Shown in pieces: positions 1 to 64,000 of a DNA stretch of 64,000 bases (position 1 is its first letter; each line of letters begins with the position of its first letter). The notes beneath the pieces were generated by a model, which did not search any database, was not told the origin of the DNA, and saw nothing but the letters and a program-made list of their open reading frames with translations. Both the position numbers and the translations under genes were made by a program. This DNA comes from Leisingera aquimarina DSM 24565 (lineage in GTDB: Bacteria > Pseudomonadota > Alphaproteobacteria > Rhodobacterales > Rhodobacteraceae): assembly GCF_000473165.1 (NCBI RefSeq), contig NZ_KI421504.1:682596-746595 (forward strand). Direction: 5' to 3'.

Positions 1-1288
1 GGCCAAAGGCGCCGTCTCCCTACTGCCTGAACCCTTCCGCGAAGGCGCCAAACGCGCCAAGGACATGCTCAAGGGCATGGCGGTGGGCGGCACCCTGTTC
101 GAAGCACTCGGCTTCTCCTATCTCGGCCCCATCGACGGCCACGACATGGACCAGCTGCTGCCGGTCCTGCGCACGGTCAAGGCGCGCGCCACCGGCCCAA
201 TCCTGATCCATGTGCTGACCAAGAAGGGCAAGGGCTACGGCCCCGCCGAGCGCGCCCGCGACAAGGGCCACGCCACCGCCAAGTTCGACATGGTGACCGG
301 CGAGCAGAAGAAGGCGCCCTCCAACGCGCCCTCCTATACCTCGGTTTTCGGCAATGAGCTGGTGAAGCTCGCCGCCAAGGACGACAAGATCTGCGCCGTT
401 ACCGCGGCGATGCCAGACGGCACCGGCCTCAACCTGATGGCCGAACGCTACCCCTCGCGCTGCTTCGACGTCGGCATTGCCGAGCAGCACGGCGTGACCT
501 TTGCGGCCGCGCTGGCAGCGGGCGGCATGAAACCCTTCTGCGCGATGTATTCCACCTTCCTGCAGCGCGGCTATGACCAGGTGGTGCATGACGTGGCCAT
601 CCAGCGGCTGCCGGTGCGCTTTGCCATCGATCGCGCAGGCCTGGTCGGCGCCGATGGTGCCACCCATGCCGGCAGTTTCGACATTGGCTATATGGCCAAC
701 CTGCCCGGCATAGTGGTCATGGCCGCCGCGGATGAGGCTGAACTGGTCCATATGGTCGCCACCGCCGCCGCTCATGACGATGGCCCCATCGCCTTCCGCT
801 ACCCGCGCGGCGAAGGTGAGGGCGTCGAGATGCCGGAAACCCCGGAAGTGCTGGAAATCGGCAAGGGCCGGATGATCCAGGACGGCAAACGCGTGGCGCT
901 GCTGTCCTTCGGCACCCGCCTGGGCGAGGTAAAAAAGGCCGCCGAGGCGCTTGCTGCCAAGGGCATCACGCCCACCATCGCCGACGCCCGCTTTGCCAAA
1001 CCGCTGGACCGGGACCTGATCCTGCAGCTGGCCGCGGACCACGAGGCGCTGATCACCATCGAAGAAGGCGCAGTGGGCGGTTTCGGCTCCCACGTCGCGC
1101 AGCTGCTTGCAGAAGCAGGCGTTTTCGACAGCGGCCTCAAGTTCCGCTCAATGGTGCTGCCCGATACTTTCATCGACCAGGCCAGCCCGGTGGACATGTA
1201 TGAGGTCGCGGCGATGAACGCGCCGCAGATCGAAGCCAAGGTGCTGGAAGTGCTGGGCGTCGCAACGATAGGCGAGAAGCGGGCTTAA
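1..1288 (+). CDS. dxs: 1-deoxy-D-xylulose-5-phosphate synthase, 3' part (5' end outside window)
   Basis: This is the C-terminal part of DXS, the thiamine-diphosphate enzyme that joins pyruvate and glyceraldehyde 3-phosphate in the first step of the MEP isoprenoid pathway. The reading frame is open from base 2, so the gene begins upstream of the window. About 428 residues are present, against roughly 640 in the full family, so about the N-terminal third is missing. Visible signatures are [14 protein letters not shown], the catalytic-glutamate region [17 protein letters not shown] of the transketolase pyrimidine-binding domain, and [19 protein letters not shown], followed by the C-terminal transketolase domain. 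No clear terminator follows. The identification is firm. Confidence 0.97.
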
Positions 1289-1331
1289 TCGCGGAACAAC
1301 AGGCCCGCGCCTGCCAGTTGTGTGCTGCGTG

Positions 1332-1652
1332 TTAAGGAAAACCAGTCACCTCACAGGCATATCTGTAAGCTCCAGATAGCTTTCTTTCATTCAGCTTGCG
1401 CACCAGTGCAGCGACCTCGTCGTCCCCGAGCAGGTGAACAGGCAGCTTGTAAGGGCAGACCACGGCAACGTTCAATAACATGGCCCGTTTGGCAAAAACC
1501 GCGGGGCCAAACACGATGTCCGCTTTGGCTGAAAACGATTGCTTTTCCCAAATCTGATCCAGAACCCCAGGAAACTGCTTACTAATCCGCGCATAAAGCC
1601 GCCCAAGCGTCCGGAAATTCGACAGAACAAAGACCAAATGCAGCCAGCCCAT
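1332..1652 (-). CDS. small hypothetical protein of unknown function
   Basis: A 106-residue open frame starts 3 bases after the stop of the reductase gene upstream on the same strand (stop at 1656-1658, ATG ending at 1652), so it reads like the second gene of a two-gene operon. I do not recognise the family. The N-terminus (MGWLHLVFVLSNF) is hydrophobic, the rest is basic and soluble-looking, and there is no catalytic motif that I can name. The stretch looks somewhat more AT-rich than its neighbours. The tight spacing favours a real gene, but a decayed or spurious frame is possible. An overlapping plus-strand frame (1322-1585) shows no family features. Confidence 0.45.
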   Translation of the reverse strand: MGWLHLVFVLSNFRTLGRLYARISKQFPGVLDQIWEKQSFSAKADIVFGPAVFAKRAMLLNVAVVCPYKLPVHLLGDDEVAALVRKLNERKLSGAYRYACEVTGFP

Positions 1653-1655
1653 GCC

Positions 1656-2525
1656 TTAAACCCCCGGCGGCTCTGCCGGCGGCACAAAGCTCTCCATGTC
1701 CTCGGCTTCCAGCACCGCGCGCAACCCCTCGCGGTAGGTTGGATAGAGCAGCTCAACCCTCAGCTCCTCCCTGATGCGGCGGTTGCGGACCCGCTTGTTC
1801 TCGCCGTAAAAACTGCGCGCCATCGGCGTCATGCCGGCCTCGTCAAAGGGCACCTCGGCAGGCATAGGCAGGCCAAGCAGTTCCGCTGCATGGCCCAGCA
1901 CATCCTGCGGCGGGGCCGGGTCGTCATCACAGACGTTGTAGATCGCACCCGGATTGGGCTGCGCGATGGAGGCCGCCAGCACCTGCGCGATATCCTCCAC
2001 ATGAATGCGTGAAAACACCTGTCCCGGCTTCACGATCCGCCGCGCCTTGCCCGCCATCAGCTTGGCAAAGGGACCGCGGCCGGGGCCGTAGATGCCGGCC
2101 AGCCGGAAAATGTGCAGCGGCAGACCCGGGATCGCCTGCCAGTGCGCTTCCGCCTTGGCCCGCCAGTCGCCGCGCTCGCTGGAAGGCGTCACGGGCGTGG
2201 CCTCATCCACCCAGGCGCCGCCGTGGTGGCCATAGACGGCGGTGGTTGAGAGATAGCCGGCCCAATCCAGTTCCCGGGCCGCGGCAAGTTGGTCACCCAT
2301 TGCTGCCAGCAACGGATCGCCGTCCGCATTGGGCCCGATCGAGCTCAGTACATGTGTCACCCCATCCAGCGACACCGCCTGCCCCGGCCAGGTGATCATC
2401 TCCACTCCTTCGGCTTCCACCACCTCGCGCGAGGTGCCGATGACCCGCCATCCCTGCGCCAGGAGGCGCGGTGCAAGCGCCCGGGCGGTATACCCAAATC
2501 CAAGACAAAGCAGTGTTTTATTCAT
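1656..2525 (-). CDS. NAD(P)-dependent epimerase/reductase, YeeZ-like SDR
   Basis: This 289-residue protein belongs to the extended short-chain dehydrogenase / nucleoside-diphosphate-sugar epimerase superfamily, of the YeeZ type. The N-terminal nucleotide-binding loop is LCLGFGYTARALAPRLL, followed by a Rossmann beta-strand ending in GTSR. A conserved STTAVYG segment holds the serine and tyrosine expected of the catalytic region, and RLAGIYGPGRG is the substrate-side motif. The substrate is unknown. An AGGAG sequence lies very close (2 bases) upstream of the ATG. The gene is divergent from the methyltransferase at 2600 and shares an operon with the small gene downstream of it. Confidence 0.85.
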   Translation of the reverse strand: MNKTLLCLGFGYTARALAPRLLAQGWRVIGTSREVVEAEGVEMITWPGQAVSLDGVTHVLSSIGPNADGDPLLAAMGDQLAAARELDWAGYLSTTAVYGHHGGAWVDEATPVTPSSERGDWRAKAEAHWQAIPGLPLHIFRLAGIYGPGRGPFAKLMAGKARRIVKPGQVFSRIHVEDIAQVLAASIAQPNPGAIYNVCDDDPAPPQDVLGHAAELLGLPMPAEVPFDEAGMTPMARSFYGENKRVRNRRIREELRVELLYPTYREGLRAVLEAEDMESFVPPAEPPGV

Positions 2526-2599
2526 GACTCCTAGATGCGTTGGCCGGGCCGGTGGCGCAAGGGTTGATTCGAATCCTCATCCGCCTTTTCATGCCCCGC

Positions 2600-3235
2600 A
2601 TGGAAAAGCAGAAACCGGGACTTTCGAACGCATACGCCCTGCAGACCCCTGCCGGTTCCAAACAGCTGTACGGGGACTGGGCCAGCACATATGATCAGGA
2701 TTTCGCTGCCGGGCAGGACTACCTGCTGCCAGGATTGACTGCCAAGGCTTTTGCCGCCGCCGGGGGAACAGGCCCGGTGCTGGATGCCGGCGCAGGCACC
2801 GGCCTCTGCGGCCAGGCGCTGCAAACACTCGGGATTGAGCCTGTTGACGCCACCGACATCAGCGCCGCCATGCTGGCCGAGGCCCTCCGCAAGGATGCCT
2901 ACCGCGACGTGATCGAGGCCGATCTTCTGGAAGGCATCCCGGTGCCGCGCGGCTTCTACCGCGGTGTGGTGTCTTCCGGGACTTTCACCCACGGGCACCT
3001 CGGCCCCGAAGTGCTGCCCGCCCTGCTGCGAGTGGCCGCACCCGGTGCTTGGTTTGCTCTGTCGGTGAATGCAAAGTTCTATGAAAAGGCTGGGTTTGCA
3101 AACGCCTTTGACCGGCTGCTCCAGGGGCAATGGATCAAGAGCCTCACCTTGCCGGAATTGCGTATCTATGGCCCCGGCGCCACCGGCACGCACAGGAACG
3201 ACACCGCCCTGATCGCCTTGTTTCAGAAGATGTAA
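2600..3235 (+). CDS. class I SAM-dependent methyltransferase (WBSCR27/METTL27-like)
   Basis: A cytosolic methyltransferase of about 211 residues with a Rossmann fold. The signature near the N-terminus, QLYGDWASTYDQDF, is typical of the WBSCR27-like group. Motif I is VLDAGAGTGLCGQAL (SAM binding), and DATDISAAMLAEA follows as the acidic motif contacting the ribose. The substrate is unknown. The frame stays open upstream to a TTG at 2540, but the family usually begins just before the AYALQTP segment, so I chose the ATG at 2600. ATG 2591 is an alternative. Neither has a convincing Shine-Dalgarno. The gene is convergent with caiD. Confidence 0.82.
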   Translation: MEKQKPGLSNAYALQTPAGSKQLYGDWASTYDQDFAAGQDYLLPGLTAKAFAAAGGTGPVLDAGAGTGLCGQALQTLGIEPVDATDISAAMLAEALRKDAYRDVIEADLLEGIPVPRGFYRGVVSSGTFTHGHLGPEVLPALLRVAAPGAWFALSVNAKFYEKAGFANAFDRLLQGQWIKSLTLPELRIYGPGATGTHRNDTALIALFQKM

Positions 3236-3340
3236 GCCCCTCTGTTCTTTCCGGATCAAGGACGACCGCAGGCCGCCATGCGCCAGCATGGGCACAGCTC
3301 CTTGAGGCGGAATGAACAGGAAACGCACTCGAACTGGCTG

Positions 3341-3365
3341 CTTGAGGAGCAGACTGCTCCTCAAG
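3341..3365. other. perfect 10-bp hairpin between convergent genes
   Basis: CTTGAGGAGC at 3341-3350 is the exact reverse complement of 3356-3365, with a five-base AGACT loop. It sits in the 216-base gap between the methyltransferase and caiD, which converge. No T-run follows on either strand, so it is a weak candidate for an intrinsic terminator but could act with Rho or protect a 3' end. Nothing else stands out in this gap. Confidence 0.5.
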
Positions 3366-3451
3366 AACTTCTCAGTGAAAAGAAAGCGCCGGGCCGGGCC
3401 CAACTGTGCAGGGACTTCTTCAGATGTTCCTAAGTAGGCGGGAGTTCTGCG

Positions 3452-4237
3452 TCAGCGCCCCTTCCAGACCGGGTCGCGTTTTTCGGCAAAGGCACGGGCA
3501 CCTTCCAGATTGTCCTCGGAACCATAAAGCACATCCACCGTCTGCAGCTGGCGCTGCGTGATGCGGTTCATGGCATCCTGAAACTTTGAGTCCTCAGCGT
3601 CGCGCACGATCTCCTTAATCGCCGCATAAACCAGCGGCGGGCCGGACGCGAGCAAGCGCGCCAGCTCCCAGGCGCGGTCCATCAGTTGGTCCGCCGCAAC
3701 GATCTCGTTCACGAGCCCCCAGCGGTTGGCCTCTTCAGCATCGAACCAGCGGCCGGTCAGCAGCAGTTCCATGGCAATGTGGTAGGGGATCCGTTTGGGC
3801 AGCTTCACACTTGCCGCGTCGGCCACCGTGCCAGAACGGATTTCCGGCAACGCAAATGTGGCGTGTTCGGCGGCGATGATCATGTCCGCTGACAGAGCCA
3901 GCTCCAGCCCGCCGCCGCAGGCAATGCCGTTCACAGCGGCAATCACCGGCTTGTTCAAGTCTCGCAGTTCCTGCAGCCCGCCAAAGCCGCCAACGCCGTA
4001 ATCGCCGTCCACCGCATCGCCGTCAGCCGCCGCCTTCAGGTCCCAGCCCGGGCAAAAGAACTTCTCGCCGCCACCGGTCAAGATTGCCACCCGCAACTCC
4101 GGATCATCGCGGAAGTCCCGGAACACGTCCCCCATCACCCGGCTGGTCTTAAGGTCGATGGCATTGGCCTTGGGCCGGTCCAGCGCCACTTCTAGAATGG
4201 CGCCTTCACGGCGGGTTTTCACGGGGCTGTCGCTCAT
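3452..4237 (-). CDS. caiD: carnitinyl-CoA dehydratase-type enoyl-CoA hydratase
   Basis: This crotonase-fold enzyme of 261 residues closely follows CaiD, which interconverts crotonobetainyl-CoA and L-carnitinyl-CoA. The segment VALDRPKANAIDLKTS near the N-terminus, GWDLKAAADGDAVDGDYG in the middle and the C-terminus AFAEKRDPVWKGR are CaiD hallmarks. Both glutamates matching the catalytic pair of E. coli CaiD are present, in GGGLELALSAD and LPEIRSG. The frame extends upstream, but the ATG at 4237 has an ideal AGGAGG seven bases before it and starts MSDSPVKTRREG. It ends a minus-strand run with the acyl-CoA ligase (gap 50 bases). Substrate specificity beyond a CaiD-like acyl-CoA is inferred. Confidence 0.9.
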   Translation of the reverse strand: MSDSPVKTRREGAILEVALDRPKANAIDLKTSRVMGDVFRDFRDDPELRVAILTGGGEKFFCPGWDLKAAADGDAVDGDYGVGGFGGLQELRDLNKPVIAAVNGIACGGGLELALSADMIIAAEHATFALPEIRSGTVADAASVKLPKRIPYHIAMELLLTGRWFDAEEANRWGLVNEIVAADQLMDRAWELARLLASGPPLVYAAIKEIVRDAEDSKFQDAMNRITQRQLQTVDVLYGSEDNLEGARAFAEKRDPVWKGR

Positions 4238-4287
4238 GTCGTCTCCTCCTGGCATGCTCCATGCCATTGCTGTTTCAGGCCGAAGCC

Positions 4288-6318
4288 TCAATACTTCCTG
4301 CGCATCAGCGCATCCGCTGCCACCGCATCCGAGGGGGTGCAAAGCAACGGGTTAATCTCGATCTCTTCCAGCCCGAGCGCGTTTTCCATCACATAGGCTT
4401 CCACCGCCCGGATCGCGCGCAGGATCGCCTCACGGTCCGCTGCCGGGGCACCGCGGTAGCCGTCCAGCAGCTTCGCCATGCGCAGAGACTGAAGCGCAGC
4501 CTCGATCTCCGCATCCGAAGCGGGCAGCAGGAAGGAGGCGCTGTCCTCCATCAGCTCAGTCAGGGTACCGCCCGCTGCCAGCGTCATGACAAAGCCATGC
4601 GCCGGATCCTTGACCACGCCGATCAGCAGTTCAGCGACCGCGCCGGTGACCATTTCCTCGACCAGGAAACGCGAGGCCGGCATGCTGAAGGCGGCGTCGC
4701 TCACTTCCTGGCCGGAATTCAGGTTCAGCGCCACAGCGCCCGCTTCAGTCTTATGGGCTACACCTTCGCCCTTCAGCACAACGGGAAAGCCGACATCCAC
4801 GGCAACCGCGCGGGCATTTGTTGCTGAAGCCGCCCGTTTGGACCGCGGAACGCGCAGCCCGTAACTTGCCAGTTGCCACTTGGCCTCGGCCTCGGGCACC
4901 AGGTCCGGTTCAACAGCCGGTGTCGGCAGCAGCAGCGGTGCCGGCGCTTCCGGCAGCGGCATGCCGGCGGCCTCACAGGCGGCAATGGCCTCGCTGAGCC
5001 CCGCAAAAGGCACCACACCCGCTTCCATCAGCCGCGCCGCCACATCCTCCGGCAGCAGCTCTGGCAGGGTTGCTACCAGGCCGACATTGGCACCGGTGTT
5101 CTGATGCGCGCCAATCGCCGCCTGAATGGCGCATTCCCAGTCCGAGGCCTCGCAGCGGTCGCCGCGCGGGAAGTCAGCGATCAGCATGGTCATCGCCAGC
5201 TGCGGGTCCATCATCGCCGAAAACGCCTTGGTCATCGCCTCCGTGTCGCGCCAGATATAGGTGTGGTAGTCGAGCGGATTTGCCAGCGCCACCATCGGCC
5301 CAAGGGCCGCCCGCAGATCGGTTTTCTGCTGCGCGTTCAGCGGCGGAAATTCCACGTTGCGCCCATGGCCGGTATCCGCCGCCAGGCTTGCTTCCCCGCC
5401 GGAGCAGCTGATGGTTGCAATGCGGTTCGAAGGCAGCCGCCCCGCCGCATGCAACAACTTCAGCGTCTCCAAGAAGGACGGCAAGTCATCCAGACGCGGA
5501 ATGCCAAGGCGTGAGAGCAAAGCCCCGGCCCCCGCGTCACCACCCGCAAGCGAGGCGGTATGAGAAACAGTTGCGGCCTGGGCCTCGGCCGATCTGCCGA
5601 CTTTCAGCGCGATGACCGGCTTTCCCAGTTCGCGGGCACGGGCGGCCAGCGCCTCAAACGCGCGCAGATCGCCAAAGCCCTCGATATGCAGGCCCAGCGC
5701 GGTAACGCGCTCATCTTCCAGCAGCGCCTCGCCAATCGCGGCAATGCCGGACTGAGCCTGATTGCCAGCCGTAACCACATAGGCCACCGGCAGACCGCGC
5801 GTCTGCATGGTCAGGTTGATGGCGATGTTGGAGCTTTGAGTGACCAGCGCCACGCCCTTCTCTGCCCTTGCGCCGCCATGCTGGTCCGGCCACAGCAGGG
5901 CACCATCCAGATAGTTGATGAAGCCATAGCAGTTGGGCCCTAGGAACGGCATTTCGCCTGCCGCCTCCAGCAATTGTGCCTGCAGATCGGCGCCCTCGGC
6001 ATCTTCTGCGGCCGCTTCCAGGAAGCCGGAAGCAAAGCACACCGCTCCGCCGGTACCGCGCACCGACAGCGCCCACACCACCTCGATGGTGACAAAGCGG
6101 TTTACCCCGATGAAAGCCGCATCCGGTGCGTCCGGAAGGCTGTCCACGTCCTTGAAGGCAGGCAGCCCCGCAACTTCTTCCGCCTTGGGGTGAACGGGCC
6201 AGATGGTGCCCTCAAAGCCCATCTTCTGGCATTGCTCGATCACCAGGCGGCACCATGCGCCGCCGCCGATCACGGCAATGGTCTTAGGGCGGAAGAGGCG
6301 GGAAAGGTCGCGTGTCAT
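4288..6318 (-). CDS. acyl-CoA synthetase, ADP-forming (acetate-CoA ligase family)
   Basis: A 676-residue fused ADP-forming acyl-CoA synthetase. It runs from an N-terminal CoA-binding Rossmann domain (TIAVIGGGAW), through two succinyl-CoA-ligase-like domains, to a C-terminal ATP-grasp domain from about residue 460 (GFPVVLKGEGVAHKTEAGAV). The segment ATVSHTASLAGGDA holds the histidine expected to be phosphorylated during catalysis. The family makes acyl-CoA from acid, ATP and CoA, or runs the reverse reaction. Lying between acyl-CoA dehydrogenase and CaiD-like hydratase genes, it may activate gamma-butyrobetaine or carnitine, which is an inference. The ATG at 6318 follows a 225-base gap holding a large inverted repeat. 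Confidence 0.88.
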   Translation of the reverse strand: MTRDLSRLFRPKTIAVIGGGAWCRLVIEQCQKMGFEGTIWPVHPKAEEVAGLPAFKDVDSLPDAPDAAFIGVNRFVTIEVVWALSVRGTGGAVCFASGFLEAAAEDAEGADLQAQLLEAAGEMPFLGPNCYGFINYLDGALLWPDQHGGARAEKGVALVTQSSNIAINLTMQTRGLPVAYVVTAGNQAQSGIAAIGEALLEDERVTALGLHIEGFGDLRAFEALAARARELGKPVIALKVGRSAEAQAATVSHTASLAGGDAGAGALLSRLGIPRLDDLPSFLETLKLLHAAGRLPSNRIATISCSGGEASLAADTGHGRNVEFPPLNAQQKTDLRAALGPMVALANPLDYHTYIWRDTEAMTKAFSAMMDPQLAMTMLIADFPRGDRCEASDWECAIQAAIGAHQNTGANVGLVATLPELLPEDVAARLMEAGVVPFAGLSEAIAACEAAGMPLPEAPAPLLLPTPAVEPDLVPEAEAKWQLASYGLRVPRSKRAASATNARAVAVDVGFPVVLKGEGVAHKTEAGAVALNLNSGQEVSDAAFSMPASRFLVEEMVTGAVAELLIGVVKDPAHGFVMTLAAGGTLTELMEDSASFLLPASDAEIEAALQSLRMAKLLDGYRGAPAADREAILRAIRAVEAYVMENALGLEEIEINPLLCTPSDAVAADALMRRKY

Positions 6319-6350
6319 TCTTTAGCGGATCCGCTGTTTGAGAGTTCGGG

Positions 6351-6540
6351 ATGCCTCCGGCGGGGATATTTTCCGCAAGAAGAAGTAAGTTTTCATTAAC
6401 CAGAATCACACTCAATGGCTGTGCGGCACAGGCGGGGACGCCGATGGCCGTGCAAGGGGAAGAGAGCTTCTCTCTTTACCGGGGGCGGCTCTTGCTGGCC
6501 GCCCTTTTCCTCTTGCGGAAAATATCCCCGCCGGAGGCAT
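6351..6540. repeat. perfect 30-bp inverted repeat flanking 130 bp
   Basis: Bases 6351-6380 are the exact reverse complement of 6511-6540 (each arm contains TCCGGCGGGGATATTTTCCG on one strand). The whole unit, about 190 bases, occupies most of the gap between the SelW-like gene and the acyl-CoA synthetase. The right arm ends 3 bases from the SelW-like stop codon. Arms with a CCTCCGGCGGGGATATTT core resemble intergenic motifs seen repeatedly in roseobacter genomes, stated from general familiarity. It could be a small non-autonomous element, two opposed copies of a repeat, or an RNA structure. Confidence 0.85.
6483..6508 (+). terminator. terminator-like hairpin with T-run on the plus strand
   Basis: GGGCGGC at 6483-6489 pairs with GCCGCCC at 6498-6504, followed directly by TTTT. 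The orientation fits a plus-strand transcript, yet both flanking genes are on the minus strand, so it may belong to the repeat element rather than to a gene. Confidence 0.4.
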
Positions 6541-6543
6541 TCC

Positions 6544-6846
6544 TCACTCGCCTCCAGCACGGCGGTCGAGATGGCCCAGATCCAGCTCCGGGTCAATCCG
6601 GTCGCGCACGCGGGTTTTCAGTTCTTTCACATCCGGAAAGCCACTGTCCCGTTTACGTTCCCAGACCAGCTCCTGATCGACACGGATCTCAAAGATCCCG
6701 CCCAAATCTCCGGGAATCAGTGTCACCCCGCCCAAGGCGCCTTGGAAGGTCTGCAGCAGTTCCTGCGCCATCCAGCCCGCCCGCAGCAGCCAGTTGCAGC
6801 CGGTGCAATAGGTAATGGTCACAACAGGTTTCCCAGGTAGGGTCAT
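6544..6846 (-). CDS. SelT/SelW/SelH-family thioredoxin-like protein
   Basis: A 100-residue protein of the Rdx (selenoprotein W-like) family. The motif YCTGCNW near residue 13 carries a CxxC pair where vertebrate relatives have CxxU. The central GDLGGIFEIRVDQELVW and the basic region WERKRDSGFPDVKELK are typical of the family, which has a small thioredoxin-like fold of ill-defined function in bacteria. It starts 3 bases after the acyl-CoA dehydrogenase stop, so the two are co-transcribed. An electron-transfer or thiol-protective role for the neighbouring enzymes is only a guess. Confidence 0.88.
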   Translation of the reverse strand: MTLPGKPVVTITYCTGCNWLLRAGWMAQELLQTFQGALGGVTLIPGDLGGIFEIRVDQELVWERKRDSGFPDVKELKTRVRDRIDPELDLGHLDRRAGGE

Positions 6847-6849
6847 GGA

Positions 6850-8013
6850 TCAGCCTCCGACGGCGCGCAGCATCTCGCGGCTGATGATGTGCCGCTGGAT
6901 TTCACTGGTGCCCTCCCAGATACGCTCCACCCGCGCGTCGCGCCATATGCGTTCCAGAGGCAGCTCGTCCATCAGACCCATGCCGCCGTGAATCTGGATC
7001 GCTTCATCGGCGACGAAGGCCAGCATCTCAGTGGCTTTCAGCTTGGCCATCGACATGTCACTCTCGGTGACTGTGCCCTGATCGAACTTCCAGCCGGCTT
7101 CCCAGGTCAAGAGGTTCGCCGCCTTCAGCTCCAACGCCATATCGGCAAGCTTGAAGGAAATACCCTGGAACTTACCGATCTGCTGGCCGAACTGCTTGCG
7201 TTCCGCGGCGTATTCCACCGAATGCTGCAATGCGCGTTCCGCCCGGCCCAGGCAAGTGGCCGCCACCTGCAGGCGGGTGGCGCCCAGCCATGTGTTGGCA
7301 ACCTCGAACCCCTTGTCGACCTCGCCCAGGATGGCTGAGGACGGCAGGCGGCAGTCGTCGAACTCCAGCACCGCGTTGGTGTATCCCCGGTGGCTGACGT
7401 TGCCGTAGCCGTCGCGCACCTCAAATCCTGGCGTGCCCTTGTCGACAAAGAAGGCGGTGATCTTTTTCTTCGGCCCGCGCGGGGTATCCTCAACCCCGGT
7501 GGCCATGAAGCAGATGGCAAAATCAGCAATGTCGGCGTGGCTGATGAAATGCTTGGTGCCGTTCAGGATCCAGTCATCGCCGTCTTTGCGCGCGGTCGCC
7601 TTCATGCCGCGCAGATCAGAGCCTGCATCCGGCTCGGTCATCGCCAGGCAGTCCCATTTCTCGCCCTTCATGCAAGGCACCAGGTATTTCTCTTTCTGTT
7701 CCTCGGTGCCTGCCAGCAGGATGTTCGAAGGCCGCGCAACACCGGTCCAATGCAGTGCATAGTTGGCGCGGCCCAGCTCCTTTTCATACATCAGCCAGGT
7801 CAGCGTATCGAGGCCGGCGCCGCCCGCTTCCTCAGGCATGTTGGCCGCATAAAGCCCTGCCTCCATCGCCTTTTTCTGCACCTCACGGATCACATCCATG
7901 TCCAGGCGGCCGGTGCGCTCGATCTCCGCCTCATGCGGATACAGCTCCTTTTCCACAAAGGCGCGGGTGGTCTCCACGATCATCGACTGTTCTTCGGTCA
8001 TCCCGAACTGCAT
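6850..8013 (-). CDS. acyl-CoA dehydrogenase
   Basis: A 387-residue flavin-dependent acyl-CoA dehydrogenase, full length for the family. Signatures are CLAMTEPDAGSDLRGMKATA (middle-domain substrate and FAD contacts), ERKQFGQQIGKFQGISFKLA and the C-terminal RIWEGTSEIQRHIISREML, whose WEGTS glutamate corresponds to the catalytic base of short-chain members. It would oxidise an acyl-CoA to a trans-2-enoyl-CoA. Beside a CaiD-type hydratase, gamma-butyrobetainyl-CoA is an attractive substrate, by inference. A GAAGGAA Shine-Dalgarno precedes the ATG by seven bases. It heads the minus-strand operon and is divergent from the AraC-type regulator. Confidence 0.93.
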   Translation of the reverse strand: MQFGMTEEQSMIVETTRAFVEKELYPHEAEIERTGRLDMDVIREVQKKAMEAGLYAANMPEEAGGAGLDTLTWLMYEKELGRANYALHWTGVARPSNILLAGTEEQKEKYLVPCMKGEKWDCLAMTEPDAGSDLRGMKATARKDGDDWILNGTKHFISHADIADFAICFMATGVEDTPRGPKKKITAFFVDKGTPGFEVRDGYGNVSHRGYTNAVLEFDDCRLPSSAILGEVDKGFEVANTWLGATRLQVAATCLGRAERALQHSVEYAAERKQFGQQIGKFQGISFKLADMALELKAANLLTWEAGWKFDQGTVTESDMSMAKLKATEMLAFVADEAIQIHGGMGLMDELPLERIWRDARVERIWEGTSEIQRHIISREMLRAVGG

Positions 8014-8052
8014 GGCGGTGTTCCTTCGGCAAATCTGTTGCGGATCAGACTA

Positions 8053-8065
8053 GGCGCCTTGCGCC
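8053..8065. promoter_or_regulatory. palindrome in the divergent acd/regulator intergenic region
   Basis: GGCGC-CTT-GCGCC lies in the 80-base space between the divergent acyl-CoA dehydrogenase and GATase1/AraC regulator genes. A short perfect dyad here is a plausible operator, but it is GC-rich and could occur by chance. Confidence 0.3.
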
Positions 8066-8093
8066 GCCGCATCGTGCAGAGATAGAAGGAATC

Positions 8094-9032
8094 ATGCGAA
8101 GTTGGACAAAAGATAACGCTGCGGCGCAGCAAACGGATGTGCTGCTGTTTGATGCCTTTTCGGCCCATTGCCTGGCCAACACGGTGGAGCCGTTGCGCGC
8201 CGCCAACACCTTTGCCGCCCGTCAGGTCTATGCCTGGCGGTTCCTGACGCTGGATGGCGGGCCTGCGGTGTCCTCCTCAGGCATGGAGGTGCGCGCGCAT
8301 GGGCGGCTGGCGGAGTGCAGCGGCGATCTGCTGATCGCGATGCCGTCTTATGACTTCCTGCGCCATGCCACGGTGGCCACGGAGCGGGCGCTGAAATCGG
8401 CGGCGCACCGCTACAGGGTGCTGGCGGGTTTTGACACCGGCGCCTGGCTGCTGGCGCAGGCAGGGCTGCTGGACGGGCGGCAGGCCACCATCCACTGGGA
8501 GGAGCTCAGCCGCTTTACCGAAGCCTTCCCGGAGGTCCAGGCCGAACGTGCCCGGCAAGTCTGGGATGGCAACCGCATCACCTGCACCGGCGCGCTGGCG
8601 GCCTTTGACACCATGATGGAGCTGATCGGCGAACAGCACGGCGCCGCCCTGCGGCTGGAAGTGGCCACCCTGTTCATGAGCCCCGAAGCAACCGAAACCC
8701 AGGACCCGATCCTGGCCCGCAGCAAACCCGTGGCCCGCGCGGTGGCGGTGATGCAGGCCAATCTGGAGGCGCCGCTGCCCATCGCCGCGGTGGCCCGCCG
8801 GACTGGCCGCAGCCAGAAGGATCTGGAGGCCCGGATGAAAGCCGAACTTGGGGCGACCCCGCAGGCGGTTTACCGGCGGCTGCGGCTGATACAGGCCAGA
8901 AAGCTTGTGTTAGAGACGGATTTGAGCGTTTCCGAGATTGCCTTGCGCTGCGGCTATGACGACCCCAGCGCCCTCACACGGGCGTTCAAAAGTGAATTCG
9001 GCACCACACCCCGGTCGTTGCGAAACAGCTAG
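8094..9032 (+). CDS. GATase1/AraC (GlxA-type) transcriptional regulator
   Basis: A 312-residue regulator. The N-terminal DJ-1/PfpI (class I glutamine amidotransferase-like) domain begins at DVLLFDAFSAHCLANTVEPL and covers about residues 10-190. A C-terminal AraC double helix-turn-helix includes VARRTGRSQKDLEARMKA and ISEIALRCGYDDPSALTRAF-like sequence (here VSEIALRCGYDD). The same architecture occurs in the Pseudomonas regulators CdhR (carnitine) and GbdR (glycine betaine), which matches the CaiD-type operon it faces. The ATG at 8094 has a GAAGGA site. Its stop overlaps that of the convergent membrane-protein gene through a shared CTAG. Confidence 0.92.
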   Translation: MRSWTKDNAAAQQTDVLLFDAFSAHCLANTVEPLRAANTFAARQVYAWRFLTLDGGPAVSSSGMEVRAHGRLAECSGDLLIAMPSYDFLRHATVATERALKSAAHRYRVLAGFDTGAWLLAQAGLLDGRQATIHWEELSRFTEAFPEVQAERARQVWDGNRITCTGALAAFDTMMELIGEQHGAALRLEVATLFMSPEATETQDPILARSKPVARAVAVMQANLEAPLPIAAVARRTGRSQKDLEARMKAELGATPQAVYRRLRLIQARKLVLETDLSVSEIALRCGYDDPSALTRAFKSEFGTTPRSLRNS

Positions 9033-10219
9033 CCTTGCTTGGCCGCCATCCACAGATTCAGCCGCCACAGCCCCCAGGCCAGCGGGATCGCGGCCAGACC
9101 GCCGATCACATAGGCCAGCGGCTCATCGGCAAAGGAATCGAACATCTGCGTATAGCCGTGGATCGCAGCAAAGGTCAGCGCCGCGTTGAACAATCCGCGC
9201 TGATGCCGCTGCGCAGCCCAGAAGATCACCACTGCCAGCACCGCCGCCCATAGCACGGAATAGACGCCTTCGGAGATGAACAGCGCGCCGTCCCGGAAGA
9301 CATCGCGGGCGGCGGAGAAAGCCTCCCAATCCTCGTAGCCATCGCTGTTGCGGCCCGGCCCCCAAACGGTCTCGCCAACCACGTCGCCCCACAGCGAACC
9401 AACCAAGGCGCAGAGATTGGCCACCACAAATCCGAGGATCGCAAGGATACGCAAATGCCTTGCGTCCCGCTCCATCAGCCGGGCGGCGCCCCAAACGCAC
9501 AGCACGATCAGCAGCACCATTTGCAGGATCGTCAGCGTCGATTCCGGCGAATAGAACACATAGGCCGCATGAAAGTAGCTGGTGCCGGTCTCTAGCATCT
9601 GGGCAAAGGGCGCAATTGCAAGCGCAGTGACAAAGCGCACATCCACCTGCCAGCCGGCTGCCGCCACAACCGCAGCATAGTAAAGCAGCATCAGATTCCG
9701 CTGCGGCGAGCCGATTTCATATTGCTGCAGCAGCAGCTCGATGCCCGCCAGATGCATCGCCAGCCCCATCAGCAGAATCGCGCCCAGCACGAAACCGGCC
9801 GACCAGGCTCCATGCCGCCAGCGCCAGACACAAATCGCAGTCACCAGCGCCCCGCCGGGCAGCATCACCCAGCCGGCGATGTCCTCGTATTTGTCCACCA
9901 GCTCGATCCCGGCACCGCCCAGCAACATCCCCGCCCCAATCAGCGTGGCGGAGTTGCCGAACATCCGCAGCATCTCGCCGCCGCGCGCCAGCACCGCCAG
10001 CCCGCCGCCCAGCATCAGGATGCCCGTGACAGCCACCGCCAGCGGATCAGCCAGCCAAAAGATGAATCCGACGGTGGCGGCGATGATCCCGAAACACAGG
10101 ATTGCGTTCACTGCCAGCGACACCATCACCTCGCGCGAGCGGGCCTCGATGGTGCTGGCCTGATCCGGAGTCAGCACCCCTTCTTCGACCAGAGCATTTG
10201 TATCGGTAATGGCGTGCAT
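9029..10219 (-). CDS. multi-pass membrane protein, DUF2157-like
   Basis: A 396-residue protein with a short soluble N-terminal helix pair (ALVEEGVLTPDQASTIEARS) followed by about ten hydrophobic spans. The layout fits the poorly described DUF2157-type membrane proteins, and function is unknown. The frame could extend upstream to a TTG, but the ATG at 10219 follows GAGGGA at good spacing. It resembles in layout, and in the GvLt.eQA N-terminal motif, the membrane protein at 58843-59913. It converges on the AraC-type regulator, with stop codons overlapping in CTAG. Confidence 0.75.
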   Translation of the reverse strand: MHAITDTNALVEEGVLTPDQASTIEARSREVMVSLAVNAILCFGIIAATVGFIFWLADPLAVAVTGILMLGGGLAVLARGGEMLRMFGNSATLIGAGMLLGGAGIELVDKYEDIAGWVMLPGGALVTAICVWRWRHGAWSAGFVLGAILLMGLAMHLAGIELLLQQYEIGSPQRNLMLLYYAAVVAAAGWQVDVRFVTALAIAPFAQMLETGTSYFHAAYVFYSPESTLTILQMVLLIVLCVWGAARLMERDARHLRILAILGFVVANLCALVGSLWGDVVGETVWGPGRNSDGYEDWEAFSAARDVFRDGALFISEGVYSVLWAAVLAVVIFWAAQRHQRGLFNAALTFAAIHGYTQMFDSFADEPLAYVIGGLAAIPLAWGLWRLNLWMAAKQG

Positions 10220-10303
10220 CAGCGGTCCCTCGCAACATCTCAAAAGAACCCGCCCAGCATGGACCGGCCTTCGTTGCCGGGAAAGGGGAGGATTTCCCGC
10301 CGC

Positions 10304-10726
10304 TTACCCCTTGGGCCGGCTCGGAACCCAGGCGTAGCCGTTTTCACACAGGATATAGGCCTCCCTCAGGCCATGCGGTTTGTCCGTGGACGCCTGCAGA
10401 ATGGTGAACCCCGATACCTCCGCCCTCACCACGGCATCATCCGGGTCGGTGTAATAGAGCCGGATCTCAATCCCGGCGCCGCGCGGCGGGTTTTCCGGCA
10501 ACAGGCTCAGCAACGGGCTTTCCGCATAGGTGCCGTCGCTGTGAAGCTGGAACACCTGACCGCCATAGGTGACGATAGCAAAATCCTTGCTTACCTGATG
10601 GCACCTCATATCAAAAACAGTCTCTAAAAGGGCTACTTCTGCCGGAACATCCCGCACCAGCAGATTGATCCCGATCCCGCGCAAGGAGCGGCCGAAGCTG
10701 TCCGCATCTGTTGTTTCATAATCCAT
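10304..10726 (-). CDS. VOC-family (glyoxalase-fold) protein
   Basis: A 140-residue protein that looks like a vicinal-oxygen-chelate fold: GIGINLLVRDVPAEVALLETVF opens the first beta-alpha-beta module (quoted here in part: GIGINLLVRDVPAEVALLE), and IEIRLYYTDPDDAVVRAEVSG begins the second (IEIRLYYTDPDDAVVRAE). The histidine and glutamate ligands of classical glyoxalases are not obvious, so an enzymatic role is uncertain. The frame runs further upstream, but the ATG at 10726 has a GGAAG site and opens the conserved region. It stands alone, divergent from adenine deaminase. Confidence 0.7.
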   Translation of the reverse strand: MDYETTDADSFGRSLRGIGINLLVRDVPAEVALLETVFDMRCHQVSKDFAIVTYGGQVFQLHSDGTYAESPLLSLLPENPPRGAGIEIRLYYTDPDDAVVRAEVSGFTILQASTDKPHGLREAYILCENGYAWVPSRPKG

Positions 10727-10867
10727 GAGTCCAGTCTTCCCCGGATGCCACCCTGCGGCAACGCCAAATGGGTCAGCCTTCGGCACCTTTCCACCGCCCG
10801 GATGAAGCTTTGATGGCAAAACCAGCAATCCGCTTGCCTTCCCGCCCGCAATCGGAACAATTGGATT

Positions 10868-12670
10868 ATGTCAGAATACATTTTTCCGAGCTGGCCCGGC
10901 TCCGCCCCACAATTGATCGACGTCGCAGCCGGCCGCGCGCTGGCGGATACAGTGATCCGGCAGGGGATCTGGGTCAATGTCCACACCCGCGAGCAGCTGC
11001 CGGGCCATGATATCGCCATCGTGGCCGGCCGCATTGCTTATGTCGGGCCTGATGCCTCTTATTGCACCGGGCCTGAGACGCAGATCATAGAGGCGAATGG
11101 CCGATACATGATCCCGGGCCTCTGCGATGCCCATATGCATATTGAATCCGGCATGCTGACCCCGGCGGAGTTCGCCCGCGCGGTAATCCCGCATGGCACC
11201 ACCTCGATGTTCACCGACCCGCATGAGATTGCCAATGTGCTGGGTCTGGACGGGGTGCGCTACATGCATGACGAGGCGCTGATGCAGCCCGTCAACATCT
11301 TCACCCAGATGCCCAGCTGCGCGCCCTCGGCACCAGGGCTGGAGACCACCGGCTATGAAATCTCTTCTGAGGACGTGGCGGAGGCAATGAACTGGCCCGG
11401 CATTATCGGCCTGGGGGAGATGATGAACTTCCCCGGTGTCGCAAATGCCGACCCCAAGATGCTGGCAGAAATCGCCGCCACCCAGCGCGCAGGCAAGACC
11501 GTGGGCGGCCATTATGCCTCTCCCGATCTTGGCCCTGATTTCGCCGCCTATGTGGCAGGCGGTCCGGCGGATGACCACGAGGGCACCTGCGAGGCCGACG
11601 CCATCGCCCGGGTGCGCCAGGGGATGCGGTCAATGATGCGGCTGGGTTCTGCCTGGTATGATGTTGAAAACCAGATCACCGCGGTCACGGAGAAGGGTCT
11701 GGATCCACGCAACTTCATTCTTTGCACCGACGACTGCCATTCCGGCACTTTGATCAATGACGGCCATATGAACCGGGTGGTGCGCCACGCGATTGCCTGC
11801 GGCTGCGATCCGGTAATTGCACTGCAGATGGCCACCATCAACACCGCCACCCATTTCGGGCTGGAGCGGGAGATCGGCTCCATCACTCCCGGCCGCCGTG
11901 CCGATGTGATCCTGACCTCGGACTTGCGCGAACTGCCTGTCGAAGTTGTCATCGCCCGCGGGCAGATCGTCGCAGAATCAGGCTCTATCAAAGTCGACTG
12001 TCCCCATTACGACTGGCCCGCCAGCGCCCGTGGCACCGTGCATCTGGGTCACGAACTGACGGCGAAAGACTTTGGACTTGCCGCGCCCGAGGGCGCCAAT
12101 GCGGTCACCGCCAATGTGATCGGCGTGGTCGAAAACCAAGCCCCGACCAAGGCGCTGCAGGCAGAACTTCCGGTGGTGGACGGGCTGGTCGAGGGCGCTG
12201 GCGATGTCTGCCAGATCGCCCTGGTCGAGCGCCACCGCGCCACAGGCGGCGTCACCAACGCCTTTGTCTCGGGCTTCGGCTACCTGGGTAAGATGGCAAT
12301 GGCCTCCACTGTGGCGCATGACAGCCACCACATGATCGTCGTTGGCACCGATCGCGACGAGATGGCGCTGGCGGCCAACCGCCTGGCCCAAGTGGGAGGC
12401 GGTATCACCCTTTACAAGGACGGCAAGGAACTGGCTCTGGTCGAGCTGCCGATTGCCGGTCTGATGTCCGACAGCCCCGCAACCGACGTGGCCGCCAAGG
12501 CACAAGTCATGATGGAGGCGATGGAGGCCTGCGGCTGCAGCCTGAATAATGCCTATATGCAGCACTCGTTGCTGGCCCTGGTCGTGATCCCGGAGCTGAG
12601 GATTTCCGACCTTGGTCTAGTCGACGTGCGCACTTTCCAGAAAATCCCGGTAATCGAGCCTGCTCAATGA
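10868..12670 (+). CDS. ade: adenine deaminase
   Basis: A 600-residue amidohydrolase that converts adenine to hypoxanthine and ammonia. The metal-binding HxH is in GLCDAHMHIESGM, and further marks are GHYASPDLGPDF, the CTDDCHSGTLINDGH segment and the C-terminal adenine-deaminase domain (VAHDSHHMIVVGTDRDEM). Length and motif order match bacterial Ade. Its stop overlaps the start of the AMP nucleosidase gene (ATGA at 12667-12670), so the two are translationally coupled. Together they take AMP through adenine to hypoxanthine. Confidence 0.95.
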   Translation: MSEYIFPSWPGSAPQLIDVAAGRALADTVIRQGIWVNVHTREQLPGHDIAIVAGRIAYVGPDASYCTGPETQIIEANGRYMIPGLCDAHMHIESGMLTPAEFARAVIPHGTTSMFTDPHEIANVLGLDGVRYMHDEALMQPVNIFTQMPSCAPSAPGLETTGYEISSEDVAEAMNWPGIIGLGEMMNFPGVANADPKMLAEIAATQRAGKTVGGHYASPDLGPDFAAYVAGGPADDHEGTCEADAIARVRQGMRSMMRLGSAWYDVENQITAVTEKGLDPRNFILCTDDCHSGTLINDGHMNRVVRHAIACGCDPVIALQMATINTATHFGLEREIGSITPGRRADVILTSDLRELPVEVVIARGQIVAESGSIKVDCPHYDWPASARGTVHLGHELTAKDFGLAAPEGANAVTANVIGVVENQAPTKALQAELPVVDGLVEGAGDVCQIALVERHRATGGVTNAFVSGFGYLGKMAMASTVAHDSHHMIVVGTDRDEMALAANRLAQVGGGITLYKDGKELALVELPIAGLMSDSPATDVAAKAQVMMEAMEACGCSLNNAYMQHSLLALVVIPELRISDLGLVDVRTFQKIPVIEPAQ

Positions 12671-14133
12671 TAACAACAAAACACCCTGGCCACCCGCCGA
12701 CCGAAACGTTCAACGACGCAACCGAAGCGGTGGACCGGCTTGAGTTGCTTTACCGGCAGGCCACCGGCTTCATCTGCGAGGAATTCAGCCGTGCAATGGC
12801 TGACGGGGCGCCGGACAACCAGCGCATCCGCGCCTATTACCCGGAGATCCGGTTCTCCACCACGAGTTTTGCCCAGGTGGACAGCCGCCTCAGCTTTGGT
12901 CATGTCTCTGCGCCTGGCACCCATGCCACCACGGTGACGCGGCCGGACCTGTTCCGCAATTACCTGATCCAGCAGATCAACTTGCTGATCCGCAACCACG
13001 GCCAGCCAGTGACCATTGATGTCTCTAAGACTCCAATCCCGGTGCATTTCGCCGTTGCTTCGCGCCCCGATCTGACGGTGCCGCAGGACGGTGCAGCCGG
13101 GTTCACCCTGCGCGACGTGTTTGACGTGCCGGATCTGTCGACCACCAATGACGACATCGTCAACGGCACCTATCAGCCGCCTAATGGCACCGGACCGTTG
13201 GCTCTGTTCACCGCGCAGCGCATCGATTACTCACTGGCCCGGCTCAGCCACTACACTGCCACCAGTGCCGAACATTTCCAGAACCACGTGCTGTTCACCA
13301 ATTACCAATTCTATGTCGCCGAATTTGAAGCCTATGCCCGCGCCCAACTGACGGATCCAGAGTCCGGCTATACCAGCTTTGTCAGCACCGGCGACCATGA
13401 GATCACAGATCCTTCGGCAGCGATTCCGGAAATCAGCAAGCTGCCGCAGATGCCCACCTATCACCTGAAGCGCGCAGACGGAGGCGGCATCACCCTGGTC
13501 AACATCGGTGTCGGCCCGTCCAATGCCAAAACCGCCACCGATCATATCGCGGTGCTGCGCCCGCATGCCTGGCTGATGGTCGGCCATTGCGCAGGCCTTC
13601 GGAACACTCAGGCACTGGGAGACTTTGTACTGGCGCATGGATACTTGCGCGAAGACCACGTGCTGGATGACGACCTGCCGGTCTGGACGCCGATCCCGGC
13701 GCTGGCGGAAATCCAAGTCGCCCTCGAAGAGGCTGTAGCCGAGATCACCGAATACAAGGGATTTGACCTTAAACGGATCATGCGCACCGGCACCGTCGCC
13801 ACCATCGACAACCGCAACTGGGAATTGCGCGATCAATCCGGCCCGGTACAGCGCCTGTCCCAGTCCCGCGCCGTCGCTCTGGACATGGAAAGCGCCACTA
13901 TCGCCGCCAACGGCTACCGCTTCCGGGTGCCCTACGGCACGCTCCTGTGCGTCTCTGACAAGCCGCTGCATGGGGAGCTGAAGCTGCCAGGCATGGCCTC
14001 GGACTTTTACCGGACACAGGTTGCGCGGCATCTGCAAATCGGCATAAGAGCGATGGAGCGACTGCGCGGAATGCCTTTGGAGCGGCTGCACAGCCGTAAA
14101 TTGCGCTCGTTCGATGAAACGGCCTTCCTCTAG
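12667..14133 (+). CDS. amn: AMP nucleosidase
   Basis: A 488-residue enzyme, close to the E. coli Amn length of 484, that hydrolyses AMP to adenine and ribose 5-phosphate. It has the N-terminal Amn-specific domain (IRAYYPEIRFSTTSFAQVDS) and the C-terminal phosphorylase-like nucleosidase domain (TLVNIGVGPSNAKTATDH, RPHAWLMVGHCAGLR, ALDMESATIAANGYRFRVPY). The glutamate in DMESATIA is the usual base-binding acidic residue of the superfamily. It overlaps the preceding ade by four bases, so adenine made here feeds its operon partner. Confidence 0.95.
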   Translation: MITTKHPGHPPTETFNDATEAVDRLELLYRQATGFICEEFSRAMADGAPDNQRIRAYYPEIRFSTTSFAQVDSRLSFGHVSAPGTHATTVTRPDLFRNYLIQQINLLIRNHGQPVTIDVSKTPIPVHFAVASRPDLTVPQDGAAGFTLRDVFDVPDLSTTNDDIVNGTYQPPNGTGPLALFTAQRIDYSLARLSHYTATSAEHFQNHVLFTNYQFYVAEFEAYARAQLTDPESGYTSFVSTGDHEITDPSAAIPEISKLPQMPTYHLKRADGGGITLVNIGVGPSNAKTATDHIAVLRPHAWLMVGHCAGLRNTQALGDFVLAHGYLREDHVLDDDLPVWTPIPALAEIQVALEEAVAEITEYKGFDLKRIMRTGTVATIDNRNWELRDQSGPVQRLSQSRAVALDMESATIAANGYRFRVPYGTLLCVSDKPLHGELKLPGMASDFYRTQVARHLQIGIRAMERLRGMPLERLHSRKLRSFDETAFL

Positions 14134-14197
14134 GGCTGTTTTTTGCAGTTTTCCTAGAAAAAATACCTATTTTCGCCTGCCCAGCGCCCACAAGAAG

Positions 14198-14225
14198 TTG
14201 TGTTATCATACAACATAACGATAAT
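14198..14225 (+). promoter_or_regulatory. candidate sigma-70 promoter for HU gene
   Basis: TTGTGT at 14198-14203 and GATAAT at 14220-14225 are separated by 16 bases, in an AT-rich pocket of the 139-base gap before the HU gene. A small dyad (GTTGT...ACAAC) overlaps the spacer. The transcript would have a leader of about 40 bases. Confidence 0.5.
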
Positions 14226-14272
14226 ATCCGGCGATGAGGCCCTAGAGTTCGGGCAGTTTAAGGAGACGAAGA

Positions 14273-14560
14273 ATGTCCAAACCGATGACCAAAACCCAGC
14301 TTGTTGCCGCTCTGGCTGACGAAATGGGCAGCGACAAGAAAGTCGCAGGTTCCGCCCTGGAAGCGGTCTGCTCGCTGATCACCCGCGAAGTGTCGGGCGG
14401 CGGTGCCGTGACTCTGCCGGGCGTCGGCAAGATCTATTGCCGCGAGCGCCCCGAGCGCGAAGTGCGCAACCCGGCCACCGGCGAGAAGTTCACCAAAGAA
14501 GCCGACAAGGTTGTGAAAATGACCATTGCAAAAGCGTTGAAAGACAGCGTGAACGGCTGA
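14273..14560 (+). CDS. HU-family DNA-binding protein
   Basis: A 95-residue histone-like protein. The N-terminal helices (MTKTQLVAALADEMGSDKK) give the dimer core, and VTLPGVGKIYCRERPEREVRNPATG is the beta-arm region (GVGKIYCRERPEREVRNP), with the RNPATG DNA-intercalating tip containing the conserved proline. It ends in a C-terminal helix rich in lysine. It has a strong AAGGAG site seven bases from the ATG, its own candidate promoter and a terminator, so it is a monocistronic gene. It is HU-like rather than IHF by the arm sequence, and the subtype is unsure. Confidence 0.93.
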   Translation: MSKPMTKTQLVAALADEMGSDKKVAGSALEAVCSLITREVSGGGAVTLPGVGKIYCRERPEREVRNPATGEKFTKEADKVVKMTIAKALKDSVNG

Positions 14561-14586
14561 TACCGGCGATAAACCGGACGGTTTCA

Positions 14587-14618
14587 GGGCTGCCCCCGGG
14601 GGCGGCCCTATTCTTTTG
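14587..14618 (+). terminator. intrinsic terminator after HU gene
   Basis: A very GC-rich inverted repeat (GGGC T GCCCCC / GGGGGC G GCCC, 14587-14608) is followed by TATTCTTTT. Confidence 0.8.
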
Positions 14619-14726
14619 CCTGGCAGGGCCGCCCCTGCCAAGAGTCCGTCCGCCGCCGCAGCGTTGCTGCTTGCCTTTGCGCCCCCGCAGGCGCACCCTC
14701 CTGTCAATGACCGTGGGAGGGCCGCA

Positions 14727-15350
14727 GTGGAAAACGTGAACCTGGTACTGATCATGGCCGCCGCGTTTCTGGGCGCCGCAAGCCCCGGCCCGGCCACGCT
14801 CACCATTGCCGGCACGTCCATGCAGCATGGCCGCAAGCCGGGCCTGGCGCTCGCCGCCGGGGTCTGCACCGGCTCGCTGATCTGGTCGGTCTCCGCGGCC
14901 TTCGGGCTTGGCGCGGTTATGCTGGCCAATGCCTGGATGTTCGAAGCAGTCCGCTATTTCGGCGCCGGCTATCTGATGTATCTCGCCATCCGCTCGGCAC
15001 GGTCGGCCCTGCGGCCTGGCGCGCCAGAATTGCGCGCCTCCGCCGTGCCAACGCTGCGGAGCGCTTACGGCAAGGGCCTGGCGCTGCACTTGACCAATCC
15101 CAAGGCCGTGCTGTTCTTCGGGTCGCTCTATGCCATCGGCCTGCCGGCAGGCACGCCTCTGTCCGCGCTGCTGGTGGTGATGGCGGCGATTGCCGTGCAA
15201 AGCACCCTGATCTTCCACGGCTACGCGCTGCTGTTCTCGAGCAGCACTGCCAGCCGAATGTACCTCCGCCTGCGCCGCGGGTTCGAGGCGGTCTTTGCCG
15301 CCACCTTCGGCGCCGCCAGCTGGCAGATTCTGGTGGCCCGGCTCAGCTGA
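14727..15350 (+). CDS. LysE/RhtB-family amino-acid exporter
   Basis: A 207-residue inner-membrane protein with about six transmembrane spans. The family signature SPGPATLTIAGTSMQHGRKP follows the first helix, with GLALAAGVCTGSLIW next and NPKAVLFFGSL in the middle loop, typical of LysE-type translocators that export amino acids or derivatives. The substrate cannot be told. I place the start at the GTG at 14727 because GGGAGG lies seven bases before it; the upstream frame is unlikely to be translated. The next gene is another small-molecule exporter. Confidence 0.87.
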   Translation: MENVNLVLIMAAAFLGAASPGPATLTIAGTSMQHGRKPGLALAAGVCTGSLIWSVSAAFGLGAVMLANAWMFEAVRYFGAGYLMYLAIRSARSALRPGAPELRASAVPTLRSAYGKGLALHLTNPKAVLFFGSLYAIGLPAGTPLSALLVVMAAIAVQSTLIFHGYALLFSSSTASRMYLRLRRGFEAVFAATFGAASWQILVARLS

Positions 15351-15421
15351 TCCCGGTTCATCCCGGCTTGATCTCCACCCGCAATTCCCCGAAGGTCCGC
15401 CGCGGGAGAAAGGAATTCACG

Positions 15422-16327
15422 ATGGATGCGCGCGCTATTGCCATGGGGCTGGCCTTTGCCCTGATGTGGTCCTCCGCCTTCACTTCGGCCCGGATCATCG
15501 TCGAGGATGCCTCCCCCTTGTTTTCCTTGGCGGTGCGGTTCCTGATCTCCGGCCTGATCGGCGTCGCAATTGCCCGCGCCATGGGGCAAAGCTGGCGGCT
15601 GACGCCGGGCCAGTGGCGTGCCACGGTGATCTTCGGCATCTGCCAGAACGCGCTGTACCTCGGCCTGAACTTCGTCGCCATGCAGTGGATCGAGGCCTCG
15701 CTGGCCGCGATCATCGCCTCCACCATGCCCTTGCTGGTCGCACTGGCCGGATGGGCACTATTCGGCGAACGGCTGCGGCCCCTGGGCTATGCCGGATTGG
15801 CGGCAGGCGTCCTCGGCGTGGCTCTGATCATGGGCACCCGCCTCAGTGCCGGGGTGGACCTGTTCGGAGTGGTCCTGTGCGTGATCGGCGTGCTGGCGCT
15901 GACCATTGCAACGCTGGCTTTGCGCGGCGCCACCTCAGGCGGCAATTTCATGATGGTGGTGGGGCTGCAGATGCTGATTGGCTCTGCCATTCTGTTTTTA
16001 GCAGCCCCGCTGACCGAGGAAATCTTCGTCCGCCCTACCCTGCGGCTGGCGCTGGCCTTTACCTATACCACGGTGGTGCCGGGGCTGATGGCCACCCTCA
16101 TCTGGGTTATGCTGCTGAGCCGCATCGGCGCGGTGCGGGCCGCCACCTTCCACTTCCTCAACCCGGTATTTGGCGTGGCCGTCGCCGGCGCGCTGCTGGG
16201 TGAAAAACTGGGGCCGCTCGATGTGCTGGGGGTGGCCATTGTCACCGGCGGCATTCTCGCCGTCCAGCTTGCCCGCCAGCCTGCCCTGCCATCAGCGGCG
16301 CTCTCCCGCACGGCAAAACAGGGCTGA
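15422..16327 (+). CDS. EamA/DMT-family transporter
   Basis: A 301-residue protein with ten predicted transmembrane helices arranged as two EamA repeats. The first repeat is MGLAFALMWSSAFTSARII to about residue 130, and the second starts near GVVLCVIGVLALTIATLALR. Characteristic segments are GLNFVAMQWIEASLAAII and the C-terminal NPVFGVAVAGALLGEKLG. Such proteins usually export metabolites such as amino acids or nucleosides. The ATG at 15422 is preceded by AAGGA, and the frame upstream is not needed. It lies 71 bases after the LysE-type gene. Confidence 0.9.
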   Translation: MDARAIAMGLAFALMWSSAFTSARIIVEDASPLFSLAVRFLISGLIGVAIARAMGQSWRLTPGQWRATVIFGICQNALYLGLNFVAMQWIEASLAAIIASTMPLLVALAGWALFGERLRPLGYAGLAAGVLGVALIMGTRLSAGVDLFGVVLCVIGVLALTIATLALRGATSGGNFMMVVGLQMLIGSAILFLAAPLTEEIFVRPTLRLALAFTYTTVVPGLMATLIWVMLLSRIGAVRAATFHFLNPVFGVAVAGALLGEKLGPLDVLGVAIVTGGILAVQLARQPALPSAALSRTAKQG

Positions 16328-16437
16328 CGCCCGTTCCCGCCCGTTGGGACCGGCATGCTTGACGGCGTGCGGACCGTTGCAACCTTCCGCGCTTCCGCTT
16401 TACTCTGATCCTCAATGACCCAGCAGGAGAACGCCGC

Positions 16438-17001
16438 ATGAGCGCGCAATTGACCCAGGTGCTTGTGGCCATCGACGCCGCCAACGCCCAGGACCCCAAC
16501 CAGGAGGGCGGCCAGCCTGCCGCGCTCCTTTACGGCCAAAGGATGAGCGCAGAGCAAGCACGCCTGTTCCCCGACGCCTCCGAAGCACTGCAGGTTGCTG
16601 CCCGCGGCCAGCATGTGGAACGCTGGAAGTTGCAGCGCAGCAGCTACCCTGAAGGCCGCGCCGGTTACCTCGCCTGGCGAAAGGCAGAGGCTGAGCATCA
16701 CGCGCAGGTGGTCACTGCCCTGATGCAGGAGGCAGGCTATGGCGCAGACTATACGGAGGCCGCCGCCCGCATGCTGCGAAAGGAGGGCATCAAGCGCGAC
16801 ACGCAGGTGCAGGCACTGGAAGACATCATCTGCTTTGTCTTCCTGAAATGGTATTTCGCCCCCTTCGCCGCCAAACACCCGGCGGATAAAGTGAAGCGCA
16901 TCGTTGAAAAGACCGCCCTCAAGATGTCGCCTGAGGCCCGCGCCCGGGTGCTGACAGAGTTCGACCTGCCCGGAGATCTGGCCGGCGCCTTCGCCGCCTG
17001 A
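16438..17001 (+). CDS. DUF4202 domain protein
   Basis: A 187-residue soluble protein matching the DUF4202 family of unknown function. Conserved stretches are [11 protein letters not shown] at the start, [20 protein letters not shown] and the histidine-containing [15 protein letters not shown], then [17 protein letters not shown]. The His, Glu and Arg-rich pattern hints at an all-helical, possibly metal-binding hydrolase, but no activity is established. It has an AGGAG site eight bases upstream and stands alone before the msr pair. Confidence 0.8.
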
Positions 17002-17107
17002 CAAAACCCGCCCCCGCACACGGCTTTGCGAGCCGCCTGTAACAGAGCATTGCATTTGCGCCCTCACACCCCATGTTCTGCGACAAGCAAACAGGCGGGA
17101 GGACACC

Positions 17108-17557
17108 ATGACCAAATACACCAAAAATCCGGACGCCATTGCCGCCCTCTCCGAGGAAGAGTTCTATGTGACCCAGAACGCGGGAACAGAACGCCCCGGC
17201 ACTGGCAAGCTGCTGAGTAACAAGGAGCCTGGCATCTACGTCGACATTGTCTCAGGCGAGCCGCTGTTTGCCTCCTCCGACAAATATGAATCGGGCTGCG
17301 GCTGGCCCAGCTTCACCAAACCCATTGAGACAGCACATGTGCAGGAACTGGAAGACCGCACCCTCGGCATGATCCGTACCGAGGTTCGCTCCACCCATGG
17401 CGACAGCCACCTCGGCCATGTCTTCCCTGACGGTCCGATGGACCGGGGCGGCCTGCGCTATTGCATCAACTCCGCCTCCCTGCGCTTTGTACATCTGGAC
17501 GAGATGGAGGCAGAGGGCTATGGCGCCTACATCAACCAAGTGGAGGTCGTGAAATGA
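17108..17557 (+). CDS. msrB: peptide methionine (R)-S-oxide reductase
   Basis: A 149-residue MsrB, which reduces methionine-R-sulfoxide in damaged proteins. The catalytic Cys119 lies in [12 protein letters not shown], and a resolving cysteine, Cys64, sits in [10 protein letters not shown]. The zinc-binding CxxC pairs found in some MsrB enzymes are absent, so this is the zinc-free two-cysteine type. [14 protein letters not shown] carries the conserved histidines. No signal peptide is visible, so it acts in the cytosol. The gene overlaps msrA by four bases. Confidence 0.96.
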
Positions 17558-18069
17558 GCACCACCGAACGCGCCGTCGTGGCAGGCGGCTGTTTCTGGGG
17601 CATGCAGGAACTGATCCGCAAGCGCCCCGGCGTCATCAGCACCCGCGTCGGCTATACCGGCGGCGACGTGCCCAACGCCACCTATCGCAATCACGGCACC
17701 CACGCCGAAGGGATCGAGATCATCTTCGACCCCACCGTCACCTCCTTCCGGGAAATGCTGGAGCTCTTCTTTCAGATCCACGACCCGACAACCCTGAACC
17801 GCCAGGGCAACGATCTGGGGATGAGCTACCGCTCGGCGATCTACTACGTGGACGAGACGCAAAAAGCTGTGGCCAAGGAGACCATCGCCGATGTCAACGC
17901 CTCCGGCCTCTGGCCCGGCAAGGTGGTGACAGAAGTCGAACCTGTTGGCGACTTCTGGGAGGCCGAGCCTGAGCATCAGGACTACCTGCAGCGGCTGCCC
18001 ACTGGCTACACCTGCCACTTCGCGCGCTCCGACTGGGTGCTGTCGAAACGCAACGCTGCCGCGGAATAG
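17554..18069 (+). CDS. msrA: peptide methionine (S)-S-oxide reductase
   Basis: A 171-residue MsrA that repairs the S-epimer of methionine sulfoxide. The catalytic motif [10 protein letters not shown] places the nucleophile at Cys13, and [21 protein letters not shown] and the [15 protein letters not shown] segments are family hallmarks. The ATG lies inside the msrB stop region (ATGA), giving translational coupling, so both stereoisomers are handled by one transcript. A hairpin terminator follows at about 18089. Confidence 0.96.
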
Positions 18070-18088
18070 GCTCTAATAAGGCAGTTCA

Positions 18089-18118
18089 AGCCCCCGCCGT
18101 ACTCGCGCGGGGCTCTTT
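18089..18118 (+). terminator. terminator after msrBA
   Basis: AGCCCCCGC (18089-18097) pairs with the GCGCGGGGCT that follows, then CTTTC. It is a moderately strong intrinsic terminator. Confidence 0.6.
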
Positions 18119-18176
18119 CACGTGCCGGACACCCAGAAAACATCCCAGCTTCTTCTGGCCCCAATCCGGCAGCAGC

Positions 18177-20183
18177 CTATTCAGCCGCCACCCGCGGCCG
18201 CCCGCTGGCTTCCACGGTCAATGTCCCCTCGACAAACACCTGCCGCGATTCCACCTGCGCGGTGCGGATATCCCGCTCCACATGCATGTGTATGTCCTCG
18301 GCGCCGGCTGCTTCCGCCGCACCGCGGGCCTCTTGCGCCAGTGCCGCCTCCAGCGCCGCCAGCGCCGCGTCCGAAGCCGGGAAATCCGCCGGTCCGCTTT
18401 CCAGGTGCACCCGGTACTTGCCCTCCGAAGGCGAAGTCACGGTGCCGCTGCGCCGCATAGTGACCCGGCCCACTACCGCGCCAATGGCGTTGGCCACGCC
18501 CGCGTGCTTCGGCAGGATCATGTTGCAATGCAGACGCTCCCCCACCGCTGGGTAATAGCTGGGAGCAGAGGCGCCAAGCCCGACAACATCCACGTTCAGC
18601 GCCGCATTCAGCGCCAGCAGCCCGCGGTGCTTTGCCAGCCCTTTTTGCATCAGCACATGCCGCGCCAACTGTTCCGCCGGCAAACCAAAATCTTCGGCCT
18701 CCTCGGAGAAAGCAGACTCTAACAAGGTCAAAGCGGTCTGTTCAGTCAGCTGATCAATAATCATCTGCGCCAGCATTTCTGCATCTTTAGCCACCATGTC
18801 GCCGCTGCCCACCCGGCGCCGGGCAAACAGCGTCAGCGCCTTCTCTGCCGCTTCCCGGTCCCAGGCATCAACGCGGCCCAGCACATGACTGGCGTCCGAA
18901 GGCGTCACACCGGAGACCTGCACCAGCCCGCGATCCACCAGCCGACCCAGCGAGCCGTGCTCCATCCGGGTGCGCAGGATCTGGCCCAGCGGGTGCACCT
19001 GCATCCCGATCCGCGCCAGCAGCCCGGCCTCCCGCTCGCTCAGGCCCGCCACCGGCACCCCTGGCACCGCACGCACGAACCGTCCGTCAAACTCGCCCAC
19101 GGTCGAATTGCGCAGCTGCTCATCCAGCGCCGCATGCACCACCTCAGGCGCATCCGTGGCGATCAGCGACACCGGCACCACCCGCCGCGGCCCCAGGGTG
19201 AGCCCGCCTGACAGCCCGCTGGTGACCAGATGCACCTGACTGTCACCGCCCAGACCGGTGGTGCGCATCGCCACGGCTTCGACCATTGTGCGAAAGGCAC
19301 CGACTCGCGCGCCCGCCTGATCAATCGCCGGCTTGCCGTCCTTGATCAGCGCCACATCCGTCGTGGTACCGCCAATATCGCTGACCAGCGCATGATCCGC
19401 CCCGGTCATCCAGCGCGCGCCGACGATCGAGGCCGCCGGGCCGGACAGGATGGTCTCAATCGGCCGCTCCCGCGCCTGCTCGCCGCTCATCAGCGCGCCG
19501 TCGCCGCGCACCACCATCATCGGCGCCTCGATGCCCAGATCCAGCAGCGTGTCCTGTGCCCGACCGATCAGACGGTCGATCATGCCAATGAGACGGGCGT
19601 TCAACACTGCTGTCACCGCCCGCTTCGGCCCGTTCAGTTTGGCCGACAACTGGTGCGAGCAGGTGGCCGGAGCGCCGGTCAGTTCGTGAATGATCCGTGC
19701 CGCCTCAACCTCATGCGCCGGATTGCGAGTGGCAAAAACCCCGGCGACGGCAAAACCCGTCACCCCCTGGCCTTCGGTGCGCAGAAACATCTCCAGCGTT
19801 TCCGTATCCAAAGGGGCCGCCTCACTGCCCGCATGGGTGTGGCCGCCGCCAATCACCAGCGCCGGATCCCCTTTCAAAGCCTCCCGCAGCCCGTGCCGGT
19901 CGAGATCCGACTCGGCAAAACCGATGTAAATCAGCGCCACCCGGCCGCCCTGCCCCTCGACTAGCGCATTGGTGGCCAAAGTGGTCGAGAGCGCAGCCAG
20001 AGATACCTCCTCCGGCTGCACCCCGGACTGCTCCAGCACCCCCCGGATCGCACCGCCGACGCCTATCGCCAGATCCTGGCGCGTGGTCAGCGACTTGGCC
20101 GAGGCTATTACTTCCTTCTCGTCGCGGATCAGCACCGCATCCGTATAGGTTCCGCCCGTGTCCACACCCAGCAACAGCGCCAT
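18177..20183 (-). CDS. hydantoinase/oxoprolinase-family protein (HyuA type)
   Basis: A 668-residue ATP-dependent hydantoinase/5-oxoprolinase A-type protein. The N-terminal actin-like phosphate loop is LLGVDTGGTYTDAVLI, LSTTLATNALVEG is the conserved N-domain motif, and the second nucleotide-binding segment is ALVSDIGGTTTDVALI. Relatives hydrolyse cyclic amides such as hydantoins or 5-oxoproline, or carboxylate acetone, normally with a B subunit. No HyuB-type gene is next to it here. It is last in a minus-strand run and follows queG by 73 bases. The substrate is unknown. Confidence 0.85.
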   Translation of the reverse strand: MALLLGVDTGGTYTDAVLIRDEKEVIASAKSLTTRQDLAIGVGGAIRGVLEQSGVQPEEVSLAALSTTLATNALVEGQGGRVALIYIGFAESDLDRHGLREALKGDPALVIGGGHTHAGSEAAPLDTETLEMFLRTEGQGVTGFAVAGVFATRNPAHEVEAARIIHELTGAPATCSHQLSAKLNGPKRAVTAVLNARLIGMIDRLIGRAQDTLLDLGIEAPMMVVRGDGALMSGEQARERPIETILSGPAASIVGARWMTGADHALVSDIGGTTTDVALIKDGKPAIDQAGARVGAFRTMVEAVAMRTTGLGGDSQVHLVTSGLSGGLTLGPRRVVPVSLIATDAPEVVHAALDEQLRNSTVGEFDGRFVRAVPGVPVAGLSEREAGLLARIGMQVHPLGQILRTRMEHGSLGRLVDRGLVQVSGVTPSDASHVLGRVDAWDREAAEKALTLFARRRVGSGDMVAKDAEMLAQMIIDQLTEQTALTLLESAFSEEAEDFGLPAEQLARHVLMQKGLAKHRGLLALNAALNVDVVGLGASAPSYYPAVGERLHCNMILPKHAGVANAIGAVVGRVTMRRSGTVTSPSEGKYRVHLESGPADFPASDAALAALEAALAQEARGAAEAAGAEDIHMHVERDIRTAQVESRQVFVEGTLTVEASGRPRVAAE

Positions 20184-20256
20184 GCCCAGCCCCTTTCAAT
20201 CTCTGTTCGCCGGACCGGGTGTAACGCCTATTTGCGGCCCGTCCATCCTGTTTGCG

Positions 20257-21294
20257 TCACGAAATTTGTTGAACCGCCCATCGCGCCGCGTCCGCGACTG
20301 CCGGATCAGGGTCCTCCGTCAGCCCGCGCGCCACGCCCCGCAGTTCCGACTGGCCGGAATTGCCGATGGCATACAAAACATTACGCACAAACCTGTCCCG
20401 CCCGATGCGTTTTATCGGCGAGCCGGAGAACATCGCCCGGAACGCGGCATCATCCAGCACCGCAAGCTCCGCCAGCTTTGGCGCCTTCAACTCCTCCCGC
20501 GCGGCATAGCGCATGTCGCTGGCCGCCACCGCAAACTTGTTCCACGGGCAGGCTGCCAGACAGTCATCGCAGCCATAGATCCGGTTGCCCAGTTTCCCGC
20601 GCAGTTCTTCGTCTACCGGCCCCTTATGCTCGATGGTCAGGTAGGAAATGCAGCGCCGCGCATCGACCTGGTAGGGCGCCGGAAAAGCATCGGTCGGACA
20701 GCTGTCCAGGCAGACCCGGCAGGACCCGCAGCGGTCCGGCTCTGCCTGATCCACCGGCAACTCCAGCGTGGTAAAAACAGACCCTAAAAAGGCCCAGTTT
20801 CCCCAGTCCCGGCTCACCAGATTGCTGTGCTTGCCCTGCCAGCCCAGTCCCGCCGCCTGACCCAGTGCCTTTTCCGGCACCGGTGCGGTGTCGACAAAGA
20901 CCTTCACCTCGCAATCCCCCCCGGCCTCCGCAATCAGCCAGCGCGCCAGCCGTTTCAGCCGCTTCTTGACCAGGTCGTGATAATCCTTGTTACGGGCATA
21001 GACCGAGACAGCTCCGCGGTCTGCCTGGCCCACCACTGCCATCGGATCCTCGTCCGGCGTGTAACTTTCCGCCAGCATGATCACCGACCGCGCATCCGGC
21101 CACAGCTGCGCCGGATCGCCCCTCCAATGGATACGCTCCGCCATCCAGCCCATCTGCCCGTGATACCCGGCCTCCAGAAACGCCTGCAGGCGCCCGGGCA
21201 CCTGCGGCACGTCCCACGGACGGCAGATCCGGCAGGAGACAAACCCCTCGGCCAGTGCTTGTGCTACCAGCCGTTCTTTCAGCGCTGCACTCAT
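20257..21294 (-). CDS. queG: epoxyqueuosine reductase
   Basis: A 345-residue cobalamin-dependent iron-sulfur enzyme for the last step of queuosine tRNA modification. Two [4Fe-4S] cluster motifs are clear: [16 protein letters not shown] and the later [15 protein letters not shown]. The central [21 protein letters not shown] segment (given in part: [19 protein letters not shown]) is a QueG signature, and a C-terminal helical repeat ([12 protein letters not shown]) is present. Length is normal. It is cytosolic and lies between a glutathione transferase and an HyuA-type gene, with a hairpin-rich spacer upstream. Confidence 0.95.
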
Positions 21295-21302
21295 TTTCTT
21301 TC

Positions 21303-21362
21303 TGGTCCCAAATACCTCGGGGTGAATTGGGCCACAGGCCCAAGAGGGGCAGCGCCCCTTGC
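21303..21362. repeat. roseobacter-type intergenic double hairpin
   Basis: The spacer between the transferase and queG carries TTGGGCC-ACA-GGCCCAA (21327-21343) and GGGGC-AGC-GCCCC (21346-21358) after an AAATACCTCGGGG motif. The layout is like repeated intergenic sequences of Rhodobacteraceae. Either hairpin could terminate or stabilise the transcript, but queG starts immediately after on the minus strand. Confidence 0.55.
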
Positions 21363-21372
21363 CCCGTTGATA

Positions 21373-22038
21373 TCAGAAATCCAGATCAGTGTAATGCGGC
21401 GGCGGACGGAAGCCCGGCACCTGATCCGCCAGGATCGACCGGAATGCGGGCCGCGACTTGATCTTGGCGTACCAGTCCTTGACCACTGCCGAGCGGTTCC
21501 AGTCCACATCCGAGATGTAATCCAGCGACGACAGATGCGCGGCAGCGGCAAAATCCGCCAGCGTCATCATGTCCCCGGCCAGCCAGCGCCGGTGGTCCAA
21601 GAGCCAGGCCATGTAATCCAGGTGGTATTTGATCGCCTTGGCGCCTGCCTTGACATTGCGGCTGTCGGGATAGCCCTCACCGGTGATCTTCTTGTTCACA
21701 CGCTCATACAGCAGCTTGGAGGTCACCTCGTGGTGGAACTTGTCATCGAACCAGTTCACCAGGCGGCGCACTTCGTACTGGCCTTCGGCATCCTTGGGCA
21801 TCAAGGGCGGCTCCGGCCTTGTGTCCTCCAGATATTCGCAGATCGCCGCGCTTTCGGCCATCATCTGGCCGTCCAGCCGGATCACTGGCACCTTGGCCGC
21901 TGGGTTGCGGCGCAGGAAATCGGGATCCTGCTCCCAATACCGTTCCTCGACCAATTCAACCTCGATCTTTTTTTCCGCCAACGACAGCCGCACCTTGCGG
22001 CAATAGGGGGACAGCGGAACGTGGTACAGGCGAGCCAT
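21373..22038 (-). CDS. glutathione S-transferase family protein
   Basis: A 221-residue GST with an N-terminal thioredoxin-like domain (LYHVPLSPYCRKVRLSLAEK). The segment KVPVIRLDGQMMAESAAICEYLE holds the cis-proline and the glutathione-binding E-S pair (quoted in part: KVPVIRLDGQMMAESAAIC). The C-terminal half is all-helical. The SPYC near the start offers a serine or cysteine as the active residue. The substrate is unknown. The frame opens further upstream, but the ATG at 22038 starts the canonical domain. It is 66 bases downstream of mtgA in a minus-strand run. Confidence 0.9.
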   Translation of the reverse strand: MARLYHVPLSPYCRKVRLSLAEKKIEVELVEERYWEQDPDFLRRNPAAKVPVIRLDGQMMAESAAICEYLEDTRPEPPLMPKDAEGQYEVRRLVNWFDDKFHHEVTSKLLYERVNKKITGEGYPDSRNVKAGAKAIKYHLDYMAWLLDHRRWLAGDMMTLADFAAAAHLSSLDYISDVDWNRSAVVKDWYAKIKSRPAFRSILADQVPGFRPPPHYTDLDF

Positions 22039-22104
22039 GGCTAAGGGGTATCTCCAAAAACAAAACAGCGGATGCCCCAGCAATGCCTTGGCCGGTGCAA
22101 AGAT

Positions 22105-22842
22105 TCAATCCTCGAAACATTCCGCCCGCCCGTCTGCGCGAATGGTAGCCGCACCATCGGCGATCTGTGCGGCGCGGCGCTGCACGAAACCGCTGGGCCG
22201 GCGGGCAGAGCGATCTTTGGGATTGGGCAGCACAGCGGCAATCAGCGCTGCCTGGCGCGCGCTCAGCTGATCCGGGCCAACACCAAAGTATTTGCGCGCA
22301 GCGGCTTCGGCGCCAAACACACCTTCGTCCATTTCGGCGACGTTCAGATAGACCTCAAGAATCCGCCGCTTGCTCCAAACGATCTCCACCGCCGGGGTCA
22401 GCAGCGTCTCCAGCACCTTGCGCGGCCAGCTGCGGCCTTGCCACAGGAACACGTTTTTGACCACCTGCTGCGAAATGGTCGAACCGCCGCGGGCACCGCC
22501 CGCCTCAATCGCCGATTGAATGGCACGGGCATCAAACCCCCAGTGACGGCAAAACTGCGCATCCTCGGCCGCTACCACCGAGCGCGCAAGGACCGGAGCG
22601 ATCTCACCCAGCGGCACCCAAATCCGGTCCACTTCACCCAATCGGCGCTGTTCTGCCCAGATGGTGTGGGTGATCGGCGGGGTCACCACCGAAAACAACA
22701 GGATGAGGAAGAAGAAAACCGCCGCAACAGCCAGCACCACGCGCAGCAGCCAGCGCCGCAGCCAGCGAAGGGGTTGTACCTTCAGCTTTACTGCCTTCTT
22801 GCTGCTCTTGGCTTTCTTCTTTTTCGCAACTGCCTTTGCCAT
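22105..22842 (-). CDS. mtgA: monofunctional peptidoglycan glycosyltransferase
   Basis: A 245-residue family GT51 enzyme that polymerises lipid II into glycan strands at the outer face of the inner membrane. A very basic N-terminus (KKKKAKSSKK) precedes one transmembrane helix (VVLAVAAVFFFLILLFSVV). Catalytic motifs are AAEDAQFCRHWGFD (first glutamate), GGSTISQQVVKNVFLW and KRRILEVYLNVAEMDEGVFG (second glutamate). It lacks a transpeptidase domain, as expected. The gltB terminator lies upstream of it. Confidence 0.95.
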   Translation of the reverse strand: MAKAVAKKKKAKSSKKAVKLKVQPLRWLRRWLLRVVLAVAAVFFFLILLFSVVTPPITHTIWAEQRRLGEVDRIWVPLGEIAPVLARSVVAAEDAQFCRHWGFDARAIQSAIEAGGARGGSTISQQVVKNVFLWQGRSWPRKVLETLLTPAVEIVWSKRRILEVYLNVAEMDEGVFGAEAAARKYFGVGPDQLSARQAALIAAVLPNPKDRSARRPSGFVQRRAAQIADGAATIRADGRAECFED

Positions 22843-22882
22843 GCCCCTCTATAGGCCAGGATGCCCCCGGCAACCAACCGCC

Positions 22883-22916
22883 AAAAAGAAAACCCCGCAA
22901 GCATTTGCCTGCGGGG
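22883..22916 (-). terminator. intrinsic terminator after gltB
   Basis: Read on the minus strand, CCCCGCA pairs with TGCGGGG across a ten-base loop, and the stem is followed by TTTTCTTTTT. It separates gltB from mtgA. Confidence 0.85.
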
Positions 22917-22941
22917 TCGATTTTCAAGTCTCTAACTTGGC

Positions 22942-25900
22942 TTATTCCGCCGGAACCGCTGCCTGTTCCTGCATTACCGGATGCGCCAGTTTGTCGAGCA
23001 TCTCCTTTGGGCAGACCTGCAGGAAATTGGCCTTCTCGATGTCCCAATGCTGCAGGATTTCCGCCGCCTTGCGGCTGCCGGTTTCATCCAGATGGCGGGC
23101 AATCAGGTCTTTCAGCTCCGCCTCCCAATGCGCCACGGTGACCGGGCAGGTGACCAGCGATTCCATGTTCATCATGGTTTCCGCTTTGCCGTCGGGATCG
23201 TAAAGATACGCCATGCCGCCGGTCATGCCCGCGCCGAAGTTGGCGCCGATGCTGCCGAGGATCACCGCCACACCGCCGGTCATGTATTCACAACCGCAGG
23301 CGCCGCAGCCCTCGATCACCACAGAGGCGCCCGAGTTGCGCACCCCGAACCGCTCGCCTGCGCGGCCCGCGGCAAACAGGTAGCCGTCGGTTGCGCCGTA
23401 CAGAACGGTATTGCCGATGATGGTGTTTTCCGACGCGTTCAGCGGGCTGACCTGCGGCGGGCGCACCACGATGGTGCCGCCAGACAGACCCTTGCCGACA
23501 TAGTCGTTGGCATCGCCAGACACTTCCAGCTTCAGCCCCGGCGCGGCAAACGCCCCCAGCGACTGCCCGGCAGACCCCTGCAATTTCACCGTCAGGTGGT
23601 CCGGCTGGAACGAATTCCGCATACCGAAGTTGCGCACGATATGGCTGGAGGTGCGGGTGCCCACGGTGCGGTGGGTGTTCTGCACCGCATAAGACAGCTG
23701 CATTTTCTCGCCGTCCTGCAAGAAACGGGCGGCGTCGCGCACAATCTCCGCATCCAGCGTGTCCGGCACTGCATTACGGTCCTTGTCGCGGTTATATACG
23801 ATATTGGCCGAGCCATCGACGGTGATCAGCAGCGGGTTCAGGTCCAGGTCATCCAGATGCGCTGAGCCGCGCGAGACCTGCGCCAGCAAATCCGCCCGTC
23901 CGATCACCTCATCCAGGCTACGCGCACCGATGGAGGCAAGGATCTCCCGCACTTCCTGGGCATAGAAGGTGATCAGGTTCACCACCTTGTCCGCGTTGCC
24001 GGTGAACTTGCCACGCAGCGCCTCGTCTTGAGTGCAAACGCCAACCGGGCAGGTGTTCGACTGGCACTGGCGCACCATGATGCAGCCCATGGCAATCAGC
24101 GCCGCGGTGCCGATGCCGTACTCCTCGGCGCCCAGCATGGCTGCCATCACGATATCGCGGCCGGTGCGCAGACCGCCATCTGTGCGCAGAGTCACCCGCT
24201 CGCGCAAGTTGTTCATTGCCAGCACCTGATGCGCCTCGGTCAGGCCCATCTCCCACGGCAGACCCGCATATTTGATCGAGGTCGCAGGCGACGCCCCGGT
24301 GCCGCCGTTGTGACCCGAGATCAGAATCACATCGGCCTTTGCCTTGGCCACGCCCGCAGCAATAGTGCCAACGCCGGAGGACGCCACCAGCTTCACCGTC
24401 ACCTTGCAGCGCGGGTTGATCTGCTTCAGGTCATAGATCAGCTGCGCCAGATCCTCGATCGAATAGATATCGTGGTGCGGCGGCGGCGAGATCAGGGTCA
24501 CACCCTTGGTCGAGTGGCGCAGGCGGGCAATCAGGTCGGTGACCTTCATGCCCGGCAGCTGGCCGCCTTCGCCGGGTTTCGCACCCTGGGCCACCTTGAT
24601 CTCCAGTTCTTCGCACTGGTTCAGATATTCCGCAGTGACGCCAAACCGGCCCGACGCCACCTGCTTGATCTTCGCAGACGGGTTGTCGCCGTTTGGCTCC
24701 GGCACAAAATGCGCCGGATCTTCGCCGCCCTCGCCGGAGTCGGACTTGGCACCGATCCGGTTCATAGCCACGTTCAGGGTCTTGTGCGCTTCGGGGCTCA
24801 GCGCGCCCAAGCTCATGCCCGGCGTCACAAACCGCTTGCGGATCGAGGTGATCGATTCCACTTCCTCGATCGGCACAGCAGTGCCCAGCGGCTTGATGTG
24901 CAACAGGTCGCGCAGGTGGATCGGCGGGTTCGACTGCATCTTCGCCGAATACTGCTTCCACAGCTCAAACGAGGCTCTATTACAGGCCATTTGCATCATA
25001 TGCATCGAGGTCGCTTCCCAGGCGTGGGTCTCGCCCGACTTACGCGCTTTGTAGAAACCACCGATCGGCAGCACGCCTTCAGCCAAGGTCCAGGCCTTGG
25101 CGTGGATCTCCTCCGCCTTGGTCTGGATACCAGTCACACCGATGCCAGAAATGCGCGAGGTCATGCCCGGGAAATACTCGGCACACATGGCGCGCGACAG
25201 GCCCACGGCCTCAAAATTCAGACCGCCGCGATAGGATGACACCACCGAAATGCCCATCTTGGCCATGATCTTCAGCAGACCCTGGTCGATGGCCTCACGG
25301 TAGCGCGCGACGTTCTCGGTCAGCGAGCCGTCCAGCAGGCCGCGTTCAATCCGGTCAGCCAGCGAATCCTCGGCCAGATAGGCGTTCACCACGGTGGCAC
25401 CGCAGCCGATCAGCACCGCAAAGTAATGCGGGTCGATGCACTCGGCGGACCGCACGTTCAGCGAGCAGAAAGTGCGCAGCCCTTTGCGGGTCAGATGCGA
25501 ATGCACGGCGGAGGTCGCCAGAATCATCGGCATCGCAACCTTGTCCGCGCCCGAGAACTGATCGGTCAGCACGATATGGCCGGCACCCGAACGCACAGCC
25601 TCCTCGGCCTCGGCCCGGATCCGCTCCAACGCAGCGCTCAAGGAACCACGGCCCGGCGCAAAGCTGCAGTCGATCTTGGCCAGCGGCGCGTTCAGCTGGT
25701 CCACCAGCTTGTCCCACTGGGCGTTGCCGACAAAGGGGCTCTCCAGCACGATGATCTCGGTCTGGCTGCTATCCTCGTCCAACACGTTCTTCAGGTTGCC
25801 GAACCGCGTCTTCAGCGACATCACCCGGAATTCGCGCAAACTGTCGATCGGCGGGTTGGTCACCTGGCTGAAGTTCTGGCGGAAGAAGTGGCTCAGCGGG

Positions 25901-27474
25901 CGGTACATCTTGGACAGCACCGCAGACGGCGTGTCATCACCCATTGAGGCCAGCGATTCCTTGCCGTCCTCAGCCATCGGCGCCAGGATCTGCTCCAGCT
26001 CCTCGATGGTATAGCCGGCAGCAACCTGACGGCGGCGCAGCTCTTCGCCGGTGAACAGCGGCTGCTCGGTGGCACTGGCCAGGGTGGTGTCCAGATCGTT
26101 GATCCGCTTGACCCAGTCGCCAAACGGCAGCGCACGGGACAGTTTGTCCTTGATCTGCTGGTCGTTGAACAGCTTGCCTTTCTGCATGTCCACCGCCAGC
26201 ATCTGGCCCGGACCCAGCGCGCCCTTTTCAACCACTGATGCTTCGTCAATCGGCACCATGCCCGCCTCGGAACCGGCAATCACCAGCCCGTCGCCGGTCA
26301 CCACATAGCGCATCGGGCGCAACCCGTTGCGGTCCAAGCCGGCACAAACCCAGCGGCCATCGGTCATCGCCAGCGCCGCAGGGCCGTCCCAAGGCTCCAT
26401 CACCGAGTTGCAGTAGGAATACATGTCGCGCCAGGCCTGCGGCAGCTCTACCGCCTGCTTGGACCAGCTTTCCGGTACCAGCATGGTCTTGGCCATCGGC
26501 GCCGACCGGCCCGCACGCACCAGCACCTCGAACACACCGTCCAACGCGGCAGAATCCGACGCACCGCCCGGCACAATCGGCTTGATGTCTTCGGCATGGT
26601 CGCCAAAGGTCGCCGACGCCATGCGGATCTCATGGCTTTTCATCCAGTTCAGGTTGCCCTTCAGAGTGTTGATCTCGCCGTTATGGGCCAGCATCCGGAA
26701 CGGCTGCGCCAGCCACCACTGCGGGAAGGTGTTGGTGGAATAGCGCTGGTGATAGATCGCAAAGGCAGATTCAAAGCGCTCATCTATCAGGTCCGGGTAG
26801 AACACCGCCACCTGCTCGGCCAGCATCATGCCCTTGTAGATGATCGACCGGCAGCTGAGTGAGGCAATATACAGGCCCGAAATAGCCGCGGCATTGGCCG
26901 CCTTCTCGACCCGGCGGCGGATCACATACAGTTCGCGCTCAAAGGTTTCCTCGTCCACGCCCTTGGCGTTGGAGATCAGGATCTGCTCGATCTCGGGGCG
27001 GGTCGCGTTGGCCTTTTCGCCCAGACAGGTCACATCCACCGGCACATGGCGCCAGCCGTAGATGGAATAGCCCATGCGCAGAACTTCGGTTTCCATGATG
27101 GTCCGGCAACGCTCCTGCGCGCCGAAATCGGTGCGTGGCAGGAACACCTGGCCCACCGCCATCAGCTCATCCTGGCGCGGCTCGTGGCCGGTGCGACGGA
27201 TCTGGTCATAGAAGAACGGAACCGGGATCTGAACATGGATGCCCGCGCCGTCGCCGGTCTTGCCGTCGGCATCCACCGCACCGCGGTGCCAGATCGCCTT
27301 CAGCGCGTCGATGCCGGCCTCAACCACCCTGCGGCTCTTCTTGCCGTCAACCGAGACCACTAGCCCGACGCCGCAGGAGGAATGCTCTTCCTCCTCGGAA
27401 TACAGGCCATTTTCAGCCATCCACTTGCGCTTGGTTTCTTCGGCGCGCACCCAATCGGCATCAAATTTGGTCAT
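22942..27474 (-). CDS. gltB: glutamate synthase (NADPH) large subunit
   Basis: A full-length 1510-residue GltB, which with GltD makes two glutamates from 2-oxoglutarate and glutamine. The N-terminal class II amidotransferase nucleophile is Cys34 in EEHSSCGVGLV, after a propeptide that should be removed. The central FMN-binding synthase domain includes GEGGEDPAHF and ISGHNGGTGASPATSIK, the 3Fe-4S cysteines are in CIMVRQCQSNTCPVGVC, and the C-terminal GXGXG beta-helix domain has GCGACGCEYMTGG. Its start overlaps the stop of the GFA-family gene (27471-27474). Confidence 0.98.
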   Translation of the reverse strand: MTKFDADWVRAEETKRKWMAENGLYSEEEEHSSCGVGLVVSVDGKKSRRVVEAGIDALKAIWHRGAVDADGKTGDGAGIHVQIPVPFFYDQIRRTGHEPRQDELMAVGQVFLPRTDFGAQERCRTIMETEVLRMGYSIYGWRHVPVDVTCLGEKANATRPEIEQILISNAKGVDEETFERELYVIRRRVEKAANAAAISGLYIASLSCRSIIYKGMMLAEQVAVFYPDLIDERFESAFAIYHQRYSTNTFPQWWLAQPFRMLAHNGEINTLKGNLNWMKSHEIRMASATFGDHAEDIKPIVPGGASDSAALDGVFEVLVRAGRSAPMAKTMLVPESWSKQAVELPQAWRDMYSYCNSVMEPWDGPAALAMTDGRWVCAGLDRNGLRPMRYVVTGDGLVIAGSEAGMVPIDEASVVEKGALGPGQMLAVDMQKGKLFNDQQIKDKLSRALPFGDWVKRINDLDTTLASATEQPLFTGEELRRRQVAAGYTIEELEQILAPMAEDGKESLASMGDDTPSAVLSKMYRPLSHFFRQNFSQVTNPPIDSLREFRVMSLKTRFGNLKNVLDEDSSQTEIIVLESPFVGNAQWDKLVDQLNAPLAKIDCSFAPGRGSLSAALERIRAEAEEAVRSGAGHIVLTDQFSGADKVAMPMILATSAVHSHLTRKGLRTFCSLNVRSAECIDPHYFAVLIGCGATVVNAYLAEDSLADRIERGLLDGSLTENVARYREAIDQGLLKIMAKMGISVVSSYRGGLNFEAVGLSRAMCAEYFPGMTSRISGIGVTGIQTKAEEIHAKAWTLAEGVLPIGGFYKARKSGETHAWEATSMHMMQMACNRASFELWKQYSAKMQSNPPIHLRDLLHIKPLGTAVPIEEVESITSIRKRFVTPGMSLGALSPEAHKTLNVAMNRIGAKSDSGEGGEDPAHFVPEPNGDNPSAKIKQVASGRFGVTAEYLNQCEELEIKVAQGAKPGEGGQLPGMKVTDLIARLRHSTKGVTLISPPPHHDIYSIEDLAQLIYDLKQINPRCKVTVKLVASSGVGTIAAGVAKAKADVILISGHNGGTGASPATSIKYAGLPWEMGLTEAHQVLAMNNLRERVTLRTDGGLRTGRDIVMAAMLGAEEYGIGTAALIAMGCIMVRQCQSNTCPVGVCTQDEALRGKFTGNADKVVNLITFYAQEVREILASIGARSLDEVIGRADLLAQVSRGSAHLDDLDLNPLLITVDGSANIVYNRDKDRNAVPDTLDAEIVRDAARFLQDGEKMQLSYAVQNTHRTVGTRTSSHIVRNFGMRNSFQPDHLTVKLQGSAGQSLGAFAAPGLKLEVSGDANDYVGKGLSGGTIVVRPPQVSPLNASENTIIGNTVLYGATDGYLFAAGRAGERFGVRNSGASVVIEGCGACGCEYMTGGVAVILGSIGANFGAGMTGGMAYLYDPDGKAETMMNMESLVTCPVTVAHWEAELKDLIARHLDETGSRKAAEILQHWDIEKANFLQVCPKEMLDKLAHPVMQEQAAVPAE

Positions 27475-27905
27475 TGGCTGTTTCCTTCTACGGAGGGGGC
27501 AAACATCTCGATCACGTCAGCGCCGGTCAGTTTCCGGCTGCTGCTGTCGAACCCGTAGCCCGCTGGCTTCTTGTCGATGTAAAGTTCTAGGCGCAATTCA
27601 TTGCCGCCTGCGTTTTCAAACAGGCCAGCCGACATCTGCGTCTGGCCCTTATGTTCTCCTGCGGTCATCCGGTACCAGAGCGCCGATCCGCATTTGCCGC
27701 AAAACGCCCGCTCAGCCCAACCGGAGGACTGATAGGTCTGCACCGGCCCCAGCGCCGCATAGCCGCTGGCAGCCTGAAAGCTGAGGTAAGGACCGCTGGC
27801 CCAGCGCTGGCACATCTCGCAATGGCAGGCCGACACAGACTCGCGCGCCGGGGTGGCGGTGACGGTCACCGCGCCGCACATGCATTGTCCCTGCAATTCA
27901 CTCAT
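27471..27905 (-). CDS. GFA/CENP-V-type zinc-binding protein
   Basis: A 144-residue protein of the glutathione-dependent formaldehyde-activating (GFA, CENP-V) fold. Zinc-ligand cysteines lie in GQCMCGAVTV, SACHCEMCQRW and AFCGKCGSALWY. The biochemical activity of most members, including any glutathione adduct chemistry, is unproven. The second ATG, at 27905, is better spaced from the AAGGA site than the first at 27911. It is wedged between gltD and gltB, overlapping gltB by four bases, so it is co-expressed with glutamate synthase. Confidence 0.9.
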   Translation of the reverse strand: MSELQGQCMCGAVTVTATPARESVSACHCEMCQRWASGPYLSFQAASGYAALGPVQTYQSSGWAERAFCGKCGSALWYRMTAGEHKGQTQMSAGLFENAGGNELRLELYIDKKPAGYGFDSSSRKLTGADVIEMFAPSVEGNSQ

Positions 27906-27954
27906 GTCCATCTTCCTTCTGCTGACCTTGCTGCGGTTCGCTCGCTGTTCCGCC

Positions 27955-27996
27955 GGTGCACAGGGGGTGCACAGACGGTGTACAGGGGGTGCCGGG
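27955..27996. repeat. 11-bp direct repeats, nearly four copies
   Basis: Three 11-base units (GGTGCACAGGG, GGTGCACAGAC, GGTGTACAGGG) and a nine-base partial (GGTGCCGGG) run head to tail from 27955 and stop exactly at the gltD stop codon (27997-27999). They lie in the gltD-GFA spacer. The function is unknown; slippage in the spacer or a 3' regulatory structure is possible. Confidence 0.8.
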
Positions 27997-29436
27997 TTAT
28001 TCCGCCGCCACCGCGGCCTTGCTGTTCAGCTTCTCCAGGATTGCTTCGGCACAGTCGCGGCCGTCCTTGATCGCCCAGACCACCAGCGATGCGCCGCGCA
28101 CGATGTCGCCCACCGCATAGACGCCGTCCAACTCGGTCGCACCGGTCTTGAACGCGGTCTTGACTGTGCCCCAGCGGGTCACCGGCAGCTCCGGCTGGTT
28201 CCACAGGACAGGCAATTCTTCCGGCTCAAAGCCCAAGGCTTTAATGACCAGATCAGCCTCTTCCACGTAATCCGCGCTTTCGATCACCTCCGGCGCCTGA
28301 CGGCCCGAGGCATCCGGCTGGCCCAGGCGCATCTTCTGCACCATCACGCCAGCGACCTTGCCGCCCTCGTCGGTGAAGCCTTTGGGCGCCGACAGCCACT
28401 CAAAGATCACGCCTTCTTCCTCGGCGTTCTGGGTCTCACGCTGCGAGCCAGGCATGTTGGCGCGGTCGCGGCGGTAGAGGCATTTGACCGAGGTCGCACC
28501 CTGGCGGATCGAGGTCCGCACACAATCCATCGCGGTATCGCCGCCGCCAATCACCACAACCTTCTTGCCCTCGGCATTCAGGTCGCCGTTGTCAAACTCC
28601 GCAACCTCGTCGCCAAAGCTTTTCTTGTTCGAAGCGCACAGGAAGTCGATCGCCTTGACGATCCCTTCAGCGCCGCTGCCCGGCATTGCCAGATCGCGCG
28701 ATTTATAGACGCCGGTGGCGATAATCACCGCGTCATGCTTGCCCCGGATCTCCTCAAACGGGATGTCCTCGCCCACGTTGCAGTTCAGCTTGAAAGTCAC
28801 GCCGCCGTCGGCCAGCAGCTTGTTGCGGCGCTCCACAACTTCCTTTTCCAGCTTGAAGCTGGGGATGCCGTACATCAGCAGCCCGCCGGCGCGGTCATAG
28901 CGGTCATAAACGGTGACCTGCACACCGGCCTTCCGCAACATGTCCGCCGCCGCCAGCCCGCCGGGGCCGGCACCGATGACGCCGACGCTCTCGCCGCGCT
29001 CCGCCAGCGGTGCTGCCGGTTTCACCCAGCCGTTTTCCCAGGCGGTGTCGGTGATGTATTTCTCGACCGAGCCGATGGTCACGGTGCCATGGCCCGACTG
29101 CTCGATCACGCAGTTGCCTTCGCACAGGCGGTCCTGCGGGCAAATCCGGCCGCAGATCTCCGGGAAGGTATTGGTGGCCTGCGAGGTCTCGTAGGCTTCT
29201 TCCAGGCGGCCGGTTGCGGTCAGGCGCAGCCAGTCAGGGATGTTGTTGTGCAGCGGGCAGTGGCTTTGGCAATAGGGCACACCGCACTGGCTGCAGCGGC
29301 TGGCCTGCTCTTCCGCCTTAACCGCGGCGTACTCCGCGTAAATTTCATTGAAGTCTTCCTTGCGTACACTTGCGTCACGCTTTTGAGGCATGTCGCGTTC
29401 GATCTGCACGAATTTCAGCATCGGTTGCTTGGCCAC
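27997..29436 (-). CDS. gltD: glutamate synthase (NADPH) small subunit
   Basis: A 479-residue beta subunit that passes NADPH electrons through FAD and iron-sulfur centres to GltB. N-terminal cluster cysteines are in CSQCGVPYCQSHCP and CGRICPQDRLCEGNC. The FAD-binding loop is VGVIGAGPGGLAAADML, and the NADPH-binding loop is VVVIGGGDTAMDCVRT. The GTG start at 29436 has GGAG eight bases upstream, better than the internal ATG at 29421. It is the first gene of the gltD-GFA-gltB operon, and a TTGACA lies upstream on its strand near 29504. Confidence 0.97.
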   Translation of the reverse strand: MAKQPMLKFVQIERDMPQKRDASVRKEDFNEIYAEYAAVKAEEQASRCSQCGVPYCQSHCPLHNNIPDWLRLTATGRLEEAYETSQATNTFPEICGRICPQDRLCEGNCVIEQSGHGTVTIGSVEKYITDTAWENGWVKPAAPLAERGESVGVIGAGPGGLAAADMLRKAGVQVTVYDRYDRAGGLLMYGIPSFKLEKEVVERRNKLLADGGVTFKLNCNVGEDIPFEEIRGKHDAVIIATGVYKSRDLAMPGSGAEGIVKAIDFLCASNKKSFGDEVAEFDNGDLNAEGKKVVVIGGGDTAMDCVRTSIRQGATSVKCLYRRDRANMPGSQRETQNAEEEGVIFEWLSAPKGFTDEGGKVAGVMVQKMRLGQPDASGRQAPEVIESADYVEEADLVIKALGFEPEELPVLWNQPELPVTRWGTVKTAFKTGATELDGVYAVGDIVRGASLVVWAIKDGRDCAEAILEKLNSKAAVAAE

Positions 29437-29560
29437 GGGCTGGACTCCATCGTTTGTCTGGCTGCGCAGGCACCTTTGCAGGTACGGGTACGCTTTTATG
29501 TCAACTGTGCTGACCTATTTTGCCAGCGCTTGATTTCTGATACCGTGTTTCACAGAAATG

Positions 29561-29631
29561 TACAGAGTTATTAAGTCCGAATCGGACCTTAATATCCGCT
29601 TTCCAATCCAGAGCCGGGATTTATACAGAGT
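29561..29631. promoter_or_regulatory. palindrome and direct repeats in gltD/uppP divergent region
   Basis: In the 242-base divergent gap, TATTAAG-TCCGA and TCGGAC-CTTAATA form a near-perfect dyad centred at 29581 (29569-29594, one bulged base). TACAGAGT occurs twice, at 29561-29568 and 29624-29631, 63 bases apart. These are plausible regulator sites for gltD or uppP; no known consensus was recognised. Confidence 0.45.
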
Positions 29632-29678
29632 CACGACAGTTTACGGTCCGTCCGCGGCCAGCGAAGGATGATTTCAGC

Positions 29679-30485
29679 ATGCCGCTTTTTCAGTTGATCC
29701 TAGTTGCGTTGATCCAAGGCATCACCGAATTCCTGCCAGTTTCCTCCTCCGGCCATTTGATTCTGCTGCCCGGTTTGACCGGGCTGGAGGATCAAGGCCA
29801 GGTAATCGACGTCGCTGTGCATGTCGGTACGCTGGCCGCCGTGATGATTTATTTCTGGAGCGAAGTACGCGAAGGACTAGCAGGCCTGCCACGTGCCTTG
29901 ACCGGCCGTACGGATACGCCGGGATCCAAACTCTCCCTGGGGCTGATCATCGCAACTGTTCCCACAGTCTTGTTCGGTGCTGTGCTGCATTACACCGGCC
30001 TCAGCGATGCACTGAGATCAATGACAGTAATCGGTTGGACCATGCTGGGCTTCGGGCTGGTGCTGTACTGGGCCGATCAGAAAGGCGCCGAAGTGAAGCA
30101 GGCTGGCGACTGGGGTGTCCGTGATGCGCTGGTCATGGGACTATGGCAGATGCTGGCGCTGATCCCAGGCACCTCGCGCTCGGGCATCACCATCACTGGT
30201 GCGCGGCAGCTGGGCTATACCCGCGAGGATGGCGCCCGCATTGCCATGCTGATGTCGATCCCGACCATCATCGCCTCAGGCGTACTGCTGGGAACCGAGG
30301 TGGCGCTGGAGGCCAACACCGCACTGGTACGCGACGCGGGCATTGCCGCCGTGCTGGCCATGGTGGCGGCGCTGGCCGCACTTAGTCTGATGATGCGGCT
30401 GCTGCGCTCGGTCAGCTTTACGCCTTATGTGATCTACCGGGTGATCCTGGGTGCTGTCCTGCTGGCCATCGCCTACGGCAGCTGA
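29679..30485 (+). CDS. uppP: undecaprenyl-diphosphate phosphatase
   Basis: A 268-residue BacA/UppP integral membrane enzyme that dephosphorylates undecaprenyl diphosphate to recycle the carrier lipid for cell-wall synthesis. The two conserved active-site motifs are present: EFLPVSSSGHLILLPG (Glu-rich region with the SGH) and ALIPGTSRSGITITGARQLG. About eight transmembrane segments can be drawn. It is monocistronic, with a strong terminator at 30500. Confidence 0.96.
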   Translation: MPLFQLILVALIQGITEFLPVSSSGHLILLPGLTGLEDQGQVIDVAVHVGTLAAVMIYFWSEVREGLAGLPRALTGRTDTPGSKLSLGLIIATVPTVLFGAVLHYTGLSDALRSMTVIGWTMLGFGLVLYWADQKGAEVKQAGDWGVRDALVMGLWQMLALIPGTSRSGITITGARQLGYTREDGARIAMLMSIPTIIASGVLLGTEVALEANTALVRDAGIAAVLAMVAALAALSLMMRLLRSVSFTPYVIYRVILGAVLLAIAYGS

Positions 30486-30499
30486 AACTGAAACGAAAA

Positions 30500-30525
30500 G
30501 CGCGGGGACAACCCCGCGCATTTTT
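30500..30525. terminator. bidirectional terminator between uppP and the NDUFA9-like gene
   Basis: GCGCGGGG and CCCCGCGC pair across ACAA, followed by ATTTTT on the plus strand and by CTTTTCG on the minus strand. It serves both convergent genes. Confidence 0.88.
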
Positions 30526-30546
30526 ATCCTTGAACCGATAATAGTA

Positions 30547-31536
30547 TCAGGCGCCGTTGCGCAGATTCCGGGCTGAGTTGGTCATCTCGTCATACTGGCC
30601 GGAGGGGCGGAATTTCCACAGGTAACCCGGCAACACCGAACCCACGGTCACCGGGCTGATACCTAGATCACAGAATCCCTTGGCGCCCTCGGACACCACA
30701 TTGTCCGCCTTCAGGCTCCGCAGCTGGTCGCGGGTCAGCACTTTGTTCTCAATCAATTGAAAACTGGCCGCCTGCAGCATGTCGAACCCGAAGGCCACCA
30801 GCCAAGCGGCAGGGCGCGGCAGCGACAGGATCAGGCGGCGTCGGTGGATCACCTCAAGCATCTGCACCATAAGCGCTCGGAAGCTTTTCACTTCAGGACC
30901 GCCAAGTTCGTAGATGCCACCTGCGGTCTCGCCCAATGCCCCCTTAACCGCGGCCTTGGCCACATCATCGACGAACACTGGCTGGAAATTGGTATCGCCC
31001 GCCGCGATCGGAAGCACCGGCGACAGCCGGGTCATGCCTGCAAAACGGTTAAAGAAGCCGTCCTCGGTCCCGAAAATTACCGACGGACGCAGAATCACCG
31101 CACCGGGAAAGCTCTGCAGAACCGCGGCTTCTCCAGCGGCTTTGGTTTTGGCATATTCGCTGGGACCGTCCGCATCGGCGCCAATCGCCGAGATATGCAC
31201 CAGGCTGGGAATCCCCTGCTGCGTCGCGATGCGCGCAATACGGCCTGCGCCTTCGGCGTGGATGGCACCAAACGTGTTTTTGCTCAATTCATTCAGGACA
31301 CCTACGCAATTCACAACTGCATCTGCGCCCTGCATCACCGCAGCAACAGACATATCATCGCGGATGTTGCAGAACACCGGTTCAACCTGGCCTGGAACGC
31401 CGTAAGGCTTCACATGCATGGCTTCGTTGGGACGACGCACAGCCACCCGCACCCGCCAGCCTTCTTTGGCCATGCGCCGCGCAATGTAGCGGCCCACGAA
31501 ACCGGATCCGCCATAGACCGTGACCAGTTTGGACAT
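30547..31536 (-). CDS. complex I NDUFA9-like NAD(P)-binding protein
   Basis: A 329-residue atypical SDR of the NDUFA9 type, related to the nucleotide-binding accessory subunit of mitochondrial complex I. The N-terminal loop is VTVYGGSGFVGRYIARRMA, with VRVAVRRP following as an NADP-type strand. VNCVGVLNE and AIGADADGPSEYAKTKAAGE (YAKTK where the catalytic YxxxK lies) are characteristic. Whether it binds complex I here is unknown. Two ATGs are adjacent, and the second (31536) is better spaced from AGGAG. Confidence 0.9.
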   Translation of the reverse strand: MSKLVTVYGGSGFVGRYIARRMAKEGWRVRVAVRRPNEAMHVKPYGVPGQVEPVFCNIRDDMSVAAVMQGADAVVNCVGVLNELSKNTFGAIHAEGAGRIARIATQQGIPSLVHISAIGADADGPSEYAKTKAAGEAAVLQSFPGAVILRPSVIFGTEDGFFNRFAGMTRLSPVLPIAAGDTNFQPVFVDDVAKAAVKGALGETAGGIYELGGPEVKSFRALMVQMLEVIHRRRLILSLPRPAAWLVAFGFDMLQAASFQLIENKVLTRDQLRSLKADNVVSEGAKGFCDLGISPVTVGSVLPGYLWKFRPSGQYDEMTNSARNLRNGA

Positions 31537-31764
31537 CATTTGGCTCCTGAACTTAGCTGCTCCTAAGCTCTAGCGCCGCAAGGGGCGCCAAACAAGGCGC
31601 AAAACGGGGGCTGCGGCCACAATGGCGGCAGAAACTGCAAGAGCCGTTAACAGATTTCAGTGAATTGGACGGGTTGGTTAACACTGCTTTCAACTCTTCA
31701 GCGCTAGAATGGAGTGATGCAGCGGTAACACCTGTATCTGCACGTGTTCAGGAGGTCAATTTCA

Positions 31765-32063
31765 ATGGTTTGTGAGTAGGACAAACGCTGATCCGGCTAA
31801 GCTTTGAAAGCGAGCGGATGAATATCGAAGCCTTTGTGCCGGCGTTCTACGGAAATTTCTTTGCTGTCTGCCCGGATATCCGGAGCCTGTTTCCCGGCGA
31901 CCTGATCCCGCAAGAAGGAAAACTGCTGGCCTCGCTGACCCATATCGCCGAAGCGCTGGATGACTCCGAACCGCTGGATTCGATCTTGCAAACGCAAGGT
32001 GAAAAGCATCGCAAACTTGAGGTGTCAGATGCCCATTGCCATGGCGTCATAAGCAGTTTCACC
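31765..32063 (+). pseudogene. single-domain globin, 5' fragment (frameshifted, IS-interrupted)
   Basis: The encoded segment from the valine codon at 31776 (VGQTLIRLSFESERMNIEAF) reads as a globin. AFYGNFFAVCPDIRSLFPGD covers helices B to CD, LASLTHIAEALDD covers helix E, and QGEKHRKLEVSDAHCHGVIS contains the proximal-histidine region (GEKH). A strong AGGAGG site precedes an ATG at 31765 that opens MVCE and then hits TAG. Restoring one base (GAGGTAGG for GAGTAGG) would join it to the globin frame. The frame stops at the IS boundary at 32064 and resumes at 32652. An alternative is a shorter product from ATG 31818. Confidence 0.8.
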
Positions 32064-32651
32064 GTAAACGCGCCATTGATACCGCAGCTTATGCAGCTTG
32101 AGCGTCTGTCTCGGAGGTCATTGGCGCCCAATTCCACGGCAGCAATTCATCCAGCCGTTTGATCTTGTGGTCGTGGATGCGGTCGAGGATGTCAGCGATA
32201 TATGCCTGCGGGCCGAGACCGTTGAGCTTGGCGGTCTCGATGATGGTCATGGCGCGGGCCAAAGTTTCCGCCCCAGTGTCTGCTCCTGCGAAGAGCCAAT
32301 TTTTCCGTCCGATTCCGATGGGGCGCAGGGCACGCCCGGCTGGATTATTGTCGATGGCCACACGCCCGTCGGTCAGGAACTGGCTAAAGGCGTCCCGACG
32401 GCTCAGACCATAGCGGAAAGCCTTGGCCGGCCCAGCATTTGACGCGCTGCACGGCGGGCCTCTGCGGGCCGGCCGTTGATGCCGCGCTCGATGTCATAGA
32501 ACTTGCCGATCCGGTCGAACGCCTCGCGGGCGATCTCAGATTTGGTCGAGGTCCAGAAGTCGTGGAAGTCTCGGCGCAAGTAAGTCCAACAGGCCGCTTC
32601 GCGCAAACGCCGAGTGCCATCGGGACCAGGCTCGTAGAGCTTGGCATACCC
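32064..32651 (-). mobile_element. IS66-family element remnant with broken transposase
   Basis: On the minus strand two pieces of an IS66 TnpC transposase are readable. The upstream piece (to about 32403) contains GYAKLYEPGPDGTRRLREAA and FDRIGKFYDIERGINGRP. The downstream piece (32089 to about 32400, other frame) contains AFRYGLSRRDAFSQFLTDGR, then VAIDNNPAGRALRPIGIGRK and ends IKRLDELLPWNW. Between them roughly forty residues expected in the family are missing and the frame shifts. The left end starts at GTAAACG (32064), as expected for an IS66 terminus. The right end is deleted up to the globin sequence at 32652. It is inactive. Confidence 0.88.
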
Positions 32652-32756
32652 CTTGCCAACACGCTGGGTCCGGACTGGAACAGCGAAACACAGCAAGCCT
32701 GGGCAAGATTCCTGACTCATGTGGCATTTAAGAGGGACTTTCTTACTAGACGATAG
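32652..32756 (+). pseudogene. single-domain globin, 3' fragment after the IS
   Basis: From 32652 the plus strand reads LANTLGPDWNSETQQAWARF and continues LTHVAFKRDFLTRR before TAG. This is the H-helix end of a globin (the AW pair is typical). It is in the same frame as the 5' fragment, and joining codon ACC (32061-32063) to CTT (32652) gives a continuous ...ISSFT-LANTLG... sequence of normal globin spacing, about 130 residues in all. The gene is therefore an interrupted globin. Confidence 0.8.
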
Positions 32757-32854
32757 GGCGGCCTGGACCGACATTCCGGCCTAGCTTGGATATTCGGCGG
32801 TTTTCCGTTTGACGCCCCTCTCGAACCGGCTTATACGCCGCTCCCACGACACCT

Positions 32855-32941
32855 GCCCAGGTGGCGGAATTGGTAGACGCGCTAGCTTCAGGTGCTAGTG
32901 TCCGTATGGACGTGGAGGTTCGAGTCCTCTCCTGGGCACCA
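32855..32941 (+). tRNA. tRNA-Leu (anticodon CAG)
   Basis: The acceptor arms GCCCAGG (32855-32861) and CCTGGGC (32931-32937) pair perfectly. The D-loop region is GGCGGAATTGGTAGACGCG. The anticodon arm is CTAGC-TTCAGGT-GCTAG with CAG at the centre of the loop. A long variable arm and the T-loop GGTTCGAGTCC follow, and CCA is encoded. It reads CUG codons, which are frequent in this GC-rich DNA. Confidence 0.97.
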
Positions 32942-33045
32942 TTCCCGATTGTCAAAATGAGCTGCGACTCCGGCGCTGCATTCGCCGTATTCTCAGAGTT
33001 TCTTTTTCTTAAGGCTGATGGCCGCCCATCTCTGAGAGTGGAAGG

Positions 33046-33071
33046 TACGGCCGGAAATCCTGCCGTACCTT
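33046..33071. terminator. hairpin between tRNA-Leu and hemY
   Basis: GGTACGGC (33046-33053) pairs exactly with GCCGTACC (33064-33071), followed by TTGTTAT on the plus strand. It lies 15 bases past the hemY stop on the other strand, so it probably serves the convergent transcripts. Confidence 0.6.
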
Positions 33072-33086
33072 GTTATAAATATTATC

Positions 33087-34562
33087 TCAATTCGGCTCTT
33101 TGATCTGGTCCTGAGACTCTGACACTGGTTCCTGACCGGATTCCAAAACCTCAGCCACTTCCACCGTCTCCGAGACCTTCTCTTCCGGCGCACCAGTGAT
33201 CAGCGGCAGCATATGTGCTGCTGCAAGACTGGCAACTTCCGGCGTTTCCGGCCGCTTCCAGGACAGGGTATCAAAGCTAGCACAATGCTCGCAAACCGGC
33301 GCCCATTCCGCGTGAATATGGTTGCAGCTATCACAGACCCATTGCGGTCCGCGCGGAGAGGTCAGCGCCTTGGCCAGCCAGCCCTGCACCACCTTGTCAC
33401 CAGCACCTTCGCCACGCTCAATCGCAGCCATCAGCGTCAACCCACGAGCGTCGGGTGCACGCTCGGCCAGATCATTCAGCCAGCGGCGGGCTTCGGGGAA
33501 GTCTTCGGCGACAATGTTCAATTCGGCCATAATCAAACGGGTCTCGTCATCCTGCGGTTTGAGCCGGGCCAGCTGATCAAAACGTTTGACGCGCTCGGCG
33601 GCGCTTTCCTCCGGCTCGATTTCTGCAAAGGCATGAGCCAGATCAGGGTGCGGCTGGCTTTCCCAGGTCTTTTTCAGCAGCCGGGCCGCCGGGCGTTTCT
33701 TGCCCTTGGCGATATAGGCGCGGGCGGCCATTGCCGCGGCCGGCACGAGATCCGGCGACAAGCGGTTGGCCTCGATTGCCTGCTCCTGCTGCTCGACCGT
33801 CGCGCCTTCGTCCAGGATCCCCTTGGAGGATGACAGCGCCAGCACCGCGTCGCGGCGCTTGAACACGTCGCGCGGCAGGGTGCCGGTCTTAAGCTTGGTG
33901 GACAGTGTCTTGCGGGCACCGGCCCAATCCTCGGCCTGAGCCTGCAGACGTAATAGCGTATCCTGCACTTCCTCATGCTTGGGTCGCAGCGACAGTGCTT
34001 TCTCGGCCAACTGGAGGGCTGTCTCCGTGTCGCCTTCGGACAGTTTCTGCTTCATTATCCCACGCACACCGACAAAACGGGTCGGCTGGTTCGACAGCAG
34101 CCGTTTATAGGCTTCGGCCGCTTTGCGAGTGTCACCGCTCATCTCCGCAGCCTGTGCCACCAACAGATCAGTCAGATCCGGCTTTTGCAGGTATTTCTCT
34201 GCCCGCGCCGCCTTGGCCAGCGCCAGACGCCCCTCACCCGAGGCAAGCGCCATCAGACCATCGGCCAGTGCCTGATAGCCTTTGCGCTCGCGCCCCTTGT
34301 CCCAATACCGTGACAAGGCGGTTTCATCACCATTCAAAAAATGCAGGGTGGCAACCAGAAGCGACAGCAGCTTGAGGAACAGCCAGACTCCAAAGACCAG
34401 TACGCCCAGCGCTATCACCGATTGCAGCGCACCCAGAGTATATTCAGTGCCGGCTACGGTGATCTGCACCCCGCCGGCGGTTTCCATCAGCAGGCCTCCG
34501 CCAAATGCCAGAAGCGCGATAATCGCGACGAAAACGAGGATCTTTAACAACGACCAGAGCAT
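33087..34562 (-). CDS. hemY: HemY-type heme biosynthesis-associated membrane protein
   Basis: A 491-residue protein with two N-terminal transmembrane helices (LLKILVFVAIIALLAFGGGL and LGALQSVIALGVLVFGVWLF) framing the HemY N-domain. TPR-like repeats follow, and near the C-terminus there is a small zinc-ribbon-like patch (WVCDSCNHIHAEWAPVCEHC). This is the alphaproteobacterial/enterobacterial HemY family found with hemD, not protoporphyrinogen oxidase HemY of Bacillus. Its exact role in tetrapyrrole metabolism is unsettled. It lies ten bases downstream of the mitofilin-like gene. Confidence 0.92.
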   Translation of the reverse strand: MLWSLLKILVFVAIIALLAFGGGLLMETAGGVQITVAGTEYTLGALQSVIALGVLVFGVWLFLKLLSLLVATLHFLNGDETALSRYWDKGRERKGYQALADGLMALASGEGRLALAKAARAEKYLQKPDLTDLLVAQAAEMSGDTRKAAEAYKRLLSNQPTRFVGVRGIMKQKLSEGDTETALQLAEKALSLRPKHEEVQDTLLRLQAQAEDWAGARKTLSTKLKTGTLPRDVFKRRDAVLALSSSKGILDEGATVEQQEQAIEANRLSPDLVPAAAMAARAYIAKGKKRPAARLLKKTWESQPHPDLAHAFAEIEPEESAAERVKRFDQLARLKPQDDETRLIMAELNIVAEDFPEARRWLNDLAERAPDARGLTLMAAIERGEGAGDKVVQGWLAKALTSPRGPQWVCDSCNHIHAEWAPVCEHCASFDTLSWKRPETPEVASLAAAHMLPLITGAPEEKVSETVEVAEVLESGQEPVSESQDQIKEPN

Positions 34563-34572
34563 GGCGGCTTCC

Positions 34573-35910
<1,338 letters not shown>

Positions 35911-35961
35911 GCCGGCCTCCCCCTCGATTCCTAAAATACATTCCTGCGAACACGCCGGACA

Positions 35962-36687
35962 CTACTCTGCGCGCCCCTTGCCCTCAAGCCGCGACAGCTG
36001 CGCTGCGGCATCAAGGACAGCCTCTGCCATGGCTTCAGCATTGGGTTCCTTACTTACGCGCAACACCTTGCAATTCAAGCTTTTCAATGGCTCTGCAACA
36101 ACCTGGCTCAGCGCAATCAAGTGCAAATGCACAGCATCCCCGCACAGACTGGCAAAATGACGCGCAGTTCTGGGAGAAAAAAGCGGCACGATCACATCAT
36201 TTTGCGCAGAAAGCACAGCCTGCGCCTCGCCTGACAACGGCAGAAGTACCTGATCATACACGGTTTGCGCACGGCAGGGGATACCGCCATTAGTAAGCCT
36301 TTGTGCAATCCCGCCCCGGGCATGGGTGCCCCGCAAATGCAAAAGCGGTGCTTCTGGCGGTTGTTGCAGCATTCTTTCGACCAATTCATCCGCGCATTGC
36401 CCCAGGCCAACCGCCTGCCAGCCGGCGTCCGCAGCAGCCCTGGCGGTGCGCTCGCCAACACAAAAAGCCGGCAGACGGGCAGCAGTTTCACGTGAAGCGG
36501 CCTCCACCCCGTTGGCCGATGTGAATATCACGCCTTTCACGCCATCCAGGCTGACTTGCGCCTGTGTCGACCGGATCTGCATCAGCGGCGCATAGATCAC
36601 TTGCAGCCCAGCACGTGCCCCTTGGGGCAGCCCGGCCACAAACTGCTTTGCCACTGGCAGCGGGCGTGTCATCAGCAAAGGCACCAT
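35962..36687 (-). CDS. hemD: uroporphyrinogen-III synthase
   Basis: A 241-residue HemD that cyclises hydroxymethylbilane to uroporphyrinogen III. Sequence conservation in this family is low, but LLMTRPLPVAKQF at the N-terminus, VIFTSANGVEAAS (first domain loop), LHLRGTHARGG and VPLFSPRTARHFASL (second domain) match the pattern. The ATG at 36687 has GGGAG six bases upstream. It is first in the hemD-mitofilin-hemY run and divergent from tsaD across 73 bases. Confidence 0.9.
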   Translation of the reverse strand: MVPLLMTRPLPVAKQFVAGLPQGARAGLQVIYAPLMQIRSTQAQVSLDGVKGVIFTSANGVEAASRETAARLPAFCVGERTARAAADAGWQAVGLGQCADELVERMLQQPPEAPLLHLRGTHARGGIAQRLTNGGIPCRAQTVYDQVLLPLSGEAQAVLSAQNDVIVPLFSPRTARHFASLCGDAVHLHLIALSQVVAEPLKSLNCKVLRVSKEPNAEAMAEAVLDAAAQLSRLEGKGRAE

Positions 36688-36760
36688 CGCGGGCTCCCGG
36701 GATTGTTTGCAAGCCGCTTAGGTGGTAGCCCCGGCGGCAATGCGATGCAACGGTAAGGCC

Positions 36761-37858
36761 ATGACAAAGACCCTGACAATTCTGGGGCTGGAGAGCAGCT
36801 GTGACGATACCGCCGCCGCCGTGGTGCGGCAATCGGAGGGCACCCAGCCCGAAGTTCTTTCTTCGGTCGTGTTCGGCCAGACGGAGTTGCACAGCCCCTT
36901 TGGCGGCGTGGTGCCGGAGATCGCTGCGCGTGCCCATGCCGAAAAGCTGGACATTTGCGTGCGCGATGCGCTGGTCGAGGCCGGGCTGACCTTGAAAGAC
37001 ATGGATGCGGTCGCAGTGACCGCCGGCCCCGGGCTGATTGGCGGAGTCATGTCTGGCGTTATGTGCGCCAAGGGCATTTCTGCGGCAACCGGCCTGCCGT
37101 TGGTCGGAGTAAATCACCTGGCCGGTCACGCGCTGACGCCGCGGCTGACCGATGGGATTGCCTACCCTTACCTGATGCTGCTGGTTTCCGGAGGGCACTG
37201 CCAATACCTGCTGGTGCGCGGACCTGAGGATTTCACCCGGCTCGGCGGCACTATCGACGACGCCCCGGGCGAAGCGTTTGACAAAACCGCCCGCCTGCTG
37301 GGCTTGCCGCAACCCGGCGGACCCTCGGTGCAGGCAGAGGCGGAGAACGGCGATCCCAAGCGCTACCGCTTTCCCCGCCCCTTGCTGGACCGGCCGGATT
37401 GCAACTTGTCCTTTTCAGGCCTGAAAACTGCATTGATGCGGATGCGTGACCAAATCGCGGCGGAAAAAGGCGGCCTTTCCCGACAGAACCGGGCTGATCT
37501 GTGCGCCGGTTTCCAGGCCGCTGTGGTGGACACGTTGGCCGAAAAAACCCGGCGCGCTATCCGCCTGTATCTGGAAGAACAACCTGCGCAACCTACCGTT
37601 GCCGTTGCCGGCGGGGTTGCAGCAAATACTGCCATTCGCGCCGCGTTAGAGACTGTTTGTGCCGAGGCAGGCGCCACCTTTACCGCACCGCCGTTGCGGC
37701 TGTGCACCGATAATGCGGCGATGATCGCCTATGCCGGCCTGGAACGGTTCAAGGCCGGCGCCCGCGACGGGCTGGATCTGACCGCCCGCCCCCGTTGGCC
37801 GCTGGATCAAAGCAGCCCGGCACTGATCGGATCCGGCCGAAAGGGAGCCAAGGCATGA
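36761..37858 (+). CDS. tsaD: tRNA N6-threonylcarbamoyltransferase TsaD
   Basis: A 365-residue ASKHA-fold protein that transfers the threonylcarbamoyl group to A37 of ANN-decoding tRNAs. It starts [18 protein letters not shown], the metal-binding histidines are in [15 protein letters not shown], and the nucleotide loops are [13 protein letters not shown] and [14 protein letters not shown]. Its partner TsaE is encoded at 48121. I chose the ATG at 36761 rather than the longer frame, because homologues begin there. The gene overlaps gpsA (ATGA, 37855). Confidence 0.97.
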
Positions 37859-38817
37859 GCATTTCTATACTGGGATCCGGCGCCTTCGGCACAGCTTTGG
37901 CAATCTCATTGGCAGGCAAAGGCCCTGTGACCCTGTGGGCGCGCAACGCGATGAAAGCTCAGGCGATGCAGGATAGCCGCCGCAACGGGACCCGGCTGCC
38001 GGGCGTTGAACTGCCCAAGAACCTTTTGATCACTTCCGACATTGTGAAAGCCTGCGAATCCGGCGTCCTGCTGCTGGCGGTACCGATGCAAACGCTGCGT
38101 GGTGCCTTGGAACAGCACAAGGATCACCTGACCGGAAAGACGCTTGTCGCTTGCTGTAAAGGGATCGAGCTGGACTCTGGCCTCGGCCCGGTAGCGGTCA
38201 TCCAGGAAGTTCTCCCAGGTACCTGTTCAGCGCTGCTGACGGGGCCGAGCTTTGCCGCGGATATAGCGCGCGGGCTGCCAACCGCACTAACCCTTGCCTG
38301 CAACGATCCAGCGCAAGGCAAGGCATTGCAGGAGCAGCTGACTACGGCCAACCTGCGGCTCTACCGCACCACGGACACCATTGGAGCCGAAATCGGCGGC
38401 GCTTTGAAAAACGTGATGGCAATTGCCTGTGGAGCGGTCATTGGGGCCGGGCTGGGCGACAGTGCCCGCGCCGCACTAATGACGCGCGGGTATGCCGAAA
38501 TGCAGCGTTTGGCACTGGCTTGTGGAGCAAAATCAGAGACATTGGCCGGGCTTTCCGGCTTTGGCGATTTGACGTTGACCTGCAGTTCCGACCTGTCCCG
38601 CAACTACCGTCTTGGACTTTCCATTGGCCGGGAGGAGGATTTCGATTCCACCATCACGGTCGAAGGGGCAGCCACAGCACGGGCAGTTGCAGAGCAGGCC
38701 CAGAGGATGGCTCTGGATATGCCGGTCACACTCACGGTAACCAATTTGCTCGATCAGCGCTTGACGATTGGCGAGGCAGCGGCACATTTGCTTAAAAGAC
38801 CATTAAAAGAGGAATAA
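37855..38817 (+). CDS. gpsA: glycerol-3-phosphate dehydrogenase [NAD(P)+]
   Basis: A 320-residue GpsA that reduces dihydroxyacetone phosphate to sn-glycerol 3-phosphate for phospholipid synthesis. The NAD-binding loop [19 protein letters not shown] is at the N-terminus. [31 protein letters not shown] and the catalytic-lysine region [20 protein letters not shown] are diagnostic. Its start lies in the tsaD stop, a coupling seen in related genomes, and YciI follows after one base. Confidence 0.97.
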
Positions 38818-38818
38818 A

Positions 38819-39091
38819 ATGCTCATCGCATTGATCGCTCGTGACAAACCCGGCCATTTGCAGACCCGGCTGGACAACCGTGACGCCCATCTAGCCTATA
38901 TCAACGACACCGGCGCCGTAGCGCAGGCAGGCCCGCTGCTGGATCAGGATGGCAATATGGCCGGATCTCTGGTTATTCTGGACGTTGAAGACATGGCTGC
39001 AGGCGAGGCATGGGCGGCAAGCGACCCATACAATAAGGCCGGCCTGTTTGAAGCTGTCGAATTGATCACCTGGAAAAAGGTCATCGGCTGA
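38819..39091 (+). CDS. YciI-family protein
   Basis: A 90-residue ferredoxin-like alpha/beta protein of the YciI family (muconolactone-isomerase-like fold). The N-terminal LIALIARDKPGHLQTRLDNR and the central AGPLLDQDGNMAGSLVILD are typical; a histidine and aspartate in the R..H.AY.. region (RDAHLAYI) are the usual conserved pair. Function is unknown in most members. It begins one base after the gpsA stop and its own stop overlaps the next ATG (TGATG), so it belongs to the tsaD operon. Confidence 0.9.
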   Translation: MLIALIARDKPGHLQTRLDNRDAHLAYINDTGAVAQAGPLLDQDGNMAGSLVILDVEDMAAGEAWAASDPYNKAGLFEAVELITWKKVIG

Positions 39092-39513
39092 TGCGTTACT
39101 GGCTGTTCAAATCCGAACCCTCTACCTGGAGCTGGGACAACCAAGTCTCCAAGGGCGAGGAAGGCGAGGAATGGGACGGCGTGCGCAACTATCAGGCGCG
39201 AAACTTCATGCGTGAAATGAAGATCGGCGACCGTGGGTTTTTCTATCATTCCCAGAAAGAAAAATCCGTGGTCGGCATTGTTGAGGTCTGCGCCGAGGCC
39301 CATCCTGACAGCACCACCGAAGACGACCGCTGGGAGTGCGTCGACATCAAAGCAGTGCGGCCTTTTTCTAAGCCGGTTTCATTGGATCGGATCAAGTCCG
39401 ACCCGCAGTTGGAAGAGATGGTATTGGTCAGGAACTCCCGCCTGTCGGTGCAGCCGGTGAGCGAGGCGGAATGGTCTGCCATTTGCGCGTTGGGAGAGAC
39501 AGATCCCAGCTGA
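39091..39513 (+). CDS. EVE-domain protein
   Basis: A 140-residue single EVE domain (PUA-like fold). The signature YWLFKSEPSTWSWDNQV opens the protein, followed by WDGVRNYQARNFMREMKIGD and GFFYHSQKEK. EVE domains bind modified bases in RNA or DNA, and small stand-alone members are linked by several lines of evidence to RNA modification, which suits a partner of tsaD. The exact ligand is not known. It overlaps yciI by one base and is followed 13 bases later by the hairpin that covers the next Shine-Dalgarno. Confidence 0.93.
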   Translation: MRYWLFKSEPSTWSWDNQVSKGEEGEEWDGVRNYQARNFMREMKIGDRGFFYHSQKEKSVVGIVEVCAEAHPDSTTEDDRWECVDIKAVRPFSKPVSLDRIKSDPQLEEMVLVRNSRLSVQPVSEAEWSAICALGETDPS

Positions 39514-39525
39514 TCTGTCAATCTG

Positions 39526-39553
39526 CTCCTAAGTGGCTGAAACCATTTAGGAG
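39526..39553 (+). promoter_or_regulatory. hairpin sequestering the Shine-Dalgarno of the DUF1761 gene
   Basis: CTCCTAAGTGG (39526-39536) can pair with CCATTTAGGAG (39543-39553) over 11 consecutive pairs (one G-U) around a six-base loop. The AGGAG at 39549-39553 is the ribosome-binding site of the ATG at 39560, so it is fully buried. The EVE stop codon ends at 39513, close enough that a terminating ribosome could disturb the stem. Confidence 0.7.
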
Positions 39554-39559
39554 AACAGT

Positions 39560-39955
39560 ATGGAATTTCTGAGTGTGATCGTGGCGGCTGCGGCGGCATT
39601 TGCGCTGGGGGCAGGATATTACGGCGCCCTCGCCAAACCGTGGGTCGAGGCCGCTGGTGTTGAATGTGATGAAGACGGAAACCCGAAGGGCGGTCAGAGC
39701 CCAATGATTTTTGCGATGGCTTTTTTCTTGCAGTTGATCGTTGTTGGCATGATGCGCCATGTGTTCACTCTGTCCGGCATCGAGAGCCTTGGCGCGGGCC
39801 TGGTTGGCGGTGCAGGTGTCGGACTGTTTTTCATCAGCCCCTGGATGGCCTTGAACAACATGTATGGGATGCGGCCGGTGAAGCTGACGCTGATTGATGG
39901 CGGCTATGCGACGCTGGCCTGCGCAATTGCTGGCCTGGTACTGAGCCTGTTCTGA
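39560..39955 (+). CDS. DUF1761 membrane protein
   Basis: A 131-residue inner-membrane protein with four predicted helices (FLSVIVAAAAAFALGAGYYG; IFAMAFFLQLIVVGMM; LGAGLVGGAGVGLFFI; YATLACAIAGLVLSLF). The segment GYYGALAKPWVEAAG after helix 1 and NNMYGMRPVKLTLIDGGY in the last third are characteristic of DUF1761, a family without known function. It is preceded by a hairpin that contains its ribosome-binding site and is followed by a terminator-like palindrome. Confidence 0.88.
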   Translation: MEFLSVIVAAAAAFALGAGYYGALAKPWVEAAGVECDEDGNPKGGQSPMIFAMAFFLQLIVVGMMRHVFTLSGIESLGAGLVGGAGVGLFFISPWMALNNMYGMRPVKLTLIDGGYATLACAIAGLVLSLF

Positions 39956-39964
39956 ATTGAAAAA

Positions 39965-39996
39965 GGGAAGGACCTGAAGACAATCAGGACCTTCCC
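39965..39996 (+). terminator. terminator-like palindrome after DUF1761 gene
   Basis: GGGAAGGACCTGA (39965-39977) pairs with TCAGGACCTTCCC (39984-39996) with a single mismatch and a six-base loop, followed by TTCC. It opens the 303-base gap before the DUF899 gene. The rest of that gap, to about 40190, shows no gene or other recognisable element. Confidence 0.7.
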
Positions 39997-40190
39997 TTCC
40001 ACCCCGCGTGCTCCACTATCCACCACACGCGTTTGAAAATCTGGTACCTGGCCGTCCTGGCCGGTGTTTTATGTGTAGCTCTTTGAAACACGATTCCGCA
40101 AATCAATAACCCTGACAATGCGAACTAAATCAGCGACGCCGGAAGCCAGGCACAAAACCCCGGGTCTCACTGCGGAAATTGTGAAGCCTC

Positions 40191-40226
40191 TTGACAGATC
40201 GTAATATTATTTAACATTATTGTTAA
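40191..40226 (+). promoter_or_regulatory. promoter with overlapping palindromic operator for DUF899 gene
   Basis: A consensus TTGACA at 40191-40196 is followed 18 bases later by CATTAT (40215-40220). A perfect dyad TTAACA-TTAT-TGTTAA (40211-40226) covers the -10 region. The AT-rich patch stands out from the surroundings. Binding there would block transcription of the gene at 40259. Confidence 0.6.
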
Positions 40227-40258
40227 TATAAGGTATCTCCAGTCAGGAAAGGCACGCA

Positions 40259-40906
40259 ATGCCTGTAAACTTCCCTAGCGAGAGCGCCGCCTACCGCACA
40301 GCCCGCAATGAACTGTTGCAAGCTGAGCTCGCTTTGCGCGCACAAACCGAAAAAGTTGCCGCCCTGCGCCGGGCTTTGCCTGCCGGCGGGCGGGTTGCGG
40401 AGACTTATGAATTCCGCAGCACCAGCGGTGCTTCGGCATCCCTGCTGGACCTGTTCGGCCAGCACAGTGCCCTAGCGGTTTATTCTCTGATGTACGGGCC
40501 GGATAGCAAGGCCGCCTGCCCGATGTGTGCAGCGATTCTTGATGGCTGGCGCGGGCAAGTGTCCCATGTGCACGCGCGCATGGGGTTTGCGGTTGTCGCG
40601 CAATCGTCGCCGGAACGGCTTGCAGCACTGCAGATCGCAAAGGACTGGCAGGATCTGCCGCTCTATTCTGCTGCGGGTAGCAGCTATCAGCAAGACTACT
40701 TGGGTGAAAGCAGCGAGGGCGCGCAGCTGCCGATGCTGCATGTCTTTACCCGATCAGAGGACGGTATCCGGCATTTCTGGGGATCGGAGATGCTCTTTGA
40801 GCCAAGTCCCTGGCAGCCGCGCCATGTAGATGCACTATGGCCGATGTGGAATCTGTTCGACCTCACCCCTGAGGGGCGCGGCGACCATATGCCCAGTCAG
40901 CGCTGA
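40259..40906 (+). CDS. DUF899-family thioredoxin-like protein
   Basis: A 215-residue protein of the DUF899 (AhpC/TSA-like) family. The central YSLMYGPDSKAACPMCAAIL carries a CxxC (Cys87 and Cys90) after the conserved YGP. The C-terminal half (FWGSEMLFEPSPWQPRHVD, ending LWPMWNLFDLTPEGRG) is typical of the family. A thiol-redox role is likely but not established. It is monocistronic, with a palindrome-bearing promoter and a terminator, so expression is probably inducible. Confidence 0.88.
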   Translation: MPVNFPSESAAYRTARNELLQAELALRAQTEKVAALRRALPAGGRVAETYEFRSTSGASASLLDLFGQHSALAVYSLMYGPDSKAACPMCAAILDGWRGQVSHVHARMGFAVVAQSSPERLAALQIAKDWQDLPLYSAAGSSYQQDYLGESSEGAQLPMLHVFTRSEDGIRHFWGSEMLFEPSPWQPRHVDALWPMWNLFDLTPEGRGDHMPSQR

Positions 40907-40927
40907 TCCGAGGCCCGGCAATAGAGA

Positions 40928-40964
40928 AGCGCCGCCGGATTGCTCCAGCGGCGCTGATTTTATT
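40928..40964. terminator. terminator between DUF899 gene and ahcY
   Basis: AGCGCCGC (40928-40935) pairs with GCGGCGCT (40948-40955), followed by GATTTTATT on the plus strand. It lies 16 bases from the ahcY stop and may serve both convergent genes. Confidence 0.75.
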
Positions 40965-40979
40965 GAAAAGAGGAACCGC

Positions 40980-42368
40980 TTAGTAGCGATAATGCTCAGG
41001 CTTGAACGGGCCTTCCGGCGCCACACCGATATAGGCGGCCTGTTCGGCGCTCAGCTCGGTCAGCTTGACCCCGATGCGGCCCAGGTGCAGGCGGGCGACT
41101 TTTTCGTCCAGATGCTTAGGCAGGATGTAAACGTCATTGCCGTAGTGGTCTCCACGGGTCCACAGCTCGATCTGGGCCAGCACCTGGTTGGTGAAGGAGG
41201 CCGACATCACAAACGACGGGTGGCCGGTGGCATTGCCAAGGTTCAGCAGACGACCTTCGGACAGCAGAATCATGCGGTTGCCCGAGGGCATCTCGATCAT
41301 GTCCACTTGTTCCTTGATGTTGGTCCACTTGTGGTTCTTCAGCGCCGCAACCTGGATCTCATTGTCGAAGTGGCCGATGTTGCCGACAATTGCCATGTCC
41401 TTCATCTCGCGCATATGCTCGATGCGGATCACGTCCTTGTTGCCGGTGGTGGTGATGAAGATATCGGCGGAGGAAACTTCCTCCTCTAGCAGCACCACTT
41501 CAAAACCGTCCATCGCGGCCTGCAACGCGCAAATCGGGTCCGCTTCGGTGACCTTCACGCGGGCGCCTGCGCCACGCAGCGAAGCTGCAGAACCTTTGCC
41601 AACGTCACCGTAACCACAGACCACGGCAACCTTGCCGGCCATCATGGTGTCAGTGGCGCGGCGGATGCCGTCGACCAGCGATTCTTTGCAGCCGTATTTG
41701 TTATCGAACTTCGACTTGGTGACAGAGTCATTGACATTGATCGCCGGGAACGGCAGCTGGCCGTTCTTCTGCAACTCATACAGACGGTGAACGCCGGTGG
41801 TGGTTTCCTCGGAAACGCCCAGGATCGCGTCACGGGTCTTGGTGAACCAGCCCGGGGACGCTTCCATGCGCTTCTGGATCTGCACCTTGATGACAGCTTC
41901 TTCTTCGGACTGCGGCACCGGGATAATGTCCTCGCCCGCTTCGGCACGCGCGCCCAGCAGCACATAAAGGGTGGCATCGCCGCCGTCGTCGAGGATCAGG
42001 TTCGGACCCTCAGAGAACATGAAGGATTTATCCAGGTAATCCCAATGCTCTTCCAGCGATTGGCCCTTGATCGCAAAGACCGGGATGCCAGCTTCGGCAA
42101 TCGCTGCGGCAGCGTGGTCCTGGGTCGAGAAAATGTTGCACGACGCCCAGCGCACATCGGCGCCCAACGCCACCAGCGTTTCGATCAGCACAGCTGTCTG
42201 GATAGTCATATGCAGCGAGCCGACAATCCGCGCGCCTTTCAGCGGTTTGCTTTCGCCGTATTCCGCACGCAGGGACATCAGGCCCGGCATTTCGGTTTCG
42301 GCGATGTCCAGCTCTTTGCGGCCGAACCCGGCCAGCGCGATGTCCTTGACGATGTAATCCCCGGCCAT
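40980..42368 (-). CDS. ahcY: adenosylhomocysteinase
   Basis: A 462-residue S-adenosylhomocysteine hydrolase, which clears the methylation by-product to adenosine and homocysteine. Substrate-domain residues are in [16 protein letters not shown] and [17 protein letters not shown]. The NAD+-binding loop is [32 protein letters not shown] and the C-terminal KPEHYRY tail (binding NAD of the neighbour subunit) are conserved. The ATG at 42368 ([14 protein letters not shown]) has GGAG six bases before it, unlike the ATG four codons upstream. Confidence 0.97.
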
Positions 42369-42449
42369 TGTCTGCTCCATTCAGGTTACGAGTAAAGTTG
42401 CAGCAGGGCCTAACACTGCAAATGTTGATATTCAACGAAGATACCCGCA

Positions 42450-42475
42450 GCCGGAGCCTAAGGCTCTGGCTTTTT
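42450..42475 (+). terminator. orphan plus-strand terminator upstream of ahcY
   Basis: GCCGGAGCC (42450-42458) pairs with GGCTCTGGC (42462-42470; one G-U) across TAA, followed by TTTTT. It is a strong intrinsic terminator for a rightward transcript, although the genes on both sides are on the minus strand. It could end an antisense or small RNA that starts near ahcY's 5' end. Confidence 0.65.
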
Positions 42476-42519
42476 ATGGTGGAGCAGGCTGTTGGGGGGA
42501 GCCTGTCAGGCGGCCAATG

Positions 42520-42834
42520 TCAGCTTGGCGTGCCTGGTTCCGGCGTATTTTTCGAAATGTGGAAGAATGAGGAACCGGTCGCAACAACGCAGCTGACCCC
42601 ATTTGCATGTGTGACCAGAACAGTAAAAGTTCCGGTTTCATCCGACGACCAGACCTCGATCACAGTGGCCTCAGGACGGCTTTTCTGCAATCCGCCGGCG
42701 GTCAGCCGCTCGGAGTATCCGCTTTCCAGCTTCCGGGTCATGACCTCGCGGTCGCCGCAGCTGGCTGCCAAGGCTGGCGGCGCCGTCGCTGCCATGCCGA
42801 ATAACAGAGAAATACCAAGAAGACGCTTAAACAT
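42520..42834 (-). CDS. small secreted protein, unknown function
   Basis: A 104-residue protein with a clear Sec signal peptide (MFKRLLGISLLFGMAATAPP, cleavage likely after ALA-AS). The mature part is about 80 residues, with two cysteines (ASCGDREVM near its start and GVSCVVATG), which could form a disulfide in the periplasm. I do not recognise a named domain. The ATG at 42834 has an AAAGGAG site six bases away, whereas the longer frame lacks one. It lies upstream of ahcY on the same strand, 151 bases away, and is probably separately transcribed. Confidence 0.75.
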   Translation of the reverse strand: MFKRLLGISLLFGMAATAPPALAASCGDREVMTRKLESGYSERLTAGGLQKSRPEATVIEVWSSDETGTFTVLVTHANGVSCVVATGSSFFHISKNTPEPGTPS

Positions 42835-43067
42835 GACAAACTCCTTTCCATTGCGTGTCACGTCACGAAAAGGGGTTGCCGCAGAGAGGGGGCGGTGCCC
42901 CTTGTATACCTATAATATTGGGCCGCGCAGTGCCCGTTTCAAACTCACAAGGCATAAACACTCCGTTTTTGGCTGTGTTCAGGCATCCCGCAGCCAAACC
43001 CGGCAAGCATTGCCCGGCTGCCGCACAACGGTTAGTCAAAGGGGGAGTGCAGCGACAGGAAACCCTC

Positions 43068-43664
43068 ATGCCCGCAAAACCCGCCCGTGCATGGCAGCGC
43101 ATGCTTTCCGGCCGCCGCCTGGATCTGCTGGACCCGACACCGATGGATATCGAGATCGAGGATATAGCCCACGGCCTGGCCTTTGTCGCACGCTGGAACG
43201 GCCAAACCAGGGGGGACTTCGCCTATTCCGTAGCTGAGCATTCGCTGCTGGTTGAAGACCTGTTCACCAGGATGCATCCCAAGGCGCCGGTTAAATGGCG
43301 GCTGGCTGCATTGCTGCATGATGCACCAGAATATGTGATCGGGGATATGATTTCTCCGGTCAAAGCCGCTGTGGGGCCGGGGTATGGCGAACTGGACTTG
43401 CGACTGACCGCGGCCATTCACCTGCGGTTTGGCCTGCCCGCTGCCTTGCCCAAGACTGTGAAAACGCAAATCAAGCGGGCCGACAAGATCAGTGCCTGGA
43501 TGGAAGCGGTGCAGATTGCTGGCTTTTCAGAAAAAGAGGCCAGCAGATTTTTTGGACGTCCAAAGCCGGAAACCGTCGAGGGCTTCAATATCGTTCTGCG
43601 CCCGCCGCTGGAAACCCGGGTGGCTTTTTTAGACCGCCACGCGGAATTGATAAATCAGCTTTGA
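43068..43664 (+). CDS. HD-domain phosphohydrolase (YfbR-like)
   Basis: A 198-residue HD-fold protein. The metal ligands follow the HD pattern: His58 in YSVAEHSLLVEDL, His84-Asp85 in LAALLHDAPEYVIGDM and Asp139 in IKRADKISAWM. The resemblance is to YfbR-type 5'-deoxynucleotidases and other nucleotide hydrolases, and the substrate is uncertain. The frame runs far upstream, but the ATG at 43068 opens the recognised domain and has an AGGA site. It converges on regA with a three-base gap. The 233-base gap upstream holds a TATAAT (42911) and a GC-rich hairpin but nothing certain. Confidence 0.88.
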   Translation: MPAKPARAWQRMLSGRRLDLLDPTPMDIEIEDIAHGLAFVARWNGQTRGDFAYSVAEHSLLVEDLFTRMHPKAPVKWRLAALLHDAPEYVIGDMISPVKAAVGPGYGELDLRLTAAIHLRFGLPAALPKTVKTQIKRADKISAWMEAVQIAGFSEKEASRFFGRPKPETVEGFNIVLRPPLETRVAFLDRHAELINQL

Positions 43665-43667
43665 GCT

Positions 43668-44222
43668 TCAACGCGGGCTGCGTTTGGCCAGAATACGCTG
43701 CAGGGTGCGGCGGTGCATGTTAAGCCGCCGTGCGGTTTCCGAGACATTGCGGTCGCACAATTCATAGATCCGCTGGATATGCTCCCAGCGCACCCGGTCG
43801 GCGCTCATCGGGTTTTCCGGCGGCGGCGGCAGCACATCCTCGTTGGCCAGCAAAGCGTTCATGATGTCGGTGGCATCGGCCGGCTTGGACAGGTAATCTG
43901 TCGCACCGATCTTGACCGCTGCGACAGCCGTGGCGATGGCGCCATAACCGGTCAGCACCACAACGCGGCTATCCGGGCGTTTTTCCCGCAGCACTTCGAC
44001 CACATCCAGACCATTGCCGTCTTCCAGCCGCAGATCCACCACCGCAAAGGCCGGCGGACGGGCCGTTGCAATGGCACTGCCTGCGGCAACCGACCCCGCG
44101 GTCTCCACTGTGAAGCCCCGCTTTTCCATTGCCTTGGCCAGACGCCGCAGAAACGGCTCGTCATCATCAACCAGCAGCAGTGTCTTATCGGGTCCAATAT
44201 CCTGCAGAGCAGTTTCGGCCAT
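43668..44222 (-). CDS. regA: redox response regulator RegA/PrrA/ActR
   Basis: A 184-residue two-domain response regulator. The receiver domain includes LLVDDDEPFL (acid pocket), phospho-acceptor Asp63 in FAVVDLRLEDGNG and the switch lysine in DYLSKPADA. After a proline-rich linker (VLPPPPENP) comes the highly conserved Fis-type helix-turn-helix ending ARRLNMHRRTLQRILAKRSP. In related bacteria RegA controls photosynthesis, CO2 and nitrogen fixation and respiratory genes. It lies 80 bases after senC on the same strand, and its sensor RegB is encoded divergently. Confidence 0.97.
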   Translation of the reverse strand: MAETALQDIGPDKTLLLVDDDEPFLRRLAKAMEKRGFTVETAGSVAAGSAIATARPPAFAVVDLRLEDGNGLDVVEVLREKRPDSRVVVLTGYGAIATAVAAVKIGATDYLSKPADATDIMNALLANEDVLPPPPENPMSADRVRWEHIQRIYELCDRNVSETARRLNMHRRTLQRILAKRSPR

Positions 44223-44302
44223 GCCCAGTCCTCCGCGAAATTATTATCTGTTCACGCAAGAATATGTCCGGGCATGGGAAAAGGTCAAACAGCTATCCTG
44301 CT

Positions 44303-44923
44303 TTAGATTTTTTCGATGAAGCAGGCGGTCTTGTCGGCCATCTGCTCGGCCGTTTCATCACGGCGGTAGAATTCCACAAAGCCGTCTCCGGGCAGCACCA
44401 GGTAAGAGAAAGTGGAATGGTCGACGAGGTAATAATCCTCGTCGCCTTCGTTCTTCTTGAAGTAGGTCTTGTAGGCCTTGCTGGCGGCCTTCACCTGGTC
44501 GAGAGACCCTGTCAGCCCGATCATCTTTTCATGCAGGTTTTCGGCGAAATCGCCAACAGCTTCAGGGGTATCGCGGTCCGGGTCGATGGAAATGAACACC
44601 GGTGTCACGCTGATGCCGCGCTCTGCCAGCACATCCACAGCATCTGCATTGCGGGCAGAATCCATCGGGCAAACGTCGGGACAGAAGGTGTAGCCGAAGT
44701 AAACAATAGACGGTTCGGTGATCACATCCTTATCGGTGACTGTCTCACCCTTGGCATTGACCAGCTCGAACGCTCCGCCGATGGTATCGGTGCCTCCAGC
44801 GATCTGGCTGCTGCGGCACTGTGCGAATTTGTCGCTTCCAGCCCCTCCGCGGGTCATAAACCAGGCGCCCCCCACAAGGGCAGCAACAAAAGCAACAGCA
44901 AGAAGAGCATAGACGCGGGTCAT
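44303..44923 (-). CDS. senC: SCO1/SenC/PrrC-family copper protein
   Basis: A 206-residue membrane-anchored thioredoxin-fold protein. An N-terminal signal anchor (VYALLAVAFVAALVGGAWFM) places the domain in the periplasm. Copper-binding residues are the CxxxC of YFGYTFCPDVCPMD and the distal histidine in LVDHSTFSYL. Members deliver copper to cytochrome oxidase CuA or act as thiol-disulfide reductases. In Rhodobacter the homologue (PrrC/SenC) modulates the RegB-RegA relay. Its place between regB and regA is the classical one. Confidence 0.95.
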   Translation of the reverse strand: MTRVYALLAVAFVAALVGGAWFMTRGGAGSDKFAQCRSSQIAGGTDTIGGAFELVNAKGETVTDKDVITEPSIVYFGYTFCPDVCPMDSARNADAVDVLAERGISVTPVFISIDPDRDTPEAVGDFAENLHEKMIGLTGSLDQVKAASKAYKTYFKKNEGDEDYYLVDHSTFSYLVLPGDGFVEFYRRDETAEQMADKTACFIEKI

Positions 44924-45039
44924 GAGATCACACTTTTCGTCAGGGAAGGGTTGTTGATCGTTTGCTGCGCCAGACCTATCAAGAAATACAGCCGATGCAA
45001 CTGGCGCACGGCGTCACATCTGCGGGAGCAACAGACCTA

Positions 45040-46434
45040 ATGAGCGATCGCATCTTCAAACTGATGAGCGGCCAGGAACACAGCCACTGGATCCGCCTGC
45101 GGACCCTGATCCTGCTGCGCTGGGTGGCCATTGCCGGACAAATCGCCGCCATTGCCGTGGCGCAGCACCGTTTTAACCTGCAGTTGGAGCTGGGCCTGTG
45201 CTATCTGGCTATTGGCATTTCAGCCGCAGGCAATCTTATCGCCATTTTCGCCTTCCCGGAAAACAAGCGCCTGACCGAATTTGAGAACTTCCTGATGGTG
45301 CTGTTCGATCTGCTGCAGCTGGCCTTCCTGGTGTATCTGACTGGCGGGCTGAACAATCCCTTTGCCTTGCTGGTGCTGGGGCCAGTGACCATTTCCGCCG
45401 CTGTTATGGGACTGCGTTCCACCCTGACCATAGGTGCCACCGCCGTCATTCTGGTCACCCTGATGGCGGAATTCCACCTGCCGCTGCGCACTGAGCAGGG
45501 TTTCATCCTGCGTATCCCCGACGTGTTCATCTTCGGCAATTGGATCGCCATCGTTATCGCCATCCTGTTCATCGGCGCCTATTCCTTCCGGGTCAGCAAT
45601 GAAATGCGCTCGATGTCGGATGCGCTCAGCGCCACCCAGCTGGCATTGTCGCGCGAGCAAAAGCTGACCGACCTGGGCGGCGTGGTGGCGGCGGCGGCGC
45701 ATGAGCTGGGCACTCCGCTGGCCACCATAAAACTCGCCAGTGCAGAACTGATCGAGGAACTGGACGACCGCCCTGACCTGCGCGAAGATGCGGCGCTGAT
45801 CCGTGAACAGGCCGACCGATGCCGCGACATCCTGCGCGGCATGGGCCGGGCCGGAAATGACGATTTGCATTTGCGTCAGGCACCAATTTCAACCCTGGTG
45901 ACCGAAGCGGCAGAACCGCACATGAACCGCGGCAAATCCGTCATCTACCATGAGGAGCCGCTGGAGGGAGGTGATTTCCAGCAGCCGACGGTGATGCGTA
46001 AGCCCGAGATCATTCATGGATTGCGCAATCTGGTGCAGAATGCAGTGGATTTCTCCCGCTCCACTGTTTGGATCGATGCTGCGTGGAACAACGACCGGAT
46101 CATCCTGCGGATCTGCGACGATGGCCAGGGGTTTCCGCCGCATCTGCTGGGCCGCATTGGCGATCCGTTTGTGCGCCGCCGACGGGGCGAAAACGAGCTG
46201 AAGCAGCGGCCTGAGTATGAAGGCATGGGGCTGGGTCTGTTCATTGCTAAAACGCTGCTGCAGCGCACTGGCGCACAGGTAAGGTTCGCCAATGGCGCAG
46301 ACCCTTTCCAGACTCTCAGCCCCTACCGCGAACGGCGCGGCGCCATCGTCGAAGTAGCCTGGCCGCGCAAAAAAATCGACGCCATGGCAGACGGCGGCCC
46401 TGTCATTGGGAAAAATATACCTTTAGAAATTTAA
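45040..46434 (+). CDS. regB: redox sensor histidine kinase RegB/PrrB
   Basis: A 464-residue membrane sensor kinase. Six transmembrane helices fill residues 20-185, with the quinone-sensing heptad GGLNNPF at 102-108. The H-box is AAAAHELGTPLATIKL (His221), the redox-active cysteine is Cys261 in EQADRCRDILRG, and the N and G boxes are NLVQNAVDFS and GMGLGLFIAKTLL. The start at 45040 gives the same distance to the WIRLRTLILLRW segment as in Rhodobacter PrrB; ATG 44995 is an alternative. It is divergent from senC-regA. Confidence 0.96.
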   Translation: MSDRIFKLMSGQEHSHWIRLRTLILLRWVAIAGQIAAIAVAQHRFNLQLELGLCYLAIGISAAGNLIAIFAFPENKRLTEFENFLMVLFDLLQLAFLVYLTGGLNNPFALLVLGPVTISAAVMGLRSTLTIGATAVILVTLMAEFHLPLRTEQGFILRIPDVFIFGNWIAIVIAILFIGAYSFRVSNEMRSMSDALSATQLALSREQKLTDLGGVVAAAAHELGTPLATIKLASAELIEELDDRPDLREDAALIREQADRCRDILRGMGRAGNDDLHLRQAPISTLVTEAAEPHMNRGKSVIYHEEPLEGGDFQQPTVMRKPEIIHGLRNLVQNAVDFSRSTVWIDAAWNNDRIILRICDDGQGFPPHLLGRIGDPFVRRRRGENELKQRPEYEGMGLGLFIAKTLLQRTGAQVRFANGADPFQTLSPYRERRGAIVEVAWPRKKIDAMADGGPVIGKNIPLEI

Positions 46435-46523
46435 CTATTCACTTTTGGGCAACCAATTAAACTTCATTTAACCATTATTAGGGAACCATGCGGGTAAACG
46501 AGAGCTGAACTGGGCAGGACGAC

Positions 46524-48071
46524 ATGCAGGACTTCGCTTCGATCGAATGGTTTGTACTGGCAGTGCTTTGTGCTGCAACAGCGGCTGCGGCGGTCTGGTG
46601 GCTGTCGCCTAATCCGCGCCGCAATGGCATGGAAACTGATCTGCTGGCCGGCGACGGCCGTACTGATGCGGTGTTCCTGTTTGACGAAAACAGCCTGATC
46701 GGCTGGTCTTCGGGCGCGCGCAAATTCATTGGCGACCAGGCGGAAAACTTTGACTGGGGCATGCTGCGCGACCAACTGGCCCGCAGCTACCCGGGCCTGC
46801 CGCAATCGCCGGGCTTCCTCAAAGATGTCGGCCCGCTCGTGCTTTCCGGCACTGCATCCGCCGAAAGCCGCGAGGCGCATTGCGAATGGATCGACGGGGT
46901 CACCCGCGTCCAGCTGCGCCGCAGCACCTTGGAGGAACAGAACAAATCCCTGGATCAGGAGCTGACCACCCTGCGCGCTGCCGTGCATCAGGCGCCCTAC
47001 CCGGTCTGGCTGCAGTCGGAGGAGGGCAACGTCACCTGGTCCAACCTCGCCTATGACGACCTCAGCCAGAAGATCCGCGGCCGCAATGCCGACTTTGCCG
47101 AGCCTCTGTTCACTGACCTCCACGACCCGATGACCAGCGGCAAGCCGGAGCGGATCTACATCCCGCTGCCGGAAAGCAACAAAAAACTGTGGTACAACGT
47201 TTCCACCACAGAAACCGAAGCCGGCTGGCTGTGCCACGCGGTGGATGTGAATGCCGTAGTCGACGCCGAGGTTGCCCAGCGCAATTTCGTGCAGACTCTG
47301 GCCAAGACGTTTGCACAGCTGTCGATCGGCCTTGCGATTTTTGACCGCAACCGCCAGCTGGTGCTGTTCAACCCGGTGCTGATAGACCTCACTGCCCTGC
47401 CCGCCAACTTCCTCAGCTCGCGTCCCAATCTGCTGACTTTCTTCGACCGGCTGCGCGACCAGCGGATGATGCCGGAACCGAAAAGTTACTCCAGTTGGCG
47501 CCACCAGATGGCTGACCTCTTGGAGGCCGCTGCCGAAGGCCGGTACCAGGAAACATGGTCGCTGCCGTCGGGGTCCGTCTACAAGGTTTCGGGCCGGCCG
47601 CATCCGGATGGCGCCATTGCCTTCCTGTTCGAAGATATCACAGCCGAGGTCACCCTCACCCGCCAGTTCCGCTCCGAGCTGGAGATGGGTCAGTCGATCA
47701 TGGACCAGATGGACGAGGCGATTGCGGTCTTCGCCAGCGATGGCAGCATGACCTTTTCCAACAGTGCATATGGCAGCCTCTGGTCGATGGACCCGGAAGC
47801 GAGCTTTGCCAAAGTGTCAATCATGGACGCCAGCCGGATCTGGCAGGACACCTGCGCGCCGACCCCGGTTTGGGGTGAGATCCGCGACTTTGTCGCCGGC
47901 GGCGAAGGGCGCGAGGCCTGGTGGTCGAATGTCCAGCTGCGCGACGGCACGCGCATGATCTGCAAGGTCTCCGCAATCCAGAACGGTGCCACAATGGTCA
48001 GCTTCCGCGCACCGGAAACTGTCACCCTGCCGGAAGGCCAGCAGCGCTTCCCCGCTATCAGTCAGGGCTGA
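46524..48071 (+). CDS. PAS-domain membrane protein without kinase domain
   Basis: A 515-residue protein with one N-terminal transmembrane helix (WFVLAVLCAATAAAAVWWL) and at least three PAS-like modules: around residues 45-110, 155-250 (APYPVWLQSEEGNVTWSN) and 265-370 (SIGLAIFDRNRQLVLFNPV), plus a fourth at about 390-490 (MDEAIAVFASDGSMTFSNSA). No histidine kinase, GGDEF or EAL domain follows. It resembles the sensory part of DivL-like kinases. A signalling or scaffolding role is likely. It lies between regB (gap 89) and tsaE (gap 49). Confidence 0.85.
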   Translation: MQDFASIEWFVLAVLCAATAAAAVWWLSPNPRRNGMETDLLAGDGRTDAVFLFDENSLIGWSSGARKFIGDQAENFDWGMLRDQLARSYPGLPQSPGFLKDVGPLVLSGTASAESREAHCEWIDGVTRVQLRRSTLEEQNKSLDQELTTLRAAVHQAPYPVWLQSEEGNVTWSNLAYDDLSQKIRGRNADFAEPLFTDLHDPMTSGKPERIYIPLPESNKKLWYNVSTTETEAGWLCHAVDVNAVVDAEVAQRNFVQTLAKTFAQLSIGLAIFDRNRQLVLFNPVLIDLTALPANFLSSRPNLLTFFDRLRDQRMMPEPKSYSSWRHQMADLLEAAAEGRYQETWSLPSGSVYKVSGRPHPDGAIAFLFEDITAEVTLTRQFRSELEMGQSIMDQMDEAIAVFASDGSMTFSNSAYGSLWSMDPEASFAKVSIMDASRIWQDTCAPTPVWGEIRDFVAGGEGREAWWSNVQLRDGTRMICKVSAIQNGATMVSFRAPETVTLPEGQQRFPAISQG

Positions 48072-48120
48072 GCCCGGAAACCGGCTTGCAGCAGACCGGC
48101 GGCGGCGCCATTCTAGCGCC

Positions 48121-48597
48121 ATGACCACGGATACCGCGTCCTGCACGCTGAACTCACCGGATGATACGGCCCGTTTGGCCGCACAAATCGCCGGGGCCCT
48201 GTGCCCCGGCGATTGCCTGTTGCTGGAAGGGGTAATCGGCGCCGGCAAGACCCATTTCGCCCGCCACTTGATCCAGTCGCTGATGGAGGTACCAGAAGAC
48301 GTCCCTTCGCCCACCTTCACACTGGTGCAGACCTATGACGTGCCCGCCGGCGAGCTGTGGCACACCGACCTCTACCGGCTGTCCTCCCTGGACGAGATGG
48401 AGGAGCTGGGACTGACTGAAGCTTTTGAGACCGCCATCTGCCTGGTGGAATGGCCCGACCGGCTGGCTGAGCTGACGCCGCCCCATGCCCTGCGCCTCAC
48501 GCTGGCGCTGGACCCGGAACACGAAGACCGCCGCCATCTGACGCTCAGCTGGAGCGATGCGAAATGGCGGCCCCTGATGGAGCGCATCTGCGCATGA
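48121..48597 (+). CDS. tsaE: tRNA threonylcarbamoyladenosine biosynthesis ATPase TsaE
   Basis: A 158-residue P-loop ATPase that works with TsaB and TsaD in making t6A37 of tRNA. The Walker A is LEGVIGAGKTHFAR. SPTFTLVQTYDV is the switch I-like segment, WHTDLYRLSSLDEMEELG carries the conserved D-Y-R, and LVEWPDRLAELTP holds the Walker B-like glutamate. The ATG at 48121 begins the family region. Its stop overlaps the start of amgK (ATGA, 48594). Confidence 0.96.
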   Translation: MTTDTASCTLNSPDDTARLAAQIAGALCPGDCLLLEGVIGAGKTHFARHLIQSLMEVPEDVPSPTFTLVQTYDVPAGELWHTDLYRLSSLDEMEELGLTEAFETAICLVEWPDRLAELTPPHALRLTLALDPEHEDRRHLTLSWSDAKWRPLMERICA

Positions 48598-49592
48598 CTG
48601 ACCGCAACACACTGTGCGAAACATTTCTCTCGGCCACGCCATTTGGCGACTGGCAACGGGGACCGCTGGCCGGCGACGCTTCGAACCGGCGCTACGAACG
48701 GCTGACGGCTGACAATGGTAAGACCGTTGTGCTAATGGACGCGCCGCCGGAAAAGGGCGAAGATGTCTGCCCTTTTATCCGCATTGCCGAATACCTGCGT
48801 GCCCAAGGTCTCAGCGCCCCGGAGATCCTGGCACAGGACGTTGAGAATGGCTTTTTGCTGCTGGAAGACCTGGGCGATGATCTTTTTGCCCGCGTCGTTC
48901 TTCAGAAACCGGCGCTGGAAATGGAGCTCTATAAGGCAGCCACCGATGCGCTGGTTTCCTTGCACCAAGCACCGATGCCGGATCTGGAACCATATGGCTC
49001 GCGAATGATGGCAGAAATGGCCGGTCTGGCGCTGCTGAAATACCGCGACGGCATCCTCGGCGGCCATGATCCTGACTTGCAATCCAGGTTCGAGGATCAC
49101 TTCGAAGACATCCTGCGTGAATCCGTCAAAGGCGATCCTGTTCTGGTTCAGCGTGACTACCACGCCGAAAACCTGCTGTGGCTGCCGGGCCGCAACGGGG
49201 TGGCGCGAGTAGGTCTGCTGGACTTCCAGGACGCCCGCGCCGGCCACTGCGCATATGATCTGGTGTCGCTGCTGCAGGATGCCCGCCGCGACGTGCCGGC
49301 TGCCATCGAAATGCAGATGATTGATCGCTACATCTCTGCCGCCGGAGTGGATGAGTCCGGTTTCCGCACCGCCTATAACGTGTTGGGCGTGCAGCGAAAC
49401 CTGCGTATCCTCGGCGTCTTTTCCCGGCTTAGCCAGGAATACGGCAAGCCCCATTACGTGGACTTGATCCCGCGGGTGTGGAGCCATTTCATTCGCGGGC
49501 TGGAGCATCCTGCGCTGGCTACGGTTGCGAATCTGTTGCGTGAAAGCCTGCCGCCCCCAACCCCGGACAATCTGGACAAGCTGAGGCCCTGA
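48594..49592 (+). CDS. amgK: sugar kinase of the AmgK type (phosphotransferase)
   Basis: A 332-residue aminoglycoside-phosphotransferase-fold kinase. GDASNRRYERL is the N-lobe nucleotide region, VLVQRDYHAENLLWLPG is the catalytic Brenner loop and VGLLDFQDARAGHCAYDL is the metal-binding segment. With murU directly downstream it fits AmgK, which phosphorylates the anomeric hydroxyl of N-acetylmuramic acid and N-acetylglucosamine in cell-wall recycling. The assignment rests on family and context. It overlaps tsaE by four bases and murU by one (TGATG). Confidence 0.9.
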   Translation: MTDRNTLCETFLSATPFGDWQRGPLAGDASNRRYERLTADNGKTVVLMDAPPEKGEDVCPFIRIAEYLRAQGLSAPEILAQDVENGFLLLEDLGDDLFARVVLQKPALEMELYKAATDALVSLHQAPMPDLEPYGSRMMAEMAGLALLKYRDGILGGHDPDLQSRFEDHFEDILRESVKGDPVLVQRDYHAENLLWLPGRNGVARVGLLDFQDARAGHCAYDLVSLLQDARRDVPAAIEMQMIDRYISAAGVDESGFRTAYNVLGVQRNLRILGVFSRLSQEYGKPHYVDLIPRVWSHFIRGLEHPALATVANLLRESLPPPTPDNLDKLRP

Positions 49593-50284
49593 TGCAGCGC
49601 TCTCCTGATGCCGTTATGCTGTTTGCCGCGGGGTTTGGAACCCGGATGCGGGAGCTGACCCGCGACAAGCCGAAACCGATGATCGAAGTCTCAGGACGGC
49701 CACTGATCGCCCATGCGCTGGAGCTCGCCCAAGCCGTCCGGCCAGCCCGGATAGTGGCAAACTTGCATTACAAGCCGGAGCCGCTAAAGACCTTATTAGA
49801 GCATGAAAATGTGCTCATCAGTCTCGAATCCCCCGAAATTCTCGACACCGGCGGCGGTCTGCGCCAGGCTTTGCCGCTGTTGGAGGACGGGCCGGTTTTC
49901 ACCATGAATACCGACGCCATATGGAAGGGCCCGAACCCATTGCATTTGGCCCTGCAAGCTTGGGACCCCGACCGCATGGACGCACTTCTGGTCTGTGTGC
50001 CGCTGGAACGTGCAGTGGGCCGCACCGGCGGTGGGGATTTCGCGGCGGATGCCGACGGCCGCATCAGCCGCGGCGGGAAGTTAGTCTATGGCGGGGTTCA
50101 GATCCTGAAAACACAGGATCTTCATCAGATTGAGGAGCAGGTGTTCTCTCTGAATGTCCTGTGGAACCAGATGACCGCACAAGGCCGGTTGTTTGCCCTG
50201 GAATATCCTGGCCGCTGGTGCGATGTGGGCTATCCAGAGGGGATCACACTGGCCGAGGATCTGATAGCCGCAGATGATGTTTGA
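49592..50284 (+). CDS. murU: nucleotidyltransferase, MurNAc-1-phosphate uridylyltransferase type
   Basis: A 230-residue nucleotidyltransferase. The N-terminal signature is VMLFAAGFGTRMRELTRDKP, with KPMIEVSGRPLIAHALE after it, FTMNTDAIWKGPN as the metal-binding loop and WCDVGYPEGITLAEDL near the end. Next to amgK it is expected to make UDP-MurNAc from MurNAc-1-phosphate, a recycling route that by-passes MurA. It overlaps the preceding stop by one base and the addB start by 11. Confidence 0.92.
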   Translation: MQRSPDAVMLFAAGFGTRMRELTRDKPKPMIEVSGRPLIAHALELAQAVRPARIVANLHYKPEPLKTLLEHENVLISLESPEILDTGGGLRQALPLLEDGPVFTMNTDAIWKGPNPLHLALQAWDPDRMDALLVCVPLERAVGRTGGGDFAADADGRISRGGKLVYGGVQILKTQDLHQIEEQVFSLNVLWNQMTAQGRLFALEYPGRWCDVGYPEGITLAEDLIAADDV

Positions 50285-53207
50285 ACCTTCCGCAAAACCG
50301 CGCGTCTTTGCCCTGCCCTGCGGTGTCGACTTCCCGCATGCACTGACCGACGGACTGCGCATCCGCAGCCAAGACCAACCGCCCGAGGCATTGGCGAGGG
50401 TTGAACTGATCGTCAACACCTCCCGTATGGCGCGGCGTGTCCGCACCTTGTTTGACAATGGACCTGCCCTGCTGCTGCCGCGCATGCTGCTGCTGACTGA
50501 TCTGGCACAGCGTGCCACACTGGACGGGCTGCCGCCGGCTTTGCCGCCGCTGCGGCGGCGGCTGGAACTGTCTCAGTTGATCGCAAAGCTATTGGATGCG
50601 CAGCCCGACCTGGCCTCCAGGGCGTCGCTCTATGACTTGTCCGATAGTCTTGCCGCGCTGATTGACGAGATGCAGGGCGAAGGCGTCAGTACTGATGTGA
50701 TCCGCGATCTGGATGTCTCCGACATGTCCGGTCACTGGGCACGGGCGCAGGCCTTTATCGGAATCGCCGATGAGTTCACCGGCCTGCATGAAGGTGCGAT
50801 GGATGCCCAGGCGCGGCAGCGGCAGGCGGTGCTGAACCTGATCGGGCAATGGCAGGAGAATCCGCCGGCGCATCCAGTGATCCTTGCCGGCTCCACCGGC
50901 TCGCGCGGGACTACGCTTATGCTGATGCAGGCCATCTCCCGGCTGCCGCAAGGCGCAGTGGTCCTTCCCGGCTTCGACTTTAACCAGCCGGATCATGTTT
51001 GGGACAGGCTGGATGATCCGATGATTTCGGAGGATCATCCACAGTACCGGTTCCACAAATTATTGAAAGACTTGGAGCTTTCACCAGGAGACGTGCAACG
51101 CTGGACGGAGACACCGCCAGTCTCTTCTGAGCGCAACAAGCTGGTTTCTCTTGCCTTGCGTCCAGCCCCAGTGACCGATGCATGGATGAGCGAAGGCCCA
51201 AAACTGTCAGGTCTGAAACCCGCCACAGATAACGTTTCCCTGATTGAGGCCGCCAACCCCCGCGCCGAAGCCCTCGCCATCGCTCTGCGACTGCGCCAAG
51301 CAGCGGAAGACGGGCAAACCGCCGCGCTCATTACGCCGGACCGGATGCTGACCCGCCAGGTCTCGGCAGCGCTGGACCGCTGGGATATCCTTCCTGACGA
51401 TTCTGCCGGCCAGCCCCTGCAGCTATCGCCTCCGGGCCGTTTCCTGCGCCATGTGACTGGGCTGTTCTGCAAACCGCTGGCATGCGACAGCCTTCTGACA
51501 CTGCTGAAGCACCCGCTGACCCACGATGGCGCAGATCGTGGCAATCACCTGCGCCAAACCCGCGAGCTTGAGCTGTCCCTGCGCCGAAACGGCCCGCCTT
51601 TCCCCGATGCCGCAGCATTTTCCGGATTTGAAGAGGGACGCAATCTGACCCCAGGCTGGACGTCCTGGCTCAGCGCCTGTTTCGCAGATCAGGAAGTCGC
51701 AGGCACCCTTCCCTTGGCCGATTGGGTCAGGCGTCTGCGTGACCGCGCTGAATACATCGCTGCCGGCAGCAGATCAGACGGCACCAGTACGCTGTGGGAC
51801 AAGAAGGCTGGTCAAGCCGCACGCTCTTGCATTGAAAACCTGGAAGCCGAAGCCCCCTATGGCGGCGACATGTCCGCCCGCGATTTTGCCGATCTGCTGG
51901 GTGCGCTGCTGAGCCAGGGCGAGGTCCGCGACCGCGATGCGCCCTATGGCTCAATCATGATCTGGGGCACGCTGGAGGCGCGGGTGCAGGGCGCCGATCT
52001 GGTGATTCTTGGCGGCCTTAACGAGGGCAGCTGGCCAGAGGCCGCCAGCCCCGATCCCTGGCTGAACCGGCAACTGCGCAACCAGGCAGGGCTGCTGTTG
52101 CCAGAGCGCCGAATCGGTCTGTCAGCGCATGACTTTCAACAGGCCATCGCTGCACCCGAAGTATGGCTGACTCGCGCCGAGCGCTCTGAGGAAGCAGACA
52201 CGGTGCCCTCGCGCTGGCTGAACCGGCTGACCAATCTCTTGTCTGGACTGCCGGATCAGGGCGGCCGGGATGCGCTGGAAACCATGCGAACGAAAGGCCG
52301 CAAGTGGCTCGGCCAGGCAGAGGTATTGGAGGAGCCAACATCCACCCCGCAAGTGCCGCGTCCGTCTCCGCGGCCACCGGTTGCCGCCCGCCCGCGCCGG
52401 CTCACCATCACGGAAATCCCCCGCTTGATCCGCGACCCTTATGCAATTTACGCCAAGCATATTCTGCGGCTGAAGCCTCTGAACCCGCTGGTGCAAGAGC
52501 CAGACGCCTTGCTGCGCGGCATTGTGGTGCATGAGGTGTTTGAGCAGTTCATCAAGGAAGCCCAAGCGGATCCTTCCCTGCTGACTGCCGGTCACCTGAT
52601 CGACAAAACCCGCCAGCTGCTGGAAAGCCACGTCCCCTGGCCAGTTGCGCGCATCCTGTGGCACAGCCGCATCCGTAAGATCGCCGGAGACTTTGTGCTG
52701 GCTGAACGGGAACGCCAGGAACGTGCAAAACCGGTGGCCTTTGAGGCCAAAGGCAGCACCCGGCTGGACCCTCTGGATTTCACCATCGCCTGCCGCGCCG
52801 ACCGGATCGACATGGACGACCACGGGTTTCTGCATCTTTATGATTACAAAACCGGCGCGCCGCCCTCGGAATCGCAACAGAAGAAGTTTGAAAAGCAATT
52901 GCTGATCGAAGCCGCCATGGCCGAGCAGGGCGCCTTTGACGACCTTGGCCCGGCAGAAGTTGCCCGCGCCCTTTTCATCGGGCTTGGATCCAGCATGAAG
53001 GAAGTGCGTGCACCGCTGGAAGAAGAACCGCCGGCCAAGGTGTGGGACGAGCTGCACACTCTGATCAGTGCCTATTTCGAGCCTGAACAAGGCTATTCGA
53101 GCCGCCGTATGGTGTATCGCGACGACTTTGCCGGCGACTACGACCACCTTGCGCGTTACGGCGAATGGGACCGCAGCGCCACGCCCCACCCGGAGAATCT
53201 GTCATGA
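50274..53207 (+). CDS. addB: double-strand break repair protein AddB
   Basis: A 977-residue AddB, partner of AddA in processing double-strand DNA ends. An inactivated helicase-like N-terminal half (RVELIVNTSRMARRVRTLF; no Walker A) is followed by a C-terminal PD-(D/E)XK nuclease with GIVVHEVFEQF, TIACRADRIDMDDHGFLHLY and YDYKTGAPP. The cysteines that form the iron-sulfur staple of Bacillus AddB are not visible around the nuclease domain. The tandem ATGs at 50274 and 50277 lie in the end of murU. The stop overlaps the addA start (ATGA, 53204). Confidence 0.96.
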   Translation: MMFEPSAKPRVFALPCGVDFPHALTDGLRIRSQDQPPEALARVELIVNTSRMARRVRTLFDNGPALLLPRMLLLTDLAQRATLDGLPPALPPLRRRLELSQLIAKLLDAQPDLASRASLYDLSDSLAALIDEMQGEGVSTDVIRDLDVSDMSGHWARAQAFIGIADEFTGLHEGAMDAQARQRQAVLNLIGQWQENPPAHPVILAGSTGSRGTTLMLMQAISRLPQGAVVLPGFDFNQPDHVWDRLDDPMISEDHPQYRFHKLLKDLELSPGDVQRWTETPPVSSERNKLVSLALRPAPVTDAWMSEGPKLSGLKPATDNVSLIEAANPRAEALAIALRLRQAAEDGQTAALITPDRMLTRQVSAALDRWDILPDDSAGQPLQLSPPGRFLRHVTGLFCKPLACDSLLTLLKHPLTHDGADRGNHLRQTRELELSLRRNGPPFPDAAAFSGFEEGRNLTPGWTSWLSACFADQEVAGTLPLADWVRRLRDRAEYIAAGSRSDGTSTLWDKKAGQAARSCIENLEAEAPYGGDMSARDFADLLGALLSQGEVRDRDAPYGSIMIWGTLEARVQGADLVILGGLNEGSWPEAASPDPWLNRQLRNQAGLLLPERRIGLSAHDFQQAIAAPEVWLTRAERSEEADTVPSRWLNRLTNLLSGLPDQGGRDALETMRTKGRKWLGQAEVLEEPTSTPQVPRPSPRPPVAARPRRLTITEIPRLIRDPYAIYAKHILRLKPLNPLVQEPDALLRGIVVHEVFEQFIKEAQADPSLLTAGHLIDKTRQLLESHVPWPVARILWHSRIRKIAGDFVLAERERQERAKPVAFEAKGSTRLDPLDFTIACRADRIDMDDHGFLHLYDYKTGAPPSESQQKKFEKQLLIEAAMAEQGAFDDLGPAEVARALFIGLGSSMKEVRAPLEEEPPAKVWDELHTLISAYFEPEQGYSSRRMVYRDDFAGDYDHLARYGEWDRSATPHPENLS

Positions 53208-56200
53208 CCATCCGCGACGCTGCCTCCGAGGCGCAGTTCCGCGCCGCACGTCCTGATGCCTCTACCTGGCTGGCGGCCAATGCTGGATCCGGCAAGACCA
53301 AAGTTCTGACCGACCGGGTGGCGCGGCTCTTGCTGAAGGGTGTGCAGCCGCAGCACATTCTGTGCCTGACCTACACCAAGGCCGCCGCCAGCGAGATGCA
53401 GAACCGGCTGTTCAAACGGCTGGGCGAATGGGCAATGCTGGCAGATCCGGCGCTGATCGCCGCCTTGACGGAGCTGGGCGAGGTCAACACCGGCGCTGAG
53501 GATCTGGCCCAGGCCCGCACCCTGTTTGCCCGCGCGATTGAGACGCCAGGCGGGTTGAAAATCCAGACCATCCACTCCTTCTGCGCCTCGCTTCTGCGCC
53601 GCTTCCCGCTGGAGGCCGGCGTCAGCCCGCAATTTTCAGAGATGGACGACCGCGCAGGCCAGCTGCTGCGTGCGGAAATCATGGAGGATTTCGCCCGAGG
53701 GTCCGATGCCCCGCTGGTCGACTCCCTGGCGCGCCATGTCAGCGACAGCGATTTTGAAACCCTGACTTCCTCCATCTGCCAGCGCCGCGCCGATTTCGGC
53801 CAGCCGCTAGACTGGGACGGGCTGCTGGAGCTGTTTGAGCTGCCTGAAGGTTTTGACGAATCCGCGCTGGAAACCCTGGTGTATTTAGGCGGCGAGGAGG
53901 AACTTCTGCAACGCACTCGCCAGATGCTGGGGCAGGGCGGTGCGACCGATCAAAAGGCAGCTGCAAAGCTGACTGGCCTAGCCAAGCCGGCACTTGCCGA
54001 CTTGAGCACGCTGGAAAGTATCTTCCTCACCGGCGCCAGCGCCAAAGAGCCGTTCACTGCCAAAGTCGGTAAGTTTCCAACCAAAAAGCTACGCGAATCG
54101 CATCTCTCGCTAATGGACCAACTGGAACCGCTAATGCTGCGCATCGAAGATGCCCGCACCAAACGCCTGGCCTTGTCTGCCGCTCGCAAGAGCCATGATC
54201 TGCATCGCTTTGCCGCCGCCTTCCTGCCGGAGTATGAGCACCGCAAACAGCTGCGCGGCTGGCTCGACTTTGACGACCTGATCCTGAAGGCGCGGCAATT
54301 GCTGAACGATCCGGGTGTCGCGGCCTGGGTACTGTACCGGTTGGACGGTGGAATCGACCATATCCTGGTGGACGAGGCGCAGGACACCAGCCCGGTGCAG
54401 TGGGACGTGATTGAAAAGCTGGCGCAGGAATTCACTGCCGGCGTGGGTGCGCGCTCGGATGTTGAGCGCACGATCTTTGTAGTCGGCGACAAGAAGCAGT
54501 CGATCTATTCTTTCCAAGGCGCCGATCCGGATGCCTTTGACCGGATGCAACAGGAATTCGGGCACCGGCTGGCGGAAACAGGGGCAGGGCTGCAGGATGC
54601 CTCGCTCGATTTCTCTTTCCGCTCTTCTGCTGCGATTCTGAAGCTGGTGGATCTGGTGTTCCGGGACAGCCCGCGTGCAGGGTTTCGCAAGGAAGCGCTG
54701 CATCGGGCCTTCAAGTCCGACCTGCCGGGCCGAGTGGACCTTTGGCCGGTGGTCGGAAAGGTCGAGGACGACGAGGATCCTGACTGGACCAGTCCCGTTG
54801 ACCGGCCCAGCAGCCGCCATCACACAGTGATCTTGGCGGAACGCATCGCCCAGTCGATCAAGCAGATGATCGGCACCGGCGTCACAATCCCTGAGGACGG
54901 CGCTGAACGCGGCACCTTCCAACGAAGGCCGGTTCAGGCAGGTGATTTCCTGATTCTGGTGCAGCGCCGGTCTGATTTGTTCTCTGAGATCATCCGTGCC
55001 TGCAAGAAGGCCGAACTGCCCATTGCCGGCGCTGACCGGTTGAAAGTAGGTGCGGAACTGGCGGTAAAGGACATCGCTGCACTGTTGCGGTTCCTGGCTC
55101 TGCCAGAGGACTCTTTGTCACTGGCGGAAGCACTGAAGTCGCCGCTGTTCGGCTGGAATGAACAAGCGCTGTTCGACCTCGCCCACCGGCGTGAGGCAAT
55201 GTATCTCTGGCCGGCGCTGCGTGAGCGGGCAGAGGAGTTTCCTGAATCCATGGCGGTGCTGAATGACCTGCGCGCCAATGCGGATTTCCTGCGCCCCTAT
55301 GATCTGATCGAACGGATCCTGACACGCCACAGCGGCCGCCAGAAACTGCTGGGCCGGCTGGGGCCGGAAGCCGAGGACGGCATCAATGCGCTGCTTTCGC
55401 AGGCCCTGGCTTATGAACGCACCGATGTGCCCAGTCTCACCGGGTTCTTGGTCTGGATGCAGACCGACGATCTGGAAATCAAACGCCAAATGGGGGCAGC
55501 CGGCAATATGATCCGGGTGATGTCGGTGCATGGCTCCAAAGGCCTGGAAGCGCCGATTGTGATTCTGCCGGATACTGCCAAACGCCAAGCGCCGCGCGAT
55601 GCGGAAATCATGCTGGCCGGCAGCACCCCGGTGTGGAAGCTGCCCAAGGACCAGATGCCAGCCACTATGCTGACCGCCCGTGAAGCCGCCCAGGAAAAAC
55701 TTCAAAATGAACGGTTGCGCCTATTGTATGTGGCTCTAACTCGGGCAGAAAAATGGCTGATTGTCGCCGCAGCCGGCGACGTCGGTGAGCAGAACGACAG
55801 CTGGTACCGTATGACGGAACGTGCTTTGCGGGATGGCGGAGCGGTGGAGTTTGAAGACGAGGGCGGCACCGGATTACGTCTGCAACACGGTGATTGGAAC
55901 GGGCTGCCGCTCATTGAAAAGCCTGCCCAGGACGTTGAGAAACACGCCTTGCCGGAAGTCTTTACCCGGCTGGCCAGACCTTATGCAGCACCAACTCCAG
56001 CGCTCAGCCCTTCAGATTTGGGCGGGGCCAAGGCCTTGCCGGGGGATCAGGGCTTGGAAGAGGAGACCGCCAAAGTCCGCGGCAGCAGGCTGCACCTGCT
56101 GCTGGAACACCTGCCCGGCCGATCCGAGGGGAATTGGCCAAAGCTCGCGCAAAACCTTCTGCAAGGTGCAGAAGACAGCGCCGATCTTCTGGCCGAAGCC

Positions 56201-56557
56201 TCAGCCGTTCTCAAAAACGCTGATTTGTGTCATATTTTTAAGCCGGACACTCTGGCCGAGGTGCCTATTACCGCAGATTTGCATGGTTCGCGCCTGCATG
56301 GAGTTATCGACAGGCTGATCGTAACCCCGGAAAAAGTCCTGGCAGTGGATTTCAAATCCAACGCAACTGTACCTGCAACGCCTGAAAAATGCCCCGAAGG
56401 CCTGCTGCGGCAGATGGGCGCCTATGCCCATGCGCTTGCACAGATTTATCCGGATCGCGCCATTGAAACCGCGTTGCTTTGGACCTGCAATGCAACCCTA
56501 ATGCAGCTACCGCACGAGCTTGTGACAGGCGCGCTTCTGCGGCGGATGGAACCTTGA
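53204..56557 (+). CDS. addA: double-strand break repair helicase-nuclease AddA
   Basis: A 1117-residue UvrD-type helicase with a C-terminal nuclease. The Walker A is WLAANAGSGKTKVLTDRVA, motif Ia is ILCLTYTKAAASEMQNRL, motif II is DHILVDEAQDTSPVQWDVI, motif III is VVGDKKQSIYSFQGADPD, and motifs V and VI are VMSVHGSKGLEAPIVIL and RLLYVALTRAEKWLIV. The PD-(D/E)XK nuclease is near RLHGVIDRLIV and AVDFKSN. With AddB it replaces RecBCD in alphaproteobacteria. It overlaps addB by four bases, and trxA follows after 62 bases. Confidence 0.97.
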   Translation: MTIRDAASEAQFRAARPDASTWLAANAGSGKTKVLTDRVARLLLKGVQPQHILCLTYTKAAASEMQNRLFKRLGEWAMLADPALIAALTELGEVNTGAEDLAQARTLFARAIETPGGLKIQTIHSFCASLLRRFPLEAGVSPQFSEMDDRAGQLLRAEIMEDFARGSDAPLVDSLARHVSDSDFETLTSSICQRRADFGQPLDWDGLLELFELPEGFDESALETLVYLGGEEELLQRTRQMLGQGGATDQKAAAKLTGLAKPALADLSTLESIFLTGASAKEPFTAKVGKFPTKKLRESHLSLMDQLEPLMLRIEDARTKRLALSAARKSHDLHRFAAAFLPEYEHRKQLRGWLDFDDLILKARQLLNDPGVAAWVLYRLDGGIDHILVDEAQDTSPVQWDVIEKLAQEFTAGVGARSDVERTIFVVGDKKQSIYSFQGADPDAFDRMQQEFGHRLAETGAGLQDASLDFSFRSSAAILKLVDLVFRDSPRAGFRKEALHRAFKSDLPGRVDLWPVVGKVEDDEDPDWTSPVDRPSSRHHTVILAERIAQSIKQMIGTGVTIPEDGAERGTFQRRPVQAGDFLILVQRRSDLFSEIIRACKKAELPIAGADRLKVGAELAVKDIAALLRFLALPEDSLSLAEALKSPLFGWNEQALFDLAHRREAMYLWPALRERAEEFPESMAVLNDLRANADFLRPYDLIERILTRHSGRQKLLGRLGPEAEDGINALLSQALAYERTDVPSLTGFLVWMQTDDLEIKRQMGAAGNMIRVMSVHGSKGLEAPIVILPDTAKRQAPRDAEIMLAGSTPVWKLPKDQMPATMLTAREAAQEKLQNERLRLLYVALTRAEKWLIVAAAGDVGEQNDSWYRMTERALRDGGAVEFEDEGGTGLRLQHGDWNGLPLIEKPAQDVEKHALPEVFTRLARPYAAPTPALSPSDLGGAKALPGDQGLEEETAKVRGSRLHLLLEHLPGRSEGNWPKLAQNLLQGAEDSADLLAEASAVLKNADLCHIFKPDTLAEVPITADLHGSRLHGVIDRLIVTPEKVLAVDFKSNATVPATPEKCPEGLLRQMGAYAHALAQIYPDRAIETALLWTCNATLMQLPHELVTGALLRRMEP

Positions 56558-56619
56558 CGATCGGTTAAGCCGTACCTAGGTTCCGACTCCAGTTGCCACA
56601 CACTCATGGAGACATGCAT

Positions 56620-56940
56620 ATGTCCACCGTAGCCGTCACCGACGCCACATTTGACGCCGAAGTCAAGAACTCCGATATCCCCGTTGTGGTGGATTTCTGG
56701 GCTGAGTGGTGCGGTCCCTGTAAGCAGATCGGCCCGGCTCTGGAAGAGCTGGCCGCGGAATTCGGCGGCAAGGTGAAAATTGCCAAGGTCGATGTCGACA
56801 ACAACCCGAATTCGGCCGCCGCCATGGGCGTGCGCGGTATTCCGGCGCTGTTTATCTTCAAGGATGGGCAAGTAGTTTCGAACCGTGCTGGCGCCGCTCC
56901 CAAAGCCGCGCTGCAAAGCTGGATCGAAGACTCGATCTGA
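56620..56940 (+). CDS. trxA: thioredoxin 1
   Basis: A 106-residue thioredoxin with the classical active site [16 protein letters not shown]. The cis-proline is in [14 protein letters not shown], and the GVRG[10 protein letters not shown] C-terminal part is normal. It reduces protein disulfides in the cytosol and is the likely electron donor for MsrA and MsrB. The start at 56620 (MSTVAVTD) has GGAG eight bases upstream, whereas the earlier ATGs at 56614 and 56593 do not. A strong terminator follows. Confidence 0.97.
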
Positions 56941-56966
56941 TCCTGTTCCCTTTTGCGGATTTCATA

Positions 56967-56999
56967 GGGTTGTCCCCGCAGGGACAACCCTTTTCTTTT
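56967..56999 (+). terminator. intrinsic terminator after trxA
   Basis: GGGTTGTCCC (56967-56976) and GGGACAACCC (56981-56990) form a perfect ten-base stem with a CGCA loop, followed by TTTTCTTTT. Confidence 0.95.
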
Positions 57000-57097
57000 G
57001 CACGCAAGCGCTGGCGTATCTGCGGACGGTAAACTGGCGCTTTCCATTGCGTCCATTGCCTGCAACGGTCCGGCCTGGAGCAGGTACAGGAGGCATT

Positions 57098-57445
57098 ATG
57101 GCCAAGACACGGGTATTGGTGGAATTCGGCATGGGCACATCGCTCAGGCGCGAAGATTACACTGAAGCTGCCCGCCGCGCGATCAAGGACGCGCTGTGGC
57201 ACAACTCCGTCAGCATGGCGGAACTGTTTGATTTCCAGAAAGAAGACATGATCATCGACGCAGAGATCGGCGTTCAAAAACCCGAAGCCGTGGACAAGGA
57301 TGCGCTGCTGAAGATATTCCCCTACGGTCGGCCCGGCATCCGGGTTGTGGAGGGTGGTCTCAATATCGAAAAACCCCACGGCGGGTGCACGGTAATCGCC
57401 AATGCGGCCGTGGTTGTGTCCTTTGACATGGAGGCCGCGGAATGA
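57098..57445 (+). CDS. Lin0512-family protein, upstream copy
   Basis: A 115-residue protein of the uncharacterised Lin0512 family. The N-terminal VLVEFGMGTSLRREDYTEAA is a divergent form of the family motif (G.G.DL.GQD.TKAA), and AEIGVQKPEAVDKDALL plus VVEGGLNIE cover the middle and end. The glycine-aspartate-rich motif is altered compared with its downstream twin. A perfect AGGAGG lies four bases before the ATG. It overlaps the second copy by four bases (57442-57445), so the two are probably made as partners. Confidence 0.85.
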   Translation: MAKTRVLVEFGMGTSLRREDYTEAARRAIKDALWHNSVSMAELFDFQKEDMIIDAEIGVQKPEAVDKDALLKIFPYGRPGIRVVEGGLNIEKPHGGCTVIANAAVVVSFDMEAAE

Positions 57446-57813
57446 CCGAAAAACGCATCATCCTGGAAATGGGCACCGGCAATGATTTGTATGGCCAGGA
57501 TTACACCAAGGCCGCCCGACGTGCGGTGCAGGACGCGTTGCACCATTCGTCGATCACCCTGTTTGCTAAGCTCGGGATTGATCACAGCGAAATGCGGGTG
57601 GACGTGACAATCGGTGTGCAGCAGCCGGAAGCAGTAGATTGCGATCTTGTGGCCCAGGATTTGCCCCGGGGCCGCGCCAGCGTGCGCGCCGTGATGGGCG
57701 GGCTGGATGTAGAGGATGCAGAAGCCGGAACGCGTCATGTGATCGCCACGGCTGCTATTGAGGCCTGGCTGCCGGATCAGGCTGGCAAGTATAAAACCAG
57801 CATCCAAAAATGA
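57442..57813 (+). CDS. Lin0512-family protein, downstream copy
   Basis: A 123-residue paralogue of the preceding gene with the family motif intact: MGTGNDLYGQDYTKAARRAV. TIGVQQPEAVDCDLVAQDLP and VMGGLDVEDAE align directly with the upstream protein. The family has no established function. Translational coupling to its twin (ATGA overlap) suggests a hetero-oligomer in which one member keeps the conserved site. The downstream end is marked by a hairpin. Confidence 0.88.
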   Translation: MTEKRIILEMGTGNDLYGQDYTKAARRAVQDALHHSSITLFAKLGIDHSEMRVDVTIGVQQPEAVDCDLVAQDLPRGRASVRAVMGGLDVEDAEAGTRHVIATAAIEAWLPDQAGKYKTSIQK

Positions 57814-57817
57814 ACAA

Positions 57818-57839
57818 AGCCGCCCGATTACGGGCGGCT
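57818..57839. terminator. terminator between Lin0512 pair and DUF1127 gene
   Basis: AGCCGCCC (57818-57825) pairs with GGGCGGCT (57832-57839). On the minus strand the stem is followed by TTGTTCATTTTT, so it works best for the DUF1127 transcript and more weakly for the plus-strand pair. Confidence 0.7.
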
Positions 57840-57865
57840 CATTCAAAACTGTTGATCATCTGATA

Positions 57866-58057
57866 TCAGATATTGGCGATATCAGCGCGGTTCATGCCGA
57901 TGTCTTCCAGCTGAGCATCCGACAACTGTGCTAAAGCCTTGCGGGTTTCACGGGTCTCGTTCCATTCCACGAGAGCGGTCTTCACGTTGATCAGTACATC
58001 GACCACGCGGAGAACGGTGACTGCTCCGAGCGGCGCGTAGATGTTTGCGGTGGTCAT
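57866..58057 (-). CDS. DUF1127 small protein
   Basis: A 63-residue protein with the C-terminal DUF1127 (YjiS-like) helix pair: [20 protein letters not shown] followed by [12 protein letters not shown]. Arginine-rich DUF1127 proteins in Rhodobacter and Agrobacterium are linked to RNA turnover and stress responses, so an RNA-related role is possible here. The ATG at 58057 has AAGGA eight bases upstream. The longer open frame, to 58264, has no support. It is divergent from hslV with a 220-base gap in which I see no other gene. Confidence 0.9.
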
Positions 58058-58277
58058 AGCGCTAGTCCTTCTGAGAAACAGCCGACCCTGTGCCGGTTGT
58101 GAGCCCCATGTAGGCTGTGCGGCTGAGTCCCACAATTGCCGGTTCATCAGCCCCGAATTGCAATTTCTGCATAGCAGTGAACAGCCATGCCGATGCTGCG
58201 CGGCACTGGACTCTGTGCGCTCTCTTGTGCCGGCGGGGGGATGGTTCCATATAGAGGGCAACAATGCGGAGGCACAA

Positions 58278-58841
58278 ATGGCAGACGATCAATTCCCCGG
58301 CTGGCACGGCACCACCATCATCGGCGTGAAGAAGGATGGCCAGGTTGTCATCGCCGGCGATGGCCAGGTGTCGCTGGGGCAAACGGTGATAAAAGGCACG
58401 GCCCGCAAGGTGCGCCGCTTGTCGCCGGGCGGATTTGACGTGGTGGCGGGTTTTGCCGGATCAACAGCCGATGCATTCACCCTGCTGGAGCGGCTGGAAG
58501 CCAAGCTTGAGGCCACTCCTGGACAACTGGCGCGGGCAAGCGTGGAACTGGCCAAGGACTGGCGCACCGATAAATACCTGCAGAAACTGGAGGCCATGCT
58601 GATCGTCACCGATGGTGCAGACATGTTTGTGATCACCGGAGCCGGCGACGTGCTGGAGCCTGAGCATAGTGTCGCTGCTATCGGCTCGGGCGGCAACTTT
58701 GCCCTGGCCGCCGCCCGCGGCATGATGGACAGCAGCAAATCCGCCGAAGATGTGGCCCGCGATGCCATGGCCATCGCTGCCGATATCTGCGTCTACACCA
58801 ATGGCAACCTCACAGTTGAGAGCATAGGTCAGGAAAGTTGA
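58278..58841 (+). CDS. hslV: ATP-dependent protease subunit HslV
   Basis: A 187-residue proteasome-like peptidase. Thr12 in [20 protein letters not shown] is the expected N-terminal nucleophile, so the first 11 residues act as a pro-sequence, as in many alphaproteobacterial HslV proteins. [20 protein letters not shown] and [15 protein letters not shown] are conserved. It forms the barrel that the HslU unfoldase feeds. A GGAGG site lies five bases before the ATG. Unusually, hslU is not the next gene: a membrane-protein gene begins one base after the stop. Confidence 0.97.
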
Positions 58842-58842
58842 C

Positions 58843-59913
58843 GTGACCCAGGTTGATCAAAATGATCTGCGGGCTGCTGTAGGATCCGGCTTGCTATCCG
58901 AGGCCCAAGCTGCCTCGCTTCTGGCATTGGCGCACAGCCGCAGAGGCGCGCGGGAAAATTTGGCACCTGGCGATGAACCCTTTGAGCTGTTCAAGGGATT
59001 TAATGAAATCTTCATTGTGATCGGGCTGTTAATCCTGGCCTCTGGCTGGATGGCCTTCACAGCGGTTGATCTGGCCGGGTCAATCGGCGGCTATCAGGAC
59101 AAGGCCGTCTATTCGGCCATCGCCGGTGCAGCCGTGCTATGGATGCTGTCTGAATACTTCATACGCCGACGCCGCATGGTGGCACCCGCGATCGCACTCT
59201 CGCTTCTGTGGGCCGGCAACGCCGGCACCGGTTTTTCTGCAGGCTACTCCCAGCCCTTCATGATCGCGCAAAACGATTTTTCGAGCCTGCCGCTGCCATT
59301 TGCGCTGGCAACCGTTGCCATTGCTGTTTTCTGGCTGCGCTTTCGCGTTCCTTTTGCCATGGCACTGATTGCCTTGGGTGTCTTTGTTCTCGCCCTCTTA
59401 TCAGGATCGATACAGGCGGGCACTCCTGCCGGCATAGGCGACCTTTTCCTGCTGTCGGCCAGCGGACCGTTTGCCTGGATCACGCTGGCCGTCGGATTTG
59501 CCGTATTTACAGCAGCCATGGCCTTTGATCTCAGCGATCCGCACCGGGCAACCAGACGCTCGGCCCAAGGTTTCTGGCTGCACGTCGTTGCGGCGCCGGC
59601 CCTAGTGAATACAATTGCACTCAGCTTGCTGGACGCCGGAACCTCAGGTTCCAACGTGCTGCTGCTCGGTGTGCTGCTGCTGTTTGCCATGATCGCAATC
59701 ATCATTGACCGGCGTTCGTTCCTGATTGCCGCAATCGGCTATAGCGTTACCCTTGCAGGAACTGTTTTCAACGGTGAAGGCACCGCCATTACGATTCTGG
59801 CGCTCGGCGTGTTCCTGGTCGCTCTGGGGGCTTTCTGGAGCCATATCCGTGCTGCGCTGCTCTCCCTCTTGTCTGGCGTGCTGCCGCTTGACCGGCTGCC
59901 GCCATCCCACTGA
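58843..59913 (+). CDS. multi-pass membrane protein embedded in hslVU, DUF2157-like
   Basis: A 356-residue protein with a soluble N-terminal segment ([20 protein letters not shown]) and about nine to ten transmembrane helices ([19 protein letters not shown] and others). The GTG start at 58843 has AGGAA seven bases upstream, lies one base after the hslV stop, and the gene ends 13 bases before hslU. No catalytic motif is visible. It resembles the protein at 9029-10219 in architecture. Its place suggests co-expression with HslVU; a role as substrate, anchor or merely passenger is open. Confidence 0.78.
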
Positions 59914-59926
59914 AACGGAAGTACCA

Positions 59927-61237
59927 ATGACTGATTTGACCCCACGCGAAATCGTTTCTGAGCTGGATCGTTTTATCATCGGCCAGAAAGAAGCCAAACG
60001 TGCCGTTGCCGTGGCCCTGCGCAGCCGCTGGCGGCGTAAGCAGCTGGCTGATGACCTGCGGGATGAGGTGTACCCGAAGAACATCCTGATGATCGGCCCA
60101 ACCGGTGTCGGCAAGACGGAGATCTCCCGCCGGCTGGCAAAACTGGCGCGCGCGCCCTTCATCAAAATCGAGGCGACCAAGTTCACTGAAGTCGGATATG
60201 TCGGCCGCGATGTGGAGCAGATCATCCGGGATCTGGCAGACAGCGCCATCGCCCAGACCCGCGAATTTATGCGCGAGGATGTGAAAGCCAACGCGCAGAA
60301 AGCTGCCGAGAACCGGGTGCTGGAAGCTATCGCCGGCTCAGACGCGCGTGAAGCCACCCGCGAAATGTTCCGCAAGAAGCTGAAGTCAGGTGAACTCGAC
60401 GACACAGTGATCGAACTGGATGTTGCAGACACATCCAACCCGATGGGCAATATGTTCGAAATCCCCGGCCAGCCCGGCGGTAACATGGGCGCGCTGAACC
60501 TAGGCGACCTGTTCGGCAAGGCAATGGGCGGGCGCACCACTCGCAAGAAGATGACCGTTTCCGAAAGCTATGAGGTGCTGATCAGCGAAGAGGCCGACAA
60601 GCTGCTGGATGATGAAACCGTCACTCGCGCCGCGCTGGAATCGGTGGAACAGAACGGCATCGTTTTTCTGGACGAAATCGACAAAGTCTGCGCGCGCCAG
60701 GAGACCCGCGGCGGCGACGTCAGCCGCGAAGGCGTGCAGCGGGATCTGCTGCCGCTGATCGAAGGCACCACCGTCAGCACCAAACACGGACCAGTCAAGA
60801 CTGACCACATCCTCTTCATTGCCTCCGGCGCGTTCCATATTGCCAAACCCTCGGACCTGCTGCCGGAGCTGCAAGGCCGTCTGCCGATCCGGGTGAGCCT
60901 GCGGGCGCTGACCGAAGCGGATTTCGTGCGTATCCTGACCGAGACCGACAACGCATTGACCCTCCAGTACACTGCATTGATGGGTACGGAAGAGGTTGAG
61001 GTGACCTTTACCGAAGACGGTATCGCCGCGTTGGCCAAGATTGCCGCCGAGGTAAACCAGACCGTGGAAAACATCGGCGCACGGCGACTTTACACAGTGA
61101 TGGAGCGGGTTTTTGAAGAGCTGTCCTTTACTGCGCCGGACCGGTCGGGCGACGCGGTCACCGTGGACGCGAGTTTTGTAAAGAAAAACCTCGGCGAGCT
61201 TGGCCGTTCCGCGGATGTCAGCCGTTACGTGCTCTAA
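59927..61237 (+). CDS. hslU: ATP-dependent protease ATPase subunit HslU
   Basis: A 436-residue AAA+ unfoldase. The Walker A is [19 protein letters not shown], the pore loop is [19 protein letters not shown], the Walker B is [15 protein letters not shown], an intermediate (I) domain covers about residues 110-230, and sensor II is in [15 protein letters not shown]. The C-terminal tail SRYVL is the conserved element that inserts into HslV. Its own Shine-Dalgarno is weak (GGAAG), in line with dependence on upstream translation. A long hairpin follows. Confidence 0.97.
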
Positions 61238-61266
61238 AACACCGGATCTATAGCAGCCACTGGACT

Positions 61267-61296
61267 TTGGCGGCAGGTGCACTAGCCTGCCGCCAA
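61267..61296 (+). terminator. 11-bp hairpin after hslU
   Basis: TTGGCGGCAGG (61267-61277) and CCTGCCGCCAA (61286-61296) pair perfectly with an eight-base loop. Only TTGATTG follows, so termination may be partial and the next gene could be read through. It ends just before the GAGGTG ribosome site of the lipoprotein gene. Confidence 0.6.
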
Positions 61297-61314
61297 TTGA
61301 TTGAGGTGAACAAT

Positions 61315-62430
61315 ATGCACGGGCTGCGCCTGATTTCCGGTGTGATTATGGTCCTTCTGGCGGCCTGTACTGACAGATCCTTTACACCTACAATTCCTGA
61401 GGCGTTGGAACTGGGCACTCCCAAGACCATTTTCGCAGCCACAAACCGAGACCCGCTGCCCGACGGCACCTTTGGGTCGGAGCGCACCGATGGAGTCAGC
61501 CTGCTTGAACTCACGGTTTCAATCCCGCCGGATCATAAGCCTGGCTCGCTGAAGTTCGGCTACGCAAACCCGGATCCCTCCACTGAATTCACTATGGCGG
61601 GACGAAGGACATTCGAGTCAGAGGCAGCCTTTTCCGCCCGGCTGCAGCAAGAGCTGGCAAAGTTTCCCAAAAAGGAGCGCGAAGTCACGGTTTTTGTTCA
61701 CGGCTTCAACTCCACCCAGGCCGAGACCGCTTTCCGGGCCGCCCAGCTGACTCACGACATTAATGTTCCCGGGGCAACGGTCATTTATTCCTGGCCAAGC
61801 AAGGGCCGTCCGCTGGGCTACGCCTACGATGGTGACAGCGTGCTGTTTGCCCGCGACGGGCTGGAGACTCTGCTGCGCAAATTGCGCGCTTCCGCGGTCG
61901 AACGGATTGTGGTTGTTGCCCATTCCATGGGCGGGCTGCTCACTATGGAAACCCTGCGTCAAATGGAGATCAAAACTCCTGGCTGGACATCGCAAAACCT
62001 GGGCGGTGTCATCCTGATGTCGCCTGACCTGGATGTTGACGTATTCAAATCCCAGATGCAGAGATTCACGCAGGTGCCGCAGCCGTTCCTGATTTTCGTT
62101 TCACGAAAAGATAACGTCCTGACACTGTCACAGCGCCTGCGCGGCCTGAATGGCCGTGAAAGACTGGGAAATCTCGGCAGTATTGACGCAGTCAGCGGTC
62201 TGCCGGTTGAAGTGATCGACACCACAGCCTTTGCAGATGAAGCGGAATCGCAGCATTTTGTGGCAGCCTCGTCGCCGGCCTTGATTGCTCTGTTAAACGG
62301 TGCGCGGGAAACCGCAGACACATTCACGCACAACCAGGACCTGCTGCAGAAAATTCTGCCCGGTCAGATTGTTATCCAGGACAGTACCATCAAGGTCGCA
62401 CTGGAAAGCACGCCCGCGGACAACAGATAG
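61315..62430 (+). CDS. alpha/beta-hydrolase lipoprotein (DUF900 family)
   Basis: A 371-residue protein with a lipoprotein signal peptide (LISGVIMVLLAACTD; lipobox LAAC with Cys18), so it is probably anchored in the outer membrane. The hydrolase core has VTVFVHGFNSTQAETAFRAA (oxyanion region), VIYSWPSKGRPLGYAYDGDS and the nucleophile elbow VVAHSMGGLLTMETL. The aspartate and histidine of the triad probably lie in the C-terminal third. It matches the DUF900 esterase-like group, substrate unknown. It ends exactly where the convergent Smr gene ends (62430/62431). Confidence 0.88.
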   Translation: MHGLRLISGVIMVLLAACTDRSFTPTIPEALELGTPKTIFAATNRDPLPDGTFGSERTDGVSLLELTVSIPPDHKPGSLKFGYANPDPSTEFTMAGRRTFESEAAFSARLQQELAKFPKKEREVTVFVHGFNSTQAETAFRAAQLTHDINVPGATVIYSWPSKGRPLGYAYDGDSVLFARDGLETLLRKLRASAVERIVVVAHSMGGLLTMETLRQMEIKTPGWTSQNLGGVILMSPDLDVDVFKSQMQRFTQVPQPFLIFVSRKDNVLTLSQRLRGLNGRERLGNLGSIDAVSGLPVEVIDTTAFADEAESQHFVAASSPALIALLNGARETADTFTHNQDLLQKILPGQIVIQDSTIKVALESTPADNR

Positions 62431-63018
62431 TCACCGGCTGCGTCTGAGATAAACATAATAGGCGCCCTCACCGCCATGGCTGATATGGGCAGGGGTGACC
62501 TGCATCACTGCTTGCGCCAACGGCGGCAGTGACAGCCATTGCGGCACCTTGTGGCGCAGCACCCCGCGCGGGACCGGCATTGGGCCTGGCTCGTCGCGGT
62601 CCTTGCCCTTGCCGGTGATCACCAGCACCAGCCGCTTTCCGGAGGCCTGGGCAGACAGGATAAACCGGGTGAGAGAAGGGTGTGCCGAGTCGATCCGCAT
62701 ACCGTGCAGGTCGAGCTTGCCTTCCGGCTTAAGTTTGCCGCGCTTCATGCGGCGAAAGGATTTTTCATCCATCTGCACCGGATCCCCGGCCAGGCTGCGG
62801 GCAATCGAAGGCTTCAGATCGTGTTTCAGCGGTTTGGGCCTGGCGCGGCTTCCAATCTGAAACGGATCCAGTCTCGGCTCAGGTTGCTTAACCGGTTTGG
62901 GTTTCGGCATCGGCAGAGCAGGGGGCGTGGAATGCGCGCCCGGATGAATACGTTCGGCGTGTTTCACGACCTTGTGCCAGAGGTCGATCTCATCTCCTGT
63001 CAGTTTCCGCCGTGTCAT
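62431..63018 (-). CDS. Smr/MutS2-domain protein
   Basis: A 195-residue protein with a basic, proline-rich N-terminus (PMPKPKPVKQPEPRLDPF) and a C-terminal Smr domain. The motifs are GKLDLHGMRIDSAHPSLTRF (the LDxHG signature) and LVITGKGKDRDEPGP (TGKG). Smr domains nick or bind nucleic acid, and stand-alone ones have been tied to RNA or ribosome rescue in other bacteria. The role here is unknown. Its ATG abuts the mltA stop (TGA-ATG), so the two form an operon. Confidence 0.92.
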   Translation of the reverse strand: MTRRKLTGDEIDLWHKVVKHAERIHPGAHSTPPALPMPKPKPVKQPEPRLDPFQIGSRARPKPLKHDLKPSIARSLAGDPVQMDEKSFRRMKRGKLKPEGKLDLHGMRIDSAHPSLTRFILSAQASGKRLVLVITGKGKDRDEPGPMPVPRGVLRHKVPQWLSLPPLAQAVMQVTPAHISHGGEGAYYVYLRRSR

Positions 63019-64000
63019 TCAAAGGTCTTCCGGCAGCATCGCATAGGCCCGCTGGATCGGCAGCAGAACCACCATCCTCCCCGGGTCTTTCATCGTTCCA
63101 GCGGTCTCGCCGGCCTCATCACCCGTACCGACAAAAATATCAGCCCGCTGCGCGCCTTTTATTGCGGATCCGGTATCCTGGGCCACCATCAGGCGGCGCA
63201 GCGGCATATGCCCGTCCTTTTCCACCCAGACCGGCGCACCCAGCGGGGTGTATGCAGGGTCGGCGGCAATGGTGCGCATTGGCGTGACCGAACGGTTCAT
63301 CGCGCCAAGCGGCCCCTTGGAAGCGGCCACTTTGCGCACTTCACGGAAGAACACATAAGACGGATTGTGTAACAGCAACTCCTTGCCGTCAGCCGGGTTG
63401 CGCCGGACCCAGGATTTGATCACTTGGGCGCTGACCTGATGGGGGTTGTAGACACCGCGACGCACCAATTCCTTGCCGATGGATTTATAAGTGTGGCCAT
63501 TGGCGCCGCCATAACCGACCCGGATCATAGAGCCATCCGGCAAGCGGATCCGGCCAGAACCCTGGATCTGCAGAAAGAACAGCTCCACCGGATCATCCAC
63601 CCAGGCAATCTCCAACCCGCGGGCTTCCATGACACCACTGGTCAGAATGTCCCGCCGGGGCAGCCACAAACCGGTGCCGCGCGCCTCAGGCGGCATCTTG
63701 TAGATTGGATAGCGAAACCGGCCTGTCCGGTAGCGGGAACCGCTCAGCTCCGGCTCAAAATAGCCGGTGAACAGAGCCGGATTGCCGTCCTCAATCAGAA
63801 CCGGGCGGAAGAACAGTTCGAAAAACGCCCGCGCCCCTGCGGAGGTCTGCGATCGCGCCGCCTTGCACAAGGCTGCCCAGTCGGGATCCTTCAAGTCCTT
63901 GCAGGTTCCCAGAAAAACTTGCAGCGCTTGGGCATGATCATCCTGTGCCCAGCCATCCAGCTGGGCAAAGTCTAGGATGCTGGACACGGCTTCAGATTGC
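63019..64000 (-). CDS. mltA: membrane-bound lytic murein transglycosylase A, 3' part
   Basis: The last 327 or so residues of MltA, which cleaves peptidoglycan to 1,6-anhydro-muropeptides. FTGYFEPELSGSRYRTGRF starts the family core, FFLQIQGSGRIRLPDGSMIR is the barrel segment, and AQDTGSAIKGAQRADIFVGT holds the catalytic aspartate. The frame remains open to the window edge (codons before the GTG at 63987 read QSEA), so the signal peptide and true start lie beyond base 64000. Together with amgK, murU and mtgA it belongs to the wall synthesis and recycling set in this window. Confidence 0.95.
   Translation of the reverse strand, partial: QSEAVSSILDFAQLDGWAQDDHAQALQVFLGTCKDLKDPDWAALCKAARSQTSAGARAFFELFFRPVLIEDGNPALFTGYFEPELSGSRYRTGRFRYPIYKMPPEARGTGLWLPRRDILTSGVMEARGLEIAWVDDPVELFFLQIQGSGRIRLPDGSMIRVGYGGANGHTYKSIGKELVRRGVYNPHQVSAQVIKSWVRRNPADGKELLLHNPSYVFFREVRKVAASKGPLGAMNRSVTPMRTIAADPAYTPLGAPVWVEKDGHMPLRRLMVAQDTGSAIKGAQRADIFVGTGDEAGETAGTMKDPGRMVVLLPIQRAYAMLPEDL

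Follow-up and report, generated by a model that had tools for sequence, protein, structure and literature searches.

A probable gamma-butyrobetaine to carnitine operon in Leisingera aquimarina: a well-supported new example of a known alphaproteobacterial pathway

Introduction

The locus considered here raises the question of which acid its enzymes accept and what they make of it. The window, i.e., the whole stretch of 64,000 nucleotides analysed from L. aquimarina DSM 24565 (contig NZ_KI421504.1, positions 682,596 to 746,595), carries at 3452-9032 four minus-strand genes and a divergent plus-strand regulator (Table 1). A preliminary description had proposed that the set activates gamma-butyrobetaine, dehydrogenates it to crotonobetainyl-CoA and hydrates it to carnitinyl-CoA. 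Bazire et al. reportedly described the gamma-butyrobetaine/carnitine pathway, with the ligase BcoAB, in Sinorhizobium meliloti in 2019.

Gene content of the locus

Domain and profile matches place the five genes in the families first listed for them: dehydrogenase, SelW-like protein, ADP-forming synthetase and CaiD-like hydratase in one minus-strand run, facing a GATase1/AraC regulator with DJ-1/PfpI and AraC-type HTH matches. The first gene caller was naive, with shadow frames among its output. The hydratase likely starts at the ATG at 4237, which was preferred over a longer TTG frame because AGGAGGAG lies just upstream, while the listed frame of the regulator (7755-9032) was over-extended and its start was moved. 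Intergenic gaps measure 3 nt (dehydrogenase-SelW), 225 nt (SelW-ligase) and 50 nt (ligase-hydratase), and the divergent promoter region between dehydrogenase and regulator 80 nt. Evidence for the hairpin after the hydratase gene is weak, since the consensus scan returned 10 terminator-like sites across the region, where 4.8 would be expected.

Table 1. Features of the locus, with positions in the window
Feature	Position	Strand	Evidence
Terminator-like hairpin after the hydratase gene	3388-3404	-	Consensus scan, weak
CaiD-like hydratase (putative crotonobetainyl-CoA hydratase / carnitinyl-CoA dehydratase)	3452-4237	-	CaiD identity, NCBIfam NF002936, plasmid homologues, catalytic-type Glu
ADP-forming acyl-CoA ligase (proposed gamma-butyrobetaine:CoA ligase, BcoAB-like)	4288-6318	-	Domains, DddX fold, conserved residues
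Rdx/SelW-like protein (sporadic operon insertion)	6544-6846	-	Pfam Rdx, 102.7 bits
Acyl-CoA dehydrogenase, class A, minority lineage (proposed gamma-butyrobetainyl-CoA dehydrogenase)	6850-8013	-	Acyl-CoA_dh domains
Operator-like site, conserved	8057-8085	-	Matrix from relatives' divergent promoter regions
GATase1-like/AraC-family regulator	about 8094-9032	+	Pfam DJ-1_PfpI, HTH_18

The three enzymes

The ligase fuses CoA_binding_2, Succ_CoA_lig and ATP-grasp_5 domains, the make-up of the ADP-forming superfamily; its fold matches are DddX and ADP-forming synthetases, and the catalytic phosphohistidine H253 and glutamate E213 are conserved without exception across the 85 ligases aligned. This domain make-up, the catalytic His/Glu and an operon shared with a dehydrogenase and a CaiD-like hydratase are the features by which we likened it to BcoAB, rather than by sequence, because the ligase frame is split in the sampled S. 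meliloti record; that BcoAB shares the fused ADP-forming make-up we infer from its name and its rhizobial operon. An ADP-forming ligase had been thought unusual for activation, a view that did not hold: a "gbb:CoA ligase S. meliloti BcoAB" has made gamma-butyrobetainyl-CoA (PMC8364193), and enzymes of the ADP-forming type are very likely the established choice at this step.

The hydratase, described beforehand as very CaiD-like, is indeed 57% identical to Escherichia coli CaiD over 262 columns. Its best NCBIfam model is the CaiD equivalog NF002936, at 335.8 bits below the cut-off of 500, and the protein is therefore filed as CaiD-like and not as a CaiD equivalog. Homologues in the best 40 plasmid records listed (Ruegeria, Sulfitobacter, Sinorhizobium, Rhizobium, Neorhizobium) are 80-93% identical, and the other matching crotonases of the genome at most 36%. 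In an alignment of 66 rows including CaiD, position 132 is Glu in all 66, whereas position 157 is Glu in 50 rows and Asp in the other 16; the window hydratase carries Glu at both of these catalytic-type positions.

Every one of the 60 family loci has a dehydrogenase at the corresponding position, which in 14 of them belongs to class A, the lineage of the window. The window enzyme is 62% identical to that of Rhizobium etli and 65% to that of S. meliloti, whose operons carry the other lineage, and 31% to CaiA. It remains below the cut-offs both of the CaiA model NF002885 (187.4 bits vs. 540) and of its top NCBIfam match, acryloyl-CoA reductase (306.7 bits vs. 640), and among solved structures it is closest to short-chain acyl-CoA dehydrogenases. 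Classes A and B are scattered over the ligase and hydratase tree (5 changes), where a single clade is rejected with a p-AU of 3e-103, a strong value that is model-dependent and was obtained on a quick tree omitting locus L103; neither ligase nor hydratase divides along dehydrogenase class. A second dehydrogenase lineage has been swapped into the operon. A housekeeping enzyme recruited as class A is unsupported: class A was matched at E 1e-165 as one copy each in 46 of 295 genomes, 45 at at least 75% identity and one (G052) at 62%, and it adjoins the ligase in 25 of the 26 genomes (among the 46) with both positions listed, G052 included. The two genes lie on different contigs in the fragmented assembly G273.

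Matches to the SelW gene came from 6 of the 60 family loci and from 0 of 20 loci of other families; on this distribution it is ruled out as a pathway component and is a sporadic insertion, hardly a member of the pathway.

Conservation of the trio and association with carnitine genes

The 60 family loci were chosen out of 190 genomes with a ligase match, at identities down to 45%, and the 20 outside loci were taken from the better matches in other families, four of them being shorter than the intended 19 kb. Order and strand of dehydrogenase, ligase and hydratase are kept in 59 of the 60, a recurrence that places the arrangement beyond chance; the family locus L103 has no hydratase match. Outside the family all three genes occur in 18 of 20 loci, 17 of which have the same order. 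Carnitine dehydrogenase and a BKACE gene share the stretch with the trio in 15/60 family and 9/20 outside loci, and stretches of this kind include some with class A (L092, L094-L097, L109). The annotated row on R. etli p42c comprises a GlxA regulator, a BKACE-type gene, carnitine 3-dehydrogenase, dehydrogenase, ligase, a CaiD-like gene and an ABC transporter; Paracoccus and Alloyangia records are arranged similarly, and Ruegeria pomeroyi has the trio and the regulator, its ligase being SPO_RS21275 in strain DSS-3.

Among 295 genomes of the family, 177 with a strict ligase match and 118 without, carnitine dehydrogenase was found in 173 of the former vs. 46 of the latter (odds ratio 68). The P values ignore descent, and the control gene xsc (143 vs. 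43, odds ratio 7.3) reveals a background association. The four strict-match genomes lacking it, G033, G102, G155 and G212, are 74, 95, 92 and 62% complete, respectively. The present genome has two separate carnitine-degradation loci, neither near the operon. Its two carnitine 3-dehydrogenases reach 802 and 738 bits (NCBIfam cut-off 592), one of the loci also holds an acetoacetate-CoA ligase above its NCBIfam cut-off, and the BKACE-type gene is below the cut-off of its best model (228.3 bits vs. 382).

Regulator and operator-like site

The regulator, labelled CdhR/GbdR-type earlier, is not a GbdR by the curated model NF052371 (187.5 bits, cut-off 480). In a tree the protein falls among regulators of alphaproteobacteria that are encoded at carnitine or trio loci, and its two closest paralogues adjoin the two carnitine-degradation loci of the genome. 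An operator matrix, built with the window held out from the 13 of 24 relatives' divergent promoter regions that fitted the search pattern, scores 24.9 at the site in Table 1 (next best in the window 12.7); the held-out R. pomeroyi site scores 32.0 (next 15.7), and of the 11 promoter regions outside the training set 10 are under 17 and only that of L080 is high. The promoter region (8014-8093) includes the elements TGCAYGAT and GCAAG. The matrix scan found no such site beside the carnitine-degradation genes of the genome. Two further pattern matches elsewhere, one at the start of a minus-strand frame and one inside frames, adjoin no carnitine genes and were taken as chance. The divergent regulator would presumably control the operon through the putative site, answering a pathway compound.

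Discussion

We consider it highly likely that the operon encodes the upper half of the gamma-butyrobetaine/carnitine pathway of alphaproteobacteria, as the genomic neighbourhood, the co-occurrence counts, the similarity of the hydratase to CaiD and the BcoAB precedent (PMC8364193) all support the initial reading. For substrates, direction, ETF coupling, inducer and the thioesterase step, we infer the following. Using phosphohistidine chemistry, the ligase would form the CoA thioester of gamma-butyrobetaine and probably also that of crotonobetaine; the dehydrogenase would oxidise gamma-butyrobetainyl-CoA to crotonobetainyl-CoA with ETF as electron acceptor, and the hydratase would add water to yield L-carnitinyl-CoA. 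The latter would be hydrolysed, a step probably carried out by a thioesterase domain that is fused to carnitine 3-dehydrogenase; we considered reverse use of the ligase, regaining ATP from carnitinyl-CoA, which may occur but is not needed if that domain acts. Carnitine would then be oxidised to 3-dehydrocarnitine, which a BKACE-type enzyme would cleave to betainyl-CoA and then glycine betaine, the genes for these later steps being at two other places of this genome.

The S. meliloti pathway has the same trio, with a hydratase 82% identical to that of the window. In its record, however, the trio adjoins carnitine 3-dehydrogenase and BKACE-type genes, whereas in the window it stands apart from carnitine genes, is accompanied by a SelW gene and includes a dehydrogenase of another lineage. 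The caiTABCDE operon of E. coli works through the same CoA intermediates. Beyond the kinship of CaiD, neither CaiC nor CaiB matches the window ligase, and CaiA, related to the window dehydrogenase at the identity given above, is annotated as a reductase. The bbu cluster of Emergencia timonensis likewise processes gamma-butyrobetaine in the form of its CoA thioester and employs an enzyme of the acyl-CoA dehydrogenase family, but it relies on class III CoA-transferases and eliminates trimethylamine (PMC8364193).

Another possible substrate is a DMSP-type sulfonium acid, from which a DddX-like ligase would form DMSP-CoA and then DMS and acryloyl-CoA, the latter being processed by dehydrogenase and hydratase. 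The ATP-dependent DMSP lyase DddX is the best solved relative of the ligase by sequence and fold (26% identity, Z 36.6), and the top profile match of the dehydrogenase is acryloyl-CoA reductase, below cut-off as stated. DddX Phe435 is said to bind the sulfonium and Glu432 to be the base, Trp391 being also named (PMC8163506). Phe435 aligns with W394, aromatic in 84/85 ligases, so that one cation-binding aromatic is kept; yet Glu432 aligns with A391 (glutamate in 1/85) and Trp391 with H352 (histidine in 76/85, tryptophan in 0/85). A DddX-like lyase is ruled out by these missing equivalents, and, with carnitine genes recurrent beside the trio, a DMSP operon is hardly credible. General short-chain fatty-acid oxidation with a promiscuous ligase, in keeping with the generic family names and the solved relatives of the dehydrogenase, is highly improbable given the near-constant company of carnitine dehydrogenase, a hydratase at 57% identity to CaiD while the other matching crotonases of the genome reach at most 36% identity to it, and a regulator related to those encoded beside carnitine genes.

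That class A genomes apply the same chemistry to another trimethylammonium acid, e.g., 5-aminovalerate betaine, is very unlikely: two dehydrogenase lineages do share one place and are scattered on the tree, but ligase and hydratase do not follow them, and some class A stretches contain carnitine dehydrogenase and BKACE genes too. There is a slim chance that class A, with its own regulator and operator, moved or broadened the operon to a different substrate from marine plankton, again a trimethylammonium acid or else a sulfonium acid, and that SelW shields the dehydrogenase or its cofactor.

The gene set, compact and shared by many genomes, very probably converts the nitrogen compound gamma-butyrobetaine to carnitine as a nutrient. 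Because a soil-dwelling relative was known to have this pathway, the operon is an ordinary but well-supported new example, and it provides a firm annotation for genes labelled "acetate--CoA ligase family protein" and "acyl-CoA dehydrogenase family protein". Those generic labels stand in Ruegeria, Rhizobium, Paracoccus and Alloyangia records. The strict ligase matches, in 177 of 295 genomes, suggest that much of the family can make carnitine from gamma-butyrobetaine, a capacity relevant to the cycling of carbon and nitrogen in soils and in the sea.

Operon organization and conservation

All five genes named in the preliminary description were confirmed by an open-frame listing and by family scans, and the hydratase probably starts at the ATG at 4237, which is preceded by AGGAGGAG. 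Elsewhere in the window, an adenine deaminase gene is followed by one for a conserved 488-residue protein that resembles an AMP nucleosidase (10868-14133); with a naive gene caller the two recurred at 15 and 18, respectively, of the 60 Rhodobacteraceae loci.

Features of the operon and of related loci in Leisingera aquimarina DSM 24565 (plain coordinates, window; C1 and C7, contigs of the same genome; L-numbers, sampled loci)
Feature	Coordinates	Strand	Basis or content
CaiD-like hydratase	3452-4237	minus	open frames and family scans
ADP-forming ligase	4288-6318	minus	open frames and family scans
SelW/Rdx protein	6544-6846	minus	open frames and family scans
Acyl-CoA dehydrogenase	6850-8013	minus	open frames and family scans; grouped with it for dehydrogenase displacement: L051-L054, L060, L066, L075, L080, L092, L094-L097, L109
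Operator-like site	8057-8085		operator matrix, 24.9; next best in 64 kb 12.7
Regulator	about 8094 to 9032	plus	open frames and family scans
Carnitine 3-dehydrogenase, first	C1:3909836-3911299		with BKACE-type gene and short-chain-dehydrogenase-looking frame
Carnitine 3-dehydrogenase, second	C7:165827-167248		with BKACE-type frame, 563-residue frame and an acetoacetate-CoA ligase scoring over its cut-off

The dehydrogenase and ligase genes were present in all 60 family loci and the hydratase gene in 59, in a single order and on a single strand. Of 20 loci sampled in other families of the class, 18 also had the complete trio, one of them (L171) with the hydratase lying on the opposite side; of the incomplete loci, one had no dehydrogenase match and one a ligase only. 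Within the stretch, the next of the genes sought were carnitine dehydrogenase and BKACE (a type of enzyme acting on 3-dehydrocarnitine) at 15 of the 60 family loci and 9 of the 20 outside loci, with BKACE alone in three further family loci and one further outside locus. Among annotated records, the full layout was found in Rhizobium etli p42c, Paracoccus methylovorus and Alloyangia pacifica, and the trio with a regulator in Ruegeria pomeroyi DSS-3. In the Sinorhizobium meliloti record CP090106 the neighbouring genes agree with this layout and the ligase is split across two frames (L120:6738-8990), by either a broken gene or a sequencing fault; the record is called pSymB, yet at 3.7 Mb it is more chromosome-like.

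A minority of genomes carry small redox-type family genes (SelW/Rdx or DJ-1/PfpI) between the genes of the operon, e.g., at 6544-6846 in the window and at L118:14017-14622. SelW matched in 6 and the DJ-1 protein in 2 of the 60 family loci, the latter's gene sitting between ligase and hydratase in R. pomeroyi; both genes are sporadic insertions in the operon.

Enzymes of the trio

The window hydratase shares 57% identity with E. coli CaiD (K-12 record); across 65 operon hydratases, identity to CaiD was 49-58%. The genome's other crotonase frames that matched (n = 15) reached at most 36% identity to the window hydratase. Because the latter's NF002936 score (335.8 bits) is under the cut-off of 500, its sequence is best described as CaiD-like rather than as an NF002936 equivalog. 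In 16 of the 66 hydratases aligned, aspartate stands in place of the second catalytic-type glutamate, at position 157.

The dehydrogenase shares 31% identity with CaiA and scored 187.4 with the CaiA model (cut-off 540). Operon dehydrogenases (n = 60) form two groups with none intermediate, 80-96% identical to the window protein in 14 operons and 58-63% in 46. Placed on a ligase plus hydratase tree of 60 operons (59 loci and that of the window), the window's class requires five changes and does not form one clade (p-AU 3e-103), so the dehydrogenase has been exchanged more than once within a stable operon. Such alternating lineages at one operon place amount to repeated gene displacement in place.

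The ligase, the only one of such type in the genome, shows the domain make-up of ADP-forming acyl-CoA synthetases in the family scan. Its predicted structure (mean pLDDT 90.4) matched best the fold of DddX, an ATP-dependent DMSP lyase (Z 36.6, 655 residues, rmsd 3.5), with a 4-hydroxybutyryl-CoA synthetase as a near second (Z 35.5). When aligned with the DddX residues named in an excerpt of PMC8163506, the catalytic base Glu432 corresponds to A391 (Glu in 1 of 85 ligases) and Trp391 to H352, and a DddX-like lyase role is therefore unlikely; Phe435, on the other hand, corresponds to W394, aromatic in 84 of 85 ligases, so that one cation-binding aromatic is retained. H253, E213, W143 and W356 are invariant in all 85 aligned ligases and Y351 is conserved in 84; our guess is that W143, W356 and Y351 may hold the trimethylammonium group.

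Regulator and operator-like site

In a tree of 49 regulators, nine of them other paralogues from the genome, the window protein fell among 40 from carnitine or trio loci and apart from most of the nine; since two long-branched paralogues attach near the base, the 40 group together but are not established as a single clade. The 7-mer TCATGCA occurred in 7 of 25 divergent promoter regions (maximum 5 across 50 simple shuffles). A 29-position matrix (CTAANNNTGCAYGAT followed after a gap by CAA), trained on 13 of 24 regions with that of the window excluded, located the site in the window and, also untrained, in R. pomeroyi (32.0, next 15.7) and L080 (27.8). The remaining 10 untrained regions scored below 17, hence the site is not universal; the matrix scan found none beside the genome's two carnitine loci, nor in the R. 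etli, S. meliloti, Paracoccus or Alloyangia stretches.

Connection with carnitine degradation

The genome encodes two carnitine 3-dehydrogenases over the curated cut-off, and the two best paralogues of the window regulator (40% and 38%) adjoin these two loci. We read the 563-residue frame at the second as a BCCT transporter. The two BKACE-type proteins share 75-76% identity with the S. meliloti neighbour, and the one tested scored 228.3 bits vs. a cut-off of 382 for the best model.

Of 295 family genomes, 190 had a ligase match (E 1e-60) and 219 a match to carnitine dehydrogenase (E 1e-70). Carnitine dehydrogenase was found in 173 of 177 genomes with a strict ligase match (E below 1e-160) vs. 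46 of 118 others, or in 183 of 190 vs. 36 of 105 when all ligase matches were counted. The control gene xsc (sulfonate use; 186 of 295 genomes) occurred in 143 of the 177 vs. 43 of the 118, and descent therefore produces some association with the ligase, far weaker than that with carnitine dehydrogenase. The ligase was seldom present without the downstream carnitine dehydrogenase, a nested pattern as expected for a feeder branch.

A conversion of gamma-butyrobetaine to glycine betaine with five enzymes in seven steps was reportedly described by Bazire et al. in 2019. An S. meliloti dehydrogenase with dual action on carnitine and betainyl-CoA is credited to that work in an excerpt of PMC12482172, and "the gbb:CoA ligase S. 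meliloti BcoAB" was used to make gamma-butyrobetainyl-CoA according to a passage of PMC8364193. It follows from name, function and operon content, rather than from sequence comparison, that BcoAB is the ligase of the S. meliloti version of the operon. The initial view that an ADP-forming ligase would be unusual for activation is very probably wrong. Strain HK4, between Agrobacterium and Rhizobium, converts gamma-butyrobetaine to carnitine by a route resembling fatty acid degradation, notwithstanding the hydroxylase given for those strains in a table of the same paper (excerpts of PMC2131755). For R. pomeroyi, extracts of PMC12478193 and PMC10130141 describe carnitine conversion to glycine betaine via CdhABC and carnitine uptake via cntTUVW, and for Arctic SAR11 a part of PMC12421898 describes an alternative route, in which a gamma-butyrobetaine dioxygenase gene adjoins carnitine dehydrogenase and BKACE. 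The gamma-butyrobetaine/carnitine CoA pathway proposed in the preliminary description was the right reading, and it is well supported that the operon of L. aquimarina is a further member, variant in its arrangement, of an already known pathway module.
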